From Marinoscillum pacificum (lineage in GTDB: Bacteria; Bacteroidota; Bacteroidia; Cytophagales; Cyclobacteriaceae): 64,000 nucleotides of DNA. The notes below the pieces were generated by a model. That model had not been told where the DNA came from. It saw nothing but the letters and a program-made list of their open reading frames with translations, and did not search any database. The stretch lies in assembly GCF_024714495.1 (NCBI RefSeq), contig NZ_JAMZMJ010000017.1, positions 1 to 64,000 on the forward strand. Reading direction: 5' to 3'. Both the position numbers and the translations under genes were made by a program. Shown here one piece after another: positions 1 through 64,000 of the stretch (the stretch's first letter is position 1; each line of letters begins with the position of its first letter).

Positions 1-583
1 CCTTCACTAAAAGTTGAATCTCTATGGAAACAAAGACAAATTGTAAGTCTATTACAGGACAATCGAAAATTGTAAATTAATAATAGGACTGTATGTTAAA
101 CCTGTAAACTTATTTTAGGACGATACACCCTCAGCCTTCGGCAGCCCCACTGGCCGTGCGCCCACTTGAAAATGGGAGCGATCAATTTCTATTCAATCAC
201 GTCATTCCTGCGGATGCAGGAATCTCATAAAGAAGAAATATCTTTACCAACCCCCTCATTAATCTCCCCCTACAAAATGGGGAGATTTAATTATCAAGGC
301 AAGAGCAATTGAACTTACTCATTGAGAACTTCTATTCCCAACTGGATAATCACCATTAAATCTCGTCATCCAAACAAACCCAGAACGTCACTGCGAATGG
401 AATGAAGCAGCCTCACACTAAACCTTCACCAAAGGAACGAAGAAACTATTGCACCATTTTACATCTAAACCACCCTTCCTCTTCTGTTAAATGCCAAATA
501 CTCAGCAAATACTTTGCGCCTTATGGAATATTTTTAGATTAATTTATATTTTTACTAACTGTTTAAACCTTCCTAACCTGCTA
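1..583. other. Non-coding region with several REP-like repeats
   Basis: No convincing gene is seen here. The stretch holds short palindromic elements: one at 204-223 (ATTCCTGC, four-base loop, GCAGGAAT) and a hairpin at 261-287 (AATCTCCCC / GGGGAGATT). A segment near 387-412 resembles the CGTCACTGCGA...GAAGCAGCCTC repeat type that is scattered in many bacterial genomes. Several unrelated repeat families clustered upstream of an accessory gene suggest a site that tolerates insertion and recombination. The next gene could begin at 491, but 584 is preferred, so 491-583 is treated as leader. Confidence 0.5.
204..223. repeat. REP-like palindrome, CCTGC core
   Basis: A perfect 8-bp inverted repeat with a 4-base loop: ATTCCTGC, GGAT, GCAGGAAT. 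The same CCTGC-N4-GCAGG core recurs at 12191-12210, so it is probably one member of a dispersed family. It belongs to no gene. Confidence 0.6.
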
Positions 584-3500
584 ATGACGATTAACTGCAA
601 CGCTGTAGCTGACAGGTCTGTAAAGAGTTCGCCATACTTATCCCTCAAGACCTTAGTTCTGCTCCTAACATTATGTCTTGGCTTTGTAGCCACCGCACAG
701 GACGACACCTACGAAGGTGGTAATCTGGACGAAGTGACCGTCACCGAAGATGAAGCCCGAAGCCTGATCAAGCAGCTCATCGATGTAGATCGGTTTCTAC
801 ACTCTTTTGGCGTTCAGAAAATAGCAAAGGATGAGGCACTCGTGGCCTATGCCGAAGGCTTCGTAGAGCGCAACAGCATTGAAGTTCTGACTATTGGCTA
901 CATCGATAGTGAGGAGTTCTGGCCAAGGATCTTCAAAAACATTCGTCTGAAGAAAATAGACAAGGCCAACACCGACCTGCTGCTGACTGGACATATCATG
1001 TTCATCCCGATAATGGGAACGGATGGCAGCATCTCTGGCTATACCGTAGAGCTGAAACTGGAAGGAAAAACCACGCAGGTCTATGAATTGTTGGAAGTCT
1101 CCCAAACAGATATAGAACTGATTGCTCAGGAAACAACTACCGAACGTCTTGGTGATAAGCCATATACAACACCAGCTGACGCCCAGCGCGAGGTGGCAGA
1201 CGCCATGATCGCTGCATTACAAAAGGTGGAAGGGAAAGGAGACACCACCGATCAGAATATTCAATTAGTTAGTTTTCAGGCGGACCCTAATCAGAAATTT
1301 GGCTTTGACGCACCACAGCACACCCAACTTAATAACGATTACCCAACCGTTACAGTAGGAGGTTCATCCAGCAGGACATCCTGGAAATCTCTGAAAAGCA
1401 ATTCCACGGACCAGGTAATAGCCATAAGCGCTGGAGATCAGGATCTTACGTTTGAACTGGATGGTGCTCCAGTTATAGCAACTGCGGGAGACAATAACAC
1501 ATACAATCTCTCGCTTATGGGAAATAGCGATGGAGTAACTGGTGAGTTATTGGCAAAAGTGGGTACCGCTACAGCTGGTAAACTCAATACCATCACCTAC
1601 GACCTTTCGGAAATTAAGGTAAAAATTGTCCCAGTTAATAATGCCATTAGCCCTTCAGAACTCTCCCTACTTCAGGATACTCTGAACAAAATCTATGCTC
1701 CAGCCATCGCAAGCTGGCATGTGGAGGTACTGGAAAACCAAAACCTGGGTACTGACTGGGATGATGAAGGTAATGGCCTTGAAGATGGTGAGACGGGCAT
1801 GCTCTCCAACTATACAAAAGAAATGAATGACCTGATCAAGGCGTTCAAAGACAAAAACGACCGGGACAAAGATGCATACTATGTGTTTTTAGTTGACCAT
1901 GCCGAGAATTCTGGAAAACAAGGTTATATGCCTCGAAAAAAGCAATGGGGGTTTGTTTTCACCAGAGGACAAAATATTGAGAGTTTAACGACCACTATTG
2001 CCCACGAGCTCGGTCATGGAGTTTATCGCTTAGAGCACACTTTTACTGAGAAAGGTATACCAAGGGATCAGACCCAAAACCTAATGGACTATGCTGGTGG
2101 ACGAGCTCTTTACAAATACCAGTGGGACTATGTCCACAACCCAGTGAGTGTCATTACACTATTTGATGACGAAGAGGAAGCTGCCTATAGTCCCTATGAG
2201 TTATTGGTAACCGGACTGATTACCTTTAAAGGAAAGTTTTCCAATTTCGCATCAACAACTGGTCCATACTCATTTATTGCTACTACAGGAAAATTAATCA
2301 CTCTTCCGGCTGAGGTTGAAGATGTTTCCTTCTACCCTTCAAATGGAGCACTGATCGCTTTTACCATTAATTCATCAGGAGAAAGAGTACGATACATAAG
2401 CTCCCGATATAAATTAAGTCAAAACTTTGCCGGATATAGATCAAGTCAAGATGAAGCTGAATCGCAAGCAAAAGAGAATATTTATGAAGATGTTTTATCT
2501 AAAAATATATCATCATCGGCGACAGTATTTCTTGGTAGACCTGATGAAACAGAGGAATGTAAACTTCAACTTTTTAAAGGTAGTTTAACTCATACACCAC
2601 CAACATCAGAATATTATGGAGGATTGGATGAGGCTAAAAATACAGATGTAGCTTTAAGTCTTTCAAAAGAAAAACTTGGCAATCTTGTTGACTCTCCAGA
2701 ATCGTGTATCTGTGATAAAGGAAAAGAGTTTTATGACCTTTTCAGTGCTGTAATTACAAATGACACGGAGTATAATCAATTAACTTCTCTAGCACAGCAA
2801 ATGTGCAACTTGCCTGATAATTTTCTCACTGCTTTTGGTGCCGAAAATGATGCTTCATTTCAAGAGAAGCTTAATCGCTGGTTAATGTGGGATAGTGATA
2901 AAGCTCAGCTTAAGGAGGCTAGAGCAAGTTTTTGGGAACGTGAAGACGCCTGGAGTATTTACTACAACCAACTAAGTATTTTCATCAATAAATATAACTC
3001 CTATAAAAACCTGTTTGATAATGAATATATCTCCAATAGAACTCTTAAGGCAATTGTAAATGCACGAACAGATCAGTTTTTGGATCTTTATTCAATTGAT
3101 GAACGCATTGATATCATTAAAAAACTGCTGCCTGAAAAGGCAATTAGTACCACGCCAACTCCATATGGATCAGGTCAGTCAGTAGATTGGAGCGAGATTT
3201 ATGTAAGCAACGATGAAGAACACGCAATTATTAAAGTTCTACAAAGTATAGATTCAAAAGATGAAGCCATTAAAATGCTTGCAGCCATTTCCTCAGATGG
3301 TTTTCTTTCCGAATTGAACTATCACTTAGATGATGTAGGACTTGGAGGCAATAATTATACTGCTCTAGCAAATGAGTTTAGAAGATTAACCCTACTCAAA
3401 AATGATATCCCTCATCAGATAAATCAGCAAACTTTGGCACATTGGGAACAAGTACCAGATTATGCTCATCTGGTTTATAATGATAAAAGACTGTTCTCTT

Positions 3501-5161
3501 TTGGAGTTCCTGCTGAAGTTGGAGGTGTATTCTATAAAAAGGTAGAGTACAACTCTCAAGGTGAGATGGAAATGGAGATTGAAGTTTGTACAGAAATAGA
3601 AAACTTTGACATCTCCTATTACAATGCAACAACGGGCACAGCCAGCTCATACACAGAACAACGATGTGTAAAAAAAGAACTTGCCACCTTTAAACCTAAC
3701 TACTTTGATCTTGTAAGTATAGATGTAATCAACTTGGATTATGTCCCAGCAGATATTACAACGAGCGTTGGCTCCTCGTTTATTACCTATGCAGGATTTA
3801 TTGATTATTTACTCGAGAAAAAAGGAACAAAACAGGTCATTACTATTGCTGATTACACTGTTACTGCTGTGACTCTTGCCCTTGGAATAGGAGAAGTAAC
3901 CTTATTAATAAGAGGAGGAGCTACAACAGCCAGAATAGCGTTGGCAAGTTATGATCTGGGAGTGGAAGTCGCAGATTTAGTTATTAAAAGCAATGCATTC
4001 GCAGAATTTATATGCGGAACTGACTCATCGGGAAATCCTATAATTTGCAATAAACTCATTACTTGGAGAGAGGCTAACACCTTAGCGCAAATTACTGCCA
4101 TTGGCGCTAGTGGATTTGATATTGCTTCAAACTGGAATTTGTTAAAAGCTGGTAGATCGGTTGATGACTTTCTTGGAAGGTTAAGAAGTAAGTTTAATGA
4201 TGCAGAATGGACCAAATTTTCAAGCACTTTCGGTGACAATGCCGAAGCACTTGCCCGGTTTGATGCTAAAGAAGAATTGGTAAATAGCTGGAAAACTCTT
4301 CATGCCAACAATGCTAGTTCCTTTGTCATCAAAGACCTTGATCGACTAGTTGTGTTCAATAAGTTATCAGATGAAAACAAAGCTTTAGCCAAACTTTTTA
4401 CTGATGATGATGCAAGCTCAACTTTATCAAAATTCTTAGATGATGTTGATGGAGAGATAATTCCAATATTAAATAAGAAACCCAAATTAATTGATGGTTT
4501 TACAAGTCATAAGACTGGAAAAGCACTTTCAGAGAATGAGTTAAGGTCTAAATATGACTTAATCGCTGAAGAATTACGGGATCTAGATATTCCAGATGTT
4601 CAAAAGGAAAAGCTAATTTATTGGTTAGACAGAAGTTCAGATTTATCCTCATTCGGAAGATATTCACAAAAAGGAATAGATTTTAGTAATAATGTATTTA
4701 CGTCTATAGCTACTCGAACAGGACAACTTTTTGATGATCTGGCTAATAAATTAAAAATAGATCCTAGTGTTTTGCGTGAATATGAAATTTACAAAGAAGT
4801 TCCATTATTAACAGAGGGTGGATTTATGAAAGCAGATTTAGTTTTGGTGAAAAGAGGAGACTTTGGTCTTGAAGAGGTTATAGTTATTGAAAATAAATTA
4901 AGCTCAGGAACTGATTATACAATTCGACAAAAAGAAGGCTGGAAAAAGCTTGCTAGAGGAGAGCCTTTAGTAGTTAAGTCACCAATTGTTGGAACGAATG
5001 CTGCAGGTAAACCAGTAACTTTGGCTAGTGACTATTCATTTACCGCAAAAAAAGTCAAACCATACAAAATAAACGATCATGGTGATACAGAAATAGATAA
5101 TGTTAATATCTCAGAAATTCCAGTCAACAACTGGAAAAACTATTCATATAAACCTAATTAA
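584..5161 (+). CDS. Giant secreted polymorphic-toxin-like protein with internal zinc-protease motif and C-terminal nuclease-like domain
   Basis: About 1,525 residues. A hydrophobic signal peptide ending in ATAQ lies near residues 20-40 when the ATG at 584 is used. The ATG at 491 would add 31 residues in front and makes a worse leader. Residues 474-485 read HELGHGVYRLEH, a zincin-type HExxH site with a third histidine, followed by a Met-turn-like NLMDY. A hydrophobic stretch lies around residues 1085-1110. Near the C-terminus, D1418 is followed by E1436-N-K1438 (strand ADLVLV, then VIVIENK), the spacing of a PD-(D/E)xK nuclease. The 3' third is visibly AT-richer than the 5' part, as expected of a swapped toxin tip. 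A putative immunity gene starts 3 bp after the stop. Nuclease toxin activity is inferred. The fold family is only motif-level. Confidence 0.65.
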   Translation: MTINCNAVADRSVKSSPYLSLKTLVLLLTLCLGFVATAQDDTYEGGNLDEVTVTEDEARSLIKQLIDVDRFLHSFGVQKIAKDEALVAYAEGFVERNSIEVLTIGYIDSEEFWPRIFKNIRLKKIDKANTDLLLTGHIMFIPIMGTDGSISGYTVELKLEGKTTQVYELLEVSQTDIELIAQETTTERLGDKPYTTPADAQREVADAMIAALQKVEGKGDTTDQNIQLVSFQADPNQKFGFDAPQHTQLNNDYPTVTVGGSSSRTSWKSLKSNSTDQVIAISAGDQDLTFELDGAPVIATAGDNNTYNLSLMGNSDGVTGELLAKVGTATAGKLNTITYDLSEIKVKIVPVNNAISPSELSLLQDTLNKIYAPAIASWHVEVLENQNLGTDWDDEGNGLEDGETGMLSNYTKEMNDLIKAFKDKNDRDKDAYYVFLVDHAENSGKQGYMPRKKQWGFVFTRGQNIESLTTTIAHELGHGVYRLEHTFTEKGIPRDQTQNLMDYAGGRALYKYQWDYVHNPVSVITLFDDEEEAAYSPYELLVTGLITFKGKFSNFASTTGPYSFIATTGKLITLPAEVEDVSFYPSNGALIAFTINSSGERVRYISSRYKLSQNFAGYRSSQDEAESQAKENIYEDVLSKNISSSATVFLGRPDETEECKLQLFKGSLTHTPPTSEYYGGLDEAKNTDVALSLSKEKLGNLVDSPESCICDKGKEFYDLFSAVITNDTEYNQLTSLAQQMCNLPDNFLTAFGAENDASFQEKLNRWLMWDSDKAQLKEARASFWEREDAWSIYYNQLSIFINKYNSYKNLFDNEYISNRTLKAIVNARTDQFLDLYSIDERIDIIKKLLPEKAISTTPTPYGSGQSVDWSEIYVSNDEEHAIIKVLQSIDSKDEAIKMLAAISSDGFLSELNYHLDDVGLGGNNYTALANEFRRLTLLKNDIPHQINQQTLAHWEQVPDYAHLVYNDKRLFSFGVPAEVGGVFYKKVEYNSQGEMEMEIEVCTEIENFDISYYNATTGTASSYTEQRCVKKELATFKPNYFDLVSIDVINLDYVPADITTSVGSSFITYAGFIDYLLEKKGTKQVITIADYTVTAVTLALGIGEVTLLIRGGATTARIALASYDLGVEVADLVIKSNAFAEFICGTDSSGNPIICNKLITWREANTLAQITAIGASGFDIASNWNLLKAGRSVDDFLGRLRSKFNDAEWTKFSSTFGDNAEALARFDAKEELVNSWKTLHANNASSFVIKDLDRLVVFNKLSDENKALAKLFTDDDASSTLSKFLDDVDGEIIPILNKKPKLIDGFTSHKTGKALSENELRSKYDLIAEELRDLDIPDVQKEKLIYWLDRSSDLSSFGRYSQKGIDFSNNVFTSIATRTGQLFDDLANKLKIDPSVLREYEIYKEVPLLTEGGFMKADLVLVKRGDFGLEEVIVIENKLSSGTDYTIRQKEGWKKLARGEPLVVKSPIVGTNAAGKPVTLASDYSFTAKKVKPYKINDHGDTEIDNVNISEIPVNNWKNYSYKPN

Positions 5162-5163
5162 TC

Positions 5164-5823
5164 ATGTCCAAATTGAGTATTAAAGAAATTCAGCTTAACT
5201 TTTGTGACATTCTGAATAAGTATTTTCATAGTAAGGGTTTTAAGCTATTTAATGAAAGTAAAACTTCCATTTTTGTCCATAAAAATGAAAATATCGCAAT
5301 ACATTTCTTTTTTAACTTCTTTTCAAATTATACAATTGGAGTAAGTCCGTTATTCATCTCTTTTTACGAAGTAGAAGATTATCTTTTAGAAATTGGGATA
5401 CCAGATCAAGGATTAACTAAATACAAAAAAAAGGAAAAACTCAATTTACCTACCATAGAATTTAATCATATCCCAGTTGACTTATCTAACAAGACAATTC
5501 TTACAACAATTGACTTATATGAAATTGCTAATAAGTTCATTTCATTCTATACAAATGAAGGATTAACGTTTATTTCTCAATATTCTACCTTGCTTGATAT
5601 ATATAATGACTTACCAGATATCCCGAAATGGAAAAATTTAATAAGTGGTATGGGTGACGCTTATATACGCGGTTTAATAATTTCAAAACTATGTAATGAT
5701 CCTTTATTTGAAAAAAAGCTTGAGACAATAGATCAAATGATTCAAAATGCTGATAACTGGACCCCATACTGGAACAAATACAAAACAACTCTGAAAAAAA
5801 TTGAGCCTAAATACAATACTTAG
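5164..5823 (+). CDS. Putative immunity protein, family A copy 1
   Basis: 219 residues, with no signal peptide and no membrane segment, so cytoplasmic. It starts 3 bp after the toxin-like gene and is AT-rich, the classic place for a cognate immunity gene. I do not recognise a named family. Its C-terminal third (GLIISKLCNDPLFEKKL) clearly matches the protein at 6156-6758 (RLAVSKLSNDERFEERK), so the two are paralogues. The role, binding and neutralising the upstream C-terminal nuclease, is inferred from position, length and paralogy only. Confidence 0.6.
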   Translation: MSKLSIKEIQLNFCDILNKYFHSKGFKLFNESKTSIFVHKNENIAIHFFFNFFSNYTIGVSPLFISFYEVEDYLLEIGIPDQGLTKYKKKEKLNLPTIEFNHIPVDLSNKTILTTIDLYEIANKFISFYTNEGLTFISQYSTLLDIYNDLPDIPKWKNLISGMGDAYIRGLIISKLCNDPLFEKKLETIDQMIQNADNWTPYWNKYKTTLKKIEPKYNT

Positions 5824-5843
5824 AACATTATATTCACACGGTT

Positions 5844-6022
5844 ATGGACGTCCATGAACCCAAAGTAAGAAGCTACAACATGAGCCAGATCAAGGGAAGA
5901 ACACCAAACCCGAGATACTGGTCAGAAAGTTACTTCATGCCAATGGCTTCCGGTTTCGCCTCCATGTCAAAGACCTACCTGGAAAACCTGATATAGTTCT
6001 TCCGAAATACAAAGAAGCCTAA
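5844..6022 (+). pseudogene. vsr 5' fragment, copy 1 (frameshifted)
   Basis: Base by base this segment nearly matches the first 60 codons of a Vsr-type very-short-patch mismatch endonuclease, as in the copy at 7881-8063. One A is missing after the GATCAAGGGA block (near 5897), so the frame breaks and ends at an early TAG. The similarity stops at the codons for PKYK, just where copy 3 also ends in a stop. No catalytic C-terminal half is present: the region with the TH and HH metal and water ligands in Vsr is absent. This is a relic or a repeat unit, not an enzyme. Confidence 0.8.
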
Positions 6023-6155
6023 ATAATTCAGTAGTCCCGTCAGCAAATCCAAGCTTAGTGTACCTTAAACATTGAATCAACCGTTTTGACAGTAGGAAAA
6101 AGAAGTCCGACTTAGACTAAGGATATTGACTCCTTCTAAGTGATTACAAAATAAC

Positions 6156-6758
6156 ATGAACCAAACTACCATAATCAATAGAATCAACGAAAAACTAGAT
6201 GGTCATTTTGAATTTAATGACCATATTCTGTACCATAAATTGGATATTGGATTTCAAGGAATGGTAATTCAGTTTTCCAGTTTATTAACCATTGATATCG
6301 GCTCTGTTGGTATTCATTTTTCTGAAATCGAAAACCTAGTCTCACCTTTATTACTTAAATATCAATTACCCTATGATAAGATAAGTTTCACAGTCGTTAA
6401 TGCAGATGTGGGTAAAGATTTAAAATCTTATTCCATCAAGACAGAGGAAGAAATAATTTTTGCAATTGATCAAGCCGTGAAACATTATGAATCTTTTGGC
6501 AAAGATTTTTTTAATCAACACGTAAACGTCCAGAATTTGTTAAGCCTTTTGAATGAATCTGAAGCAATTCCAAAGGGAGGGTACTTTACAGGAACCGAAG
6601 GTTTGTTTAGAAGATTAGCAGTCAGTAAACTTTCTAATGATGAAAGGTTTGAAGAAAGAAAGTTGAAATACTTGAATACTTTACTGAATCTATGCCAAAA
6701 ATCATCCTCATTTGAAGTTTACCTAGAAGCTTTTAAGGACTTTAGTAAAACCATTTGA
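6156..6758 (+). CDS. Putative immunity protein, family A copy 2
   Basis: 200 residues, cytoplasmic, AT-rich. It is a diverged paralogue of the product of 5164-5823. The matching part is the C-terminal third, with the SKL-N-D-FE motif and the surrounding helices. It is separated from copy 1 by a vsr fragment and has no toxin of its own next to it, so it looks like an orphan immunity gene kept after a toxin-tip exchange. That history is inferred. No named family was recognised. Confidence 0.55.
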   Translation: MNQTTIINRINEKLDGHFEFNDHILYHKLDIGFQGMVIQFSSLLTIDIGSVGIHFSEIENLVSPLLLKYQLPYDKISFTVVNADVGKDLKSYSIKTEEEIIFAIDQAVKHYESFGKDFFNQHVNVQNLLSLLNESEAIPKGGYFTGTEGLFRRLAVSKLSNDERFEERKLKYLNTLLNLCQKSSSFEVYLEAFKDFSKTI

Positions 6759-6870
6759 AGAAAAAATGGACAATATGAACGTGCTTCATGATATAACCAT
6801 GTGCTAACAAATTCTGTTATTTTTTTCATAACTGAGATATAGAAACACTAAGATTTAGCCCAGAATAGTT

Positions 6871-7311
6871 ATGAGAATAGATAGTCGAATTATTGAATTA
6901 CTTGAAAAAATTGATTTCGCTGAAAATTATAAGAAGCTTGTAAATACTTTTAGTGGTGGTGAGTTTGAGGATTACTCTGTGATAAATGTAGAGACCATTT
7001 TTAAAGATCTGGGTTATGATGTTTTTTACAACAAAAAAGAGGATTTTTTCAAGGTTATGTTCTATAGAAATGATCTTGAAATACAAGTGAATTTTTCATT
7101 AAAGTATGGTGCAGTTGAAACAATTCTAGGCATTATTCGAAAAGGAGAAAGAATTAAAGTAGGAGGCCCATTCGGATTTTTATATCGAAGTATTACTTCC
7201 GAGAGATTAGCCAAGCCATTGTTTTCCAATTATGACCAACTGAAAGAAATTATTTCTACAACCTTACTCATTGTTAAGGAAATACAAGTAGAAATTTCGA
7301 GCTGGGAATAG
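6871..7311 (+). CDS. Putative immunity protein, family B copy 1
   Basis: 146 residues starting at ATG 6871, without signal peptide or membrane segments. It opens with a short helical stretch and continues with alternating strands (KKEDFFKVMFYRNDL..., then GPFGFLYR). The frameshifted gene at 7430-7862 encodes a homologue that is collinear through KKEDFF, the glycine-rich middle and the C-terminal SNYDQLKEI / SSYSELTEI stretch. A SMI1/KNR4- or SUKH-like immunity fold is possible but not shown. Position in the toxin/immunity array is the main argument for its role. Confidence 0.5.
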   Translation: MRIDSRIIELLEKIDFAENYKKLVNTFSGGEFEDYSVINVETIFKDLGYDVFYNKKEDFFKVMFYRNDLEIQVNFSLKYGAVETILGIIRKGERIKVGGPFGFLYRSITSERLAKPLFSNYDQLKEIISTTLLIVKEIQVEISSWE

Positions 7312-7380
7312 ACAGAAACCAAGTGCACCTCAAGATTGATTGAGAAATTCAAATCGGATTTCACTTCTTCCCCTCTCACA

Positions 7381-7413
7381 AGAACCTACAACATGAACCA
7401 GATCAAGAGAAAA
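7381..7413 (+). repeat. vsr 5' fragment remnant, copy 2
   Basis: About 33 bases (AGAACCTACAACATGAACCA and the bases after it) match the segment of the vsr fragments at 5869 and 7906 that encodes RSYNMSQIKGK, with a few substitutions. Nothing else of vsr is left here. It lies just ahead of the second family-B immunity gene, so all three vsr relics sit at junctions between immunity genes. Confidence 0.6.
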
Positions 7414-7429
7414 AAACTAAAACTACGCT

Positions 7430-7862
7430 TTGAGAAAACTTAACGAAGATTCAATAGAATTTTTGAAATCAATAAATCTTGCGAGTCGTTACAATCAGCT
7501 CCTTGAAAAATATCCTGTTACAAATCCAATGAGTTCTGTTGATATCTCAGAAGTTCAGAACATCATTTCAAACCTTGGCTATTATTCAATCAAATACTTC
7601 AAAAAAGAAGACTTTTTTTTTCATAGAGGAAACAAAATCTTCAACATTCAAAATAAGCACTAAGGGTGGATTAGTTGAATTTATTTTAACATGTAAAGCA
7701 GATAATATCTCCTTCGCTGGAAACTATGGATTTATCATTTATCATGCGGGATTAGAAACCAGATTCAAGAAACCTTCCTTCAGCTCATATTCGGAACTGA
7801 CTGAAATTCTTAGAGAAGGATTCGATATTTATTCTAACATTAAAACTCGTCTGGATATCTGA
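7430..7862 (+). pseudogene. Putative immunity protein, family B copy 2, frameshifted at a T9 run
   Basis: Two overlapping reading frames together encode a homologue of the product of 6871-7311. The first frame starts at TTG 7430 and runs through SNLGYYSIKYFKKEDFF. The second continues from the same place through TKGGLVEFIL, NYGFIIYHAG and SSYSELTEI to the TGA at 7862. The break is a run of nine Ts at 7613-7621. Eight Ts would restore one open frame of about 143 codons. It could be a decayed gene, a phase-variable gene switched off by slippage, or a sequencing error in a homopolymer. Confidence 0.7.
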
Positions 7863-7880
7863 TCCCACTACCTTTAACCC

Positions 7881-8063
7881 ATGGACGTCCATGAACCCGA
7901 AGTAAGAAGCTACAACATGAGCCAGATCAAGGGAAAGAATACCAAACCCGAGATACTGGTGAGAAAGTTTCTTCATGCCAATGGCTTCCGGTTTCGTCTC
8001 CATGTCAAAGACCTACCCGGAAAACCTGATATCATTCTTCCTAAATACAAAGCGACCTTCTAG
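7881..8063 (+). pseudogene. vsr 5' fragment, copy 3 (open but truncated)
   Basis: Open for 60 codons: MDVHEPEVRSYNMSQIKGKN, then the TKPE..RKFLHANGFRFRLH and LPGKPD segments typical of Vsr mismatch endonucleases. It stops right after PKYKATF. A full Vsr is about 130-150 residues and continues with a VIFVHGCFWH-type segment holding the catalytic histidines, which is absent. The PD aspartate is present but the histidines are not, so no activity is expected. The end point coincides with that of copy 1 at 5844-6022. Confidence 0.85.
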
Positions 8064-8448
8064 AATCATTCTACTTTTAACAAGTATGAACCTAATCCGG
8101 CGGCATCATATCTGTTGGTGAATACCTATCATGACCGAAGCGTCACTGAACACCAACAAAGGCCAAAGTGGTGTTTTAGATGAGGCTAGAACTGACAGGT
8201 GTTGATAAGATTTGATCAAACCTACCAGATCTTCAAATTATACCTACTCCGACCTCAAACTTTTCATGGAATAATCCCTATTTATTAAACCTGACAGGTC
8301 TTGAAGACGTGGACGCCTAGACCTGTCAGGTTTATCATCGATTCACCAATCAATAAACAATGAGGTGTCTTTAATTCGTGGAAAATGGTCACTCTCTTTC
8401 TGCGTCAAGGGAGATTACTTGTCTCAAATGAGGGGGTGAGGCACTGCC
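8064..8448. other. Non-coding tail of the accessory region
   Basis: No gene is seen. It contains the long inverted repeat at 8286-8334 and a short perfect palindrome at 8436-8452 (GTGAGGCA, C, TGCCTCAC) that overlaps the stop codon of the minus-strand permease gene and may help end its transcript. An ACTGACAGGT segment near 8188 is a further partial copy of the ACCTGACAGGT core. Confidence 0.45.
8286..8334. repeat. 16-bp perfect inverted repeat with ACCTGACAGGT core
   Basis: Arms TAAACCTGACAGGTCT (8286-8301) and AGACCTGTCAGGTTTA (8319-8334) are exact reverse complements around a 17-base loop. The core CCTGACAGG is itself nearly palindromic. The same core builds the terminator at 12326-12350, so this looks like a dispersed Bacteroidota repeat that is sometimes used as a transcription terminator. 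Confidence 0.7.
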
Positions 8449-11136
8449 TCACTCCGATCTCAGACTCTTCACGGGATTGACTTTCGTGGCCTTCCAGCTG
8501 TGGTAGCTGATCACCAGCAGGGCAATCACCACCGAGATGGCTGTGCTGATCACAAACATGTCCCCCCCTATGCTCACTCGATAGGCAAAGTCTTCCAACC
8601 ATTGCTGCATCAGCCAAATGGTAAGCGGAATGGATAAGATTACCCCAAGAGCTAACTGCCAGCTGAAAGTCCTGGCCAACAAGCCAAAGATTTGCGCTGA
8701 AGAAGCACCTATCACCTTGCGTATGCCAATCTCTTTCTCACGGCTGTTAACCACCAAGACAGTCAGTCCAAGCAATCCAATAGACGCAATGAGGATGGAG
8801 ATCAAAGTAGCTACGCCAATGAGTTTGTTCAGGCGTGCTTCGTTTTCATACTGTCGGGCAATGTTCTCATCGATGAACTCATATTCCAAGTTGCGGTTTG
8901 GGAAGGTTCTGCTCCACTCCTCCTCCAGGATGTCCTGCACAGCTAGCAAGCTCGATCCGGAGTATTTGAACAGTAGTTTCGGGAAAGGTGAATCCTGAAA
9001 ATCGGTATCGGAAATGCCTGCGAAGATTGGACTCATGTTTTGGGTAATTACCAGCGGTTCTATCTCTTCATGCAGTGATGAATAATGAAAATCTTCCACC
9101 ACACCTACTATTCGGTGTTCGCCAAAGTCACTGCCTGGTAGTTTTTCTTCCAAAGGGTTCGTCAGACCAAAATACTTCACGGCAGTTTCATTGAGAATGA
9201 TAGACTGTCGCTCATCTGCTGTATTTCCTTTTTCAAAATTCCGACCTTCTACTAGCTTCAGATCAAACGCATCGATAAAGTTGGCATCCACTCCCACCAT
9301 TCGGAACCACAAAAAGCTTCCTTTCACATCTTCAAATGCCAGGTGCATCCATCCATTGGTACCAAACGCATGGCTACTGGCGGTGAAGTTGCTCAGTTCT
9401 GGATGTTGTTGCAGGTTTTGCTGGAGCAGTTGGGCATTGTCACGTGCCGAAGCATAGCGCTCCGTAAATCGACCACTCTGGATATTGGCAAACAAAGGAA
9501 CAGCCACCACGGCTTCATAATCATACCCCAAGTTTTTGCTTTGCAGGAACCCGATCTGCTTTTGCATTATCAGTGTGCTGCTAATCAGCAATACGGTCAC
9601 TAAAAACTGGAACGTCACCATCACTTTGCGCACCCAGTGCTTACCTCCAGTGGTGTTGGAGCTTTGCATAATGCTCATGATTCGAGTGTTGGTGAGCACA
9701 AATGCCGGGTACATTCCTGCCAGTGAGCCAATGAGTAAACCCAATCCCAGGAACAGTCCCAAATGCCACCATTCAAAAGAGTAAATAAGATTGACACCAG
9801 TCAATTGATTGAAAGTAGGGATGCCAATAATGGCCAATCCTGTACCCAGCAACATGGAAATCAAGGCCACAACAATGCTCTCGGTCAGATATTGGGAAAC
9901 CAACAATTGCTTACCTGCTCCAAGGATCTTGCGCATGCCTACTTCTTTGGCTCGTTTGATGGACTTACCAATGGAAAGCGTGGTGTAGTTCACACAAGCA
10001 ATCAGCAACACCAAAAAGCCAATGATCCCCAAGACATACACATAGGTAGGATTGCTCACCGCTTCGATTCCTGCCGGCACCTCTGGATTGAGGTGAATAT
10101 CCGTCAACTCCTGGAATCCGACCGTGTATTCATCGCGATTGAAATTCTCACCCAAATACGTCATCAATACGTCCTGGGATTTGGCATTCACCGATTCGAT
10201 CCTGGAGTTTTCATTGACTAAAACATAGGTTTCCTGACTCACGGAGGTCCACCCTTTCAGTGCTTGCTCACCAAACAAGGTTTGATTCAGTTCATTGGAT
10301 ATCGCCAAATCAAACTGAATACTGGAGTTATCCGAAATATCCTTCATCACCGCAGAAACCGTGAACTCTACTACCTCCTTTTCAAGATTTATAGTGAGTG
10401 TTTGGCCAACAGGATCTTCCTTTCCAAAATACTTTTCAGCATACCCTTCAGAGAGGATAAGGTCGTACCTTCCGGTAAATGGATTCGAAGCATTACCCTT
10501 TTCCATTTCAAAATCAAATACCTGGAAGAATTCCGGACTGATCAGGGCCACCTCCTCGTTGATCCAGTTGTCACCAGAAGCCTGAACGGCATAGGTTCTT
10601 TTGAACCACTGCACCACATTTTCAAACTCAGAAAATTCCTTTTTGAATAGCGGCTCGAATCGCATAGGTGTAACAGAGTTGAAGAAGATTCTTCCATCGC
10701 CATAGTCTTCATAGAGATACGCTCTGTAGATGCGGTCTTTTTTGGAGTGCATCTGATCAAAACTGAGTTCCTGGGCCACGTAAAGTCCCATTTGCACAAA
10801 GCAAAGAATCCCGATGGTCAAGCCAAGGATGTTGAGGGTGGTGTTGAATTTGTCACGCCACAACACACGAGCGGCTACTTTGAGGTTTTGTCCTGTTAAC
10901 ATGAGTGAGTGAGTTTTGAGTTTTTGATTCTTATTAATGGCTGACCAGCGAAACGATCGCAGCACCAACCAGATAAATAATCGATTAGCAGCTTTTGCAC
11001 CTTTGGTTTCTACCTTTCGGTCAAAGAGCTCGAGCAGGTCACCCTCCAGGTCTTCCAGCAACTCTGGCTTACAGTACCAGTGCAGGAAGCGAGTAGCCCA
11101 TTTGGGTGGATTAATATGGTTGGTTTGGTCTTTCAT
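8449..11136 (-). CDS. ABC transporter permease, FtsX/MacB type with permease-prefix domain
   Basis: 895 residues. An N-terminal prefix of about 90 residues (PPKWATRFLHWYCKPELLED...) resembles the permease-prefix domains found in transporters partnered with PadR regulators. Two MacB_PCD/FtsX units follow: a membrane helix near residue 100, a periplasmic domain and three helices around 365-480, then a helix at about 510, a second periplasmic domain and three C-terminal helices with the KEIGIRKVIGAS motif. The matching first-half motif is KEVGMRKILGAG. No ABC ATPase is encoded nearby, so it must borrow one. A PadR gene lies directly upstream on the same strand. The substrate is unknown: lipoprotein, antimicrobial peptide or macrolide-type extrusion are the family's range. 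Confidence 0.88.
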   Translation of the reverse strand: MKDQTNHINPPKWATRFLHWYCKPELLEDLEGDLLELFDRKVETKGAKAANRLFIWLVLRSFRWSAINKNQKLKTHSLMLTGQNLKVAARVLWRDKFNTTLNILGLTIGILCFVQMGLYVAQELSFDQMHSKKDRIYRAYLYEDYGDGRIFFNSVTPMRFEPLFKKEFSEFENVVQWFKRTYAVQASGDNWINEEVALISPEFFQVFDFEMEKGNASNPFTGRYDLILSEGYAEKYFGKEDPVGQTLTINLEKEVVEFTVSAVMKDISDNSSIQFDLAISNELNQTLFGEQALKGWTSVSQETYVLVNENSRIESVNAKSQDVLMTYLGENFNRDEYTVGFQELTDIHLNPEVPAGIEAVSNPTYVYVLGIIGFLVLLIACVNYTTLSIGKSIKRAKEVGMRKILGAGKQLLVSQYLTESIVVALISMLLGTGLAIIGIPTFNQLTGVNLIYSFEWWHLGLFLGLGLLIGSLAGMYPAFVLTNTRIMSIMQSSNTTGGKHWVRKVMVTFQFLVTVLLISSTLIMQKQIGFLQSKNLGYDYEAVVAVPLFANIQSGRFTERYASARDNAQLLQQNLQQHPELSNFTASSHAFGTNGWMHLAFEDVKGSFLWFRMVGVDANFIDAFDLKLVEGRNFEKGNTADERQSIILNETAVKYFGLTNPLEEKLPGSDFGEHRIVGVVEDFHYSSLHEEIEPLVITQNMSPIFAGISDTDFQDSPFPKLLFKYSGSSLLAVQDILEEEWSRTFPNRNLEYEFIDENIARQYENEARLNKLIGVATLISILIASIGLLGLTVLVVNSREKEIGIRKVIGASSAQIFGLLARTFSWQLALGVILSIPLTIWLMQQWLEDFAYRVSIGGDMFVISTAISVVIALLVISYHSWKATKVNPVKSLRSE

Positions 11137-11142
11137 AATTAT

Positions 11143-11262
11143 TAACCACAGAGAGAAGGAGAGATTTAATACCCACAGAGAACTCGGAGATAAAATTTAC
11201 AATTCTAGAGCCTCAGTGTGACATTCAACATTCTGTGTTTTCTCGGTGTGCTCCGCGGTTCA
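11143..11262. repeat. Inverted pair of ACCACAGAG-type repeats between padR-like gene and permease
   Basis: The left block (11143-11196) carries TAACCACAGAG...CCCACAGAGAACTCGGAGAT. The right block (11217-11262), read on the minus strand, gives ATGAACCGCGGAGCACACCG and then AAAACACAGAA. Both resemble the AACCACAGAG...CACAGAG repeat found in many genomes. A further copy (AACCGCAGAGAACCTGAGA) lies at 11611-11629, in the padR leader. The inverted blocks could form a long hairpin that attenuates read-through from the regulator into the permease. Confidence 0.5.
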
Positions 11263-11595
11263 TTATATCCCGAAAAAGGTCAGCTTTGGCAGTTTCTGAT
11301 ACAGCTCCATTCGTACCGACATGGTTTCATCCAACACTGCTCTGCCAGCTGGAGTCAAATCAAAGAATCGTTTTCTGCGACCACCACGTTCGTTGGTCGC
11401 GCCACGCATTTCTGATTTAACCAGTCCTTTCTTTTCCAGTCTGCGAAGTACGGAGTGAATAGCTGTTACATCCATGTTTCGTCCGGTTTTCTCAACCAGT
11501 TCGTCTAGAATGGCTACTGCATAAGCCTCTTGCAATAGTGCTCCCACGGTTAACAATACCAGTTCTTCTAGTTCTCCTATGGTTTCTCCTTTCAT
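11263..11595 (-). CDS. PadR family transcriptional regulator
   Basis: 110 residues from the ATG at 11595. An upstream in-frame ATG at 11643 would add 16 residues of repeat-derived sequence and is unlikely. The sequence opens with GELEELVLLTVGALLQEAYA, the PadR start, followed by the winged helix (AIHSVLRRLEKKGLVKSEM), the GGRRKRFFDLTPAGRAVL wing and a short C-terminal helix for dimerisation. It lies upstream of the permease at 8449-11136 on the same strand, 126 bp away, the standard arrangement in which PadR represses a stress-inducible exporter. Confidence 0.93.
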   Translation of the reverse strand: MKGETIGELEELVLLTVGALLQEAYAVAILDELVEKTGRNMDVTAIHSVLRRLEKKGLVKSEMRGATNERGGRRKRFFDLTPAGRAVLDETMSVRMELYQKLPKLTFFGI

Positions 11596-11845
11596 ATTAT
11601 TTTTTTTATCAACCGCAGAGAACCTGAGATGTCCAGAGCTCATCGGTTGTGGTTTTTTTTTGCTTTATGTGACTCATGTCCTACCTCGGCAGGCAAGCTG
11701 CACAGGAGTGACGTGCAGAAGTTTGGTTACTGAGTCCATCCATGCAAACTCGCGGCACGGGAAGACGAATTTCATTTGCTTCTATAGCTTCGTCGAGAGA
11801 TGTCATGTCTCAAGAATAAAATCAAACGATCTTTCTTGGACAAAC

Positions 11846-11875
11846 GTACAACAAATATATTTTGTTGCTTTGTAC
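11846..11875 (-). promoter_or_regulatory. Candidate promoter/operator of the padR-permease operon
   Basis: A perfect palindrome CAACAAA-TATAT-TTTGTTG (11849-11867) is nested in a wider GTACAA...TTGTAC pair (11846-11851 and 11870-11875). On the minus strand it contains TATATTTG (11852-11859), a match to the Bacteroidota -7 element TAnnTTTG. A symmetric site over a -7 box suits an autorepressing PadR dimer. No TTG stands at the ideal -33 spacing and the leader would be about 250 nt, so this is tentative. Confidence 0.4.
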
Positions 11876-11880
11876 AACTA

Positions 11881-12144
11881 ATAATTTTAAAGCTTTACTT
11901 GAACGGTCACAGCATTGGAGTTGGAAGACTTTACTTCTAAGACCTGGAAAATGACGAGCTGAGTTATAAAGTAGAAATCAAAGACGGCCTGAAACATGGC
12001 ACCTATTATGAATACTATGAGTCAGGTGAACTGAAAGTAAAAGGCAAGTACAAAAATGATCTGAAAGAAGGCACCTAGAAGTACTATGATGAAGCTCGCG
12101 ACCTGGTCAGGAAAGAGCGCTATAAATATGGGGAAGTTAATTAG
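11881..12144 (+). pseudogene. MORN-repeat (YwqK-like) gene remnant
   Basis: One frame reads LYLNGHSIGVGRLYF, stop, DLENDELSYKVEIKDGLKHG and then TYYEYYESGELKVKGKYKND, followed by LKEGT, stop, KYYDEARDLVRKERY before the final TAG at 12142. The YYESGELKVKGKYKND-LKEGTWKYY pattern is the MORN-variant repeat of the YwqK 'antitoxin' family. In-frame stops are at 11938-11940 (probably a former Tyr) and 12076-12078 (former Trp). No start codon is present, so the 5' part is lost. It is a decayed gene fragment. Confidence 0.75.
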
Positions 12145-12377
12145 AACTGACTCCTGCCCTTTACAGGCAAGCTAAGCATGACTTGATGGGACTCCTGCAT
12201 GCGCAGGAGTGGCGCTATCCTTGTGTCTGGACAGTTATCCGTATCAAAAAGTAGGCAATATGAAAATGATCAGGTTCAGTATGACTAGTAATTTTCCTTT
12301 AACATGAAGCTATAAGCCGTAAAAAAACCTGTCAGGCACTTTGACAGGTTAGGTTCTTTACAGTTTGGTTTTGTAGA
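12145..12377. other. Intergenic, hairpin repeats only
   Basis: No gene is seen. It contains the palindrome at 12191-12210 (ACTCCTGC, ATGC, GCAGGAGT), which shares its CCTGC-N4-GCAGG core with 204-223, and the terminator at 12326-12350. Confidence 0.5.
12326..12350 (-). terminator. Rho-independent terminator of the tail-collar-like gene
   Basis: Perfect 9-bp stem AACCTGTCA / TGACAGGTT with a 7-base loop. Read on the minus strand it is followed by a run of seven Ts. It lies just downstream of the minus-strand gene at 12378-13337. The stem is made of the ACCTGTCA repeat core also seen at 8286-8334. Confidence 0.8.
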
Positions 12378-13337
12378 TCAATTCTTACGCATGATAAATG
12401 CTAGTTTGTAATAGCGAGCTCCTTGGTGGCAGTTGGGATTACCAACATAATAATTTGGATTATCTTCTTCACGATCCTCTTCAGGCGTATCAATTTGAAC
12501 AATTGAATTTCCTGTACCAATCTCTGCTTGTGCAGCAGCCGGCCAATCAGTTGCTGGCACGTCTGAAAAGAAAAAAGGGTATTCTCTATCAACCGCGCTG
12601 TTATAATATGTTCCACTTCCTGTATACATTTTGGAATAAATGGAACAGTCAGTAGAGCCAGATCGATAGTCTGTACTCAAATTGTCTAACATAACTCGTA
12701 CATCGCCAGCACCAGGTGTTGGGCTTGCCATAATGAATCGATCTGTTAGGTTTGGAGTATTGTTCGAACCGTTACAAAGAGCCCAACCTGAAGGGACTGT
12801 AGTACCAGACCACATGATGATTCCTCCTTTTGGAATAGTTCCATTACCTATAAACTCACCACTGGTAGACACATTACCTGTAGCAGAAATAGTACTGGAA
12901 GTCGAAAGTGTAGTCGTACTGATATTACTGGTTACAATTGCATTAGCACCACGAAGAGTAGCGCCTGCGATTACATCTCCAGCAGTTGCAGTAATATCTC
13001 CAGTAGATGCGGTAATCGCCCCGCTTGAAGAAACCGAGCTCACATCAGCAACACTTCCAGTATTGACTAAGCGCGCCCAGGATCCATCCCAACGATAATA
13101 TGCTTTGTTTGTGGTATTGTAGTATAGCAATCCTAAATGAGGGTTTTCGGTTGTATTCACAGTAAAATTGGAAGAAAAACGAGGAAAAAGCACACCTCGA
13201 TTATCTGTTGAATGAATGTTAAGAATTGCATTCACTGGTACCGAGTTGATACCAATTCCCACACCTTCATTATTCTGCGCGTAAGATGCCGTGCTGATCA
13301 GTACCAACCCAGCAAATAGTTGTCTAGCTAGTTTCAT
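12378..13337 (-). CDS. Secreted protein with phage tail-collar-like C-terminal domain
   Basis: 319 residues. The signal peptide is MKLARQLFAGLVLISTASYA, followed by QNN. The N-terminal part (NAILNIHST, GVLFPRFS, GLLYYNTTNKAYYRWDGSW) is the leader common to Bacteroidota fibre-like surface proteins. Residues 95-165 are a Ser/Thr/Ala-rich low-complexity stretch with near-repeats of SGAITAS / GDITAT / GDVIAG. The C-terminal domain begins IPKGGIIMWSGTTVPSGWAL and continues CNGSNNTPNLTDRFI, a clear tail-collar motif. Its role is probably a trimeric surface fibre or adhesin. No phage genes surround it. It has its own terminator. Confidence 0.7.
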   Translation of the reverse strand: MKLARQLFAGLVLISTASYAQNNEGVGIGINSVPVNAILNIHSTDNRGVLFPRFSSNFTVNTTENPHLGLLYYNTTNKAYYRWDGSWARLVNTGSVADVSSVSSSGAITASTGDITATAGDVIAGATLRGANAIVTSNISTTTLSTSSTISATGNVSTSGEFIGNGTIPKGGIIMWSGTTVPSGWALCNGSNNTPNLTDRFIMASPTPGAGDVRVMLDNLSTDYRSGSTDCSIYSKMYTGSGTYYNSAVDREYPFFFSDVPATDWPAAAQAEIGTGNSIVQIDTPEEDREEDNPNYYVGNPNCHQGARYYKLAFIMRKN

Positions 13338-13476
13338 TATGCCATTTTAGAATTTAAATCAATCACTAAAATAGCGGTATATACTATGATTCAAAACAGT
13401 TTTATGCTAGAAATACTTATTTAATTGCAATAAAGTGACCGTTCTGTTGAAAATAGCTCCCCATCTGATAGAACAT

Positions 13477-13504
13477 AAAAACCTGCCGGAAGAATCCGGC
13501 AGGT
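13477..13504 (-). terminator. Rho-independent terminator of the DUF4353 gene
   Basis: Perfect 10-bp GC-rich stem ACCTGCCGGA / TCCGGCAGGT with a 4-base loop. Read on the minus strand it is followed by TTTTATG. It ends the transcript of the lipoprotein gene at 13576-15390. Confidence 0.85.
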
Positions 13505-13575
13505 CGCCTAACCAAACTAAACTAAATAACCAGCTAATACCGAAAAGCAACCGCCAAGTGCTCCTCAGAAGTATC

Positions 13576-15390
13576 TTAAAGATTGATGGAAGTGTTGGTA
13601 CTACTACTCACAGAAACCTGACCATACTCACTGCCTCCAGAGTAGGTACCACCGGAGTAAAAGCCTTCGAAACTTTCACCATCTATCGATCCACCTTTGT
13701 ATAAGGTATAACTACCATTTTCAACTGCATCAGACGAGAACACTAAGGACTGAAGGCTCTTTGGAGCTGTAAAAGTGAACAGCGCCGTTCCGCTACTGTC
13801 CTCCAACCTTAGTGTGGTCTCGGCTGATAAACTACTACTGAATGAAATTTTTAAAGAATTCTGTGACGAGCTACTACTTGGCATCTGTGCCATTCCTGAA
13901 CTACCTACTGCTAATAGGGTACCGCCTGATATTTTAAAGGTATCATCATAATCCAGCGCACCATTGCCGTTGCCAGTTGGGCCATATACAATCACTGTTC
14001 CGCCAGTCATTTCTATCGACCCATTAGCATCCAAGCCATCTCCCTGAGCATATACAGCAATCTGTCCGTCATTAATAATCATGTAATAATCCCCTGAATT
14101 AGATCCATAGCTACCATTACCACCTGGACCACCGTGGCCTGAGCTATCATTGCCGCCTGCTACATTGAGTCCATCATCACTTGCATGTGCTACGATTTTG
14201 CCTCCATCTATTTGAATCACTGCTGACTCCAGTCCTTCATAAGATTCGCTCACCAAGATATCTCCAGCCAGGATATGCAACGAGGAGTCCGCATGAATAC
14301 CATCGTCCCCAGTTGCTAATTCGAAAGTGCCGTCTTCAATGATGATATGACCGTTTGCATGCATGGCATCATCAGAACTGTTGATCACAAATGTTCCATT
14401 AGAAATCACGAATTTCTGTCCTGCCTTCATTCCTTTAGTAGAGCTATCACCTATACTTGAAGAACTTCCTCCTCCTGCAGTAATGTTGAAAGTACCATCC
14501 ACCACTAGTAAATCCGTCTCTGCAGCGAATCCATCTCCATCTGTAGTAATGGTATAGTTTCCTGATTCAATCAATATATATCCGCGCTCTGCATCCTCGT
14601 CTTCATCTGATTTAAAAGCATCTCCACCACTCACAATATTCATGGTGGAATTTCTTAAAACCAGATAATCTTTACCGCGGATTCCATCATCTACTGCATT
14701 GACCTCTATCTCAGGGCCATCGATAATCAACCCGTCTTTGCTGGCAATGGCATCATTGTAATTTCCATTAACTATCAGTTTGCCACTTCCGTATATGGAA
14801 AGATTAGCTTTGCTAAAGAACGCTGCATTGGGTTCGTCTTCACCTTCTTCAAAAATGTAATCAGAACTATCAGTAAAGCTATTTTCTGAGCCCTCAGCAA
14901 TTATTATGATTACCTTTTCTGCTCCCCAGACATTTACTGGTGCGGTTGTCGATGAACTGACGGAAACCCCGTCGAGGATAAGCCTAACCAGCTCTTCATC
15001 TTCGGTATCGACCATAATGCTTCCGTCTGATAAGTTTCCCGTGATACGGTAAGTGCCAGCAGTGCTAATGGTTATAAAACTACCATCAATAATCACATTT
15101 TCTGAATTCGCTGAAGCAGATGATCCGGTCAATGTGATTAAAACCTCTTCTGACTCATCCCATTCCTCATCTCCTTCCTCTTCGTGGAATTCATCATTTT
15201 CTTCCAGCACATCCCCAACATTCTCGTCAAGTATGTCTTCACTACTATCGATCAATGAGGTATCAGTTTCCTCATCATCCTGAGTGATCTCACTCAGATT
15301 ATCATTCTGTAAACACGAGCTCAATCCAATAATCAAGACTACTGTCAATGAAAAGCCCAACTTTCTAAATAATTCTATTTTCTTCATCAT
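13576..15390 (-). CDS. Lipoprotein with carbohydrate-binding beta-helix domain (DUF4353, Cthe_2159-like)
   Basis: 604 residues. A lipoprotein signal ends LSSC near residue 26, followed by an acidic linker (about residues 30-75, mostly D and E). From about 85 on come repeated short strands of the type GTYRITGNLSDGSIMVD, VRLILDGVSVSS, DGLIIDGPEIEVNAVDDGI and GDDGIHADSSLHI, the pattern of DUF4353, a right-handed parallel beta-helix with calcium-binding DDGI/DDA loops. The Cthe_2159 prototype binds cellulose and acidic polysaccharides. It is probably anchored at the cell surface. The second ATG (15387) could also be the start. The gene is divergent from nrdJ. Confidence 0.85.
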   Translation of the reverse strand: MMKKIELFRKLGFSLTVVLIIGLSSCLQNDNLSEITQDDEETDTSLIDSSEDILDENVGDVLEENDEFHEEEGDEEWDESEEVLITLTGSSASANSENVIIDGSFITISTAGTYRITGNLSDGSIMVDTEDEELVRLILDGVSVSSSTTAPVNVWGAEKVIIIIAEGSENSFTDSSDYIFEEGEDEPNAAFFSKANLSIYGSGKLIVNGNYNDAIASKDGLIIDGPEIEVNAVDDGIRGKDYLVLRNSTMNIVSGGDAFKSDEDEDAERGYILIESGNYTITTDGDGFAAETDLLVVDGTFNITAGGGSSSSIGDSSTKGMKAGQKFVISNGTFVINSSDDAMHANGHIIIEDGTFELATGDDGIHADSSLHILAGDILVSESYEGLESAVIQIDGGKIVAHASDDGLNVAGGNDSSGHGGPGGNGSYGSNSGDYYMIINDGQIAVYAQGDGLDANGSIEMTGGTVIVYGPTGNGNGALDYDDTFKISGGTLLAVGSSGMAQMPSSSSSQNSLKISFSSSLSAETTLRLEDSSGTALFTFTAPKSLQSLVFSSDAVENGSYTLYKGGSIDGESFEGFYSGGTYSGGSEYGQVSVSSSTNTSINL

Positions 15391-15662
15391 TACATGCGTT
15401 TGAATGGTTGCTACATCAGCGATGCTTTTGATGATGTAAGACTAGCTCAGGTAGCTCAATGGCGAAAAATTATTCAACCAAGCACTACATATTTTCAATG
15501 AACTATAAGGTTTCTGACTAGACTAGAACTACCGCTTTTTTGGTCAAAACAATAGCAGTTGACACCAAACATACACCCCACTGATCAATGTCATTCCTTT
15601 ACCATGAGCTGAGATATTCCTTTGGACCCAGCTTTATCTCTTGACCAAAAACCCTCTCAATC
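15391..15662. other. Divergent intergenic region upstream of nrdJ
   Basis: No cobalamin riboswitch signature and no NrdR box were recognised, although the downstream enzyme needs B12. No exact TAnnTTTG element was found on the plus strand. The region presumably carries promoters for both flanking genes. Confidence 0.4.
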
Positions 15663-18200
15663 ATGTCCGATTTACTCCTCGAAAACTCAACCTATTCACG
15701 CGAAGATGTACAGGAAGCAGCCCTGATGTACTTTGGTGGCGACGAACTCGCTGCCACCACCTGGATCAACAAGTACTGTATGATCAATGATGAAAACCAA
15801 TATGCAGAACTGACTCCAGATGACATGCATGAGCGCATGGCTGGAGAGTTTTACCGAATAGAAAAGAAGTATCAGGAAAGACCAGTCGAGAAAGAAGCTC
15901 TTAGCGACTATGGTCAGCGGAGAAAACCATTAAAAGAATCGGTCATCTTCGAACTATTCAAAGATTTCAAATACCTGATTCCACAAGGTAGTGTCATGGC
16001 GCTGTTGGGTAACCCGTTCCTGACAGGATCACTAAGCAATTGTGTAGTTATTGATGCCCCAATCGATAGTTACGGTGGCATTTTCTATACCGATCAGCAA
16101 ATTGCTCAGCTGTGCAAACGAAGATGTGGGGTTGGATTTGATCTATCAACCATCAGACCGAAAGGGCTAGCAGTACACAATGCAGCAGGTACTTCTTCGG
16201 GCATCGTTTCATTTATGGAGCGATTCTCCAACACCACTCGAGAGGTTAGTCAAAATGGACGCCGAGGTGCACTAATGCTAACTATAGATATTGCGCATCC
16301 GGATATTGAGGATTTCGTGACGGTGAAGCAAGACCTCAGTAAAGTGACTGGAGCCAATATTTCCGTAAGGGTATCGGATGAATTTATGAAAGCTGTTCAC
16401 AGTGGAGAGGAGTTTCAGCTTCAATGGCCGATAAAGAGTGAGAACCCCATCATTACCAAGTCCATTGATGCAAAAGAACTATGGAATACAATCATTGCAT
16501 CAGCACACAACACGGCTGAACCGGGCATTATTTATTGGGATAAACAACATCATTATAGTACTTCCTCTGTATATCCAGATTTTGAGAATGCTTCCACTAA
16601 CCCTTGTTCGGAAATCGCCATGCAACCAAACGACTCCTGTCGACTGATGGCACTCAATCTATTCAGTTTCATCAATCAACCGTTCACTTCAGAGGCACAT
16701 TTCAACCACGAATTGTTTTATGAGGTAGTCTATGAAGGGCAGCGCCTAATGGATGACTTGGTAGATCTGGAATTAGAGCACGTAACCGCTATCATCGAAA
16801 AAATAGCCAATGACCCAGAGCCTGGTCACATCAAACATGTAGAGGCAGACACCTGGAATCACCTGTACAGCAACGGGAAGAAAGGTCGTCGAACTGGGCT
16901 AGGGTTCACCGCATTGGCTGATGCATTAGCAGGATTGGGCGTGAAATTTGATAGTGACGATGCATTGGATGTGGTCAAAGAAATCATGCATACGAAATGC
17001 AAGGCGGAGTTTGATAGCTCAGTAGATATGGCAGTAGAAAGAGGGCACTTTGAGGCCTTTGACCCTCAAATCGAGCAGACCTCTGACTTTGTCAAATTCC
17101 TGGCAGAAGAGTTCCCTGAAACGTACGAACGCATGATGACACACGGTCGTCGCAACATCTCCATTTCTACCGTAGCCCCAACAGGTACGGTAAGTATGCT
17201 TGCCCAAACCTCCTCAGGAATCGAACCTGTATTCATGTTGTCCTACAAACGCAGAAGAAAAGCCACAGACCTCTCCGAAAAAGAAGCCACATTCATTGAT
17301 GATTCCGGAGACAGATGGGAAGAGTTTGATGTATATCACAAAAAATTAGAGGACTGGAAAGCACTGTATCCTAACAAAGCAATTGAAGAGAGTCCCTACG
17401 CCGGCGCCACGGCTCCAGAAATTGATTGGCAAAAGCGCATTGAATTACAGGCACTCATTCAAAAATATGTGACCCACTCCATTAGTTCTACGATCAACCT
17501 TCCTGCAGATACCTCCGTGGAGGAAGTAGATCAAATCTACAGACAAGCATGGCAACAAGGACTCAAAGGAATTACGGTCTATCGTGATGGTTCTAGAACT
17601 GGTGTGCTGATTAGTCAGGAAGAAACGAAAGAGGATGATATCATCGAGACAAAAGCTCCCAAAAGGCCTAAAGAACTGCTTGCTAAAATCGTTCGGTTCC
17701 AAAATGAAAAAGAGAACTGGATGGCCTTCGTCGGTTTGCTAAATGGTAAGCCTTATGAAATCTTTACCGGTAGAGCAGAAGACTCCTTTGCTCTTCCTGC
17801 CTATGTTAAAGATGGCTGGATCATTCGCACCAAGGATCAACGCACGAATAAGACCCGCTATGACTTCCTTTTTGTGGACAGCCAGGGATATGAAGTTTTG
17901 ATAGCAGGACTCTCTCGATCTTTTGATCAGCAACTATGGAATTATGCGAAACTTATTTCCGGAATTTTAAGACATGGTATGCCACTCGTTGATGTGATTC
18001 ACTTGATTGACAATCTAAATTTTGATCGCAATCACATCAACACCTGGAAGAATGGTGTTAACCGAGCATTGAAGAAGTTCGTCCCGGAAGGTACCAAATC
18101 CAAAGACCACCTATGTCCACAATGTGGAGATGAAGAAGGTCTAATCTTTGAAGAAGGATGCTTGAAGTGTAAAAACTGTGGGCATACGGCGTGTAGCTAG
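15663..18200 (+). CDS. nrdJ: Adenosylcobalamin-dependent (class II) ribonucleotide reductase
   Basis: 845 residues. It makes deoxyribonucleotides using a radical generated from B12. Three expected cysteines are visible: C127 (LSNCVV), C315 (NPCSEI) and C326 (NDSCRL). Their spacings (188 and 11) equal those I recall for the Thermotoga class II enzyme (C134, C322, C333). Further family motifs are GRRGALMLTIDIAHPDIEDF, TGLGFTALADALAGLGV and ISTVAPTGTVSMLAQTSSGI. The C-terminal 200 residues are the usual NrdJ tail, ending in a zinc-ribbon-like CPQCG...CLKCKNCG that re-reduces the active site. There is no nrdB-like gene nearby, as expected for class II. It is probably monocistronic. Confidence 0.96.
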   Translation: MSDLLLENSTYSREDVQEAALMYFGGDELAATTWINKYCMINDENQYAELTPDDMHERMAGEFYRIEKKYQERPVEKEALSDYGQRRKPLKESVIFELFKDFKYLIPQGSVMALLGNPFLTGSLSNCVVIDAPIDSYGGIFYTDQQIAQLCKRRCGVGFDLSTIRPKGLAVHNAAGTSSGIVSFMERFSNTTREVSQNGRRGALMLTIDIAHPDIEDFVTVKQDLSKVTGANISVRVSDEFMKAVHSGEEFQLQWPIKSENPIITKSIDAKELWNTIIASAHNTAEPGIIYWDKQHHYSTSSVYPDFENASTNPCSEIAMQPNDSCRLMALNLFSFINQPFTSEAHFNHELFYEVVYEGQRLMDDLVDLELEHVTAIIEKIANDPEPGHIKHVEADTWNHLYSNGKKGRRTGLGFTALADALAGLGVKFDSDDALDVVKEIMHTKCKAEFDSSVDMAVERGHFEAFDPQIEQTSDFVKFLAEEFPETYERMMTHGRRNISISTVAPTGTVSMLAQTSSGIEPVFMLSYKRRRKATDLSEKEATFIDDSGDRWEEFDVYHKKLEDWKALYPNKAIEESPYAGATAPEIDWQKRIELQALIQKYVTHSISSTINLPADTSVEEVDQIYRQAWQQGLKGITVYRDGSRTGVLISQEETKEDDIIETKAPKRPKELLAKIVRFQNEKENWMAFVGLLNGKPYEIFTGRAEDSFALPAYVKDGWIIRTKDQRTNKTRYDFLFVDSQGYEVLIAGLSRSFDQQLWNYAKLISGILRHGMPLVDVIHLIDNLNFDRNHINTWKNGVNRALKKFVPEGTKSKDHLCPQCGDEEGLIFEEGCLKCKNCGHTACS

Positions 18201-18263
18201 ACAAAATTCGTTCAACAATTTTCCACAGACGTTTTAGCATAAACACTGTTCTTACTTTAATAT

Positions 18264-18285
18264 GCTCCCCTCCCAGGAGGGGAGC
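18264..18285. terminator. GC-rich hairpin downstream of nrdJ
   Basis: A perfect 10-bp inverted repeat GCTCCCCTCC / GGAGGGGAGC with a 2-base centre, 63 bp after the nrdJ stop. No T-run follows, so it is either a weak terminator, an mRNA 3'-stabiliser or another REP-like element. Confidence 0.45.
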
Positions 18286-18325
18286 TACAACAAGACAATT
18301 CAGTAGAAACACACCAAAATCGATT

Positions 18326-18371
18326 CATAACACGTTAGTAGTCTTAGTGTTAATGTAAAAAACGTGTTATG
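18326..18371 (+). promoter_or_regulatory. 11-bp inverted repeat that contains the start codon of the next gene
   Basis: CATAACACGTT (18326-18336) and AACGTGTTATG (18361-18371) are exact reverse complements separated by 24 bases. The ATG of the gene at 18369 is the last three bases of the right arm. In RNA the stem would bury the start codon. In DNA it would be a symmetric operator overlapping the translation start. Confidence 0.65.
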
Positions 18372-19676
18372 CAAAAAATCACCTTGACGACACTGCTACT
18401 CATAGCAGTGCAACTAACCTATGCCCAAAAACAACCAGACTTTGTCAAATTCAAACCAGTACATATCGGGATTATACCCGGACTTGGCTCTTCAGGAGTC
18501 TACGGAATCAAGTACGAACACAATGTTAGTATTAACATTTTCTCCGGACATGCCTATGCCAACAACATCCTCAGTATTTCTGGAATTAGTCATTATCAAA
18601 TCCAGAGAAGTCAGGGAATCAACATCGCAGGTGTTGGCAATATTCTTGGCGCTTTTCCATTTCTAAAGGATCGCCATGCGAAAGACAGTGTTGCTGAGTT
18701 CGGAGCGATACAAATTGCAGGTCTGATTAATGGAGTAAATGGCGGAGGATTCGGAGGCCAGCTAAGTGCAGGATTCAATTTGGTCACTGTTTCTATGAAT
18801 GGCATTCAAATCACAGGCATTCACAACGATGTAGCAAAGGCTTTTTCTGGTGGACAAATCGCACTAGTCTCCAATCATATTGGGGATATGGGAGTTGCCT
18901 TCCAGTCGGCTTTTATTGTCAATAGAGCCAGAATGCTATCTGGTGTACAATTATTTGCCCTCTTCAATCATATTAGCCATGAACTGGATGGCCTTCAGTT
19001 GGGAGGTCTCAATGTGGTGACCAATCACAACAGTGAAACTTTTCGATATAGTAAGTTTTACTGGATGCAATTAGGCCTTGCTAATTTTGCCTGGAGAAAC
19101 GGTGATGGGTTTCAACTGGGCTTGGTGAACTATGCTGAAGATCTCGGGTATGCTCAATTTGGTCTGATCAACATCTCCAATAAAATCCCACAGTATCCTA
19201 TTGGATTACTTAATCTGGCGCCAGATGCTCGTGGATTCTTACGTGCCCATACCAATAGACTCTTTCGCTACAATGTGGAAATGTCTACAGGTTCCAAAAA
19301 ATTACTCAATGCCCTTACCTATAGTTGGGATAATCAGAAAAAACGACAAGGTTTTAGTTATGCTCTTGGTAACCAAAAGAAAGATCCCCGGAAACTTCAC
19401 AACCGCTATTTCTATGAGGCCTTTGCACAAGCAACTCATCTGGTAGAACAAGGTCAGTCCATATGGAAGCCAAATATGATCTATACCATCAAAGGTCAGT
19501 TTGGCTTCAATCCATTTGATCACACAAAAATGCCTGACTTGTTCTTTTTTATCGGAATAGTAGGCAATGCCTCCTGGATAAAATCAGATACTCAAGACTT
19601 GATAGAAGGACCACTTGTTGCTCAGAATGGAAATCGTACGTTTTGGGCTGATCTCAATTTCGGAGTTCAACTTTAA
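18369..19676 (+). CDS. LA_2272-type surface repeat protein
   Basis: 435 residues with a signal peptide ending LTYAQ at about residue 20. The body is a series of short repeats such as GINIAGVGNILG, AIQIAGLINGVNGG, GIQITGIHNDVA, GLQLGGLNVVTN, GFQLGLVNYAEDLG and AQFGLINISN, the pattern of LA_2272/LA_2273 surface repeat proteins. The repeats end at about residue 285. A beta-rich C-terminal domain follows, ending in an outer-membrane-like strand with NFGVQL. It is probably an outer-membrane or surface protein of unknown function. The start codon lies inside a perfect inverted repeat. The gene runs convergent to the next one, only 12 bp away. Confidence 0.75.
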   Translation: MQKITLTTLLLIAVQLTYAQKQPDFVKFKPVHIGIIPGLGSSGVYGIKYEHNVSINIFSGHAYANNILSISGISHYQIQRSQGINIAGVGNILGAFPFLKDRHAKDSVAEFGAIQIAGLINGVNGGGFGGQLSAGFNLVTVSMNGIQITGIHNDVAKAFSGGQIALVSNHIGDMGVAFQSAFIVNRARMLSGVQLFALFNHISHELDGLQLGGLNVVTNHNSETFRYSKFYWMQLGLANFAWRNGDGFQLGLVNYAEDLGYAQFGLINISNKIPQYPIGLLNLAPDARGFLRAHTNRLFRYNVEMSTGSKKLLNALTYSWDNQKKRQGFSYALGNQKKDPRKLHNRYFYEAFAQATHLVEQGQSIWKPNMIYTIKGQFGFNPFDHTKMPDLFFFIGIVGNASWIKSDTQDLIEGPLVAQNGNRTFWADLNFGVQL

Positions 19677-19688
19677 CTTAAGATAACC

Positions 19689-20366
19689 TTACCTTCTCCA
19701 AAGCATGTAGCCAACCTTCAGGCGAAAATTGACATACGTTTTCTTGCCAAGGTTGGCTTCACTTAAAAACCGCTCTTTCTCCACGAAACTCGACTCTTCG
19801 AAAAATGGTGAGCGATCCACCGTAAAACGAGACTCTCCAGCTCCAAGGTCACCTTCTAATACAAACCGGTCAGCCCTCATTTGAATTCCAACATGCACTT
19901 GATACACTTTGCGCGTAGTGCTGATGTCACCTTCATAGTTCTGGTAATAAACACAATCGTCTCCTTCACATTCATATCCAATGATGTAATTGTCATTGAT
20001 GGTCAGGTCGCGTCTTTGGTACGAACCTCCAACATAAGTAGCAAAATCATAATACCCGCTTCCAAATGTTGGTGAATACAGCCTCAACTCACTTCGGTAT
20101 TTAAGACTGCTAACCAGCGTGGCGGTTTCATCTTCACGGATATCACTGACAAAACCAACTTCCTGAGAAAGTGATAGCCATTTGATGAAAGGAAAAAACT
20201 CTAAAGCAAAAATCCAAGAGGGATCTTCCGGATTGGCAGCATTGGCCACATCGATTTTAGGAATCAGAATAGGGTACTTGGTCACATGCTCAACAGTGTC
20301 TGCCTGTGCAAAAACACTACTAACGATACTCAGGCACAATAAAGTGATTAATAAAATTCTTTTCAT
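19689..20366 (-). CDS. Predicted outer-membrane beta-barrel protein
   Basis: 225 residues with signal peptide MKRILLITLLCLSIVSSVFA. Alternating hydrophobic strands (WIFALEFFPFIKWLSLSQEVGF, RSELRLYSP, YQVHVGIQMRADRFVLEGDLGAG) and the last strand YVNFRLKVGYMLWRR suggest a small barrel. Two cysteines in CEGDDC may form a loop disulphide. It is the last gene of a three-gene operon. Its ATG overlaps the stop of the preceding lipoprotein gene as ATGA, so translation is coupled. No specific family was recognised. Confidence 0.65.
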   Translation of the reverse strand: MKRILLITLLCLSIVSSVFAQADTVEHVTKYPILIPKIDVANAANPEDPSWIFALEFFPFIKWLSLSQEVGFVSDIREDETATLVSSLKYRSELRLYSPTFGSGYYDFATYVGGSYQRRDLTINDNYIIGYECEGDDCVYYQNYEGDISTTRKVYQVHVGIQMRADRFVLEGDLGAGESRFTVDRSPFFEESSFVEKERFLSEANLGKKTYVNFRLKVGYMLWRR

Positions 20367-21106
20367 TGGATGATGCTTAATTGTTCCAAGGTATCAGCAT
20401 CTACCAGGTATTGACTGATGCCATTGTTGTAAGTAAGGATGAGGTGACTTGGCAAACCTATGAGGTCATTACAAGGCACCTCAGTGTAAAAGGTGTCCAG
20501 AACTGGTTGGTAAGGAGTAGACAAATCAAACTTTTTCAACCCATAAACACCTTCTCCTACATATAAGTCTCCATCATAAAAAGTGAGCCCTCTTGGCCTG
20601 ATCATCCCGATAGTATCAACTGGGATCGGATGGCCTATTTCGGAAATATCTAGCGTAATCAAATAATTGATGGAAGCCTCCCTACAATTGGTTCCATTTC
20701 GAAGCGTTAAATAGGCAAAATCTCCCTTGGCAATAACAGGATCACAAGCCGTTTGATGGTCATACTTGCTGATATAGCTTGGAAGATCTCGCTCTGTAAT
20801 GTCATAGATATAGACACCATTTTGTGCTCCCAAAAACAAATACTCTCCATAAATGTAAATGGTCTCCAAAACATCCAGGCCCGGCATTGTCCGAACCACT
20901 TCCGATTGGCCGTCAGCACCCAATTCTATCACTTTCAAGTCCGTTTCTGTAGCCAGATACAAGTAGTTGTCTTTGATCACAAATCGTGAGCTGGAAACGC
21001 CCACTCCTTCTATTCCATCTCCAGGTCCAAATACATTTAACTCCGGGTCGTCACCACAGCCAAGACCAAGAACAACCAGTATCAAAAATATGCTTAATTG
21101 TTTCAT
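20363..21106 (-). CDS. Lipoprotein with LVIVD-type beta-propeller repeats
   Basis: 247 residues from the ATG at 21106, which overlaps the upstream stop as ATGA. The lipobox is VLGLGC. Repeats such as VIKDNYLYLATETDLKVIEL, IYGEYLFLGAQNGVYIYDIT and FYDGDLYVGEGVYGLKKFDLS are LVIVD-like blades in which a short extracellular propeller describes itself strand by strand. The exact ligand is unknown. It lies in an operon with the lipoprotein at 21103-21645, which shares the theme, and the barrel protein at 19689-20366, so the three may form one envelope complex. Confidence 0.75.
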   Translation of the reverse strand: MKQLSIFLILVVLGLGCGDDPELNVFGPGDGIEGVGVSSSRFVIKDNYLYLATETDLKVIELGADGQSEVVRTMPGLDVLETIYIYGEYLFLGAQNGVYIYDITERDLPSYISKYDHQTACDPVIAKGDFAYLTLRNGTNCREASINYLITLDISEIGHPIPVDTIGMIRPRGLTFYDGDLYVGEGVYGLKKFDLSTPYQPVLDTFYTEVPCNDLIGLPSHLILTYNNGISQYLVDADTLEQLSIIQ

Positions 21107-21645
21107 CTCTTGTAGCAGTCTGGTGATTGAATAATGTCCTTCTCCCAACCTATGACACGCCCTCGTTCGGGATTGATACATGAAAAATACACATCATGTC
21201 CAGGAGGATATTTATACTCGTTATCATCAAGAAACAACCCTTCAAACCGCTGGGTTACTTCAAAATCATCAAGTGAGACTTTGATGGTCACCAGATCCGA
21301 CATGTTGTTGGCATAAAGTAAGCCATCATCAAAACTCATATCGGTATTTCCGGGAATGGAGATAAAGAATAAGTTAATAGGCTTTTTGGGATCCGTATTG
21401 TCAAAAACGTGGATACCTTGATTCACTTCATTCACCAATAACACATTTCCATAGACAAAGATTTTACCGGCCAGATTAATGTCTCTGCCGGACTCTTTAC
21501 TGATTGTCAGCTGTTGACTATTGGCGTAGATAGGGCGGTATGCTTCCATAGCTTCATCTGGAAACTCCGGAATGGCAGGTTCACATGAAATGGATATCCC
21601 TATTGCCATCATAGCCAATAGGAATAGGAGATTAGTTAATTTCAT
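21103..21645 (-). CDS. Short lipoprotein related to LVIVD-repeat proteins
   Basis: 180 residues with lipobox GISISC. The body has LVIVD-like strands (LAGKIFVYGNVLLVNEVNQG, IHVFDNTDPKKPINLFFISI, DMSFDDGLLYANNMSDLVTI), about two to three blades, so it is shorter than its neighbour. The C-terminus carries two cysteines (FSCINPERG, SPDCYKR). It is the first gene of the coupled operon 21645 to 19689. Its function is unknown. Confidence 0.7.
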   Translation of the reverse strand: MKLTNLLFLLAMMAIGISISCEPAIPEFPDEAMEAYRPIYANSQQLTISKESGRDINLAGKIFVYGNVLLVNEVNQGIHVFDNTDPKKPINLFFISIPGNTDMSFDDGLLYANNMSDLVTIKVSLDDFEVTQRFEGLFLDDNEYKYPPGHDVYFSCINPERGRVIGWEKDIIQSPDCYKR

Positions 21646-21746
21646 TAGGTTCGGTTTTCTTATGCGTAATGACCCACTGAAACTACGAACAGTTGTATAG
21701 TAAAGAAAACTTACACCGAAAGATTTTCGTGTTATTTAGAAAAAAG

Positions 21747-22160
21747 ATGCCGACAACTGGATATTCTGGAACCCCTTTAGCTAAAAAGCTAGGAATCAAA
21801 TCAGGATTTGATATCAAGATATTCGCTGCGCCATCTTACTATCTGGAACTATTTGACGATTGGCCGGAAGGAGTTAATCAAATATCGAACCCTGAAACAG
21901 AGTCACTTGATTTCATTCATCTATTTGTCAAAAACAGTACTTCTCTAGAAACGTTAGTTACAGAAGCCAAGCCATTATTGAAAAAGAATGGAAGTATGTG
22001 GGTTTCCTGGCCCAAAGGTTCTTCGGGTATTAAAACAGATATTAATAGAGAATCTGTCCGTGACTATCTATTAAAAACAGGATTGGTAGATATAAAAGTA
22101 GCTGCAGTGGATGACCAGTGGTCAGCACTGAAATTCATGTATAGAACTATGGACAGATAG
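21747..22160 (+). CDS. DUF3052 family protein
   Basis: 137 residues from the ATG at 21747. An upstream TTG at 21693 only adds a non-conserved leader. The family pattern is complete: TPLAKKLGIKSGFDIKIF, LPEGV-like WPEGVNQI, FIHLFVKNSTSLETL, GSMWVSWPKGSSGIKTDI and TGLVDIKVAAVDDQWSALKF. It is a cytoplasmic protein with a Rossmann-like core of unknown biochemical role. It is convergent with the next gene, 4 bp apart. Confidence 0.88.
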   Translation: MPTTGYSGTPLAKKLGIKSGFDIKIFAAPSYYLELFDDWPEGVNQISNPETESLDFIHLFVKNSTSLETLVTEAKPLLKKNGSMWVSWPKGSSGIKTDINRESVRDYLLKTGLVDIKVAAVDDQWSALKFMYRTMDR

Positions 22161-22164
22161 TTGA

Positions 22165-22578
22165 TTACTCGCTGATTTTTTGAATTCCAATGTGACATCC
22201 TTCGGTACAATATGCATACATCAACTTCAACATGCCGTCATCAAAACTCATATGGTATTTGTACACTAATTGATCCGGATCCATCTCTTTTGGTTCCTCA
22301 GGAAAAAGCTCCAGCATAGATCTCCCCGAATTTTCATTAATACGATAATATCGGATGTCTTCAAGACCATCATAATTGGAGATAAACTGATGATCTTCTC
22401 CAAATTGGACAAAGCGAGTTTCTTCAACCTTTTCAGTCACATAGCCAGCTCCGGGTGAATACCCAACCTCTACTACCTGCCACTTGCCTTGAAGTTCGTT
22501 ACCATCTGGCAATTCACTACAGCAGTCATCGCAGCTTATAGCCAGGAATAAAATCGCTATTAGGGTGATCTGTTTCAT
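22165..22578 (-). CDS. Small lipoprotein, lipocalin-like
   Basis: 137 residues. The signal is MKQITLIAILFLAIS, ending at C16. ELQGKWQVVEVGY followed by beta strands (FVQFGEDHQFIS, YYRINENSGRSMLELF, YHMSFDDGMLKLMY) matches the lipocalin-like stress-lipoprotein layout common in Bacteroidota. Cysteines at both ends (CDDCC, CTEGC) may be bridged. Its function is unknown. Confidence 0.65.
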   Translation of the reverse strand: MKQITLIAILFLAISCDDCCSELPDGNELQGKWQVVEVGYSPGAGYVTEKVEETRFVQFGEDHQFISNYDGLEDIRYYRINENSGRSMLELFPEEPKEMDPDQLVYKYHMSFDDGMLKLMYAYCTEGCHIGIQKISE

Positions 22579-22754
22579 TACTCATTACTTACGGTGACTT
22601 ATAATGACACAGATTTCGTGCCAGGAGTTGGAACATCACACACGATAAACGATATTTTCAATAATTATCGCTCAATTAGGTATTTCACCTAAAATAATTA
22701 GCTTTTCTTTAGTATATTCGTAATTATTAACTGATATAAAACGATTCACCGAAT

Positions 22755-22937
22755 ATGACACTTCTCAAAGTACACGACTTTCAGCAAGAGCTAGCTTCAA
22801 AATTCATCAAGAAAGCGAAAGCAATGATGCAGTTGAATAAAAGTGAGAATGAGAAAATACAGTTGATATATCTCGAAGGTCAGGAACTTGGCTTTTGCAA
22901 TGACGATATTGACATTCTACTTGAGGAGCTGAGGTAA
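22755..22937 (+). CDS. Small helical protein of unknown function
   Basis: 60 residues, ATG at 22755, charged and predicted helical (FQQELASKFIKKAKAMMQLN, then EKIQLIYLEGQELGFCNDDI). It ends next to the stop of the convergent gene. A TATATTCG sequence near 22714, one base off the Bacteroidota -7 box, lies about 35 bp upstream. The amphipathic composition and good fit between neighbours support a real gene. No family was recognised. Confidence 0.5.
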   Translation: MTLLKVHDFQQELASKFIKKAKAMMQLNKSENEKIQLIYLEGQELGFCNDDIDILLEELR

Positions 22938-23834
22938 TCAGTCTCCTCTCAACAATTGTTTTACGTCATAAACTAATCCAACTGAAAGTACAGGACCTTG
23001 ATAGACATTGGCACTTTTAACTGGGCCATCGAGATAACCAAAGTACGTCAAATCGATTCCCCACGCTTCCGTGAATTTGTAGAAAGCTCCTGCAAATAGC
23101 GAACTAAACTCTGTGCCTTCTCCACGGATAAAACTTACAGCCGAGGATCCATCTCCCAAGGTTTGCTGCAGCTTTACACCTGCCTTTACCCAAAGCGTTG
23201 CAAAAGGATTGTATCCAACCTCCACTCCTTCCATCAGTTGATTACTTAATGAGATATCCTGATATTTCGTGCGATAATTGAACGTACCATACAGGTTGAT
23301 GTAAGCAGGCAATGGATGCAATGAGCTCGAAATGGCCAATGTCGTAAACACATTGAATTCACCATCTCCAGTTGGCAAATTAATATTTCCTAAAGCCGGA
23401 TTCTCATTTTGAGCATACTTGTTTGCCTTAGCAATTGGTAATTCGGGCACTATGGAAAGTGAGATAGGAATCTTTTTCACTAAAGCATACTTCACTCCAA
23501 GTTTCAAATCTCCAGTACCATACACATTTTCTGTAGTTTCGAATCCCTGGCGCTTCAACATTGGCCAATCCACTAATACTGTCAGCCGGTCTGTAACACC
23601 ATATTCGCCATACAAGCCAATGGCCTGCTGGCTAAATTGACTTGTAGTCATCTGCTCGCCCGAGAGATTGTAATAGTCCTCCGATTGGAAATTGAGATAA
23701 GATAACTTGAAGAAAGCTTCATCCGCTGCTTTGGTCCACCCACTTTGAGCTGACGCCGTAAACAGAGATCCACCCATCAAAGACAGGTGGATCAGCGGAA
23801 TACATAAACTGATATACTTATTGGATTTCCGCAT
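22938..23834 (-). CDS. Predicted outer-membrane porin-like protein (MetA-pathway-of-phenol-degradation type)
   Basis: 298 residues from the ATG at 23834. The preferred start gives a signal peptide (MRKSNKYISLCIPLIHLSLM...SAQ). Longer in-frame starts only read into the upstream gene. The barrel is made of strands such as AIGLYGEYGVTDRLTVLVDW, GDLKLGVKYALVK, FNVFTTLAISS and SVGLVYDVKQLL, the pattern of the phenol MetA / 'transporter' outer-membrane family. Its first 17 bp overlap the end of the DM13 lipoprotein gene, so the two are an operon and probably work together. Confidence 0.75.
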   Translation of the reverse strand: MRKSNKYISLCIPLIHLSLMGGSLFTASAQSGWTKAADEAFFKLSYLNFQSEDYYNLSGEQMTTSQFSQQAIGLYGEYGVTDRLTVLVDWPMLKRQGFETTENVYGTGDLKLGVKYALVKKIPISLSIVPELPIAKANKYAQNENPALGNINLPTGDGEFNVFTTLAISSSLHPLPAYINLYGTFNYRTKYQDISLSNQLMEGVEVGYNPFATLWVKAGVKLQQTLGDGSSAVSFIRGEGTEFSSLFAGAFYKFTEAWGIDLTYFGYLDGPVKSANVYQGPVLSVGLVYDVKQLLRGD

Positions 23835-24258
23835 AACCAAATGGTATTCCTGCTGAAGCACACCAAAGAATAACATGGGTGTATTTAGCCGCTGGAGCTG
23901 CATCCAGTTTAAAGTATTGTTCGCCATTGGAAGATACATTTCCGATCAAGGCTACATCTGGGTTTCCATTTCCTGGATCGAACATTGCTTCGTTTGATGT
24001 AGAAAGGAAAACGGCTACAGTACCTGTTGCCAACACTGTTTCAAAATCACTTCCGAATTTGATAAAATTAGTGCCTTCTGAATCTGAACCTACTTGTACC
24101 ATTCCTTTACTTCCAGTATCATTTTGAGCCATAAAGCTTCCTGACTCACTTACTGTAAACTCACCTTGAGGCATGCTGCTATCAATAGTGATGGTTTCAT
24201 CTTCTCCGCAAGCCATTAAAAATGCTCCGAGAACAAATGCTAATGCTAGTTTTTTCAT
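23818..24258 (-). CDS. DM13-domain lipoprotein
   Basis: 146 residues from the ATG at 24258. The lipobox is FLMAC. The DM13 signature is visible: QGEFTVSESGSFMA, FIKFGSDFETVLATGTVAVF, VALIGNVSSNGEQYFKL and VILWCASAGIPFGYAEI, including the conserved cysteine in ILWC. DM13 domains are thought to be extracytoplasmic redox or electron-transfer modules. The gene is co-transcribed with the porin-like gene and divergent from a two-component system whose regulator may bind the intergenic repeats. Confidence 0.85.
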   Translation of the reverse strand: MKKLALAFVLGAFLMACGEDETITIDSSMPQGEFTVSESGSFMAQNDTGSKGMVQVGSDSEGTNFIKFGSDFETVLATGTVAVFLSTSNEAMFDPGNGNPDVALIGNVSSNGEQYFKLDAAPAAKYTHVILWCASAGIPFGYAEIQ

Positions 24259-24345
24259 GATTGTATTTTCTTTTATGGTTATTGAAAAAATCCTGATAGC
24301 AAAACAAGTCTGGAGATGTCTCGAAGGATTCACGGAATTCTCACA

Positions 24346-24374
24346 TTTTGATCAAATCGCTCTTTTGATCAAAA
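24346..24374. promoter_or_regulatory. Tandem palindromes TTTTGATCAAA
   Basis: Two copies, TTTTGATCAAA (24346-24356) and TTTTGATCAAAA (24363-24374), are 17 bp apart start to start. They lie in the 244-bp divergent region between the DM13 operon and the two-component genes, 88-116 bp upstream of the DM13 start. They could be a binding site for a dimeric regulator acting on either promoter. Confidence 0.5.
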
Positions 24375-24461
24375 ATCCCTTCAAAACAGTTGTGTAGTAG
24401 CACTGAAAAATGTCGTGCAGTTTCTATTTGTATGGGTTTATCACATAATCCGTAGGATACC

Positions 24462-24481
24462 GTGATACTTCTGTGATACTT
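24462..24481 (+). promoter_or_regulatory. 11-bp-spaced direct repeat upstream of the response regulator
   Basis: GTGATACTT occurs at 24462-24470 and again at 24473-24481, an exact 11-bp period, as bound by OmpR/PhoB-family regulators. It ends 21 bp before the ATG at 24503. TATCAC segments on either side add partial inverted symmetry. It is probably an autoregulatory site. Confidence 0.55.
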
Positions 24482-24502
24482 TATCACTCAATTGCTACAG
24501 AG

Positions 24503-25204
24503 ATGAAAAAAGTACTTGTCATAGAGGATGATCTGGAGATTGTCAACCTACTTGAAATCCATTTAAAAGACCTGGATTGTGAAGTCACCAAAGCGCACGA
24601 TGGTGTGACGGGTCTACGTCTTGCCTTAGATGAAACGCCAGACTTGATCATTTTAGATATTGCGCTGCCCGCTATGGATGGCATGGAAGTTTGTAGAGAG
24701 GTAAGAGCCAAAAGCAATACTCCCATTATCATGCTCACTGCCAAGTCAGAGGAAATCGATCGGGTTCTTGGTCTGGAGCTTGGTGCTGATGATTACATGA
24801 CCAAGCCCTTCAGTATTCGGGAGTTTTTAGCTAGAGTAAAAGCTACTTTTCGTCGCAACAACATGATTCGGGAAAGTCTGAATCTGGAAAATAAGGTTCA
24901 AATGTCCTTCGGCGATTTACAGATCAATGTAGAGCAACGAAAAGTTGTGGTGAGCAATCAACGAGTGGAGCTTTCACCCAAGGAGTTTGAATTGCTATCT
25001 CTTATGGCTAGTCATCCCGGCAAATGCTACTCGCGCTCAGACCTGTTGAGACTCATCTGGGGATATGATTTTGATGGCTATGAACACACGGTCAATTCAC
25101 ACATCAACAGACTAAGAGCCAAAATCGAAACAGACATGAACAACCCAAAATTCATCATCACCGCATGGGGAGTAGGTTACAAATTCAATGAAGAAGTAGC
25201 ATGA
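24503..25204 (+). CDS. OmpR/PhoB-type response regulator
   Basis: 233 residues from the ATG at 24503. A GTG at 24473 in frame would swallow the direct-repeat operator and is unlikely. The receiver domain has the acidic pair EDD at 8-10, phospho-acceptor D52 (LIILDIALPAMDG), and T and K in TAKSEE and TKPFS. The C-terminal winged helix runs from about 138 (ELSPKEFELLSLMASHPGKC, SRSDLLRLIWGYDFDGYEHT, VNSHINRLRAKIE). It overlaps the kinase gene by 4 bp (ATGA) and so is translated together with it. Confidence 0.95.
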   Translation: MKKVLVIEDDLEIVNLLEIHLKDLDCEVTKAHDGVTGLRLALDETPDLIILDIALPAMDGMEVCREVRAKSNTPIIMLTAKSEEIDRVLGLELGADDYMTKPFSIREFLARVKATFRRNNMIRESLNLENKVQMSFGDLQINVEQRKVVVSNQRVELSPKEFELLSLMASHPGKCYSRSDLLRLIWGYDFDGYEHTVNSHINRLRAKIETDMNNPKFIITAWGVGYKFNEEVA

Positions 25205-26694
25205 TGTCATCTATCAATAATAAACTTATCGCAAAGCTCTCACTTAGCTTTTTCCTTTTGCTGGTAGTTATCGGAGTGGCCTTTACAGGCTTGACGGTAT
25301 TCATAACCAACAAACACTTCGAAGAAGTTACTCAACGTCTCAACAGTCAAGTGGCCGCACACCTCATCAATGAAAAATTTCAAAATGAGTCTCCTTTCCT
25401 GGAAGATGGATCTGTGAATAAACCCTTATTTGGCGACCTGATGCACGACATGATGGCTGTCAATCAGGGAATAGAAGTGTATTTATTGGATGATGTGGGA
25501 CAGGTACTTTATTCGGTAGTTTTGGATCATAATCCGGGCAAACCTGTTACCCAAATTGATATTGAGCCAATCAATAAATTCCTCCATGGCAACAAAACAG
25601 CATATGTGCTAGGTGATGATCCACGAAATCAAGATCAGAAAAAGATCTTTTCCGCAGAGTCATACGATGTGAACGGCAAACAAGGCTTTATCTATATCAT
25701 ACTTGCAGGCCAGCAATATGAGCTGGTCAACAGTCAGCTTTTCTCAAGCTTCTTCCTACAACTAGGTGCTGGAGTTGGAGCGCTGATTATTGTCTTTGCC
25801 AGTTTGATTGGCATGGTCAGTATTTGGTTCCTTACAAGAAACCTTCGTGAGATCATCTTCCAGGTGAAGCGCTTTCAAGATGGAGACCTTAATGCTCGTA
25901 TTCCAAATGCGGAGACTAAAGACTTGTCTACACTCGCCGTTTCATTCAACGAAATGGCGGATACCATTGTTAAAAACCTGGATGAAATCAAGTCAGTGGA
26001 CGCACTCAGACGAGAGCTCATTGCTAATATCTCTCATGACCTCAGAACTCCTTTAGCTATCCTTCAAGGCTATATCGAAACGCTTGAAATGAAGGATCAA
26101 TCACTAGCAGAGGAAGAACGTAAGAAGTATCTGAACATCATTTGGAACAGTTCGGAAAGATTGTCTCATATGGTTTCACAACTTTTCGAGTACTCCAAAC
26201 TAGAAGCCAAACAGATTGAACCGCACAAAGAGCCTTTCCAAATAACCGAGCTTGCACACGATGTACGCTCCAAGTTTGAAGTGTTGGCCAAAGAGAAAAA
26301 CATCTCTATTCACCTGGAGATTAGGAACAACATTCCATTGGTCTTTGCAGACCTCAGTTTGGTAGAGCGAGTGATCCAAAACCTGATGGATAATGCGCTA
26401 AAATTTACTCCCGTAGATGGCACCATTACTCTGAAAATAACAGCTGACAATCACGAAGTTGCTATTGCCATAGTGGACACAGGAGAAGGTATTTCAGAAG
26501 CAGATCAAATTCATATTTTTGATCGATACCGAAAATCAGAGAGTTCATCCAACAAGCAAGGAACTGGACTTGGGTTGGCAATTGCCAAGAAGATTTTAGA
26601 GATTCACAACTCAACAATTCGAGTGATCAGTCAACCAAACTTGGGAACAACCTTTCAATTCGGCTTACCAATTTATGCGAGTCCTATAGCCTAA
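25201..26694 (+). CDS. Sensor histidine kinase, HAMP-HisKA-HATPase
   Basis: 497 residues. TM1 at about 12-33 and TM2 at about 186-210 flank a periplasmic sensor domain of some 150 residues that has no recognised fold. HAMP spans about 210-262, HisKA has H279 (NISHDLRTPLAIL), and the ATPase has the N box (NLMDNALKFTP), G1 (DTGEGIS) and G2 (GTGLGLAIAKK). It is coupled to the response regulator by an ATGA overlap. Two consecutive ATG codons (25201 and 25204) are both possible starts. The signal is unknown. The divergent DM13/porin operon is the likely target. Confidence 0.94.
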   Translation: MMSSINNKLIAKLSLSFFLLLVVIGVAFTGLTVFITNKHFEEVTQRLNSQVAAHLINEKFQNESPFLEDGSVNKPLFGDLMHDMMAVNQGIEVYLLDDVGQVLYSVVLDHNPGKPVTQIDIEPINKFLHGNKTAYVLGDDPRNQDQKKIFSAESYDVNGKQGFIYIILAGQQYELVNSQLFSSFFLQLGAGVGALIIVFASLIGMVSIWFLTRNLREIIFQVKRFQDGDLNARIPNAETKDLSTLAVSFNEMADTIVKNLDEIKSVDALRRELIANISHDLRTPLAILQGYIETLEMKDQSLAEEERKKYLNIIWNSSERLSHMVSQLFEYSKLEAKQIEPHKEPFQITELAHDVRSKFEVLAKEKNISIHLEIRNNIPLVFADLSLVERVIQNLMDNALKFTPVDGTITLKITADNHEVAIAIVDTGEGISEADQIHIFDRYRKSESSSNKQGTGLGLAIAKKILEIHNSTIRVISQPNLGTTFQFGLPIYASPIA

Positions 26695-26736
26695 TTGTGG
26701 AGATAGCGTCTAACTTAGTGTTAGAACACGAACACT

Positions 26737-27636
26737 TTGAAGCAAACCAAGACTTTAGGAATTATTCTAGCCATCTGTGGCATTCTGCTTTTCTCCAGTA
26801 AAGCAGTAATGGTAAAACTTGCCTATCAATATGACATTGACAGCATCAGCCTGCTATTGCTCCGAATGCTGTTTGCCTTTCCATTTTACCTGGTGGTCAG
26901 CATCGTCAAACGACCAAAGGAGAAACTTCAGAGCAATGACTATTTATGGTTATTAGGTCTGGGAATGGTAGGCTATTACCTGGCTAGCTACTTTGATTTT
27001 CTTGGATTGCAGTACATCAAAGCAAGTTTGGAAAGATTGATTCTGTTCATCTACCCAACTTTGGTCTTACTGCTTTCCTATATTTTCCTGGGAAAAACGA
27101 TTACCAAAAAACAAGCTTTAGGTGTCATCGTTACTTACATCGGTGTAGTGATCATTTTCTCTAATGAACTAGTCATCAATCAGGAAGATCGAGTGCTGTA
27201 CGGAGCTGTATTGATCTTTTTAAGCGCACTCACCTATGCGAGTTACTTAACTGGCTCAGGTTGGTTGATTCCGAAATTTGGAGCAACTGTTTTTACTTCC
27301 TATGCCATGATGATCTCATGTGCATGTGTGGTAATGCACTATATCTACACGAAGGAAGTATCGATTTTATCTTTTCCAGCCGAAGTTTACTGGATCGGAC
27401 TAGCCATGGCCTTTTTTGCTACCGTTATCCCCTCTTACCTGATCAGCTATGCGATAAAAATATTGGGTGCTAATAATTTCTCAATTTTTGGAAGCTTGGG
27501 TCCGGTTTCTACGATCGTACTGGCCTATATCTTTTTGGATGAAAATCTCACCGTTATTCAGTTACTTGGATCAGTTGTTGTGATCTCAGGAATCTTCATA
27601 GCAGAGAAAAGAAAGAAAAAGGCAACAGCAGGATAA
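26737..27636 (+). CDS. EamA/DMT family transporter
   Basis: 299 residues with ten hydrophobic helices in two EamA halves (first half ends near FSNEL, second starts RVLYGAVLIFLSALTYASYL). The start appears to be TTG at 26737. The next ATG would cut into the first helix. It probably exports a metabolite or amino acid derivative. The substrate cannot be read from sequence. It has a 42-bp gap after the kinase gene, so it may be read through from the two-component operon. Confidence 0.88.
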   Translation: MKQTKTLGIILAICGILLFSSKAVMVKLAYQYDIDSISLLLLRMLFAFPFYLVVSIVKRPKEKLQSNDYLWLLGLGMVGYYLASYFDFLGLQYIKASLERLILFIYPTLVLLLSYIFLGKTITKKQALGVIVTYIGVVIIFSNELVINQEDRVLYGAVLIFLSALTYASYLTGSGWLIPKFGATVFTSYAMMISCACVVMHYIYTKEVSILSFPAEVYWIGLAMAFFATVIPSYLISYAIKILGANNFSIFGSLGPVSTIVLAYIFLDENLTVIQLLGSVVVISGIFIAEKRKKKATAG

Positions 27637-27697
27637 AGGACAGGTGTTGCGAGATTGTTCTGATCTTGGTAAATTCAATCAACCAAAACATAACACC

Positions 27698-28621
27698 ATG
27701 CCTAAATTTCACGTCGAAAAGTCAATCATAATAGATTCCTCACCGGATAAAGTCTATGAATTTGTAAGTAATCTGTCCTATTGGAATAAATGGAGCCCAT
27801 GGTTGGTACTCGAGCCTGAGGCAACATTCACTGTTGCAGAGGATGGTGACTCATACACCTGGGAAGGAGAGCGCGTGGGTAGTGGAGAAATGAAAGTTTT
27901 GAATCGAGAAGAAAACAAGGCAGTCGACTATGATTTGCATTTCCTAAAACCGTGGAAATCTCAAGCAGATATTCGTTTTGAAATCAAAGAACACGGCAAG
28001 CAAACCAAGGTGACCTGGCTAATGGATAGCAAACTCCCGTTCTTCATGTTCTTTATGAAAAATATGATGGTCGCCATGCTTGGAATGGACTTCAACCGAG
28101 GCTTGAACATGCTAAAAGATCTGGCCGAAATCGGTGAAGTACAGTCGAAGTTAGATTTTGTTGGAGAAACGGATTATCCAGGTTGTACCTACATTGGGCT
28201 CACCCGAGAAGTAGCCATGGACGATATGGGACCAGCCATGGAAAAGGATTTTGGATTCCTTATGGAATACATGGCTGACAAAAAAGACATCATCAGCCTG
28301 GAGCCTGTGTCTATTTATCACAAATTTGAAATTGTAAAAGGAAAAGCTAACTACACTGCAGCCATACCTGTATCTGAAGTGCCTGATAATCTTCCAAATG
28401 GAGTTGTTACGGGTAAAATACCAAAAACGCGTATTTACAAGCTTCGACACACCGGAAAATACGATCATTTAGGCAATCCATGGAGCGCTATGATGAACCT
28501 CCAACGAGCTAAAGTTTTCAAACCGGCCAAAGGAATTCACCCGTTTGAAAGCTATGTGAACTCAATGACAGACACAGATCCAAAAGACCTTATTACTGAT
28601 ATTAACTTCGCAGTGAAGTAA
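27698..28621 (+). CDS. SRPBCC domain plus GyrI-like small-molecule-binding domain
   Basis: 307 residues from the ATG at 27698. Residues 1-145 are a START/SRPBCC polyketide-cyclase-type cavity (VEKSIIIDSSPDKVYEFVSN, WNKWSPWLVLEP, TKVTWLMDSKLPFFMFF). Residues 155-300 are a GyrI-like (BacT/AraC effector-binding) domain (YPGCTYIGLTREV, AAIPVSEVPDNLPNGVVTGK, YKLRHTGKYDHLGNPWSAMM). The fusion is common in Bacteroidota. It is cytoplasmic and probably binds a hydrophobic ligand. Confidence 0.88.
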   Translation: MPKFHVEKSIIIDSSPDKVYEFVSNLSYWNKWSPWLVLEPEATFTVAEDGDSYTWEGERVGSGEMKVLNREENKAVDYDLHFLKPWKSQADIRFEIKEHGKQTKVTWLMDSKLPFFMFFMKNMMVAMLGMDFNRGLNMLKDLAEIGEVQSKLDFVGETDYPGCTYIGLTREVAMDDMGPAMEKDFGFLMEYMADKKDIISLEPVSIYHKFEIVKGKANYTAAIPVSEVPDNLPNGVVTGKIPKTRIYKLRHTGKYDHLGNPWSAMMNLQRAKVFKPAKGIHPFESYVNSMTDTDPKDLITDINFAVK

Positions 28622-28685
28622 AGGACTAATCTGCCCCAAAAAGTTAGTTGATAATATTATTTCCAGGTTACGACGTTATCGACCA

Positions 28686-28746
28686 GAGAAATCTTACTCT
28701 ATAATTTTAAAGCATGAGTGAGATTTCTCCAAAGTCGAAATGACAC
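28686..28746. repeat. Dispersed hairpin repeat (GAGAAATC...GTCGAAATGACA)
   Basis: GAGAAATCTTACTC (28686-28699) and GAGTGAGATTTCTC (28716-28729) form an imperfect stem. The tail GATTTCTCCAAAGTCGAAAT plus GACAC (28722-28746) is the exact reverse complement of 34862-34886. The same element therefore occurs twice in this window, in inverted orientation. It is a REP-like family of Bacteroidota genomes. Confidence 0.75.
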
Positions 28747-28767
28747 TTTCTGAGATAGATTATTTTG

Positions 28768-30882
28768 CTAAAGTCTTACTCGGATCCCGGGACCGATGAG
28801 GAAAAACATCTTTTGTTCCACCATCAAGTAACCAAAACCGGCATAGAGCGGGAAGGTCAACTTATTATCACTGGATGTGGGGTATAAGGAACCTATCACG
28901 ACCAGACCGACATCTCGACTATCATTGTTTTCTGAGAAGTTGAAAGCATCAATTGCAATGAATCCAGCTCCTATTTTATACGGTCGATATTTCGCTATTC
29001 TTCCTGGCTGGTAAAAACTCATTTGCGCAATCATCGCAAAGCTTGGACCTCCAAAGTTGGCAAAATTGTCAGAGCCAGATTTCAATATCAGGAGCCCGGC
29101 AGGGAAGGATACATCAATGTCGAAGTTGTAATCCCGCTTTAGGTGTATTAGGATTTTCTTACTCTTACCTGCGCCTCCGTATTTACTTTTGATATGACTG
29201 ATTTCCAATTCTATCCGAGACCATTCCTCGAGTTCTGAGGTTTTCTTAGAAAGAAAATTATTCAAGTTGATATCATCTCCACGACAGTCTTTACTATCAT
29301 AATTGATAAATCTAGGTGATGCTTCATTCGGACATACTACCACTTCATCAAACTGATACAACTCTATCAAATTACCCTTCTTATTGGAGATTTTCACTTT
29401 GATCTGCAGGTACTGCTTACCATACAGATCTCCATCATCAATTTTAGATCGTTGAAAATCAAATACCAGATCCGTAAGAGTCTCTTCATAGTATATAGGC
29501 TTATCAACATTAGCTACTGTTACACTACGTCTTCCAAAATCCAGGTTGATAAAATCCAAATCACGAGGGCGAGCATACTCCTCTATTCTGAGAGAAGACC
29601 CTGTTGACTGATTATGATTAAAAATCTCTATGGAATTCGTATTGATCGTTAAAGGAATCTTCAGTCTATATAAACTGATCTTCTCATTTTTGATCAATGA
29701 ATCTAAATCCAAATTATTCGCTCCTGGGAAGCTGAAGTTGGCTTTATGCAAACCTTCTCCTTCTAATTTGATATTGACTGTTTCTCCGGGATGAACCACA
29801 TTCGACTTCTGCCAGTCCTTTCCTTCTCTCTGGATATAGATCGATTTAATATTGGTTTTAGGAGTGATGTCGACATTGGTTACGAACTGCGCATTGTCAC
29901 CGTCTTTGATATACAAGTAACCCTCACTTTGCCTGTGAAATGCATACGGTCTGAGCAAACAAAGAATTTTATCATTGTTCAATCTAGCCTTGGTATACAG
30001 TTCGGCAATCAATGGTCCCCCAGACTCTTCCTGATTTTCGATTCTGTAAGTCTTATCCAATCTTAAAAATCGATTGTTATCAATCTGCACTTCTACAGGT
30101 TCCGTCTTATCATCTTTCGGTGTGACTTCTTGCTGATCAAATTTCAAGAATACCAATCTACCTGACTTGATGCTAAACGACTGATAGAGAGGTGGAATAT
30201 CATAGACTAACTTTCCTCGCTTAACGTTGGGCTTTCTCACCTTGAATGGTACTTCCAGGTATTGTGTACCTAACTTATTGGGCAACAAATGGAGCAATAA
30301 TCGACTTCCATCTCTGGTGATTCTATAATTGATTGGAAGACCTTCCGTCCACCGATTATCCGGAATGATGTTATCGACGTTATTAGAGGTGAGTTCGAAC
30401 ACCTTTTCTTCTCCAATATATAATTCATCTGTACTCGGGTATAGCTCCACATACGTATTGGTATATGGGAAAAGAGGAAGCTCAACCAACTCTTCGACGG
30501 TATCTACTTTTACCCTGAAAGTAAATTTCAAGAAATCACTATTGGTAAGACTATTAAACTGCACTTTGAAACGTGCGTAATCACGAAACATGATTAGGGA
30601 ATCAACCTGATTGAAATCCCCTGATGGCACCAATGAAACACCTGATACTGGCGAGTCCTCGTCAAACATCAAGTAGATCTCTGCCACTTCATCGTCCTGA
30701 TCATACGAAAAACCAAGCGCCTTTCGGTCGTTCCTGACGATAGTATTTCGTGACCAGGAATACTCCATGGTATCAACGAATACGCGTGCATCTAAAAAAT
30801 AACTGTCATCAAATCGCTGCTGAGCATACGCGCCTAATGTGATGATCGATAGTAATAGCCCAAATAATACCTTTTGCTTCAT
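28768..30882 (-). CDS. Large secreted protein of unknown function
   Basis: 704 residues with signal peptide MKQKVLFGLLLSIITLGAYA followed by QQ. No family was recognised. Most of the protein is beta-rich with charged segments, like a series of immunoglobulin-type domains (for example about residues 130-235 and 335-430). The last 150 residues (AGLLILKSGSDNFANFGGPS, AKYRPYKIGAGFIAIDAFNF, FPLYAGFGYLMVEQKMFFLI) read like an outer-membrane barrel ending in GPGIRVRL. It is bracketed by the dispersed repeat on the left. It is probably a single-gene unit. Confidence 0.6.
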   Translation of the reverse strand: MKQKVLFGLLLSIITLGAYAQQRFDDSYFLDARVFVDTMEYSWSRNTIVRNDRKALGFSYDQDDEVAEIYLMFDEDSPVSGVSLVPSGDFNQVDSLIMFRDYARFKVQFNSLTNSDFLKFTFRVKVDTVEELVELPLFPYTNTYVELYPSTDELYIGEEKVFELTSNNVDNIIPDNRWTEGLPINYRITRDGSRLLLHLLPNKLGTQYLEVPFKVRKPNVKRGKLVYDIPPLYQSFSIKSGRLVFLKFDQQEVTPKDDKTEPVEVQIDNNRFLRLDKTYRIENQEESGGPLIAELYTKARLNNDKILCLLRPYAFHRQSEGYLYIKDGDNAQFVTNVDITPKTNIKSIYIQREGKDWQKSNVVHPGETVNIKLEGEGLHKANFSFPGANNLDLDSLIKNEKISLYRLKIPLTINTNSIEIFNHNQSTGSSLRIEEYARPRDLDFINLDFGRRSVTVANVDKPIYYEETLTDLVFDFQRSKIDDGDLYGKQYLQIKVKISNKKGNLIELYQFDEVVVCPNEASPRFINYDSKDCRGDDINLNNFLSKKTSELEEWSRIELEISHIKSKYGGAGKSKKILIHLKRDYNFDIDVSFPAGLLILKSGSDNFANFGGPSFAMIAQMSFYQPGRIAKYRPYKIGAGFIAIDAFNFSENNDSRDVGLVVIGSLYPTSSDNKLTFPLYAGFGYLMVEQKMFFLIGPGIRVRL

Positions 30883-30944
30883 AAGGAAGATTTTCGTAAC
30901 GCAAAAAATTGGCCAGGTGAGTGATTGGCAGCAAAAATAATCAT

Positions 30945-32156
30945 CTAGTTGACTTCTTCCGTTATAATTTGAGGTTTCCCTGTAAAGGTTTTATGAACGG
31001 GACATTTATCGGCTATTTCAATCAACCGTTTTCGTTCCTGCTCCGACAATTCTCCTTCGATTCGAATAGTTCTTTTGATCTGATCAATCTTCCCATTGGA
31101 GGACTCGGTTTGTTCGCCATCATTTACGTGAACCTTATCATGGGTCAAACGAACTTCCACTTCTTTTAAATCCAGTTTCTTATAGCTGGCATACATTCTC
31201 AAGGTCATAGCCGTGCAAGCACCAAGTGCACTCAACAAATATCCATAAGGTGACGGTCCCAAATCCGTACCTCCACTTCCTTCGGGTTCATCTGCAACCA
31301 TCTGATGTCTCCCAGCCGTGATCTCAGTGACAAAATCCTTTCCTGAAAGTCTGGTCCAAACCTCCCCTTCTGGTGCAAGATTTTTCTCTTCGTCAAAATC
31401 AACATAGCGTTTGGCCCATGGACTGATAATGCTTCCTACATAGGTAGAATCTTCCGCGTTGGTCATTAGATGGTCTGCTCCATCCAAAGTGATAAAACTT
31501 TTTGGGTGCATAGCAGCATCATAGATCTCTGCCGCATTGGCTATTTCCACAATCATGTCCTGAGGAGAATGAACAATCAATAAAGCTTTACCTAATTCCT
31601 TAATTACCTGACTAGAGTCCCTTTGACCAATATCTTCTAAAAACTGCTTTCGCAGGACAAACGGTCTTCCTCCAATGTTCACTTCCGCCTCACCCTTTGC
31701 ATCGATTTCTTTACCTCCATCACTAAACAGATGCTTGACATGCTCAGGGTCAGCTGGAGCAGCAATAGTTATTACCGCTTGTACGGCTTCTAACTGACCA
31801 CTAATATGTAAGACCGCAGCACCACCCAAAGAGTGCCCGATCATCATTTTAGGTGACTCATATTGCTCGGAGAGAAAGTCATATGCTGACTTCAAATCTG
31901 ATAGATTCGACGAGAAATTAGTGTCCGCAAACTCTCCATCACTTTGACCAAGTCCAGTAAAATCAAATCTTAATACCGCAACTCCCGTTAGAGTAAGAGC
32001 AGAACTAATATTATCTACCGCCTTCAGGTTTTTGGAACAAGTGAAGCAATGGGCAAAAATGGCAAAGCATTTTGGCTGGCCGATAAGTGGAAAATCAATA
32101 ATTCCAGAAAGCTTTTGGCCTTCACTATTTGAAAATGTGACTTTTTGTGAGCGCAT
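30945..32156 (-). CDS. Alpha/beta hydrolase fused to OsmC-like peroxiredoxin domain
   Basis: 403 residues from the ATG at 32156. A GTG at 32204 adds 16 non-conserved residues. The N-terminal hydrolase (about 1-255) has the oxyanion region AHCFTCSKN, the nucleophile elbow GHSLGG, D in SPQDMIV and H in GADHLM. The C-terminal OsmC domain (about 270-400) has the paired cysteines in GACTAMTL and DKCPVHKT, which reduce organic hydroperoxides. The fusion is a known Bacteroidota and proteobacterial arrangement, suggesting hydrolysis and detoxification of one substrate class. Confidence 0.92.
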   Translation of the reverse strand: MRSQKVTFSNSEGQKLSGIIDFPLIGQPKCFAIFAHCFTCSKNLKAVDNISSALTLTGVAVLRFDFTGLGQSDGEFADTNFSSNLSDLKSAYDFLSEQYESPKMMIGHSLGGAAVLHISGQLEAVQAVITIAAPADPEHVKHLFSDGGKEIDAKGEAEVNIGGRPFVLRKQFLEDIGQRDSSQVIKELGKALLIVHSPQDMIVEIANAAEIYDAAMHPKSFITLDGADHLMTNAEDSTYVGSIISPWAKRYVDFDEEKNLAPEGEVWTRLSGKDFVTEITAGRHQMVADEPEGSGGTDLGPSPYGYLLSALGACTAMTLRMYASYKKLDLKEVEVRLTHDKVHVNDGEQTESSNGKIDQIKRTIRIEGELSEQERKRLIEIADKCPVHKTFTGKPQIITEEVN

Positions 32157-32229
32157 GAACGTAGGGTCTAATGATGAATTGTTTAATTTAGGAGAACCAT
32201 CCACCTAATGAATCTAACTAATACTTGAT

Positions 32230-32865
32230 TTGAAACTAATACTGACAACCACTGGTTTTTTATTATTTGTATTTTCCTCCATTACTGCACAGCGATTGGA
32301 GTACGATGTGATCCGTAGTGATGAATCTATGGGCACCACTGTAGTCAACAGAACCAATACAAACGGTAAAGTAACCTATTTACTTAACACCAAAACAGAG
32401 TTTAGAGTCATCTTCAAATTTGAAGTAGAATATGAATTGGAGGAGACATTTCTGAATGGCACCCTTCAATCCGGAAGGAGTTTCAATACTCTGAATGGAA
32501 ACACACAGAAAGAAACAGAACTGGCCATCAAACAAGGATTCTATTCATTAATCATTGATGGAATTCATACCCAGGTTGATGAGAAGGAAATCAGAAACTC
32601 TGTATCAGAGCTGTATTTTGAGGAACCCTATGACGGAAAGGAAGTATTCTCGGCGTATTTCGGACGAATGCTGACCTTTGACAAGATTGGGGAGCATTTG
32701 TACAAACTTGTATCCCCAGATGGGACCAACGAATATTTGTATGAAAATGGTATTTGTGTCAATGTGAAGGTAAGCCGTGATTTTGCCACATTTAACCAGG
32801 TATTGAAACCTGAACTGCTGGCAGCCGTGAGAAATAATAAGTACGCCAACAGCATTTCCAAATGA
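32230..32865 (+). CDS. DUF6134 family secreted protein
   Basis: 211 residues starting at TTG 32230, directly followed by a signal peptide (KLILTTTGFLLFVFSSITA). YDVIRSDESMGTTVVNRT, EYELEETFLNGTLQSGRSFN and FGRMLTFDKIGEHLYKL fit DUF6134, a periplasmic beta-rich protein of unknown role. The stop overlaps the next start as ATGA, so the two genes are coupled. Confidence 0.75.
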   Translation: MKLILTTTGFLLFVFSSITAQRLEYDVIRSDESMGTTVVNRTNTNGKVTYLLNTKTEFRVIFKFEVEYELEETFLNGTLQSGRSFNTLNGNTQKETELAIKQGFYSLIIDGIHTQVDEKEIRNSVSELYFEEPYDGKEVFSAYFGRMLTFDKIGEHLYKLVSPDGTNEYLYENGICVNVKVSRDFATFNQVLKPELLAAVRNNKYANSISK

Positions 32866-33890
32866 TCCGCTCGATAAAGAAAATACTCCTCCCTGTAAGC
32901 ATCCTCGTAATTCTAGGGTTTATACTGTTCATGGTCAACCAGATTTCTGGTGTTTATCTCATGGTCAGATCCAACGACGAATTGGCTGCAAACATCCTGC
33001 TGGGAGTTCTTATCACCTTGAGCGTTTCGCTGATTGGCTGGCCATTTTTGCTTTACCTCAAGTTGCCGAAACCATTGCAACTTCCAGCCAATGAACAAGA
33101 ACTAATCAGCTATCGGAAGCGGTTACTTCGAAGGTTAAAAGCCAATAAACTACTCAAATTAAGTGGCCAGGTTCCATCGAATGAAGGTGAAATCGAGCAA
33201 AGCCTGGACATATTAGACAAAGCAGCATCCAAAGTAATTCATGATACTGCTACTGCCGTTTTCTTAACTACCTCTGTTTCTCAAAATGGAAAATTGGATG
33301 CCTTAACCATATTGGCAACACAATCTCGAATGGTTTGGAAAATAGCACATATCTATTACCAACGACCTACTCTTCGAGAAATCACTTACCTCTATGCAAA
33401 TGTGGCCGGAGCTAGTTTCTTAGCTTCCGAAATAGAAGATCTAGACATTTCCCAGCAAATAGAACCCGTAATCAGCTCATTCCTGAAAAGCTCTGCGGGC
33501 AAATCTATTCCTGTAATTGGACCAACGGCACACATCGTTTTAGATTCATTGTTGGAAGGCTCAACCAATGCCTTCTTAACACTACGTGTTGGATATATTG
33601 CCAAAAAATATTGTGGTTGCAATCAAGTCACCACCAAATCGAAACTTCGAAAAGAAGCGTTCTTCGGAGCCACAAAGGAACTGCGAACCATTATCGTAGA
33701 GTCTTCTGGGCGCATCATTAGTGGATTGGCGAAAGCAACCCGCAAAGCTGGTGTTGATACGCTCAAATCCGGCTGGGAAGGCATTAAAAATGCCGGATCC
33801 AAAGTGGCAGATGGCATATCAGAAGCCGGGAAAAAAGTCAACCCTTTTAAAAAGGACAAAGAAACGCCTAGGCTGGAGCAACCCGATTAA
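32862..33890 (+). CDS. DUF697 (YcjF-like) membrane protein
   Basis: 342 residues. Two membrane helices lie at about 8-30 and 42-66. A DUF697 core follows (AVFLTTSVSQNGKLDALTIL, RMVWKIAHIYYQRPTLREIT, YANVAGASFLASEIED). The C-terminal tail is rich in Gly, Ala and Lys (SGWEGIKNAGSKVADGISEAGKKVNPFKK) and probably amphipathic. Homologues accompany GTPases or stress proteins, but none is found here. Its start overlaps the DUF6134 stop by 4 bp, and its end overlaps the convergent gene by 4 bp. Confidence 0.82.
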   Translation: MIRSIKKILLPVSILVILGFILFMVNQISGVYLMVRSNDELAANILLGVLITLSVSLIGWPFLLYLKLPKPLQLPANEQELISYRKRLLRRLKANKLLKLSGQVPSNEGEIEQSLDILDKAASKVIHDTATAVFLTTSVSQNGKLDALTILATQSRMVWKIAHIYYQRPTLREITYLYANVAGASFLASEIEDLDISQQIEPVISSFLKSSAGKSIPVIGPTAHIVLDSLLEGSTNAFLTLRVGYIAKKYCGCNQVTTKSKLRKEAFFGATKELRTIIVESSGRIISGLAKATRKAGVDTLKSGWEGIKNAGSKVADGISEAGKKVNPFKKDKETPRLEQPD

Positions 33891-34774
33891 TTTTGTTTCT
33901 TCACATAATGGCCGTCAAAACCAGGTGTCCATGTTGTTCCTCCATCGTTTGAGTTTTCAAAAAATTGACGAACAGATCCATCTTCATTTTGAGTGAAGGT
34001 CAATCGTGATTTCACGACTTTTCCAGCAGGATTTAGATAATCTGCTATAAACTGCAACATTCCAGGAGATTTATCCACTTCTGTATAATCCAGCACATTT
34101 CCTCCACTCGCTACCCACAACTGGTGCCACTTTTTATCTAGAGGCTGATAGTAGTTGATGCTCTGCCCAGAAAAGATACCGGCTGTCGTATAACTTTCAT
34201 GAATGGCACATCCACCTTCCGCCATCGTAATGGAGTTTTCACCAACCTTTTGTCCATTCACCAGCACATCCCATTCTCCTATCCAAAAATCAAAATGTCT
34301 TCTGATAGAATCTGTCAGACATGGGAAGGCATTCTCTTTCGATCGCTGAACAATAGCTAGAAACAATTTATCATCCTGAAATGCTACCCAATCTTTTTCA
34401 GACTCTAATAACTTAAAATTACTGAAGCCCTTTTGTGTCGCTAGTGAAAGTGTCTCATACATAAGACTTGTTTGAGATAAGGCAGCATAAACCTTCGACT
34501 TCTGATATAATGTAAATCCAGGGTAAAAATTACCGCTGAGTGCTTTATCATAATTTCCTAATGCCTCATCATAACGACCAGTTTTGTATTGACTGTAAGC
34601 CAAACGATACCAGGCAGAAGAATCTTGATCGTTCTTCTTTAAGTACTTCTTATAAGCTTTACCTGCTTCAGTCCATTTCTCCTGCTGATAAAACTGATCT
34701 GCATCCTTTTTCAAATCTTGAGACACGGCCATACCTGCGATAAGCCAACAGGTAATTAGGAATAAGTACTTCAT
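33887..34774 (-). CDS. Secreted TPR protein with C-terminal DUF1579-like beta domain
   Basis: 295 residues with a signal peptide ending GMAVSQ. Two to three TPR units lie at about 20-120 (ADQFYQQEKWTEAGKAYKKY, AWYRLAYSQYKTGRYDEALG). From about 165 on, HFDFWIGEWDVLVNGQKVGE, GGCAIHESYTTAGIFSGQSI and YYQPLDKKWHQLWV are the nitrobindin/DUF1579-like barrel of periplasmic proteins. The likely role is envelope stress or lipid binding; this is inferred. Confidence 0.72.
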   Translation of the reverse strand: MKYLFLITCWLIAGMAVSQDLKKDADQFYQQEKWTEAGKAYKKYLKKNDQDSSAWYRLAYSQYKTGRYDEALGNYDKALSGNFYPGFTLYQKSKVYAALSQTSLMYETLSLATQKGFSNFKLLESEKDWVAFQDDKLFLAIVQRSKENAFPCLTDSIRRHFDFWIGEWDVLVNGQKVGENSITMAEGGCAIHESYTTAGIFSGQSINYYQPLDKKWHQLWVASGGNVLDYTEVDKSPGMLQFIADYLNPAGKVVKSRLTFTQNEDGSVRQFFENSNDGGTTWTPGFDGHYVKKQN

Positions 34775-34847
34775 GACAATTAGTTTGGTTAGCTATTAAA
34801 CAATTGTCAGAAGTGATCCCCTAACAGATTAGGGCACCAACAAAAAG

Positions 34848-34974
34848 AGCTGTCTCAAAAGGTGTCATTTCGACTTTGGAGAAATCCATCTTATATTTTA
34901 ACATATTGATAATCATATGAGTAAGATTTCTCGTTACCTCGAAATGACAAATGAAAGTAGCTTTTGAGACAGCT
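34848..34974. repeat. Nested inverted repeat of about 127 bp, MITE-like
   Basis: Outer arms AGCTGTCTCAAAA (34848-34860) and TTTTGAGACAGCT (34962-34974) are perfect reverse complements. Inside lie TGTCATTTCGA (34863-34873) and TCGAAATGACA (34939-34949), also perfect, and a third pair, GGAGAAATCC / GATTTCTCG. The inner block is shared with 28686-28746. No coding sequence is inside. It may act as a bidirectional terminator between the TPR gene and the T9SS gene, or be a small non-autonomous element. Confidence 0.75.
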
Positions 34975-34983
34975 TCCTACTAT

Positions 34984-37900
34984 TTACTTTAAAATGATTT
35001 TCTGTGATTGTATTTGATCCCCGATGGAGTATTTCAAAATGTAGACTCCTTTTTGAAGTGATCCTCTATTCCAGGTAATTCGTTTTTCATTATTTGTAAC
35101 TATATCTGATACCTTCTTTCCTTCCAGATTATATACCTCAATAGTAGAAGGTACATCCTTGTCAAAAATCAAGGTAGCTGAAGTACTAATCGGATTCGGA
35201 TAAATCTCAATGTTTGACTTAACTGATTCTTCAGACAAAATGATATTTTCCTGAATGCTCAGATTATCTACAATCCAGCCAAAACCCGTACCTCCAGCTT
35301 CACTATTCAATCTAAACCTCATAAGAATAGGTTGACCATCTGCGATTGTTTTCTTAAGGTCAACAGTGTGCGTTTTGAAAAGTGACGCATCAACAGATCC
35401 ACTTGTAAAGGCAGATTGCCAATCTTCGTATAAAGATGCATCATAAGCATCCTCCAGCTCACTCCAGGTACGTCCATTGGTAGACACTTCGAATACTACG
35501 AAATCACTTTCTGGCTGCATCAGTGCAATATCATCGTAGGTCACTAATCCGCTAAATCTGCTTACTGTAACTGGATAGTTAAAATAGGCGACTGCCTCAA
35601 TTCCAGACTCATAAGGATGAGCTGAGTGAAGTGATGCTTCGTTTAAGGTTTCATCGGTTCCTACCGTCAGCCCAATAGTAGTGAAGTCTGATGGATCGCT
35701 AAAATCTGTGAAATGTTTGTCTTTGGCCTCTCCCAGCTTTAGTAAGAACCCTTCTCCCTGTTCTGACACGTATTCATTGCCACTTCTATATCCAATTAAT
35801 TTGATCTGCTTCATACCACTTGTTCCTGCAGATGGCAAAGAAACAATTGTACTTCCAGCAGACAATTCATAAGCCGCCGCCAGCAAAACATCATCCAAAT
35901 ACACTTCTACAGAATCAAATGTCGATCCTAAATCCATTTGAAATACCCACTCTCCATTTACATTCGTATAACTATTGGTAAAAGCTGGAGGTGGTAACAA
36001 CCCATCAACTGTTACTGACCAGATTCCTCTGCCATAAGTAGCTATGACAATCTGATCTTCTACCTGCTTAAAGTCGTAAATATTCACCGGAGGCATATTT
36101 GAATCAAGAAGACCCCATGTAGCTCCACCATCAAGCGATTCGATGATTCCAATTTCTGAACCAACCCAAACCTTGTTTTCATCCGTTGGGAATACATAAA
36201 TACAATTCACCGCTACGTCTGGGAAGCCTCTGGTACTTCCGTTTCCACTACCATCAAATCCGGAAATATCTTCCCAGGATTGACCAAGATCCGTCGTTTT
36301 AATCACCTTAGGAAAACCAGCATATGAAAACAAAATATAGGCTACAGAATCATCAGATGGATGTGTTCCAAAACCAGAAACAGAGCCCATGTCAAATTCA
36401 TCATAATTTTCTGTTGGAGCAAACAAATCCCCTCCGTCCGTAGAAACATAAAGTCTCTCGCCTGAGTAGTGTGATCCTCCTGCCCAAACTACCTCTGGGT
36501 TGGCATAAGAAATTTCCACATCCGCATTGTTGTTGAAACTCCACAAACTGCTATTGGTCATTGAGGTAATTGCCCAACTAGTACCGAAATCCTCTGATTT
36601 ATAAATACCACTAGCTGCCACCGTATATAGCACATCTGGATTCGATTTATGATTGGCCAGCCTGGAAACAAACGGTCCATCACTTTGTAAACCTGAAGTT
36701 GCATTTGACCAACTAGAACCGCCGTTGATCGTTTTAGCAAAGCCATTGTATTGTGATCCACCTATGATCTTATCTTCATTGATGGCATGCCAGATGGTTT
36801 CAAACCCATCGCCTCCAATACCGAATGTTGACTGAGCATCAGGTCCGCCTTCTACTCCAGCAGCATGATACCAGGTACCATTGTCCTGCATTCCTCCAGC
36901 ATATCGATTAGAGCCCGGTGCCTTATCAGCGCTATAAAACTGAGTAGTATTGTAGCCATAACTTATAAATTCATAATCTCCTTCTGTAGGGCCAGGATCT
37001 GTTGACGCAACTGTACGATAAACGCCTCCATCATTTCCAACCAACATTCTAAATGTCTTAGCACTTTCATCCAAATCATAAATTACAATATTGTGCTGAT
37101 CTGGATGTAATCCCGAAGTTCTTGATGCCTGCGGAAAGTTGTTTGCTCCACCATATTGCGCATAGGCATCACTCACACTCGTCAACTCCATCACTTTTCC
37201 GTTTGTAGACAAGAACTCTACAGCCAGATTACTCTGAGGCAAATTACTTGCATCAAAAGACGCTCCTGAGGCCAACACTGGCCAGAAGAAATACATCTGG
37301 TTCACCTCATGCCCCCCAACAGTGGCAATCGATGCACTTGGTGTAGCGGAATAAGAAGTTTTATGAATGTACAAATACTCTCTAGAGTGTGAAGTTTCTG
37401 CTCCTTCTGTATTATTGGCAATGAGATTCCATGCACCATCTTCCTGCTGATCTCTAAATGACACCATCAGCTGCACATTATTCTCAGTATCCCATACCTG
37501 AAAGGGCACCTCAACATAATCTTCGTAGGTATAATCTTCTGCAGGAACACCAGAACCCTGTCCATCAACAGTAAAGCGATGAGCCATTTGCGTACCTTGC
37601 CCAAAACGTATTTCTACCGGCAACAAATCTGCAGCAGCAACTTCACCAAGGTCCATTCCACCTCCTAAATAGCCACCACCAAAATTTACAAACGACATAA
37701 ATGCTTCCGTTCCATTTTCTGAAGGATTCAACGTTCTTACCACACCGGCATCCGCGCCAGTTAATTCGAACTTCCAGGTATCGACTCCTCCTACATAAAC
37801 AATGTCTTCATCAAAAGGATGAGCAGTAATGATATTGTCATACCAGCCCTGGCCTCCTAAAAAATCTTCGTTCGTTCCAGCATCATCTACTACTAAAAAC

Positions 37901-38961
37901 CAGTTTTGTGCTCCGTCATTGGTAACATATAGATCAGAATTGCTTCCTCCAAGTGATCCTTCCACAGACGCCCAAAGCCTATTTGGATTTACCGGAGAAA
38001 TACATATTTCTATTCTTCCAGAGGGAACCATTCCAATGCTAGCATCTGTCCAGTTAACACCACCATCAGTAGACTTTATCACTCCGGATGCATTAACTGC
38101 TACATAAAGAATGTTAAAATCAGTAGGATCAAATGCGATATCATCATATCTCACATTCGTGGAAGAACGCAACCTTGTCCATGTAGATCCGCCATCAATA
38201 GTCTTGTAAATGGCAGCACTAAAGGCACCCCATACAGTGCTTCTTGTAGTTGCAATCACTACATTCTCGTCGTTTGGATCAACAACAATTCGAGACACGT
38301 TTTTGAAATCAGGAAAAACCGAAGGGTCAGCAATCTGCTCCCAGGTTGTGCCCTTGTCTGTTGACTTAAACATCCCTGCACCATCAATATCGCTTGTAAA
38401 GTGCTCGCCAGTACCTGCATAGATCACATTGGTATTGCTCGGAGCCATTGCCAATGTATTTACGCCAAGGTTTGGTAAATCATCAGAAATATAAGCCCAA
38501 TTAGTTCCTGCATCAGTCGTTTTCCATATACCTCCACTTGCAGCACCAGCAAAGAAGGTTTGATGAGTTTCATCATCAGGATCCACTATGAGTGCACGAG
38601 TTCTACCGCCCACGTTTCCCGGACCTCTTTCTTCGAAAACTAAATCATCCGCACTCGTACGTGCTTTGGCTCTTTTTTGAGAAGCGTTCTTAGCTTTCAT
38701 GAACTCTTCCATGACTTGATTAGGACCGTATTTTGGGCCATCATCACCATGTTTCGTTCTTATTTCCTTCTGAATTATACCGTGAATCTCTGGTGCCTCA
38801 GACTTCACTTTTCCGTTGCGCTTCTTTTCAATTTTTTCTTGAGCCCATTGCTCATAGGCTGTCAACTCGGATTTTTCAGTTGGGGCAAAATAATAGATAG
38901 CACTGGTTGCGCTAGCCAGTAATCCTGTTAAAAGGGCCGCCTGGGTCCTGGTAAATTTCAT
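34984..38961 (-). CDS. Type IX secreted protein with sialidase/BNR-type propeller repeats
   Basis: 1,325 residues. It begins with a short hydrophobic leader (AALLTGLLASATSAIYYF) and a charged coiled segment. From about 110 on come repeated propeller units (GGIWKTTDAGTNWAYI, AGMFKSTDKGTTWEQI, AAIYKTIDGGSTWTRL, GVIKSTDGGVNWTDA, GIYKSEDFGTSWAI, GIIESLDGGATWGLL), the BNR/VPS10 Asp-box pattern. After about 990 there are beta-sandwich domains. The last 75 residues are a T9SS type A sorting domain (IEIYPNPISTSATLIF, IEVYNLEGKKV, KGVYILKY). It is secreted through the T9SS, where the CTD is cleaved. Substrate is unknown. It could be a sialidase-like hydrolase or adhesin. Confidence 0.88.
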   Translation of the reverse strand: MKFTRTQAALLTGLLASATSAIYYFAPTEKSELTAYEQWAQEKIEKKRNGKVKSEAPEIHGIIQKEIRTKHGDDGPKYGPNQVMEEFMKAKNASQKRAKARTSADDLVFEERGPGNVGGRTRALIVDPDDETHQTFFAGAASGGIWKTTDAGTNWAYISDDLPNLGVNTLAMAPSNTNVIYAGTGEHFTSDIDGAGMFKSTDKGTTWEQIADPSVFPDFKNVSRIVVDPNDENVVIATTRSTVWGAFSAAIYKTIDGGSTWTRLRSSTNVRYDDIAFDPTDFNILYVAVNASGVIKSTDGGVNWTDASIGMVPSGRIEICISPVNPNRLWASVEGSLGGSNSDLYVTNDGAQNWFLVVDDAGTNEDFLGGQGWYDNIITAHPFDEDIVYVGGVDTWKFELTGADAGVVRTLNPSENGTEAFMSFVNFGGGYLGGGMDLGEVAAADLLPVEIRFGQGTQMAHRFTVDGQGSGVPAEDYTYEDYVEVPFQVWDTENNVQLMVSFRDQQEDGAWNLIANNTEGAETSHSREYLYIHKTSYSATPSASIATVGGHEVNQMYFFWPVLASGASFDASNLPQSNLAVEFLSTNGKVMELTSVSDAYAQYGGANNFPQASRTSGLHPDQHNIVIYDLDESAKTFRMLVGNDGGVYRTVASTDPGPTEGDYEFISYGYNTTQFYSADKAPGSNRYAGGMQDNGTWYHAAGVEGGPDAQSTFGIGGDGFETIWHAINEDKIIGGSQYNGFAKTINGGSSWSNATSGLQSDGPFVSRLANHKSNPDVLYTVAASGIYKSEDFGTSWAITSMTNSSLWSFNNNADVEISYANPEVVWAGGSHYSGERLYVSTDGGDLFAPTENYDEFDMGSVSGFGTHPSDDSVAYILFSYAGFPKVIKTTDLGQSWEDISGFDGSGNGSTRGFPDVAVNCIYVFPTDENKVWVGSEIGIIESLDGGATWGLLDSNMPPVNIYDFKQVEDQIVIATYGRGIWSVTVDGLLPPPAFTNSYTNVNGEWVFQMDLGSTFDSVEVYLDDVLLAAAYELSAGSTIVSLPSAGTSGMKQIKLIGYRSGNEYVSEQGEGFLLKLGEAKDKHFTDFSDPSDFTTIGLTVGTDETLNEASLHSAHPYESGIEAVAYFNYPVTVSRFSGLVTYDDIALMQPESDFVVFEVSTNGRTWSELEDAYDASLYEDWQSAFTSGSVDASLFKTHTVDLKKTIADGQPILMRFRLNSEAGGTGFGWIVDNLSIQENIILSEESVKSNIEIYPNPISTSATLIFDKDVPSTIEVYNLEGKKVSDIVTNNEKRITWNRGSLQKGVYILKYSIGDQIQSQKIILK

Positions 38962-38980
38962 GTGGTTGTGAATTAGGTTT

Positions 38981-39352
38981 TTACTTTATTTGGTTAATGT
39001 TGATGTATCGAATATTGGTGTCCTTAGACTGTTTATTCTCTACAACTCCTGCGATTTCCTTCACAGCGAGTACAGCTTCATCTGACCACTTTATTATCGC
39101 ATTCATCCGTTCGGGACCATAAAGTGTTTTTAAAGACTGTGTATCAAGTACGATAACAGTCTTCCATTCAGATCCAACATATTCTGGTTTGGTATAGCAC
39201 AATGCTAATTTACCCTGGTCTTCACGAAGGTATTCTGAACCAATTTGATTGGTGATCTCTTCTACGATCTCAGAATCAGTAGGAAGTTTTTCGGAGCTTT
39301 TGCAAGAAGCAAAACCAACCGCAATGAGCATGAGTAATAGTATTCGGTACAT
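38981..39352 (-). CDS. Small lipoprotein of unknown function
   Basis: 123 residues. The lipobox is GFASC. The mature part (TDSEIVEEITNQIGSEYLRE, WKTVIVLDTQSLKTLYGPER, MNAIIKWSDEAVLAVKEI) looks like a single alpha/beta domain. It lies 19 bp upstream of the T9SS gene on the same strand and probably shares its transcript. No family was recognised. Confidence 0.6.
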   Translation of the reverse strand: MYRILLLMLIAVGFASCKSSEKLPTDSEIVEEITNQIGSEYLREDQGKLALCYTKPEYVGSEWKTVIVLDTQSLKTLYGPERMNAIIKWSDEAVLAVKEIAGVVENKQSKDTNIRYININQIK

Positions 39353-39449
39353 TACCCAAAACTAGAAGTTTTGTCAAAATATATAGCAGCTTTTAATCTT
39401 AAAGATTCTTAACTCCCTGAGGAATAGATGCTAGAACAGACTTATAACC

Positions 39450-40403
39450 TTACTTTTTGAAGAAAGAATCAACAAACTCCATTTTATTAAACACCTGGAG
39501 ATCTTCTACTCTTTCTCCAACACCTATGTATTTAACTGGAATTTTAAATTGATCTGAAATGCCAATAACCACCCCACCTTTTGCAGTACCATCAAGCTTT
39601 GTGATGGCTAGTGAAGTCACATCAGTTGCTTTTGTAAACTCTTTGGCCTGAATAAAGGCATTTTGTCCTGTACTTCCATCCAATACCAGCATCACTTCAT
39701 GTGGAGCTTCTGGAATGAATCGCTGGATGACCTTTTTGATTTTCGACAGCTCATTCATCAGGTTTACTTTCGTATGCAAACGTCCAGCGGTATCAATGAT
39801 CACTACATCCGCATTGTTATCTACACCATATTTCGCGGCATCATATGCCACGGAAGCTGGATCAGTATTCATCCCTTTATGAATAACTGGCACTCCTACT
39901 CGCTCACCCCACATGATCAATTGATCAACGGCAGCAGCCCTAAATGTGTCAGCTGCTCCTAGAACCACGTTTTTACCAAGTCCCTTAAGCTGTGCAGCAA
40001 GTTTTCCGATAGTTGTTGTCTTCCCAACACCATTAACACCTACCACCAAAAGAACATATGGGCCATCTACTTTTGGCAAATCAAAGCTCTCCAGATCTTC
40101 TGTATTGTTTTCTGACAGAAGACCGGCAATCTCTTCTCTAAGAATTCGATTTAACTCTGAAGCATTGAGGTATTTGTCTTTCGCGACACGCTCTTCTATT
40201 CGATCAATTACCTTAACTGTGGTTTCTACACCTACATCCGAGGTAATCAATATCTCTTCCAGTTCATCCAGAACCTCTTCGTCTACAGTAGACTTTCCTA
40301 CTACTGCTTTTCCAAGTTTATTGAAAAAGCTTTCTTTCGACTTTTCCAAACCCTTATCAAGAGATTCTTTTTTCTCTCTAGAGAATATGTTACCTAGTTT
40401 CAT
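39450..40403 (-). CDS. ftsY: Signal recognition particle receptor FtsY
   Basis: 317 residues, the GTPase that delivers SRP-ribosome complexes to SecYEG. A short acidic/basic N-terminal segment is followed by the NG domain: P-loop GVNGVGKTTTIGKLA, ADTFRAAAVDQL, DTAGRLHTK and TKLDGTAKGG. There is no long A domain, as usual for Bacteroidota. It normally follows rpmG and the DUF4295 gene. Here a hairpin at 40598-40624 separates it from them. Confidence 0.97.
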   Translation of the reverse strand: MKLGNIFSREKKESLDKGLEKSKESFFNKLGKAVVGKSTVDEEVLDELEEILITSDVGVETTVKVIDRIEERVAKDKYLNASELNRILREEIAGLLSENNTEDLESFDLPKVDGPYVLLVVGVNGVGKTTTIGKLAAQLKGLGKNVVLGAADTFRAAAVDQLIMWGERVGVPVIHKGMNTDPASVAYDAAKYGVDNNADVVIIDTAGRLHTKVNLMNELSKIKKVIQRFIPEAPHEVMLVLDGSTGQNAFIQAKEFTKATDVTSLAITKLDGTAKGGVVIGISDQFKIPVKYIGVGERVEDLQVFNKMEFVDSFFKK

Positions 40404-40652
40404 AGTTTCAAAATTAGTTAGGCTGCCACAAAGGTGTTTTTATAGCGAAAGCAAAAATACCATGTTTTAGTTCAGAGGGAACTCTATGGCCTATATAAAT
40501 TGACGGCTTGAAGCCTGACTTTGAGCAATTTGCGGTAAAAAATTAATATGACTAGAAAAAGTCGCTTGACCAATTCCTACTCAACTCCAAAACGAAAAGC
40601 CGTAACGAAAAATTCGCTACGGCTAATGCCTTAAATATCTTCAAGCGTTGGC
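40404..40652. other. Intergenic region between ftsY and the DUF4295 gene
   Basis: About 250 bp without a gene. It holds the terminator at 40598-40624 and presumably the ftsY promoter. A CAAAATTA box lies only a few bases from the ftsY start and is too close to be convincing. Confidence 0.4.
40598..40624 (-). terminator. Hairpin terminator after rpmG-DUF4295
   Basis: On the minus strand AGCCGTAGCGAA / TTCGTTACGGCT form a 12-bp stem with one mismatch and a 3-base loop, followed by TTTCGTTTT. It separates the ribosomal transcript from ftsY. Confidence 0.7.
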
Positions 40653-40808
40653 TTAGTTTTTCTTAGCCAATACGTCTTTTACGTCTGCCTCAAGAACCAT
40701 TTCTTCCTTATAGGTGTAACCACCTTTTTCGTTCTTAACGGCTCTGATTACTTTAGCGAATTTTGCTCCGCCGGGCTGCTTTAGGGTTGCAACTACTTTC
40801 TTAGCCAT
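40653..40808 (-). CDS. DUF4295 domain protein
   Basis: 51 residues: MAKKVVATLKQPGGAKFAKV, then IRAVKNEKGGYTYKEEMVLE and ADVKDVLAKKN. This is the complete DUF4295 protein, a small basic polypeptide found almost only in Bacteroidota directly downstream of rpmG. It is probably ribosome-associated, inferred from location and charge. It starts 2 bp after the L33 stop. Confidence 0.92.
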   Translation of the reverse strand: MAKKVVATLKQPGGAKFAKVIRAVKNEKGGYTYKEEMVLEADVKDVLAKKN

Positions 40809-40810
40809 GG

Positions 40811-40993
40811 TTATTTAATTTCTTTGTGAACTGTATATTTTCTCAAAATAGGGTTGTACTTCTTAAGCTCAATACGCTCAGGAGTATTTTTTCTATTTTT
40901 AGTTGTGATGTATCTTGAAGTACCTGCTACACCAGAGTTCTTGTGCTCAGTACATTCAAGTATAACCTGTATTCTATTGCCTTTCTTTGCCAT
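40811..40993 (-). CDS. rpmG: 50S ribosomal protein L33
   Basis: 60 residues with the family hallmarks: [40 protein letters not shown] and [15 protein letters not shown]. It is the cysteine-poor type, so no zinc knuckle. It is co-transcribed with DUF4295. Its promoter has a near-ideal Bacteroidota architecture at 41022-41052. Confidence 0.97.
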
Positions 40994-41021
40994 GATTCTT
41001 GCCCGATTATTAAAAGGAGTG

Positions 41022-41052
41022 CAAATCTAGAAAAGAATTTTTAATTGAACAA
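41022..41052 (-). promoter_or_regulatory. rpmG promoter (TTG-20 bp-TAGATTTG)
   Basis: Minus-strand -7 element TAGATTTG (41022-41029) matches TAnnTTTG exactly. A TTG (41050-41052) lies 20 bp upstream, the expected -33 position. The bases after the -7 box (TTTGCACTCC) are identical to those upstream of rpmB. Confidence 0.7.
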
Positions 41053-41053
41053 C

Positions 41054-42532
41054 TTATTTCTCATCCAAAGATGGTAAATCCAGATCATTGAAGATGCTTT
41101 TCTCTGTCATCAACGCTTCAATCTCATCACTTTTTCTTGGTGCAAGGTCAGAAAGCAACTCACAACCCTCTTTAGTCACCAGATAATCATCCTCTATTCT
41201 CACTGGAATATCCCACCATTTTTCATCACATGGACTTCCTGCGGGGATATAAATACCTGGTTCAATAGTGATCACCATGTTTTCTTCTAAGGCCGCATAC
41301 TCTCCTTTATCATGAACATCCAATCCAATATGGTGACAACATCCATGTGGATAGTATCTATTACGTCCTGTCTCAGGATTGACCATATCCTTATCTGAAG
41401 TACTCTTATATAGCCCAAGCTCCACCAGCCCATTATTAACGACATTGGCAGTAGCCTGGTAGACAGAACTAAAAGAAGCCCCAGCCTTACAAGCTTCTTT
41501 ACCCGCTTCCTGCGCTTCATAAACCAGGTCATAGATCAGCTTCTGCTCTTTGGTGAACTTACCATTTACAGGAATAGTCCTTGTTACATCAGCAGTATAT
41601 CCGTGATATTCTGCACCAAGATCCATCAGGATCAGTTCACCATCTTCTATCTCAGGCTTATAGTTATCTATATAATGAAGCACACAACCATTGTGTCCTG
41701 CTCCCACAATACTTGGATAACCTTCATATTCCGCCTGATATTTTTTGAAAATGAATTCATGAAGTCCCTGAATTTCTGTTTCTGACATTCCTGGCTCCAA
41801 TGCCTTCATTACCTCCTTCTGACCTAAAGTAGAAATATCAATCGCCTTTTTTAGCAGATCAATCTCGTCTGCTGTTTTAATCCCACGCAATTGACGCATG
41901 ATATTGTCAAGTGTCTCAGTATCCAGATTGCTTGACTTAGGCTCTGTTTCTATAGCCATCGCATCTTTACCGTACCCTACCTTTTCTTTGAAAGTCTCGA
42001 TCAAATCGTATAGATCCGCTTCCTCAGAAGTATTTCTCACGTCATCCTCAAAATCATAGAACAAGACTTTATCAAACTTTGAGAAATCGATATTCATTTC
42101 TGCAAAATCAGGTCCTTCGAAAGCCAATTTGAAGTCCAGCTCTTTTACAGCACCTTCTTTTCCCAACCTTGCACCATCATACATCTCTCGAAGCGCATCG
42201 TGCTGTCTTACGAAAATCAATTCGTTAAAAGAAGATCCGTTTGCTTTTTGCTTATCCTTAAACAATAGCAATACAGCGTGTGGCTCTCTATGTCCAGTCA
42301 AATAGTAAAAATTAGGATCCTGGTGGTACACGTAGTTCACATCATTTGCTCTGTTTCTTACCGGATTGGCAAAGAACACGGCCACAGAATTATCGGGCAT
42401 CTTATCTCGCACCAACTCTCGACGTTCTTTATGAAAATCATTTGTTAAAAAATCATCTGGCTTGGTCAGCTTCTGTGACCAGGATGAAATACATATGAAT
42501 AACGCGATGGAAGCAACAATTGCCTTTTTCAT
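41054..42532 (-). CDS. Secreted Xaa-Pro aminopeptidase (M24)
   Basis: 492 residues with signal peptide MKKAIVASIALFICISSWSQ. The aminopeptidase P N-terminal domain (about 30-200) has NFYYLTGHREPHAVLLLF. The pita-bread domain has the metal ligands in ILMDLGAEYHGYTADVTRTI (two Asp), HGCCHHIGLDVHD (His), ITIEPGIYIP (Glu) and RIEDDYLVT (Glu). It cleaves N-terminal residues before proline. The signal peptide places it in the periplasm. It forms a pair with the M1 peptidase upstream on the same strand, together sitting between rpmB and rpmG. Confidence 0.93.
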   Translation of the reverse strand: MKKAIVASIALFICISSWSQKLTKPDDFLTNDFHKERRELVRDKMPDNSVAVFFANPVRNRANDVNYVYHQDPNFYYLTGHREPHAVLLLFKDKQKANGSSFNELIFVRQHDALREMYDGARLGKEGAVKELDFKLAFEGPDFAEMNIDFSKFDKVLFYDFEDDVRNTSEEADLYDLIETFKEKVGYGKDAMAIETEPKSSNLDTETLDNIMRQLRGIKTADEIDLLKKAIDISTLGQKEVMKALEPGMSETEIQGLHEFIFKKYQAEYEGYPSIVGAGHNGCVLHYIDNYKPEIEDGELILMDLGAEYHGYTADVTRTIPVNGKFTKEQKLIYDLVYEAQEAGKEACKAGASFSSVYQATANVVNNGLVELGLYKSTSDKDMVNPETGRNRYYPHGCCHHIGLDVHDKGEYAALEENMVITIEPGIYIPAGSPCDEKWWDIPVRIEDDYLVTKEGCELLSDLAPRKSDEIEALMTEKSIFNDLDLPSLDEK

Positions 42533-42563
42533 TTTAGATTTTAATTAGGTTGAGATATATCGT

Positions 42564-44201
42564 TTACTTGGTTTCTACTGTAATGTCGGCAGAATAAATG
42601 TAATAGTTTGGATCATGAGTAATGGAAGACTCACTAGCATCCACCTGCAAATCTCCCCATCGAGTAGTAGGAGAAACCTTCACTGATTTGCCATCAACAA
42701 TCAATTCAGTAGTCATATCAAAACCATCAACAACATTGGTCCATCGACCTATAATCTTTCCTTCTGTCACAAAATACTCTAAGACCGGAACTCGATAATC
42801 TCGCAAATACTGATCAAACACTTTACTCAAATCAACCCCGCTTTTATCCGAGATATAGTTTTCGATTTGACTTGTAGTCACTGTTTGGTGATAAAACTCT
42901 TCATTTAATCCTCTTAGTATGGATCTCCACTTTTCATCATCACCTACGATTTGGCGAATCGTATGCAGCACGTTGGCTCCTTTATTGTACAAGTCATCAC
43001 CATTATCGTTCACATCATAGTTACCAATCATACTCGAACGATTTCCTATGCCCATGCGCTGACCTCTCACATACTCGGCTCCAGCCTCTTTTCCGTAAAA
43101 ATATTCAGTGAATAAACTTTCAGAATAGCAGGTAAAACTTTCATGCACCCACATGTCTGCATAGTCTTTGTAGGTAATGTTATTGGCAAACCACTCATGT
43201 CCAGACTCGTGAATAATGATGTAGTCCCACTTCAGTCCCCAACCAGTTCCACTCAAGTCTCTACCTAGATATCCATTACCGTATTTATTGCCATAGGTCA
43301 CAGAACTCTGATGCTCCATTCCCAAATATGGCACTTCCACTAACTTATAGCTATCCTCATAAAATGGATATGGCCCAAACCAATGCTCAAATGCCTCCAA
43401 AGTTCTTACCGCATCTTTAAACTGCTCTTTTGCCTTATCCAGGTTTTCTCGGAGGACATAATAAATCATGTCTAGTTCACCCTTTTCGCCAGGGTATTTT
43501 TCACTGAAAGTCACATAGTCACCAATATTCAAATTGACCCCATAGTTGTTGATTGGATTAACCACCTTCCAGGTGTAAGTCTTGGTTTTATCTTTCTTGT
43601 TTTTGGTGGTTTTAACCAAACGCCCGTTTCCTACAGCAACCAAATCTTCAGGAACAGTAAAACTCATCGACATTCCCTCATCATTCTCATCATACATGTG
43701 GTCTTTGTTTGGCCACCACACACTAGCACCTAGACCTTGACAAGAAGTCGCAATAAAAGGCTTCCCATTGGAATCTTCTTTCCAGGAAAATCCACCATCC
43801 CAGGGAGCCCTGATCGCTTCTTTTGGCTCTCCGTGATAAAACACTGTGATTTCTTTTACCGCTCCTTTTTCCTGAACAGCCTCCAGCTGGATAAAATGAG
43901 CATTTCCCTCATGAATAACTTCAAGGCTTTTACCATCTTGCATCACTTTATCAATGATCATTGGCTCCTGCAAGTCTACCTGCATCACTTTACCTGCCTT
44001 TAAGACTTTGTAGCGAATGAGATTAGATCCAGAAATGGTTTTATTAGGGATATCAACGGCAACATTTAAATCATAGTAGCGCAGATCCCACCATTCTCTT
44101 TCGGGGGTAATACTGCCTCGTAATGAATCCTGACGCGTATACTCCTGTGCAAAAAGTGAAGAGCAAACCAATAATGTGAGTAGAAAAAGTGATTGACGCA
44201 T
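42564..44201 (-). CDS. Secreted M1 family metallopeptidase
   Basis: 545 residues with signal peptide MRQSLFLLTLLVCSSLFA. The N-terminal beta domain contains DLRYYDLNVAVDIPNKTISG. The catalytic domain has GMEHQSSVTYGN (the family's substrate-binding GxMEN equivalent), the zinc site HESGHEWFANN and the third ligand Glu in MWVHESFTCYSE. The C-terminal stretch is short (about 100 residues). It is an aminopeptidase N-like enzyme acting in the periplasm. It lies 31 bp upstream of the M24 gene and is very likely co-transcribed with it for peptide scavenging. Confidence 0.94.
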   Translation of the reverse strand: MRQSLFLLTLLVCSSLFAQEYTRQDSLRGSITPEREWWDLRYYDLNVAVDIPNKTISGSNLIRYKVLKAGKVMQVDLQEPMIIDKVMQDGKSLEVIHEGNAHFIQLEAVQEKGAVKEITVFYHGEPKEAIRAPWDGGFSWKEDSNGKPFIATSCQGLGASVWWPNKDHMYDENDEGMSMSFTVPEDLVAVGNGRLVKTTKNKKDKTKTYTWKVVNPINNYGVNLNIGDYVTFSEKYPGEKGELDMIYYVLRENLDKAKEQFKDAVRTLEAFEHWFGPYPFYEDSYKLVEVPYLGMEHQSSVTYGNKYGNGYLGRDLSGTGWGLKWDYIIIHESGHEWFANNITYKDYADMWVHESFTCYSESLFTEYFYGKEAGAEYVRGQRMGIGNRSSMIGNYDVNDNGDDLYNKGANVLHTIRQIVGDDEKWRSILRGLNEEFYHQTVTTSQIENYISDKSGVDLSKVFDQYLRDYRVPVLEYFVTEGKIIGRWTNVVDGFDMTTELIVDGKSVKVSPTTRWGDLQVDASESSITHDPNYYIYSADITVETK

Positions 44202-44314
44202 GTAAGCTTTTAGTTTTTAAAAGCTGCCAATTTACTGAGTAGTAAGTGAACTCAGCAATGAGTTTACATCAACTAGCGCCAATAATTACATGAGTGGAGC
44301 AGATACAAACCAAA

Positions 44315-44343
44315 AAGCCTCTAACGTCAGACGTCAGAGGCTT
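44315..44343 (-). terminator. rpmB terminator
   Basis: AAGCCTCTAACGT (44315-44327) pairs with ACGTCAGAGGCTT (44331-44343) with one mismatch and a 3-base loop. On the minus strand TTTTTGG follows. It lies 25 bp after the rpmB stop. Confidence 0.75.
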
Positions 44344-44367
44344 CAATATTGTATAAGGTAAGACGAA

Positions 44368-44607
44368 TTAAAGGGAAGTAGTTCCTTTAGCTCTCGCTTT
44401 TTTGATCTCGTTGTATATTCCGTTTTTGTTGATGTTTCTCAACATGGAAGTAGACACTCTGATCGTTACCCATTTATCCTCCTCAGGAATATAGAATCTC
44501 TTTTTCTGAAGATTTGGATTAAATCTTCTCTTCACTTTGTTGTTAGCGTGAGATACGTTATTTCCTACCTGTGGTCTCTTACCTGATATTTCGCAAACTT
44601 TTGACAT
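44368..44607 (-). CDS. rpmB: 50S ribosomal protein L28
   Basis: 79 residues: MSKVCEISGKRPQVGNNVSH, ANNKVKRRFNPNLQKKRFYI, VTIRVSTSMLRNINKNGIYN. All are standard L28 features. It has its own terminator. In many Bacteroidota rpmB, rpmG, DUF4295 and ftsY are adjacent. Here the two peptidase genes lie between rpmB and rpmG. Confidence 0.97.
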   Translation of the reverse strand: MSKVCEISGKRPQVGNNVSHANNKVKRRFNPNLQKKRFYIPEEDKWVTIRVSTSMLRNINKNGIYNEIKKARAKGTTSL

Positions 44608-44634
44608 GATTTCTCAGTTTTAAAAAACGGAGTG

Positions 44635-44664
44635 CAAAGATCGTAAGATTCTTTAAAATAACAA
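44635..44664 (-). promoter_or_regulatory. Candidate rpmB promoter
   Basis: Minus-strand GATCTTTG (44635-44642) is one base from TAnnTTTG, with TTG (44662-44664) 19 bp upstream. It is followed by TTTGCACTCC, as before rpmG, and the same distance to the start codon (28 versus 29 bp). Confidence 0.5.
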
Positions 44665-44673
44665 ACTAGGCTT

Positions 44674-44829
44674 CTAATTTCTTTTAAAACCATATGGACA
44701 ATGCCTGCAGCCACTTTTGCAGCAGTAGCCTCTTTTTCGGTGATATTTCTCTGTGAACACCAAAAATCCCTCTTCGGTGTAATAAAAATCCTCTTCTTCG
44801 AGACCTTTATACTTCTTTCCTTTCGCCAT
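44674..44829 (-). CDS. DUF5522 small cysteine-rich protein
   Basis: 51 residues: MAKGKKYKGLEEEDFYYTEE, GFLVFTEKYHRKRGYCCKSG, CRHCPYGFKRN. The signature 'EGFLVFTEKYHRKRGYCC..GCRHCPYG' identifies DUF5522. The four clustered cysteines suggest a metal site. It lies upstream of rpmB on the same strand (66 bp) and is divergent from rocD. Its function is unknown. Confidence 0.9.
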   Translation of the reverse strand: MAKGKKYKGLEEEDFYYTEEGFLVFTEKYHRKRGYCCKSGCRHCPYGFKRN

Positions 44830-44845
44830 CTCCAACCTAAAATAG

Positions 44846-44853
44846 TACTTTTG
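44846..44853 (+). promoter_or_regulatory. Possible -7 element of rocD
   Basis: TACTTTTG matches TAnnTTTG exactly, 57 bp upstream of the rocD ATG. There is no TTG at the right upstream spacing, so this is weak. Confidence 0.35.
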
Positions 44854-44909
44854 AAAACCTAAAAATCAAAGCATTGTTTACAAGCTGAGGAGTTTAAATA
44901 AAACATTTT

Positions 44910-46154
44910 ATGGCGACAGATACCAAAAAGAAATCGAGCAAGGAATTTATAGACCTTGAAAACCAACATGGAGCACACAACTACCACCCCCTGCCTGTTG
45001 TGTTGTCCAAAGGTGAAGGAGTTTATGTGTGGGACGTAGAAGGAAAAAAATATTACGATTTTCTTTCGGCATATAGTGCGGTGAATCAGGGGCACTGTCA
45101 CCCAAGAATTGTCAATGCACTCAAAGAACAAGCAGAAACATTAACTCTAACCAGCAGAGCTTTTTATAATGATGTGCTTGGTCCATACGAACAGTACATG
45201 ACTGAGTACTTTGGTTTTGACAAAGTACTTCCCATGAATACAGGCGCTGAGGCGGTAGAAACAGCTATCAAAATCTGTAGAAAGTGGGGATATGAAAAAA
45301 AGGGTGTAGAAGAAAACAAAGGTCAAATAGTCGTATTTGATCAAAACTTCCATGGTAGAACTACTACCATTATTTCATTTTCTTCTGATCCCGATGCTCG
45401 CAAAAATTTTGGCCCATATACTCATGGCTTTATTAAAGTAGCTTATAATGACATTGAAGCATTAAATGAAGTATTTGAAGAGCATTCGAACATTGTCGGA
45501 GTGCTTATAGAGCCTATTCAAGGTGAGGCTGGGGTAATGGTTCCTAACGACGGCTATTTAGCTCAGATTGGAAAACTTTGTAAACAAAACAATGCGCTTT
45601 TCATTGCAGACGAGATTCAAACAGGAATAGGTAGAACTGGTGAATTACTCGCTGTGAACTACGATCAGGTTAAACCAGACATGGTCATTTTGGGAAAAGC
45701 ACTAAGTGGAGGAGCTTATCCTGTATCTGCAGTTTTAGCAGATAACCATATTATGGAGGTAATTACACCTGGAACTCATGGCTCTACTTTTGGAGGAAAT
45801 CCTCTTGGAGCTAAAGTTGCTATGGCTGCTTTGGAAGTCATCAAAGATGAAAAACTAACAGAGAATGCACGCAAATTAGGAGATCAATTCCGAGAAAGAA
45901 TGAAAAAACTCATTGAGAAAACTGATTTGGTTTGCCTGGTAAGAGGCAAAGGCTTACTTAATGCAATTGTTATTAATGACCATCAGGATAGCAGTACTGC
46001 GTGGAACATTTGCATGAAACTTAGTGAGAATGGATTGCTTGCAAAGCCAACTCATGGAAATATCATTCGTTTTGCTCCTCCTCTGGTTATGACTGAAGAG
46101 CAGCTTCACGAATGCTGTGATATTATTGAAAAAACAATCTTAGAGTTTGCATAA
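44910..46154 (+). CDS. rocD: Ornithine aminotransferase
   Basis: 414 residues. This class III PLP aminotransferase converts ornithine and 2-oxoglutarate to glutamate semialdehyde and glutamate, linking arginine breakdown to proline. Typical motifs are [20 protein letters not shown] (start), [31 protein letters not shown]-like [13 protein letters not shown], the PLP lysine in [16 protein letters not shown], and [12 protein letters not shown]. It has its own terminator and so is a single-gene unit. Confidence 0.95.
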
Positions 46155-46177
46155 ACTGCTGATTCTAACTGATCAAG

Positions 46178-46208
46178 AAACGCGAATCGAATTGGTTCGC
46201 GTTTTTTT
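46178..46208 (+). terminator. rocD terminator
   Basis: AAACGCGAA / TTCGCGTTT stem (9 bp) with a 9-base loop, followed by four more Ts. It lies 24 bp after the rocD stop. Confidence 0.88.
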
Positions 46209-46477
46209 GTGGCCTATAACACCCTGTAATCCTTAACTCAACTCTCAAATACTAAAAGTCGTCCAGCTATCGGTAAATTCGATCGAATGACCTTCCATGA
46301 TTCTATAATTCGTTTTATTTTTCAGTTTCGTTTTCCCAAAAACGACCAACGAAAACTATACGGGCATCTAACCTTGGAGCTATACTCCCACCGGTTCCAA
46401 TGTTTTCTTTCGCCCGTTTTACAGATGTTTATGAGGCTGTGGTAGGACAGCCTCTTTAAAAATTATTGACTGACTCT
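46209..46477 (+). other. Leader region of the chemoreceptor gene with a stable hairpin
   Basis: No gene is seen. GAGGCTGT (46433-46440) and ACAGCCTC (46447-46454) form a perfect 8-bp stem with a 6-base loop, then TTT, only 24 bp before the ATG at 46478. This may be a leader hairpin or attenuator for the chemoreceptor. No clear TAnnTTTG promoter was found. Confidence 0.45.
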
Positions 46478-48982
46478 ATGTTGAAAAAACTGTCTATTCG
46501 GCAAAAAATGCTTTTGCTGATTTTGGGAATTACTATTGCCACCTATGCAATCACTATGACCTATGTAGGTTGGTTTTTAGGCCAAAAATCAATTGCTGAT
46601 GCGAAACAGCTTGCAGACCTGGGAGCTAAAGAAAAAGCCAATGAGATCCAATCAGATTTTGAAGGCTACCTGTCACTTTCACGGGCTATGGCCAAAATCA
46701 TAGAGGACTATCCATCTCTGCCATTCAAAGAACGATTTAATCTAGAAGGACAACTCCTTCAAAAAGTCTTGGCGAGCAATGTTGATTTCAAACAAGTATG
46801 GATCAGCTGGGAAATGGGAGTCATTGACCCCAGATGGAAGAAATCTTTCGGACGAGAACGACATGCTTATACAAAACTTCAGGATGGAAATACACGTGAG
46901 TTCTCAGATTCTACAGACCTGGAAAGCCACAACTCGCAAAACTTTTATTATGTGCTTCGCGAAACAGGAAATGAAGGCGCGGCTGAACCCTACTTCTTTG
47001 CTCCTAATGCCTGGCCCGGATTGGTAGGAACGAGTATTGTAAGTCCAATAAAGAAAGGCAATGAGTACTTAGGTCAGGTAGGCTTTGACTATGCTACAAG
47101 TCAATACATGAATACAACGGATTTCGAGGCATTCGACAGAAGTTATGCCATGATCTTCTCTGAGTCCGGTATTGTAGTAGCCCATCCTCAAGACTCACTG
47201 GTCAATCATCCATTTAACAAACTGGCATTTCTCGAAGAAAAGGATCTGGAGTTTTTCAAATCTCAACTTGAAAACCATGATGTCATCACTTTTGAGCGAT
47301 ATGACCAGCTATCACAAGAAAAGGTCTATGTCAATTTACGTAGTGTTCCAATAGGCACTTCAGACATGTTTTGGGTGGTAGGAACCGTGGTTCCTTTGGT
47401 AGAAATCACCAAAGAATCCAATCAGATTATTCTTAATGCAACCTTAATCGGCATTTCTGGATTGGTGTTATTGATACTTGCCATCATGTTCATCACCAAG
47501 AAAATTATCACCTCACTACGCGAATCCGAAGGCCTTCTGAAAAAGCTTGCAAAAGGTGAAGTGGATGCTACTACACAATTGGAAGTAAAAGGATCTGATG
47601 AACTAAGCAGTATGGCGAGATCTGTTAATCAGTTGCTAACTGAACTAGCCAAAAAAGCGGATTTTGCGAAGGAAATCGGCGAAGGAAATCTACAGAGCTA
47701 CTTTGAAGCCTCCGGACCAAATGATCTACTTGGAAACTCTCTTCTTCAGATGAGAGGAAACCTTCACAAGGTTATTGATGAAGTAAATTCAGTAGTTACT
47801 ATTGCTGCGGAAGAAGGCAACTTATCAACCCGGATAGACTTAGAAGGTAAACTGGGAGTTTGGAGAGAGTTGGCGCACACCATTAATGAGTTATTAGCTT
47901 CATTTTATGCTCCTTTTCATTCTATAAGCACGATTGCACAGCTTATGGCAAACGGAGATCTCTCCCAACAACTGGAGGAAGCAAAAGGGGATGTTGGTGA
48001 AATCACTACCAACCTAAATTCAGGTTTGGCTAACCTATCCCAGCTGCTATTGGATGTTATCGAACACGCACGAAACATCCGTTTATCTGCAGAAGATATG
48101 CTGGCCGTAGGAAGTGATATGAATACAAGCACTATTGAAATATCAACTGCCATTGAAGAAATGAGTAATGGTGCTACGAAGCAAGTGAGCGAAGTTGATC
48201 GAACTTCACAATACATTGAGAAAATCATGCATTCATCCAGAGGCATGGAAGAGCAAGCTCAAAACATTAACAAGGCTGCTGCCAGTAGTACAGAAAAAAC
48301 AGCACAAGGTCTCGATCGGATCACCAATGTGGATCAAAGTATGAAAGATCTCTCTTCGTATTCTGAAAAGACTAATGAGTCGTTTCGAGTGTTTGCGGAT
48401 CGGTCCAAGGAAATCTCACGAGTGCTGGGTGTAATTACAGAAATAGCCTCCCAAACAAACCTACTTGCACTGAATGCAGCGATAGAAGCTGCTCAGGCAG
48501 GAGAAGCCGGAAGAGGATTTGCAGTCGTTGCAGAAGAGATTCGCAATCTTGCCGAGAGCTCCAGGCAATCTGCTAGAGAAATTGAGGAATTGGTAAGTGC
48601 TGTTCAGCAAGACTCCAAGGAAGTAGCAATTACGCTAGATGATATGACCAATCGAATTCAGGCAGGTGAAATCGCTTCAAGAGAAGCATCCTTTGCCTTT
48701 AAAGAAATAGCCAACTCAACAGATGAAACATTAAAACTTGCCAAACAAATATTTGATGCCAGCATCGAACAACGCAATGACATAACGGAGATAGTGAAGG
48801 TTACCGAATCCGTAGTGGTAATAGCTGAAGAAACTGCTGCAGGTACAGAAGAAGTATCAATGTCCTCTGAGCAACTGAGTCAAGGAATGACTAACTATAA
48901 AAACCGATCAGAGGAATTGGAGCAAATTTCCAATCAGTTAACTGAGGCTATTGAGAAATTGAATTTAAGAAAAACTTCATAG
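46478..48982 (+). CDS. Methyl-accepting chemotaxis protein
   Basis: 834 residues from the ATG at 46478. A TTG four codons earlier is less likely. TM1 is at about 10-33. A large Cache-like periplasmic sensor (about 35-320) holds VGQ-type strands ([36 protein letters not shown]). TM2 is at about 325-348. HAMP-like repeats follow, and the signalling hairpin tip is [20 protein letters not shown], then [20 protein letters not shown]. It senses a small ligand and signals to CheA/CheW encoded elsewhere. Its target could be gliding or flagellar control. It has its own terminator. Confidence 0.93.
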
Positions 48983-49049
48983 AGGCCACTTTTCAGAAAC
49001 AAATCGATGGTAGTTTTTTACTAATCGACAGATTTACAGGACTCATACA

Positions 49050-49083
49050 AAAAGCGAACTAAATATCGGTTCGCTTTTATATT
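49050..49083 (+). terminator. Terminator after the chemoreceptor gene
   Basis: AAAAGCGAAC (49050-49059) and GTTCGCTTTT (49069-49078) are perfect reverse complements with a 9-base loop, ending in a T-rich stretch. It separates the chemoreceptor from the kinase array. Confidence 0.85.
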
Positions 49084-49112
49084 TTCATGGCCTATACCGT
49101 AACGCTACATTT

Positions 49113-50900
49113 ATGTTTAAGTCATTATTCCTCATTAGCGCCATAATGATCGGAAACCCTGACACTGATTTGAAGAATCTGATTGATTCCTCCATCAAAT
49201 TAAGGGAATCAAATTGTGACAGTGCCTTTGTACTTCTCGATGACATTGATCCCTCCTACTTATCAGCGCAAAGTCTGCCAGATCAGGCTGAAGTTACTCT
49301 TCAAAAAGGCTTGGCCAAATACTGTCTGGGAGAGTATGATAAAACCCTACCCCTATACCAAACGGCAGTTGATCTATTCGACTCAGCTGAGATGCCTGAA
49401 AGAGGAGTGTTGACCTTAAATCTCATTGGCACACTTCAGAAAAAACAAGGGCTCTTTGATGTGGCACAAACCTACTATGAGCAAGGACTAGAACTTGCCA
49501 AGAAAAATAATGACGATGAAGGGATAGGTAACAGCTTAAATAATATTGGTCTTGTTTATTTACAACAAGATCAGATTCATGAGGCAAAAAAGTATTTTTT
49601 AGAGTCTACAACTTACAAAATAATGGCTCAAGACACTCTGGGACTCAGTTACAACTATGACAATCTGGGGCAGGTATATGGACAAAACGATCAACTAGAT
49701 AGCGCCATTTATTATTTTGAATTAGCAGCTGATTATAAGAACAAAGTCGGTGAGCGCGTAGGCGGGGCCATTGTGCAAAATAACATCGGGGAAGCTTTGT
49801 TAATTGCTGGGCAAGCAAAAAGAGCAGAGGCGTATTTCCAGAAAGCTTTGATCATCGCAAAAGAAACGAGCTTTGCTGATTTCGAACAGCATGTTTTGTT
49901 ACAACTGTCCAAAGTCTATGAAGAGCTTGGCAACATGACACAAGCATTTGATTTATACAAACAGCATGTTTCATTGAATGACAGCTTATTCAATATTCGA
50001 AAGACCAAAGCCATAGCAGAGCTGGAAACGAAGTATGAAACAGCGAAGAAAGAACAACAAATCACCTTGCAGCAAGCTGAAATCGAAGAACACAGAATAC
50101 AGAATCAACGGAATCTGGCAGTCATTTTAGGACTTATTTTAGTGGTCCTAATGCTAGTGATTATTGTGCTCTTAACACGAAGTAGGTCACGTAAGAAACA
50201 AGCAATTATCCTGAAAGAAGCTGAAATCAAGCTACGCGAAACACAGATAGAAGCGGCTATTTCTAGTCAGGAAAAAGAACGCACCCGCTTTGCCAAAGAC
50301 CTACATGATGGATTTGGTCAGATGATCTCTGTTCTAAATCTCAACTTAAAATCACTGGAAGATGGAGACAAAGACAAGCATGAAGTTTTCGAAAGCTCCA
50401 GCAAAGTACTTGATGAAATGTATCAGGAACTCAAGGGTATCTGTTTCAACCTGATGCCTCAAACCTTGATAAAACATGGCATCACCGCCGCGATTAATGA
50501 GTTTGCGGGGCGAATAAACAATACTGGAAAGTACTACATTCAAACGGACTTCTTTGGTATGGAAGACAGACTGACTGATGTGCAAGAAATATCCCTGTAC
50601 CGAATCACTCAAGAATGGGTCAACAATATTTTGAAGTACTCCGATGCATCCAAAGTAACTGTTCAAATCACTAGAGACGAGGAAGAAATTACGTTGCTCA
50701 TAGAAGATGATGGAAGCGGCTTTGACCTGAATGTCCTTAAATCAGGCAAAGGCAATGGCTGGAAGAATATGAACTCGCGAGCAAACCTCATCAATGGAGA
50801 GCTGGAAGTAGAAACTACACCAGGAATGAGAGGCAACACGCTGATTGTGAATGTGCCTGTAGCAGTTAGAATCGACCAAAGTATTGAATTAGTCAAATAG
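49113..50900 (+). CDS. TPR-sensor histidine kinase 1 (NarL-type)
   Basis: 595 residues. A short N-terminal hydrophobic segment is followed by about six TPR units (residues 25-320), a coiled coil (KYETAKKEQQITLQQAEIEE), one membrane helix at about 335-357 and a second coiled coil. The HisKA_3 helix has H398 (KDLHDGFGQM). The ATPase has the N box ITQEWVNNILKYSDA, G1 IEDDGSGF and G2 SGKGNGWKNMNSRA. TPRs are on the periplasmic side. It is the first of four tandem kinases feeding one regulator. From residue about 377 on it is nearly identical to kinase 2, at both DNA and protein level. Confidence 0.92.
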   Translation: MFKSLFLISAIMIGNPDTDLKNLIDSSIKLRESNCDSAFVLLDDIDPSYLSAQSLPDQAEVTLQKGLAKYCLGEYDKTLPLYQTAVDLFDSAEMPERGVLTLNLIGTLQKKQGLFDVAQTYYEQGLELAKKNNDDEGIGNSLNNIGLVYLQQDQIHEAKKYFLESTTYKIMAQDTLGLSYNYDNLGQVYGQNDQLDSAIYYFELAADYKNKVGERVGGAIVQNNIGEALLIAGQAKRAEAYFQKALIIAKETSFADFEQHVLLQLSKVYEELGNMTQAFDLYKQHVSLNDSLFNIRKTKAIAELETKYETAKKEQQITLQQAEIEEHRIQNQRNLAVILGLILVVLMLVIIVLLTRSRSRKKQAIILKEAEIKLRETQIEAAISSQEKERTRFAKDLHDGFGQMISVLNLNLKSLEDGDKDKHEVFESSSKVLDEMYQELKGICFNLMPQTLIKHGITAAINEFAGRINNTGKYYIQTDFFGMEDRLTDVQEISLYRITQEWVNNILKYSDASKVTVQITRDEEEITLLIEDDGSGFDLNVLKSGKGNGWKNMNSRANLINGELEVETTPGMRGNTLIVNVPVAVRIDQSIELVK

Positions 50901-50979
50901 TTTGCTGCTTTTAGTTAGATAATTGTGTCAAGTATATAGTGAATGCTTAACTTCATTAATCCGCTACAAACGAGATTAA

Positions 50980-52935
50980 ATGAAGGCCCTATTCATCTTT
51001 TTGTCATTACTTGTCTCCATCTGTTCTATAGGTCAGAATAGAGAGATTGATAGTCTAAAATCCTTACTACCAGTGCAATCTAATGCCGACAAAATATCTT
51101 CTCTGAATGAGTTGTCCTGGCATTACCGAAGTATCAATATTGACACAGCTATTTCACTAGCGGAACAAGCAATCGCTATTTCGAATGAAATTCAGAATAC
51201 AGAATTGCTGGGAAGATCGCTAAACAATCTTGGAGCAGCCTACCAGGCTACTGGCTCCTATGATACCGCTATAGTAATTTTATCTCAATCTCTAGACTTG
51301 ATAAGTCAGGTTCAGGATTCAAGCCGTTTGTCTAGTATACTGAATAACCTTGGTATTTGCTACGATGAACTAGGCCAATACAATAAAGCACTAAGTAATT
51401 ATTTTGACGGTTTACGAATTGCTGAAGACCAAGCTGATCTTGAAAAAGAAGCATTGATCATAGGTAATATTGGCATTGTTTATAAGAAAATGAAGTCTTA
51501 TAGCAAAGTATTGGAATACTACCAACAGGCATTAGATATCTATACAACATTAGATAATACATTGGGTGTAACGATTATGACTGGAAATATCGCTTCAGTT
51601 TATATCCAACTAAAAGAGTTTGATCTTGCCATCGAATACTCCTTTAAAGCTAAAAATCTCTACGAACAGCTGGGCTACCTAAGATATGTGCCTTACTCTG
51701 TGGGAAATGCAGCCATTGCTTCCGATAGTTTAAATAATAAAAACGCAGAAGCATTATACCTGGAATCAATTGCCGCCCATGAACAATTTGACAACCAGTA
51801 TGAACTAGCATTTCAATACAAAAATTTAGCTTCCTATTACATCAAACAACATAAACTTTCACTGGCAGAATTATACGCAAAAAAAGCAATTGATGCCGCC
51901 ACAGCAATTCAAGCGAATGAAATGTTAAAAGATGCTCTGGCTGTAGCTTCACTAGCAGCTTTTGAATCAGAAAATTTCAAACAAGCTTACCTGCTTCAGA
52001 AGGAAATGGAAGAGATAAAGGATTCGTTGTATGAAAAAAGTAAAACTCGTCAGATTTTTGAACTTCAAACCCAGTATGAAACAGAGAAAAAAGAGCATCA
52101 AATTGCTCTTCAAAATGCCAGAATTAATGAACAGGAAACTGCTAATGAGCGAAACATTGCCATTATTTTTGGATTAGTGATAGGATTAATGCTATTAATC
52201 TTGCTGGTGATAGCAATGAGATCCAGATCCAGGAAAAAGCATGAACTACTAAAACAAGAAGCGGAAATTATACTTCGTAAAACACAGATAGAAGCGGCTA
52301 TTTCTAGTCAGGAAAAGGAACGCACCCGCTTTGCCAAGGACCTACATGATGGATTTGGTCAGATGATTTCTATCTTGAACCTCAACTTAAAATCTCTGGA
52401 AGATGGAGACAAAGACAAACATGAAGTGTTTGAGAGTTCCAGTAAGGTACTGGAAGAGATGTATCAGGAACTGAAAGGCATCTGTTTTAACCTAATGCCT
52501 CAGACTCTCATCAAACATGGCATCACCTCCGCGATTAATGAGTTTGCGGGGCGAATTAACAATACAGGAAAGTACAACATTGAAACAGACTTCTTCGGTA
52601 TGGAAGAACGACTGACTGATGTACAAGAAATATCCTTATACCGAATCACTCAAGAATGGGTCAACAATATTTTGAAGTACTCTGATGCATCCAAAGTAAC
52701 TGTCCAAATCACTAGAGACGAAGAAGAAATAACGTTGCTCATAGAAGATGACGGAAGCGGCTTTGACCTGAATGTCCTAAAGTCCGGAAAAGGCAATGGC
52801 TGGAAGAATATGAACTCGCGAGCAAACCTCATCAATGGAGAGCTGGAAGTAGAAACTACTCCAGGTATGAGAGGCAATACGCTGATTGTGAATGCGCCAT
52901 TCATCATTGAAAAACCCGAGTTGCAACTAGCATAA
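50980..52935 (+). CDS. TPR-sensor histidine kinase 2 (NarL-type)
   Basis: 651 residues with signal peptide MKALFIFLSLLVSICSIGQ. TPRs span about 40-360 (SLNNLGAAYQATGSYDTAIV, NNLGICYDELGQYNKALSNY). Then come coiled coil, membrane helix at about 390-412, and HisKA_3 H456. The catalytic half differs from kinase 1 by only six of about 204 residues (50241-50853 versus 52282-52894, no gaps), while the TPR half is clearly different. 79 bp after kinase 1, same strand. The recent duplication or gene conversion of the kinase core suggests both phosphorylate the same partner. Confidence 0.92.
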   Translation: MKALFIFLSLLVSICSIGQNREIDSLKSLLPVQSNADKISSLNELSWHYRSINIDTAISLAEQAIAISNEIQNTELLGRSLNNLGAAYQATGSYDTAIVILSQSLDLISQVQDSSRLSSILNNLGICYDELGQYNKALSNYFDGLRIAEDQADLEKEALIIGNIGIVYKKMKSYSKVLEYYQQALDIYTTLDNTLGVTIMTGNIASVYIQLKEFDLAIEYSFKAKNLYEQLGYLRYVPYSVGNAAIASDSLNNKNAEALYLESIAAHEQFDNQYELAFQYKNLASYYIKQHKLSLAELYAKKAIDAATAIQANEMLKDALAVASLAAFESENFKQAYLLQKEMEEIKDSLYEKSKTRQIFELQTQYETEKKEHQIALQNARINEQETANERNIAIIFGLVIGLMLLILLVIAMRSRSRKKHELLKQEAEIILRKTQIEAAISSQEKERTRFAKDLHDGFGQMISILNLNLKSLEDGDKDKHEVFESSSKVLEEMYQELKGICFNLMPQTLIKHGITSAINEFAGRINNTGKYNIETDFFGMEERLTDVQEISLYRITQEWVNNILKYSDASKVTVQITRDEEEITLLIEDDGSGFDLNVLKSGKGNGWKNMNSRANLINGELEVETTPGMRGNTLIVNAPFIIEKPELQLA

Positions 52936-53028
52936 CCCTGAAATATACCCTTGAGAAGGTATGTTGATTGGTCTTAGGACTTCTGATTTTTGTTTTAAAT
53001 TCATAGAGTTTGTACCAAACAAGAATCC

Positions 53029-54843
53029 ATGAAGCATCTCCTTACACTGGTTTTTGTAATGACCTTGACAGCCTGTCAATTTCAAGATCAACCATCCCTT
53101 GATTATTCGAATCAGGATGAAGCCATATTAGTTGATTCCTTAAACGCCAACTTCTATCAGATATACAGTGCTGACTTCAATGCGGCTAAGGAGGCTATGA
53201 AATCGGCGATTGACATTTCAACAATTAATCAATGGCCTGACAAGAAAGCAGAATCTTATAAAAACATGGCCGTAATTGAATATCTAACAGGCAATTATGA
53301 ACAAGCACTTTCACTGGCATTGCAAGCACGAGAGCTATATGATTCAATACAAGACTGGAGTGGAGTAGCCAAGACGGACAATGAACTTGGTAATTTCTAC
53401 AGAAAAACTGGCCGTGACGATAAAGCTCTGGAGATGTGGAATGAAGCCGAAAAGTTGTCACTAAAAGTAAATGATTTAACTACACTGGGAACAGCTTATG
53501 GAATGAAAGGAACCTTCTACTGGCTTAAGGAGCAATATGAGATTTCAGATGAATATTATTTTAAATCTTATGACATCAGAGTTCAAGAGCAAGACAGTGT
53601 TGGTCTAGGCTATATACTTGTTGACCTTGCTGACATTGAGCAGCGCAAGGGAAACCTTAATGGCGCCATTTCCTATTTCGAACAGAGTAATTCGATCCGA
53701 GAAAAAATAGGTGATTGGCAGGGTGTTGTGGACAACAATAAAATGATCGGCGATATGTGGATGAAAGAGAAAAACTGGAAGTCTGCCATAGTTTATTACC
53801 AGAAATGTGCCGAGCAAAGCCAGGAATTAGGGTATCCAGATTTAAGAAGAAAATCACTTGACTCTCTTTCTAGCGCCAATGGCTATTTAGGTCAATTCAA
53901 AGAAGCATTAGAACTAAAGTTATTAGCCATAGACTTAAAAGACAGTCTCTTTTCTGCTGAAAAGACGATGCGAATTGCCAAACTGCAAACACAGTATGAA
54001 ACTGCCAAAAAAGAGCAAATCATTGCGGAGCAACAGCTCACTATCCAACAAAATCAGCTACTGTTGGGAGGTTTAGGATTCGGACTATTATTCCTCTTGA
54101 TAAGTGGATATCAGCTAAGTCAAAAACAAAAACTCAAGCATCAAAAGGCCCTGGAAACAGAAAAGCGTATGGCCAAAGAAGCTCAAATAGAAGCATCTAT
54201 ATCCAGTCAGGAAAAAGAACGTTCTCGCTTTGCTAAAGATCTCCATGATGGGTTTGGACAATTGATCTCCATTCTTAATCTAAACCTGAAATCGCTGGAA
54301 CAAGGCGATAAGGATAAACATGAAGTATTTGAGAGCTCTAGTAAAGTGCTGGAAGAAATGTACCAGGAACTCAAGGGAATTTGCTTCAACCTAATGCCTC
54401 AAACACTGATACTCCACGGTATCACTTCTGCACTTAATGAGTTTGCTGCTCGTATCAATACAACCGACAAACTTTATGTGGAGACTGACTTTTTTGGATT
54501 GGACGAGCGCCTGACAGATGTCCAGGAAATTTCACTCTATCGTATTACACAGGAATGGATCAATAACATCATCAAGTATTCTGATGCGTCTAAAGTCACG
54601 ATTCAAATCACCAAAGATCAGGAAGAACTTACTTTATTAATCGAAGACAATGGAAATGGATTTAACATAAACTCTCTAACGTCAGGTAAAGGAAATGGCT
54701 GGAAAAACATGAATTCACGAGCCAACCTGATTAATGGAGAATTGGAAGTAGACTCAACCCCTGGCATTCATGGGAATACCTTGATTGTGAATGCTGTTAT
54801 TACTCAATCCGTTGTTAAAGATTATAATACAATCAATAATTAA
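53029..54843 (+). CDS. TPR-sensor histidine kinase 3, lipoprotein-type (NarL-type)
   Basis: 604 residues. The N-terminus MKHLLTLVFVMTLTAC ends in a lipobox, so the sensor may be lipid-anchored as well as held by the membrane helix at about 350-367. About six TPR units lie between 40 and 320 (NMAVIEYLTGNYEQALSLAL, DNELGNFYRKTGRDDKALEM). HisKA_3 H406 is in KDLHDGFGQLISILNLNLKS. The ATPase has IEDNGNGF and SGKGNGWKNMNSRA. Its kinase core is close to kinases 1 and 2 but with clear changes (QGDKDKHE, LILHGITSAL). Confidence 0.9.
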   Translation: MKHLLTLVFVMTLTACQFQDQPSLDYSNQDEAILVDSLNANFYQIYSADFNAAKEAMKSAIDISTINQWPDKKAESYKNMAVIEYLTGNYEQALSLALQARELYDSIQDWSGVAKTDNELGNFYRKTGRDDKALEMWNEAEKLSLKVNDLTTLGTAYGMKGTFYWLKEQYEISDEYYFKSYDIRVQEQDSVGLGYILVDLADIEQRKGNLNGAISYFEQSNSIREKIGDWQGVVDNNKMIGDMWMKEKNWKSAIVYYQKCAEQSQELGYPDLRRKSLDSLSSANGYLGQFKEALELKLLAIDLKDSLFSAEKTMRIAKLQTQYETAKKEQIIAEQQLTIQQNQLLLGGLGFGLLFLLISGYQLSQKQKLKHQKALETEKRMAKEAQIEASISSQEKERSRFAKDLHDGFGQLISILNLNLKSLEQGDKDKHEVFESSSKVLEEMYQELKGICFNLMPQTLILHGITSALNEFAARINTTDKLYVETDFFGLDERLTDVQEISLYRITQEWINNIIKYSDASKVTIQITKDQEELTLLIEDNGNGFNINSLTSGKGNGWKNMNSRANLINGELEVDSTPGIHGNTLIVNAVITQSVVKDYNTINN

Positions 54844-54916
54844 ATACCTTGATAAGTAACCTATCTTACTTCTTGTCTATCCTGATCTGATTGATCAAAG
54901 AATAATTAATAACCGT

Positions 54917-56893
54917 ATGCATTTAATGAAAATTAGCCCTATTTCATCTTCCATTTTCATATGGATTTTCTGTTCTATTATTTGGCCTCTTAGAGTAAAC
55001 GCACAAGGTGGAGATTCCCTTAGAGTTGCTGAATTATTAGGACAGGCTAAAAGTCAAATGAATCAGAATGCCGATGTTGGTTTTGCCTATTTGGATACAA
55101 TCAAAACATTTGTTGAGAAAGAAAACCACAACCTCTATCAAAAAGCGGACTATCATAAAGTAATAGGCATTGGACTCTTCCGAAAGAGTAATTATGACTC
55201 TTCAAACTACCACTATTTAAGAGCCTTAGACATTTTCGAAGCTGGCAATTATGAGCTAGACATGGCCAAAATAGCTGTCAACATTTCGTTTAATTATAAT
55301 CGTCTTGGCAAATATGATGAAACGATCGAATTAGCGACAAAGGCGTTAAGAATGTTTGAAAAATTAGAAGATCACAAAGGGGTAGGTATTTCCTCAAATA
55401 TTATTGGTCAGGTCTACTTCTACAACAAAGATTATGACAAAGCGAAAGTGTACTTCAGAAAATACCTGATGAATGGAATTGCAGCTGGAGATAGTACCGA
55501 AATCGCAGGGGGTTACAGCAACTTAGGTGCTGCTTGCAATGATTTAGATCAATTTGATTCAGCTATTTACTATAACAAGCAAGCTTTAATCATCCATCAG
55601 AATTTGAATAACCTGTATGGATTAGGGAATGCATATCAAAATATAGGTGGAAATTTTCAAGATAGGCATCTATATGACTCTGCAATCTTCTATTATAAAA
55701 AGGCACTTCCTTACTATTTAGAAACAAACCATAAAACCGGTCTTACAGAATGTTACGTCAACTTAGCGGAGTGTTATATTCAAACCTACAACGACAATGC
55801 TGCAATTGAAAATGCGAATAAAAGTCTCCAAATAGCACAAGAAATAGATGAATCATTTATGATTCAAGAAAGTGCTAGAATTCTTTCTAAAGCTTATGAA
55901 GTAACTGGGAATTATCGAAAGTCTCTGGAGAATTTCAAACTTTATGATTCGCTTTCTACGATCGTATTCAATGAGGAAACTCGAAAGAATATTGAAGAGA
56001 TTAATGTGCAATACGAAACCGAGAAAAAGGAAAATCAGATAGCACTACAATCGGCTCAGTTAGCAGAAAAGGAAGCTCAAAACGAACGCAAAGTAACGAT
56101 CATAGCAGGCTTAGTATTTGGCTGCCTTCTACTAATTGTATTGTTTGTTATGAATAGAAACTTACTTCTAAGAAAGAATAAATTACTTAAACAACAAGCG
56201 CAAATAGAACTGAGAGAAGCACAGATTGAGGCAACTATTTCCAGTCAGGAAAAGGAACGTTCCCGATTTGCAAAAGATCTGCATGATGGGTTTGGTCAAA
56301 TGATTACCGTCCTCAATCTCAACTTAAAGTCACTGGAAGATCAGAATAATGACAGACACAAGATCTTTGACGCTTCCAGTAAAATCCTTGATGAAATGTA
56401 TCGAGAACTAAAAGGAATCTGCTTCAACCTGATGCCACAAACACTGGTGAAAGAAGGCATATCTGCAGCACTGAATGAATTCGCATTAAGAATCAATAAC
56501 ACAGGAAAGGTTACCGTTAGCACGTATTTCTTCGGGCTCGAGGAAAGGCTTACTGAAGTGCAGGAAATCTCTCTTTATCGAATCAGCCAGGAATGGATAA
56601 ACAATGCCTTAAAATACTCTGATGTCATACAGATATCACTTTCACTTACCAAAGATGATGATGAAATCATCCTGATGATTGAAGACGATGGTGTTGGGTT
56701 TGATGTGGAACTTTTAAAGAATGGCAAAGGAAATGGTTGGAAAAACATGAATGCCAGAGCCAACTTGATTAAAGGAGATCTAGAGGTAGACACGAATCCT
56801 GGAATAAAAGGAAATACGTTAATTGTAACAACTAGTATTGTTTCAAGTCGGGAAGTAATAAAAACAGATACAAATACCATGGAAACGGTATAG
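54917..56893 (+). CDS. TPR-sensor histidine kinase 4 (NarL-type)
   Basis: 658 residues. The leader is MHLMKISPISSSIFIWIFCS, ending in a hydrophobic signal with NAQ. About seven TPRs lie between 40 and 360 (GYSNLGAACNDLDQFDSAIY, NAYQNIGGNFQDRHLYDSAI). The membrane helix is at about 392-414, with HisKA_3 H456 and the catalytic motifs IEDDGVGF and NGKGNGWKNMNARA. It is the most divergent core of the four (IRQ-like DRHKIFDASSKILDEM, LVKEGISAAL). The regulator gene starts about 120 bp further on. Confidence 0.92.
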   Translation: MHLMKISPISSSIFIWIFCSIIWPLRVNAQGGDSLRVAELLGQAKSQMNQNADVGFAYLDTIKTFVEKENHNLYQKADYHKVIGIGLFRKSNYDSSNYHYLRALDIFEAGNYELDMAKIAVNISFNYNRLGKYDETIELATKALRMFEKLEDHKGVGISSNIIGQVYFYNKDYDKAKVYFRKYLMNGIAAGDSTEIAGGYSNLGAACNDLDQFDSAIYYNKQALIIHQNLNNLYGLGNAYQNIGGNFQDRHLYDSAIFYYKKALPYYLETNHKTGLTECYVNLAECYIQTYNDNAAIENANKSLQIAQEIDESFMIQESARILSKAYEVTGNYRKSLENFKLYDSLSTIVFNEETRKNIEEINVQYETEKKENQIALQSAQLAEKEAQNERKVTIIAGLVFGCLLLIVLFVMNRNLLLRKNKLLKQQAQIELREAQIEATISSQEKERSRFAKDLHDGFGQMITVLNLNLKSLEDQNNDRHKIFDASSKILDEMYRELKGICFNLMPQTLVKEGISAALNEFALRINNTGKVTVSTYFFGLEERLTEVQEISLYRISQEWINNALKYSDVIQISLSLTKDDDEIILMIEDDGVGFDVELLKNGKGNGWKNMNARANLIKGDLEVDTNPGIKGNTLIVTTSIVSSREVIKTDTNTMETV

Positions 56894-57015
56894 TATCCAA
56901 TTACCGTTGCAAGTAGCTTAGTGTCAAACAATGATGAATCTTTAATCCGTGCACAGACACTAGTTGCATAATGAATTTGCTATCTTTCCTACGTAAAAAC
57001 TCTGTCAATAACCAG

Positions 57016-57633
57016 ATGCGGATATTCTTAACCGATGACCATGCGGTTTTAATTGGTGGTTTGCAAAAAATCATTGAAACCGAGCATGATTTAGAAGTAG
57101 TAGGAACAGCAGGTGATGTACAATCCACCATGGATGCACTGACGCACACTAAAGTGGACTTGTTAATTACTGATTACAACTTACCAGATGAAGATGGCTT
57201 GACTCTCGTCAGAAAAGTCAAAAGGAAATACCCAGCTTTAAAAATTCTAGTGCTCAGCATGCATGACGAAGCACATTTGGTCAAGGAGATACTAAAAGAA
57301 GGCGTAGATGGCTATCTGATTAAAAAGGATTCACATAAAGAGCTGATCAATGCCATATACTCCATTAAAGGCGGTAAAACCTATCTAAGTTCGGATGTCA
57401 ATAGCATTTTGATTAAAGGATTAAATGGTGAAGGAGAACAAAAATTACTCACCGACCGAGAGCGTGAAATCTTAAAATTGATCAGTAAAGAGTTTACCAA
57501 TAAACAGATCGCCGAAGAGCTTTTCATCTCTGAAAGGACAGTGGAAACGCATCGCAAAAACATCTTCAGAAAGACGGGAACCAATAACCTGGTAGGGTTA
57601 ATCAAATATGCTTACGCTAATAATCTGATCTAA
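57016..57633 (+). CDS. NarL/LuxR-type response regulator of the kinase array
   Basis: 205 residues from the ATG at 57016 (MRIFLTDDHAVLIGGL, the usual family start). An ATG at 56971 would add 15 residues. The receiver has DD at 7-8, phospho-acceptor D53 (LLITDYNLPDEDG), S in VLSMHDE and K in KKDSHKEL. The C-terminal LuxR helix-turn-helix reads LTDREREILKLISKEFTNKQ, IAEELFISERTVETHRKNIF. It is the only regulator for four kinases upstream on the same strand and probably the shared phosphate acceptor. Confidence 0.94.
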   Translation: MRIFLTDDHAVLIGGLQKIIETEHDLEVVGTAGDVQSTMDALTHTKVDLLITDYNLPDEDGLTLVRKVKRKYPALKILVLSMHDEAHLVKEILKEGVDGYLIKKDSHKELINAIYSIKGGKTYLSSDVNSILIKGLNGEGEQKLLTDREREILKLISKEFTNKQIAEELFISERTVETHRKNIFRKTGTNNLVGLIKYAYANNLI

Positions 57634-57635
57634 AT

Positions 57636-58386
57636 TTGATTGAACTCTTTTCATTCTCCCTTAGTCCTACAGATCTAAGCTTACTATTTGTTGTTGCCTT
57701 ACTTATAGGCATGTCAAAGACTGGTGTGCATGGTGCAGGCATGGCAGCAGTCCCCTTTTTAGCGATGATCTTTGGAGGCAAAGAGTCCACCGGATTATTG
57801 CTCCCTATTCTTTGTATTGCCGATATTTTCGGAGTTTCCTATTACCACAGACATACGCATTGGTCTCATTTGATCAAATTATTTCCTTGGGCAGCTGCCG
57901 GTATTTTAATCGGGACATATGTTGGAGACAGCATCGATGACAACATGTTTCGCCTCATCATGGGGGTGATCATCCTGGGTAGTCTGGGTATCATGATCTG
58001 GAAAGAACGTTCCAAATCTAAAAGAGTCCCTGAGGGTCTTTGGTTTGCCGCCCTTAGGATTGCTTGGAGGATTTACAACGATGGTAGGTAACCTTGCAGG
58101 ATCTGTGATGGCACTTTATCTGCTGTCCATGCGTCTCCCTAAAAATGAATACATTGGCACTGCAGCCTGGTTCTTTTTAGTCGTCAACTTGTTCAAAGTC
58201 CCATTGCACGTGTTTGTTTGGAAAACGATCACCTGGAACAGCTTCTTCCTAGACCTAGTTACCATTCCTGCGGTAGTAGTTGGAGTGTTTTTAGGTATTT
58301 GGGTAATCAAGAAATTTCCTGAGATGTATTACCGCTGGTTCATCATCGGAACCACTGCCTTAGCGGCTCTTTTGCTGGTTTTTTAG
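57636..58386 (+). pseudogene. Sulfite exporter TauE/SafE family gene, frameshifted
   Basis: The first frame starts at TTG 57636, 2 bp after the regulator stop, and gives helices with the family motif LIGMSKTGVHGAGMAAVPFL, up to EGLWFAAL. The second frame continues with [20 protein letters not shown], then [15 protein letters not shown] to the stop at 58386. Removing one base near 58056 joins them into about 250 residues, the usual TauE length. It is either a recent loss-of-function mutation or a sequencing error. No slippery heptamer was seen, so programmed shifting is unlikely. The role would be export of sulfite or sulfoacetate-type anions. Confidence 0.82.
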
Positions 58387-58391
58387 ACAAA

Positions 58392-58409
58392 ATACCGTCT
58401 TCACGGTAT
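58392..58409. terminator. Short hairpin after the TauE gene
   Basis: ATACCGT / ACGGTAT perfect 7-bp stem with CTTC loop, 6 bp after the stop. There is no T-run, so it is a weak terminator candidate. Confidence 0.4.
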
Positions 58410-58480
58410 GCAAAATAGCTACCAATAGGCATTTCAGAAAGCTTGATTTCTTCTGAGTATTGTAGCAAATAAATCGCTAC

Positions 58481-59323
58481 ATGAAATTCATCTTTTTAAC
58501 ACTTGGATTGCTAATCAGCAGTCAGCTATTTTCTCAACAAATAACCTATCAGGTCTTAGAAGACAACCCTGATCAAGCATACTCAAAGTTTATTGCCCCA
58601 GAATGGGGAGCCGAAAGTAATACCACCAATCTATCGTTGTTTCTTGGTGCCAATGGGCGCATTGGTCTTACGGAGGCACTTACCCTAGAAGGAGTGGCAC
58701 GAATTGATTTGTATCAGATTAACGGCTCAGGAATTGGGACATTACTGGAAGGCGGAGTTTTTCTCCCGTTGAAGTCAAAAATTAAAGAGAAAAAGGTACC
58801 TGTCATTCTAAGTTATAACCCATATGCTGGCACGACCTACAAAGATGGTAAACGATACAATGTCGAAGAAACCAGGTCTATCACTATTCCGAATGGTCAA
58901 TACAAAAATCAGGTCGGAGTACGTGGAGGTCTGCACAATCGTCTTACCAGTATTTATGACAATGGTGCAGGAGGAAATATCTTTCTTTCTGGAGTGTATC
59001 TAGGTGGCCAATGGACCTCACAAGCCTATGTAAGAACCAAAATCAATAATGATGTGGAAAGAATTGGTGCTGGATTTACAAGAGTTTACGGAGACCTTCT
59101 TGTATTACCTGTCTCAACTCCCGATGCTGCAGCTAATACTGGTGACGTAAAAAGTGATGGCATTTTAGGCTGGAGAGTCGGCTATCAATGGTACGTTAGC
59201 CCTCACAATGGTGATTACAAGTTTCTCGCCAATTCTGTATTTGGAGCCGAGATTGGGCACCGACCGTTGAGTGGCTTCATGTTCAACGTTTCCTGGGGAT
59301 TTGCCTTCCTAAACAGCAAATAA
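58481..59323 (+). CDS. Secreted beta-rich protein, probable outer-membrane protein
   Basis: 280 residues with signal peptide MKFIFLTLGLLISSQLFSQ. Strand-rich: TNLSLFLGANGRIGLTEALT, EGVARIDLYQINGSGIGTLL, GVYLGGQWTSQAYVRTKI, NVSWGFAFLNSK at the end. The pattern fits an 8- to 12-stranded barrel. No named family was recognised. It is probably independent of the kinase operon. Confidence 0.6.
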   Translation: MKFIFLTLGLLISSQLFSQQITYQVLEDNPDQAYSKFIAPEWGAESNTTNLSLFLGANGRIGLTEALTLEGVARIDLYQINGSGIGTLLEGGVFLPLKSKIKEKKVPVILSYNPYAGTTYKDGKRYNVEETRSITIPNGQYKNQVGVRGGLHNRLTSIYDNGAGGNIFLSGVYLGGQWTSQAYVRTKINNDVERIGAGFTRVYGDLLVLPVSTPDAAANTGDVKSDGILGWRVGYQWYVSPHNGDYKFLANSVFGAEIGHRPLSGFMFNVSWGFAFLNSK

Positions 59324-59367
59324 ATAATTGTGCATCAGGGTTTCATGGTATATGAAAATGCCATCCA

Positions 59368-59399
59368 CATAGGATGTAAATCCTATGATTTACATAGGA
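59368..59399. promoter_or_regulatory. Triple CATAGGA motif forming alternative hairpins
   Basis: CATAGGA occurs at 59368-59374, inverted at 59381-59387 (TCCTATG), and again directly at 59393-59399. The middle copy can pair with either neighbour, and GTAAAT / ATTTAC (59376-59393) gives a third option. It ends 22 bp before the ATG of the next gene. A mutually exclusive RNA switch or a multi-site operator are both possible. Confidence 0.5.
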
Positions 59400-59421
59400 C
59401 CTTTACAGAAAATAAAATGCC

Positions 59422-60459
59422 ATGAAAACATCCCGTCTATTCATCATTTTGTGCCTAATGACCTCAGTGGTTTACGGACAAGAGTTTACTAAAAAGAATT
59501 TACAACTATCTGAGCTTAAAAGTAAGGCTCTCGGAGATGCTCCAAAAAAAGTCTTTATTAAGTCTTTTAAGATCTACTATCAGATGATTGCTGAAGCAGA
59601 AACTACTTCTCGAGGTGGTAGACAAATTGGTGGCAATTATGTTGGTGATGCTACCGCTAGAATGGCTGTAGGCGTAGAAGGAGTGGATCCTGTTCACTTA
59701 CAGAACATGACCAACGAATTGTACGACTATTACATTGGTGAATTAGAGAGCAAAGGCTTTGAAGTCTTTACCGCTGACAACCTTCAAAGCACAGAATATT
59801 TTGAAGATTGGACTAAAATAGATGGTCCAACCATTAATGAAGAGCAAATTAAAGGGAGCTTAATGGTCATTCCAGAAGGCTATGCCTATTTCGTAAAGAA
59901 AATTACTAAAAAAGGGAAAGAGAAAACAGGAGCTTTTATGAGCGGACTTACCGGTGATGATGGTAGTTTCTCCTCCTCTATCTATGGACCAAACCCTAAG
60001 CTTTCAGATGACCTGGATGACATGTTCGTAGTTGAAGTTTCTTTCAACATTCCAAGTATTTGGCTTGCCAGCAACAATAAATTTGGTTCTGCTAAAATTA
60101 AAGGAGGACCTAACTTGAAAATGGCTCAGGCAAAAATCTCCTATATCAGCGGAAAGGCGAACAAACCAGGTGTGGCCATGCCGGAAGCAGCAGCTGAAAT
60201 CTTACTTAAAGAAGCAATTCCTGTGAATGGGGTATTCAAAGAGGAGAAATTTAAATCGGTAGCTACTCGATCCCACACCTATGTTCCTTCTTATGCATCT
60301 TATTTCACCGTAGAAGATAGAAGTGTAGAAGTGACTAACACAATTGAATGTGACCCAGAAGTATACCAATCAGAAGTAAAGAAACCAATCAAAGGATTTA
60401 TGGATAAGTCTCTGGAACTTTTACAAACTGGTTTGGATGGCGAAAAAGTTAAGCTTTAA
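59422..60459 (+). CDS. Secreted protein of unknown function
   Basis: 345 residues with signal peptide MKTSRLFIILCLMTSVVYG followed by Q. The text KKVFIKSFKIYYQMIAEAET, LYDYYIGELESKGFEVFTAD, FVVEVSFNIPSIWLASNNKF suggests an alpha/beta periplasmic domain, somewhat like tail-assembly or YbbC-type fold proteins, but no family was recognised. A strong terminator follows at 60524-60554. The leader carries the CATAGGA motifs. Confidence 0.6.
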   Translation: MKTSRLFIILCLMTSVVYGQEFTKKNLQLSELKSKALGDAPKKVFIKSFKIYYQMIAEAETTSRGGRQIGGNYVGDATARMAVGVEGVDPVHLQNMTNELYDYYIGELESKGFEVFTADNLQSTEYFEDWTKIDGPTINEEQIKGSLMVIPEGYAYFVKKITKKGKEKTGAFMSGLTGDDGSFSSSIYGPNPKLSDDLDDMFVVEVSFNIPSIWLASNNKFGSAKIKGGPNLKMAQAKISYISGKANKPGVAMPEAAAEILLKEAIPVNGVFKEEKFKSVATRSHTYVPSYASYFTVEDRSVEVTNTIECDPEVYQSEVKKPIKGFMDKSLELLQTGLDGEKVKL

Positions 60460-60523
60460 TGATTCCATAATCATTAACTAAACTATGTCTTGAATTACCG
60501 CCAAAAACTAAGGCATAGGAAAG

Positions 60524-60554
60524 CCTCCTGTCATTAATTTGCAGGAGGTTTTTT
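60524..60554 (+). terminator. Rho-independent terminator
   Basis: CCTCCTG (60524-60530) and CAGGAGG (60542-60548) with an 11-base loop, followed by TTTTTT. It ends the gene at 59422-60459. Confidence 0.88.
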
Positions 60555-60579
60555 ATGTTTTTTTAGTTATCTTCTCTGC

Positions 60580-61164
60580 ATGTTTTTCCGCCGTAAACCA
60601 AAACAACCTAGCAAACGCTATGTGGCATACCTACACAAAATGGCCAAATACCGATTGGTCATGTCGCGATTTGCAGAAGAGCCTGGACAGCAACTTTTGA
60701 TCTATTTTTTTGATCAAACCAGAAAAGAAATACAACAAATGGCTGCTGCTTTGAATATCACCTTAAAAAATCCAGGCGAGCATGCTGAGATGGATGATTT
60801 AATCTTTTGCAATGCTTTTAGCTTGAACCAATATTTATTTCCTGGAATTACCAAAGTGGTAGTAATGGAAGTACACCCTTTGCACACCAAAAATGAAGCC
60901 ATCGTCCAACATTTTACCAATCAGCCTAAACTGGAAATCGAGTTCCATATGGGATTTGATGAAGCTGCCCTCAAACCATTTAACAGTGAGCGCCTGAGTG
61001 AATTAATGGTAAAATTAGGGATGGGAGAAAATGAACCGATAGAGCATTCAATGGTGAGTAAAAGCCTGGAAAACGGATTGACTAAACTGGAAGCAAAACT
61101 CAAAAATAGCCATCAGGATATCCGTAGTAGCCAGGAAGAATGGGTGGTCGCCAATAAGCTGTGA
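60580..61164 (+). CDS. Small stand-alone SecA-like fragment protein
   Basis: 194 residues, no signal peptide, basic N-terminus (MFFRRKPKQPSKRY). Residues about 140-192 (FNSERLSELMVKLGMGENEP, IEHSMVSKSLENGLTKLEAK) align with the SecA stretch right after the second nucleotide-binding domain (in E. coli [40 protein letters not shown]). Residues about 40-130 could be a reduced NBD2 (GQQLLIYFFDQTRKEIQQMA, KVVVMEVHPLHTKNEAIVQH aligning with the GTERHESRRID region). The RGRAGRQG finger and all of NBD1 (Walker A/B) are missing, so no ATPase. The frame is intact. It may be a SecA regulator or partner, which is inferred. Confidence 0.6.
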   Translation: MFFRRKPKQPSKRYVAYLHKMAKYRLVMSRFAEEPGQQLLIYFFDQTRKEIQQMAAALNITLKNPGEHAEMDDLIFCNAFSLNQYLFPGITKVVVMEVHPLHTKNEAIVQHFTNQPKLEIEFHMGFDEAALKPFNSERLSELMVKLGMGENEPIEHSMVSKSLENGLTKLEAKLKNSHQDIRSSQEEWVVANKL

Positions 61165-61203
61165 ATCAAACTTATTGCCGATTACGTAGTTTACTAGATC
61201 ACG

Positions 61204-62001
61204 ATGAAACAGTTGATCTATGTACTTACCGCTATCGGAATACTGATTGGCGCGTGCTCTGAGAAGAAGCTAATACTTCAAACAAAGGAAGTCATGCTGG
61301 AGTCTCCAGAGCAAATCTTTCCCCTGGGAGATTCTACGGCAAGACCTATTTTATATAGAAATATACCAAGCTTTGAATCATTGACTGTTGACCAGTCTAA
61401 AGAGAAATTTATTGCTGCGGTATTACCTGCAATATTAGTTTCTAAATATCGCATGAATCAGGATCGGGAAAAGGTCCAATTCATTTTAGCCCAGGAAGAA
61501 TGGACCGCCGAAGACTCTGCATTCTATCATTATCAGTTAGACCGATTTGATACGGACAATCCCGATCAGTTGCTCAAACGAATGCTTACTCACCCAAACA
61601 GTATTGTGCTGGTGCAAGCAGCAGTGGAAAGTGGCTGGGGGTCTTCTCGATTTTTCCAAGAGGCGAATAACTTGTTCGGTATCTGGTCTTACAATGCGAA
61701 TGAACCGCGTATTGAAGCCAGCTACAGCCGAGGAGATAACCGTATTTTCCTTCGGAAATATGCTGATGTCTCCGAATCTATCACTGATTATTTTGAGACA
61801 GTAGGAAGATCCAGAGCTTATCGGAAATTCAGAACTGCTCGAACAGTATCCAGCAATGTGGATGAACTACTTCCGCATCTAAAATACTACTCAGAACGCC
61901 GTGAAGCTTATGTCGATCAACTTAGAACGATTATTCGACAGAATGATCTCACTCAATATGATGACTACCAGATAGATCCATCATTCTTTATTGAACAATA
62001 A
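61204..62001 (+). CDS. Bax-type glucosaminidase lipoprotein
   Basis: 265 residues. The lipobox is LIGAC. The catalytic domain has VLVQAAVESGWGSSRFFQEA, the active Glu in AAVESGWG, NNLFGIWSY, and YADVSESITDYFETVGRSRA. The Bax family is a branch of peptidoglycan N-acetylglucosaminidases. It lies 8 bp upstream of the deacetylase gene on the same strand, suggesting joint action on cell-wall glycans. Confidence 0.88.
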   Translation: MKQLIYVLTAIGILIGACSEKKLILQTKEVMLESPEQIFPLGDSTARPILYRNIPSFESLTVDQSKEKFIAAVLPAILVSKYRMNQDREKVQFILAQEEWTAEDSAFYHYQLDRFDTDNPDQLLKRMLTHPNSIVLVQAAVESGWGSSRFFQEANNLFGIWSYNANEPRIEASYSRGDNRIFLRKYADVSESITDYFETVGRSRAYRKFRTARTVSSNVDELLPHLKYYSERREAYVDQLRTIIRQNDLTQYDDYQIDPSFFIEQ

Positions 62002-62009
62002 ACTCAGCT

Positions 62010-63050
62010 ATGAAAACTCAAATATTCCTTACACTACTTGTAGTGCTAACCTCTATTGGTTGCGCGCAATCCGAAACGAAAATAGATCCAAACAAGGAAG
62101 TGGTTTGCTTCGTCTATCACCGCTTTGATGATAATCGCTATCCATCTACCAACACCAAAGTTTCCGACTTTAAGTCTCATCTTCAATACCTGAAAGACCA
62201 GGGTTATCAGGTGTTAACTTTTGCGGATGCAATGGACTATATGAACTCAAGCGATCCTGTTCAAAAAACGGCCGTGATCACCATTGATGACGGTTATGAG
62301 AGCTTTTATAAAAATGGATTACCTGTATTGAAAGAATTTGATTTTCCAGCAACGCTATATATCAATACTGAGACGGTTGGCGGGTCTAGCTATATGGATT
62401 GGGATCAAATAAAAGCTGCCGCAGATGCTGGTGTAGAAATTGGAAATCATACCCACTCACATGCATACTTTCTAAATCAACCTGAATCAGAACGATATAG
62501 CAATTTCAAAGATGAACTAAAGTTGACCCAAAAATTGATCAAAGAACATCTTGGATCAACTCCAGAAACCTTTGCTTATCCTTTTGGGGAATTGGATGAC
62601 AAAATGCTGTCCATCGTTAAAGAAATCGGTTTTAAAGGCGCTGCTGCTCAAAACTCAGGTGTGATAGGTGGAAGCACCGATCTATTCAGATGCCCACGCT
62701 TCCCAATGTCAGAAAACTATGCGGCAATTGATAAATTCAAATCCAAGGCTAATATGCATCATCCATTGGTAACAAGTGAATCTCCATTTAGCTTCATAGC
62801 TACAGGAGATCAACCAAAGCTGACCTTGAAAGTATCCGCTGATAGCCCTTTGGCGGGAGCTGTTAACTGCTTCATACAAGGAGCTGAAGCCAAAGTGGAT
62901 AAATCAGAATCTGGTGAAGATGTGGTCATTACGATTACTCCAAAGTCAGACATTTCTTCAAGACGTAGATTTCTGTACACCTTAACCGCTCAGCAGGATG
63001 GCAAATGGTACTGGTACAGTCATCTTTGGATCAATCCAGATGTGCACTAG
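62010..63050 (+). CDS. Polysaccharide deacetylase (NodB-type) lipoprotein
   Basis: 346 residues. The lipobox is SIGC. The NodB domain has VVCFVYHRFDDNRYPSTNT, motif 1 TIDDGY (catalytic Asp and metal Asp), motif 2 HTHSHAYF and motif 3 TFAYPFGELDD. After about 250 a C-terminal beta domain follows (FIATGDQPKLTLKVSADSPL, GKWYWYSHLWINPD). It removes N-acetyl groups from a polysaccharide or peptidoglycan. Probably an operon with the glucosaminidase 8 bp upstream. Confidence 0.9.
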   Translation: MKTQIFLTLLVVLTSIGCAQSETKIDPNKEVVCFVYHRFDDNRYPSTNTKVSDFKSHLQYLKDQGYQVLTFADAMDYMNSSDPVQKTAVITIDDGYESFYKNGLPVLKEFDFPATLYINTETVGGSSYMDWDQIKAAADAGVEIGNHTHSHAYFLNQPESERYSNFKDELKLTQKLIKEHLGSTPETFAYPFGELDDKMLSIVKEIGFKGAAAQNSGVIGGSTDLFRCPRFPMSENYAAIDKFKSKANMHHPLVTSESPFSFIATGDQPKLTLKVSADSPLAGAVNCFIQGAEAKVDKSESGEDVVITITPKSDISSRRRFLYTLTAQQDGKWYWYSHLWINPDVH

Positions 63051-63057
63051 TCTTTTT

Positions 63058-64000
63058 TTAGTCCTCTTCCAGTGTAAAGTCTCCAGTATGATCCTTACTG
63101 GCTACCAAATTGGTAGAAAGGTTGAAAAGGTGCGCCTCTGATTCATAAAAATGCATCATGTAACCTGCTGTATTTACAAAACAAACCATATCTCCTATTT
63201 CTGGATATACAGATAATGTTATCTTTCGTTTGAGTATAATATCCTGTTCCAGACAATAAGCTCCTGTAAAATAAACTGATGTCTCGCGCGGTTTTCTTCC
63301 CTCAGAGTTAGGCAGATAAATGGGGTCCAACAAAAAGTCTGCACTGGAGCTGCACAACTGAGTCCTGTTCATTTCTAAGCCAACAAGAAGGTCACCGTTA
63401 CTATCCTCTTTGCGGGAAATCACTCTTGCTAATGTTATACCACATTGATCCAGTAATGACCTACCTGGCTCCATTCTAAGTTGTATATTCTGATTGCGGA
63501 GTAGGTCACTCACCTTTTGCTCTCCTTTAACCATTTGACTTAATATTCCATCCAAAAAAACAGACTTGGGGTTGCGATTGAAATATGGATAGGTTTTTAA
63601 ACAACCATGCAGCTTTTCATCAATTGATTCGTATCCCAGGCCATTGTTCATAAATGTTATGGGCTCCGCCTTATGTAGAACAGACTTTTTTAGGTGATCA
63701 TCAAAGGCTATCCACTCTTCCTCATCTTCTAAGTAGTTCATGAGCAAACCACCACCTATGTCGATAAATTCAGTTTCTATACCATCCTGTGCTAACAATT
63801 CTGAGAGATCTAACGTCTGCAAAATAGCCTGCACACGCTGATCGATAGAATAACCATTCAGGTGAAAATGAAACCCCTTGAAATCAAAGCATTTGTTTGA
63901 ATGAATCTCTTTCACAACAGCCAAAGCAGAAGTTATATCAAACCCAAACCTACTGTACAGCTTTTGCCCATTCCAATCAAAGCCACTAATACGAACACCA
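63058..64000 (-). CDS. PLP-dependent decarboxylase-like enzyme (Y4yA family), cut by the window edge
   Basis: Minus-strand gene, open to the right edge; the start lies beyond 64000. Visible: SGFDWNGQKLYSRFGFDITS, FHFHLNGYSIDQR, IDIGGG (PLP phosphate-binding strand of the alanine racemase/ornithine decarboxylase fold III), MEPGRSLLDQCGITLARV and CFVNTAGYMMHFYESEAHLF at the C-terminus. These match the Y4yA subfamily rather than LysA itself. A role in siderophore-like or secondary metabolite assembly is typical of the subfamily, but the neighbours outside the window are needed to tell. Confidence 0.78.
   Translation of the reverse strand, partial: GVRISGFDWNGQKLYSRFGFDITSALAVVKEIHSNKCFDFKGFHFHLNGYSIDQRVQAILQTLDLSELLAQDGIETEFIDIGGGLLMNYLEDEEEWIAFDDHLKKSVLHKAEPITFMNNGLGYESIDEKLHGCLKTYPYFNRNPKSVFLDGILSQMVKGEQKVSDLLRNQNIQLRMEPGRSLLDQCGITLARVISRKEDSNGDLLVGLEMNRTQLCSSSADFLLDPIYLPNSEGRKPRETSVYFTGAYCLEQDIILKRKITLSVYPEIGDMVCFVNTAGYMMHFYESEAHLFNLSTNLVASKDHTGDFTLEED

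Follow-up and report, generated by a model that had tools for sequence, protein, structure and literature searches.

An inverted repeat and GTGTTA copies over the start codon of an LA_2272 surface-repeat gene in Marinoscillum pacificum: a possible cluster of regulatory DNA sites

In Marinoscillum pacificum, copies of the hexamer GTGTTA lie at the start of a gene of the LA_2272 surface-repeat family; the copies recur in orthologs of this gene and are rare at sampled starts, and the sequence from -23 to +19 is constrained. Judged from sequence, they possibly constitute a gene-specific cis-regulatory cluster of DNA sites over the promoter and start codon, a reading that is given a probability of roughly 0.4 and is ranked above an RNA structure locking translation, which itself ranks above a chance palindrome. 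A perfect inverted repeat at the start codon would, on the preferred reading, be an inverted GTGTTA copy facing the one in a direct-repeat unit (R2, below), with its left arm overlapping a -10-like box and its right arm covering the start codon and the bases transcribed first. A putative DNA-binding regulator would bind the copies and block or tune transcription initiation; we infer that it would act as a repressor. The element represents a strong nucleotide-level constraint over a start codon, linked to one surface-repeat gene, and a case in which a single measurement of the transcript end would separate DNA-level from RNA-level control.

The inverted repeat and its gene

The DNA analyzed (the window) comprises 64,000 nucleotides, and its features are given on the plus strand unless stated otherwise. 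As the preliminary description reported, CATAACACGTT (left arm, 18326-18336) and AACGTGTTATG (right arm, 18361-18371) form a perfect inverted repeat, complementary at 11/11 positions around a 24-base loop (18337-18360), and the repeat ends on a start codon, the last base of the right arm being the G of the ATG (18369-18371). The left arm holds the inverted hexamer TAACAC (18328-18333). Perfect inverted repeats with arms of at least 11 bp and loops of 3-30 bases number four in the window, compared with 0-2 (mean 0.33) in 12 dinucleotide shuffles. Across the ATG (loop 3-35), the longest perfect arm among 301 sampled starts of the same genome is the 11 bp found here, with at most 8 elsewhere (8 at four starts), and the longest among 139 starts of the relative G224 is 6. 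An 11-bp repeat is not very rare within 64 kb, but one lying exactly over a start codon is rare. The control starts (440 when pooled) come from the window and twenty 20-kb stretches (464 kb of the 6.4-Mb genome) and from 217 kb of the relative, and are non-curated calls made by our own longest-ATG rule; those in the window's genome are preceded by A-rich, G-poor sequence.

Other inverted repeats in the window include a 16-bp perfect one with a 17-base loop (TAAACCTGACAGGTCT, 8286-8334), possibly a terminator, which lies downstream of a gene on the minus strand (8449-11136), and a 12-bp perfect one (GTTGATGTGATT, 17988-18041) that lies within the coding sequence of nrdJ and is likely due to chance. 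An invertible promoter was set aside as an explanation of the element at the start codon, given that the loop is just 24 bases long and has the same orientation in a congeneric genome (G003).

The gene whose start is covered by the element (18369-19676), identified by an ORF call and a family search, encodes a protein of 435 aa with the N-terminus MQKITLTTLLLIAVQLTYAQ, which we read as signal-peptide-like. The protein scores 37.5 bits against the NCBIfam LA_2272 surface-repeat model NF047436.1 (cut-off 25) and has no match in Pfam at E ≤ 0.1; an AlphaFold model built from two sequences reached a pLDDT of 26.7 and was not used. Because an in-frame TAA lies at 18351-18353, there is no further in-frame upstream ATG before a stop. 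The upstream neighbor on the same strand is nrdJ, encoding an adenosylcobalamin-dependent ribonucleotide reductase (TIGR02504). Between the two genes lies a hairpin without a T-run (GCTCCCCTC-CCAG-GAGGGGAGC, 18264-18285); a similar hairpin in the same intergenic region of G003 is followed by TTTT, a likely nrdJ terminator.

Orthologs, constrained block and GTGTTA copies

Five orthologs with matching N-termini, from two genera, were compared: the window gene, one full-length congeneric ortholog with 78% protein identity (L007 in G003, record PBTY01000092.1) and three loci of another genus, g56 (L046, L047 and L048), with 43-46% identity. The counts exclude L008 (34%, with the match beginning at residue 27), L009-L013 and L053 as weaker homologs, and L002-L006 as paralogs in the window's own genome. 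The record PBTY01000092.1 (L015) is titled Rickettsiales and its genome groups with the window's genus, so the title may be a mislabel. Protein searches, with the own genome counted where searched, gave matches in 8/59 relatives at 1e-20, 4/10 g56 genomes at 1e-15, 6/390 family genomes at 1e-40 and 1/390 order genomes, the last being the own one. The L048 protein as query matched in 5/389 genomes at 1e-35, and a protein search of a contig collection returned one relative, the G003 record. At the DNA level, a search of six genomes of the genus at E ≤ 10 gave matches in 6/6; besides the own locus, only the G003 ortholog fell below 0.01 (3e-45). The reductase neighbor is common to the window and G003 and is absent within 1.5 kb on either side of the g56 loci, indicating that the element travels with the gene and not with its neighborhood; at the g56 loci, a gene that we read as helicase-like lies downstream.

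The window gene and its congeneric ortholog share an identical block of 42 nt from -23 to +19 (18346-18387, by alignment), the next longest identical run in the same comparison being 17. Their coding sequences have 73% nucleotide identity, with identical codons at 155/329 same-residue positions (47%), and ungapped identity upstream of -40 is 1 to 5 in 10. The compared contigs yield 25 best-hit pairs; the alignment starts match in 17 of them, and these 17 include a single other run above 40 nt. It spans the start (-26 to +22) of the minus-strand gene at 8449-11136, which is 97% identical to its G003 counterpart. Within the 42-nt block, R1 (GTGTTAATGTAAAAAAC, 18347-18363) and R2 (GTGTTATGCAAAAAATC, 18364-18380) are two near copies of one unit in direct orientation; R1 holds an ATG-TAA start-stop (18353-18358) and R2 spans the start codon. 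The string GTGTTATG opens all five orthologs, the window gene included, compared with 1/301 (the window gene itself) and 0/139 of the sampled starts. Candidate starts were also available for most of the left-out homologs and paralogs: the candidate start of L053 is preceded by two GTGTTA copies, and GTGTTATG occurs at none of these starts. A viral collection searched with the R1-R2 string gave no match.

Between -100 and +5, the exact hexamer GTGTTA is found two or more times, counting both strands, in 4/5 orthologs compared with 2/440 sampled starts, one of which is the window gene. The window gene has three exact copies, inverted in the left arm, in the loop (R1) and from -5 into the ATG (R2). 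Copies are direct in the window, G003 and L046 and inverted in the window and L048, with variable spacing, and L047 has one exact copy only. With exact copies, the hexamer behaves as the site of an operator cluster would, recurring in orthologs while being rare at other starts. With one mismatch allowed, 3/5 orthologs exceed the controls at 5%; the copy numbers of L047 and L048 are ordinary, being reached by 65% and 27% of sampled starts, respectively.

As a pattern, GTGTTA-N1-31-GTGTTATG is not enriched in ten genomes, with nine matches against 12 for the reversed control; three of the nine open long frames (432-435 codons), all of them orthologs, and the next longest frame has 40 codons. The arrangement is therefore uncommon and, at a gene start, marks the LA_2272 gene. 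TAACAC-N8-38-GTGTTATG likewise shows no enrichment in five genomes (four matches against nine for the reversed control), and a second match to the TAACAC form in the own genome (G000), at C7:46771, was rejected as it opens a frame of six codons only. The specificity of the paired-site pattern lies only in its position at the gene start.

Promoter-like sequence and predicted RNA pairing

At all three g56 loci, TTGAAC and TATA are invariant at an 18-bp spacing amid variable upstream sequence, with TATA 65, 64 and 23 bases before the ATG. This TTGAAC-N18-TATA block looks like a promoter; at 23-89 bases upstream of the start, it overlaps a palindrome-like AAGTGTATA-CACT stretch. The window has a promoter-like stretch (18306-18344) that can be aligned weakly to the block of L046 (window -63 to -24 against L046 -87 to -48; p 0.03, one of several comparisons), which places the left arm at the position of the TATA box, and the left arm may thus be the counterpart of the block's -10. 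A different, long gapped alignment links the window to L048 (p 0.025), and the upstream alignment of the window to L047 is not significant, nor is any of the G003 upstream region to L046, L047 or L048; the two alignments obtained are 2/6 cross-genus comparisons, with uncorrected p values. The left-arm sequence is not preserved in G003.

If the block is a promoter, the left arms of L047 and L048 would entirely or largely precede the transcript, and a transcription start just after the block would place the left arm outside the mRNA, such that the hairpin could not form. That it is a promoter is nevertheless something that we infer with reserve, given three observations. A genome-wide TTGAAC-N17-18-TATAA class was not supported, the pattern being rarer than the reversed control in each of five genomes (7/18, 14/18, 9/18, 13/15 and 4/20); TANNTTTG, the motif enriched upstream of genes, was absent when sought on both strands of 18201-18368; and L047 has one enriched promoter motif of the TANNTTTG type (TAGCTTTG) upstream of its TTGAAC block.

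With the preceding 80 nt included, the mean unpaired probability of -8 to -1 is predicted to be 0.03 in the window gene, 0.09 in G003, 0.42 in L046, 0.01 in L047 and 0.02 in L048, values ≤0.08 occurring at 8/301 (window gene included) and 3/139 sampled starts. Shuffling of the upstream sequence only gives p values, in the same order, of 0.012, 0.047, 0.84, 0.005 and 0.022 (Fisher 0.0002 for all five, 0.0017 without the window), with p ≤ 0.05 in 7.5% of 120 control starts; shuffling of the whole region, scored over -8 to +3, gives <1/300, 0.07, 0.68, 0.05 and 0.08. In a duplex test, only the window and L048 are supported (p 0.22 in G003, 0.23 in L046, 0.22 in L047 and 0.002 in L048; Fisher without the window 0.006). 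A complement test gives 0.0003 in the window, 0.0073 in G003 and 0.47, 0.28 and 0.18 in L046, L047 and L048, with p ≤ 0.02 at 10/301 and 3/139 control starts. These p values are indicative, as the sequences are related and several statistics were tried. Total folding energy from -80 to +12 is ordinary for the window gene (z -0.83) and has z values of -2.87, -1.15, -1.97 and -4.38 in the other orthologs.

The predicted partners of the start region differ among orthologs. In the window, an 11-bp stem of -10.5 kcal/mol is predicted. In G003, GCAAAAAATC of the start region has a perfect 10-bp complement within the left-arm region (p 0.007), and the predicted fold is closed by TAACATG/CGTGTTA, with TAACATG further upstream than this complement. 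L048 could form a stem of 11 pairs, one of them G-U, that ends at -1, and L047 one of nine pairs, two of them G-U; L046 has weak pairing partners only, and its start region is not sequestered. The start region is thus predicted to be paired in 4/5 orthologs with different partners, and no column-wise covariation is seen, as the left arms differ in position and sequence. The left arms of the window and G003 may be what remains of a single 20-bp arm exactly complementary to -8 to +12, an idea that fits the complement test and conflicts with the promoter alignment. For transcripts beginning ~7 nt after the TATA-like box (an equivalent place being assumed in the window and G003), -8 to -1 is predicted to be unpaired at 0.63 in the window, 0.56 in G003, 0.42 in both L046 and L047 and 0.15 in L048, and is therefore freed in four of the five, with L048 still mostly paired. 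Rfam at gathering score gave no matches in the window, L007, L046, L047 or L048; a single sub-threshold match near the start is on the opposite strand.

Competing readings and known systems

A stem that blocks translation until unfolded had been proposed in the preliminary description. In its elaborated form, the transcript would initiate upstream, the left arm would pair with the start region and exclude the ribosome, and a protein, small RNA or upstream ribosome would open the structure; the partner of the start region would have been replaced over time, with structure kept over sequence. Such a lock, which we consider unlikely but take seriously, is consistent with the predicted stability of the stem, with pairing of -8 to -1 above upstream-shuffled controls in 4/5 orthologs if transcription begins upstream, and with the 10-bp complement and the closing pairs in G003. 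A transcript containing the left arm is also possible in L047, given TAGCTTTG upstream of its TTGAAC block. According to Baez et al. (PMC6847099), both local structure near the start and upstream adenines matter for initiation in Flavobacterium johnsoniae, from which lower translation would be expected when a G/T-rich -8 to -1 is paired. Against the lock stand the unsequestered start of L046, the duplex results in G003, L046 and L047, the null complement test in g56, the ordinary folding energy of the window gene and the lack of covariation. The window's left arm is moreover unconserved and lies in a promoter-like, possibly untranscribed block; those of L047 and L048 overlap or precede the TATA-like box, and starts shortly after this box would leave -8 to -1 largely unheld. 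Unfolding by temperature, also suggested earlier, is extremely improbable. The stem over the start codon is AU-rich, and with 60 nt upstream the AUG of L047 and L048 is predicted to open from ~0.5 at 10°C to 0.85-0.99 at 55°C, as is -8 to -1 of L046 from 0.17 to 0.50. However, no melting is predicted for the window gene itself over this range (unpaired probability ≤0.03 for the AUG and ≤0.05 for -8 to -1), -8 to -1 stays mostly paired in G003, L047 and L048, and Rfam gave no family at gathering score in the window or in the other four orthologs. A two-state leader with a decoy start is improbable as well: in a context nearly copying that of the true start, R1 places AUG-UAA 16 bases ahead of it. 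With R2 paired to the left arm, the true AUG would be buried and the start-stop exposed in the loop, and a ribosome loading on this start-stop could open the stem and pass to the true start. In the predicted fold of G003, the left-arm region pairs with R1 rather than R2.

It is rather doubtful, and less probable than the translational lock, that the palindrome is accidental and that -23 to +19 is constrained otherwise, as a core promoter or initiation context. The unconserved left arm in G003 and the four such or larger repeats in the window, one inside nrdJ, would agree with an accident, whereas the 11-bp arm over the ATG is unique in 301 starts and 4/5 orthologs carry extra exact GTGTTA. The operator that the preliminary description offered as an alternative fits better than its stem, as GTGTTA/TAACAC occurs in both orientations and -23 to +19 is constrained, with protein binding as a prediction. 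For a cluster of DNA sites, direct and inverted copies at variable spacing would fit a protein reading double-stranded DNA, and RNA hairpins would arise as a side effect; this layout would also suit a multi-site RNA-binding protein. Points against the DNA-site cluster are that copies without fixed spacing are unusual for a dimer operator, and that the excess of pairing over shuffles would follow only if it is due to the inverted copies. The single exact copy in L047, the one-mismatch counts of L047 and L048, the paired-site patterns that are not enriched genome-wide, the non-significant upstream alignments, the scarcity of the TTGAAC-N17-18-TATAA pattern and the absence of TANNTTTG from 18201-18368 also count against it.

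Among the papers listed by literature searches, none describes the element, judged by title and abstract opening. Operators overlapping promoter and gene start are a general class in bacteria. The element resembles them in that short sites, repeated and inverted, cover a -10-like box and the start codon, and differs in that spacing varies among relatives, the constrained block enters the first codons and the regulator is putative. Leader hairpins that sequester start codons are likewise a general class; an AUG-containing stem that is predicted to be stable is shared with these, whereas here the left arm is unconserved and possibly untranscribed, and Rfam gives no gathering-score match. The likeness to the LA_2272 surface-repeat family (NF047436) concerns the downstream protein, which scores above the cut-off, and not the element. 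MacGregor (PMC4679880) describes direct repeats of the heptamer TAACTGA that precede start codons in Beggiatoaceae and in five Bacteroidetes, and proposes that a regulator binds these short repeats beside start codons. Both cases involve short repeated units a few bases from start codons as proposed regulator sites; in contrast to the 169 sets of TAACTGA repeats given for one genome (PMC4679880), the element described here has another unit, in two or three copies, at the orthologs of one gene.
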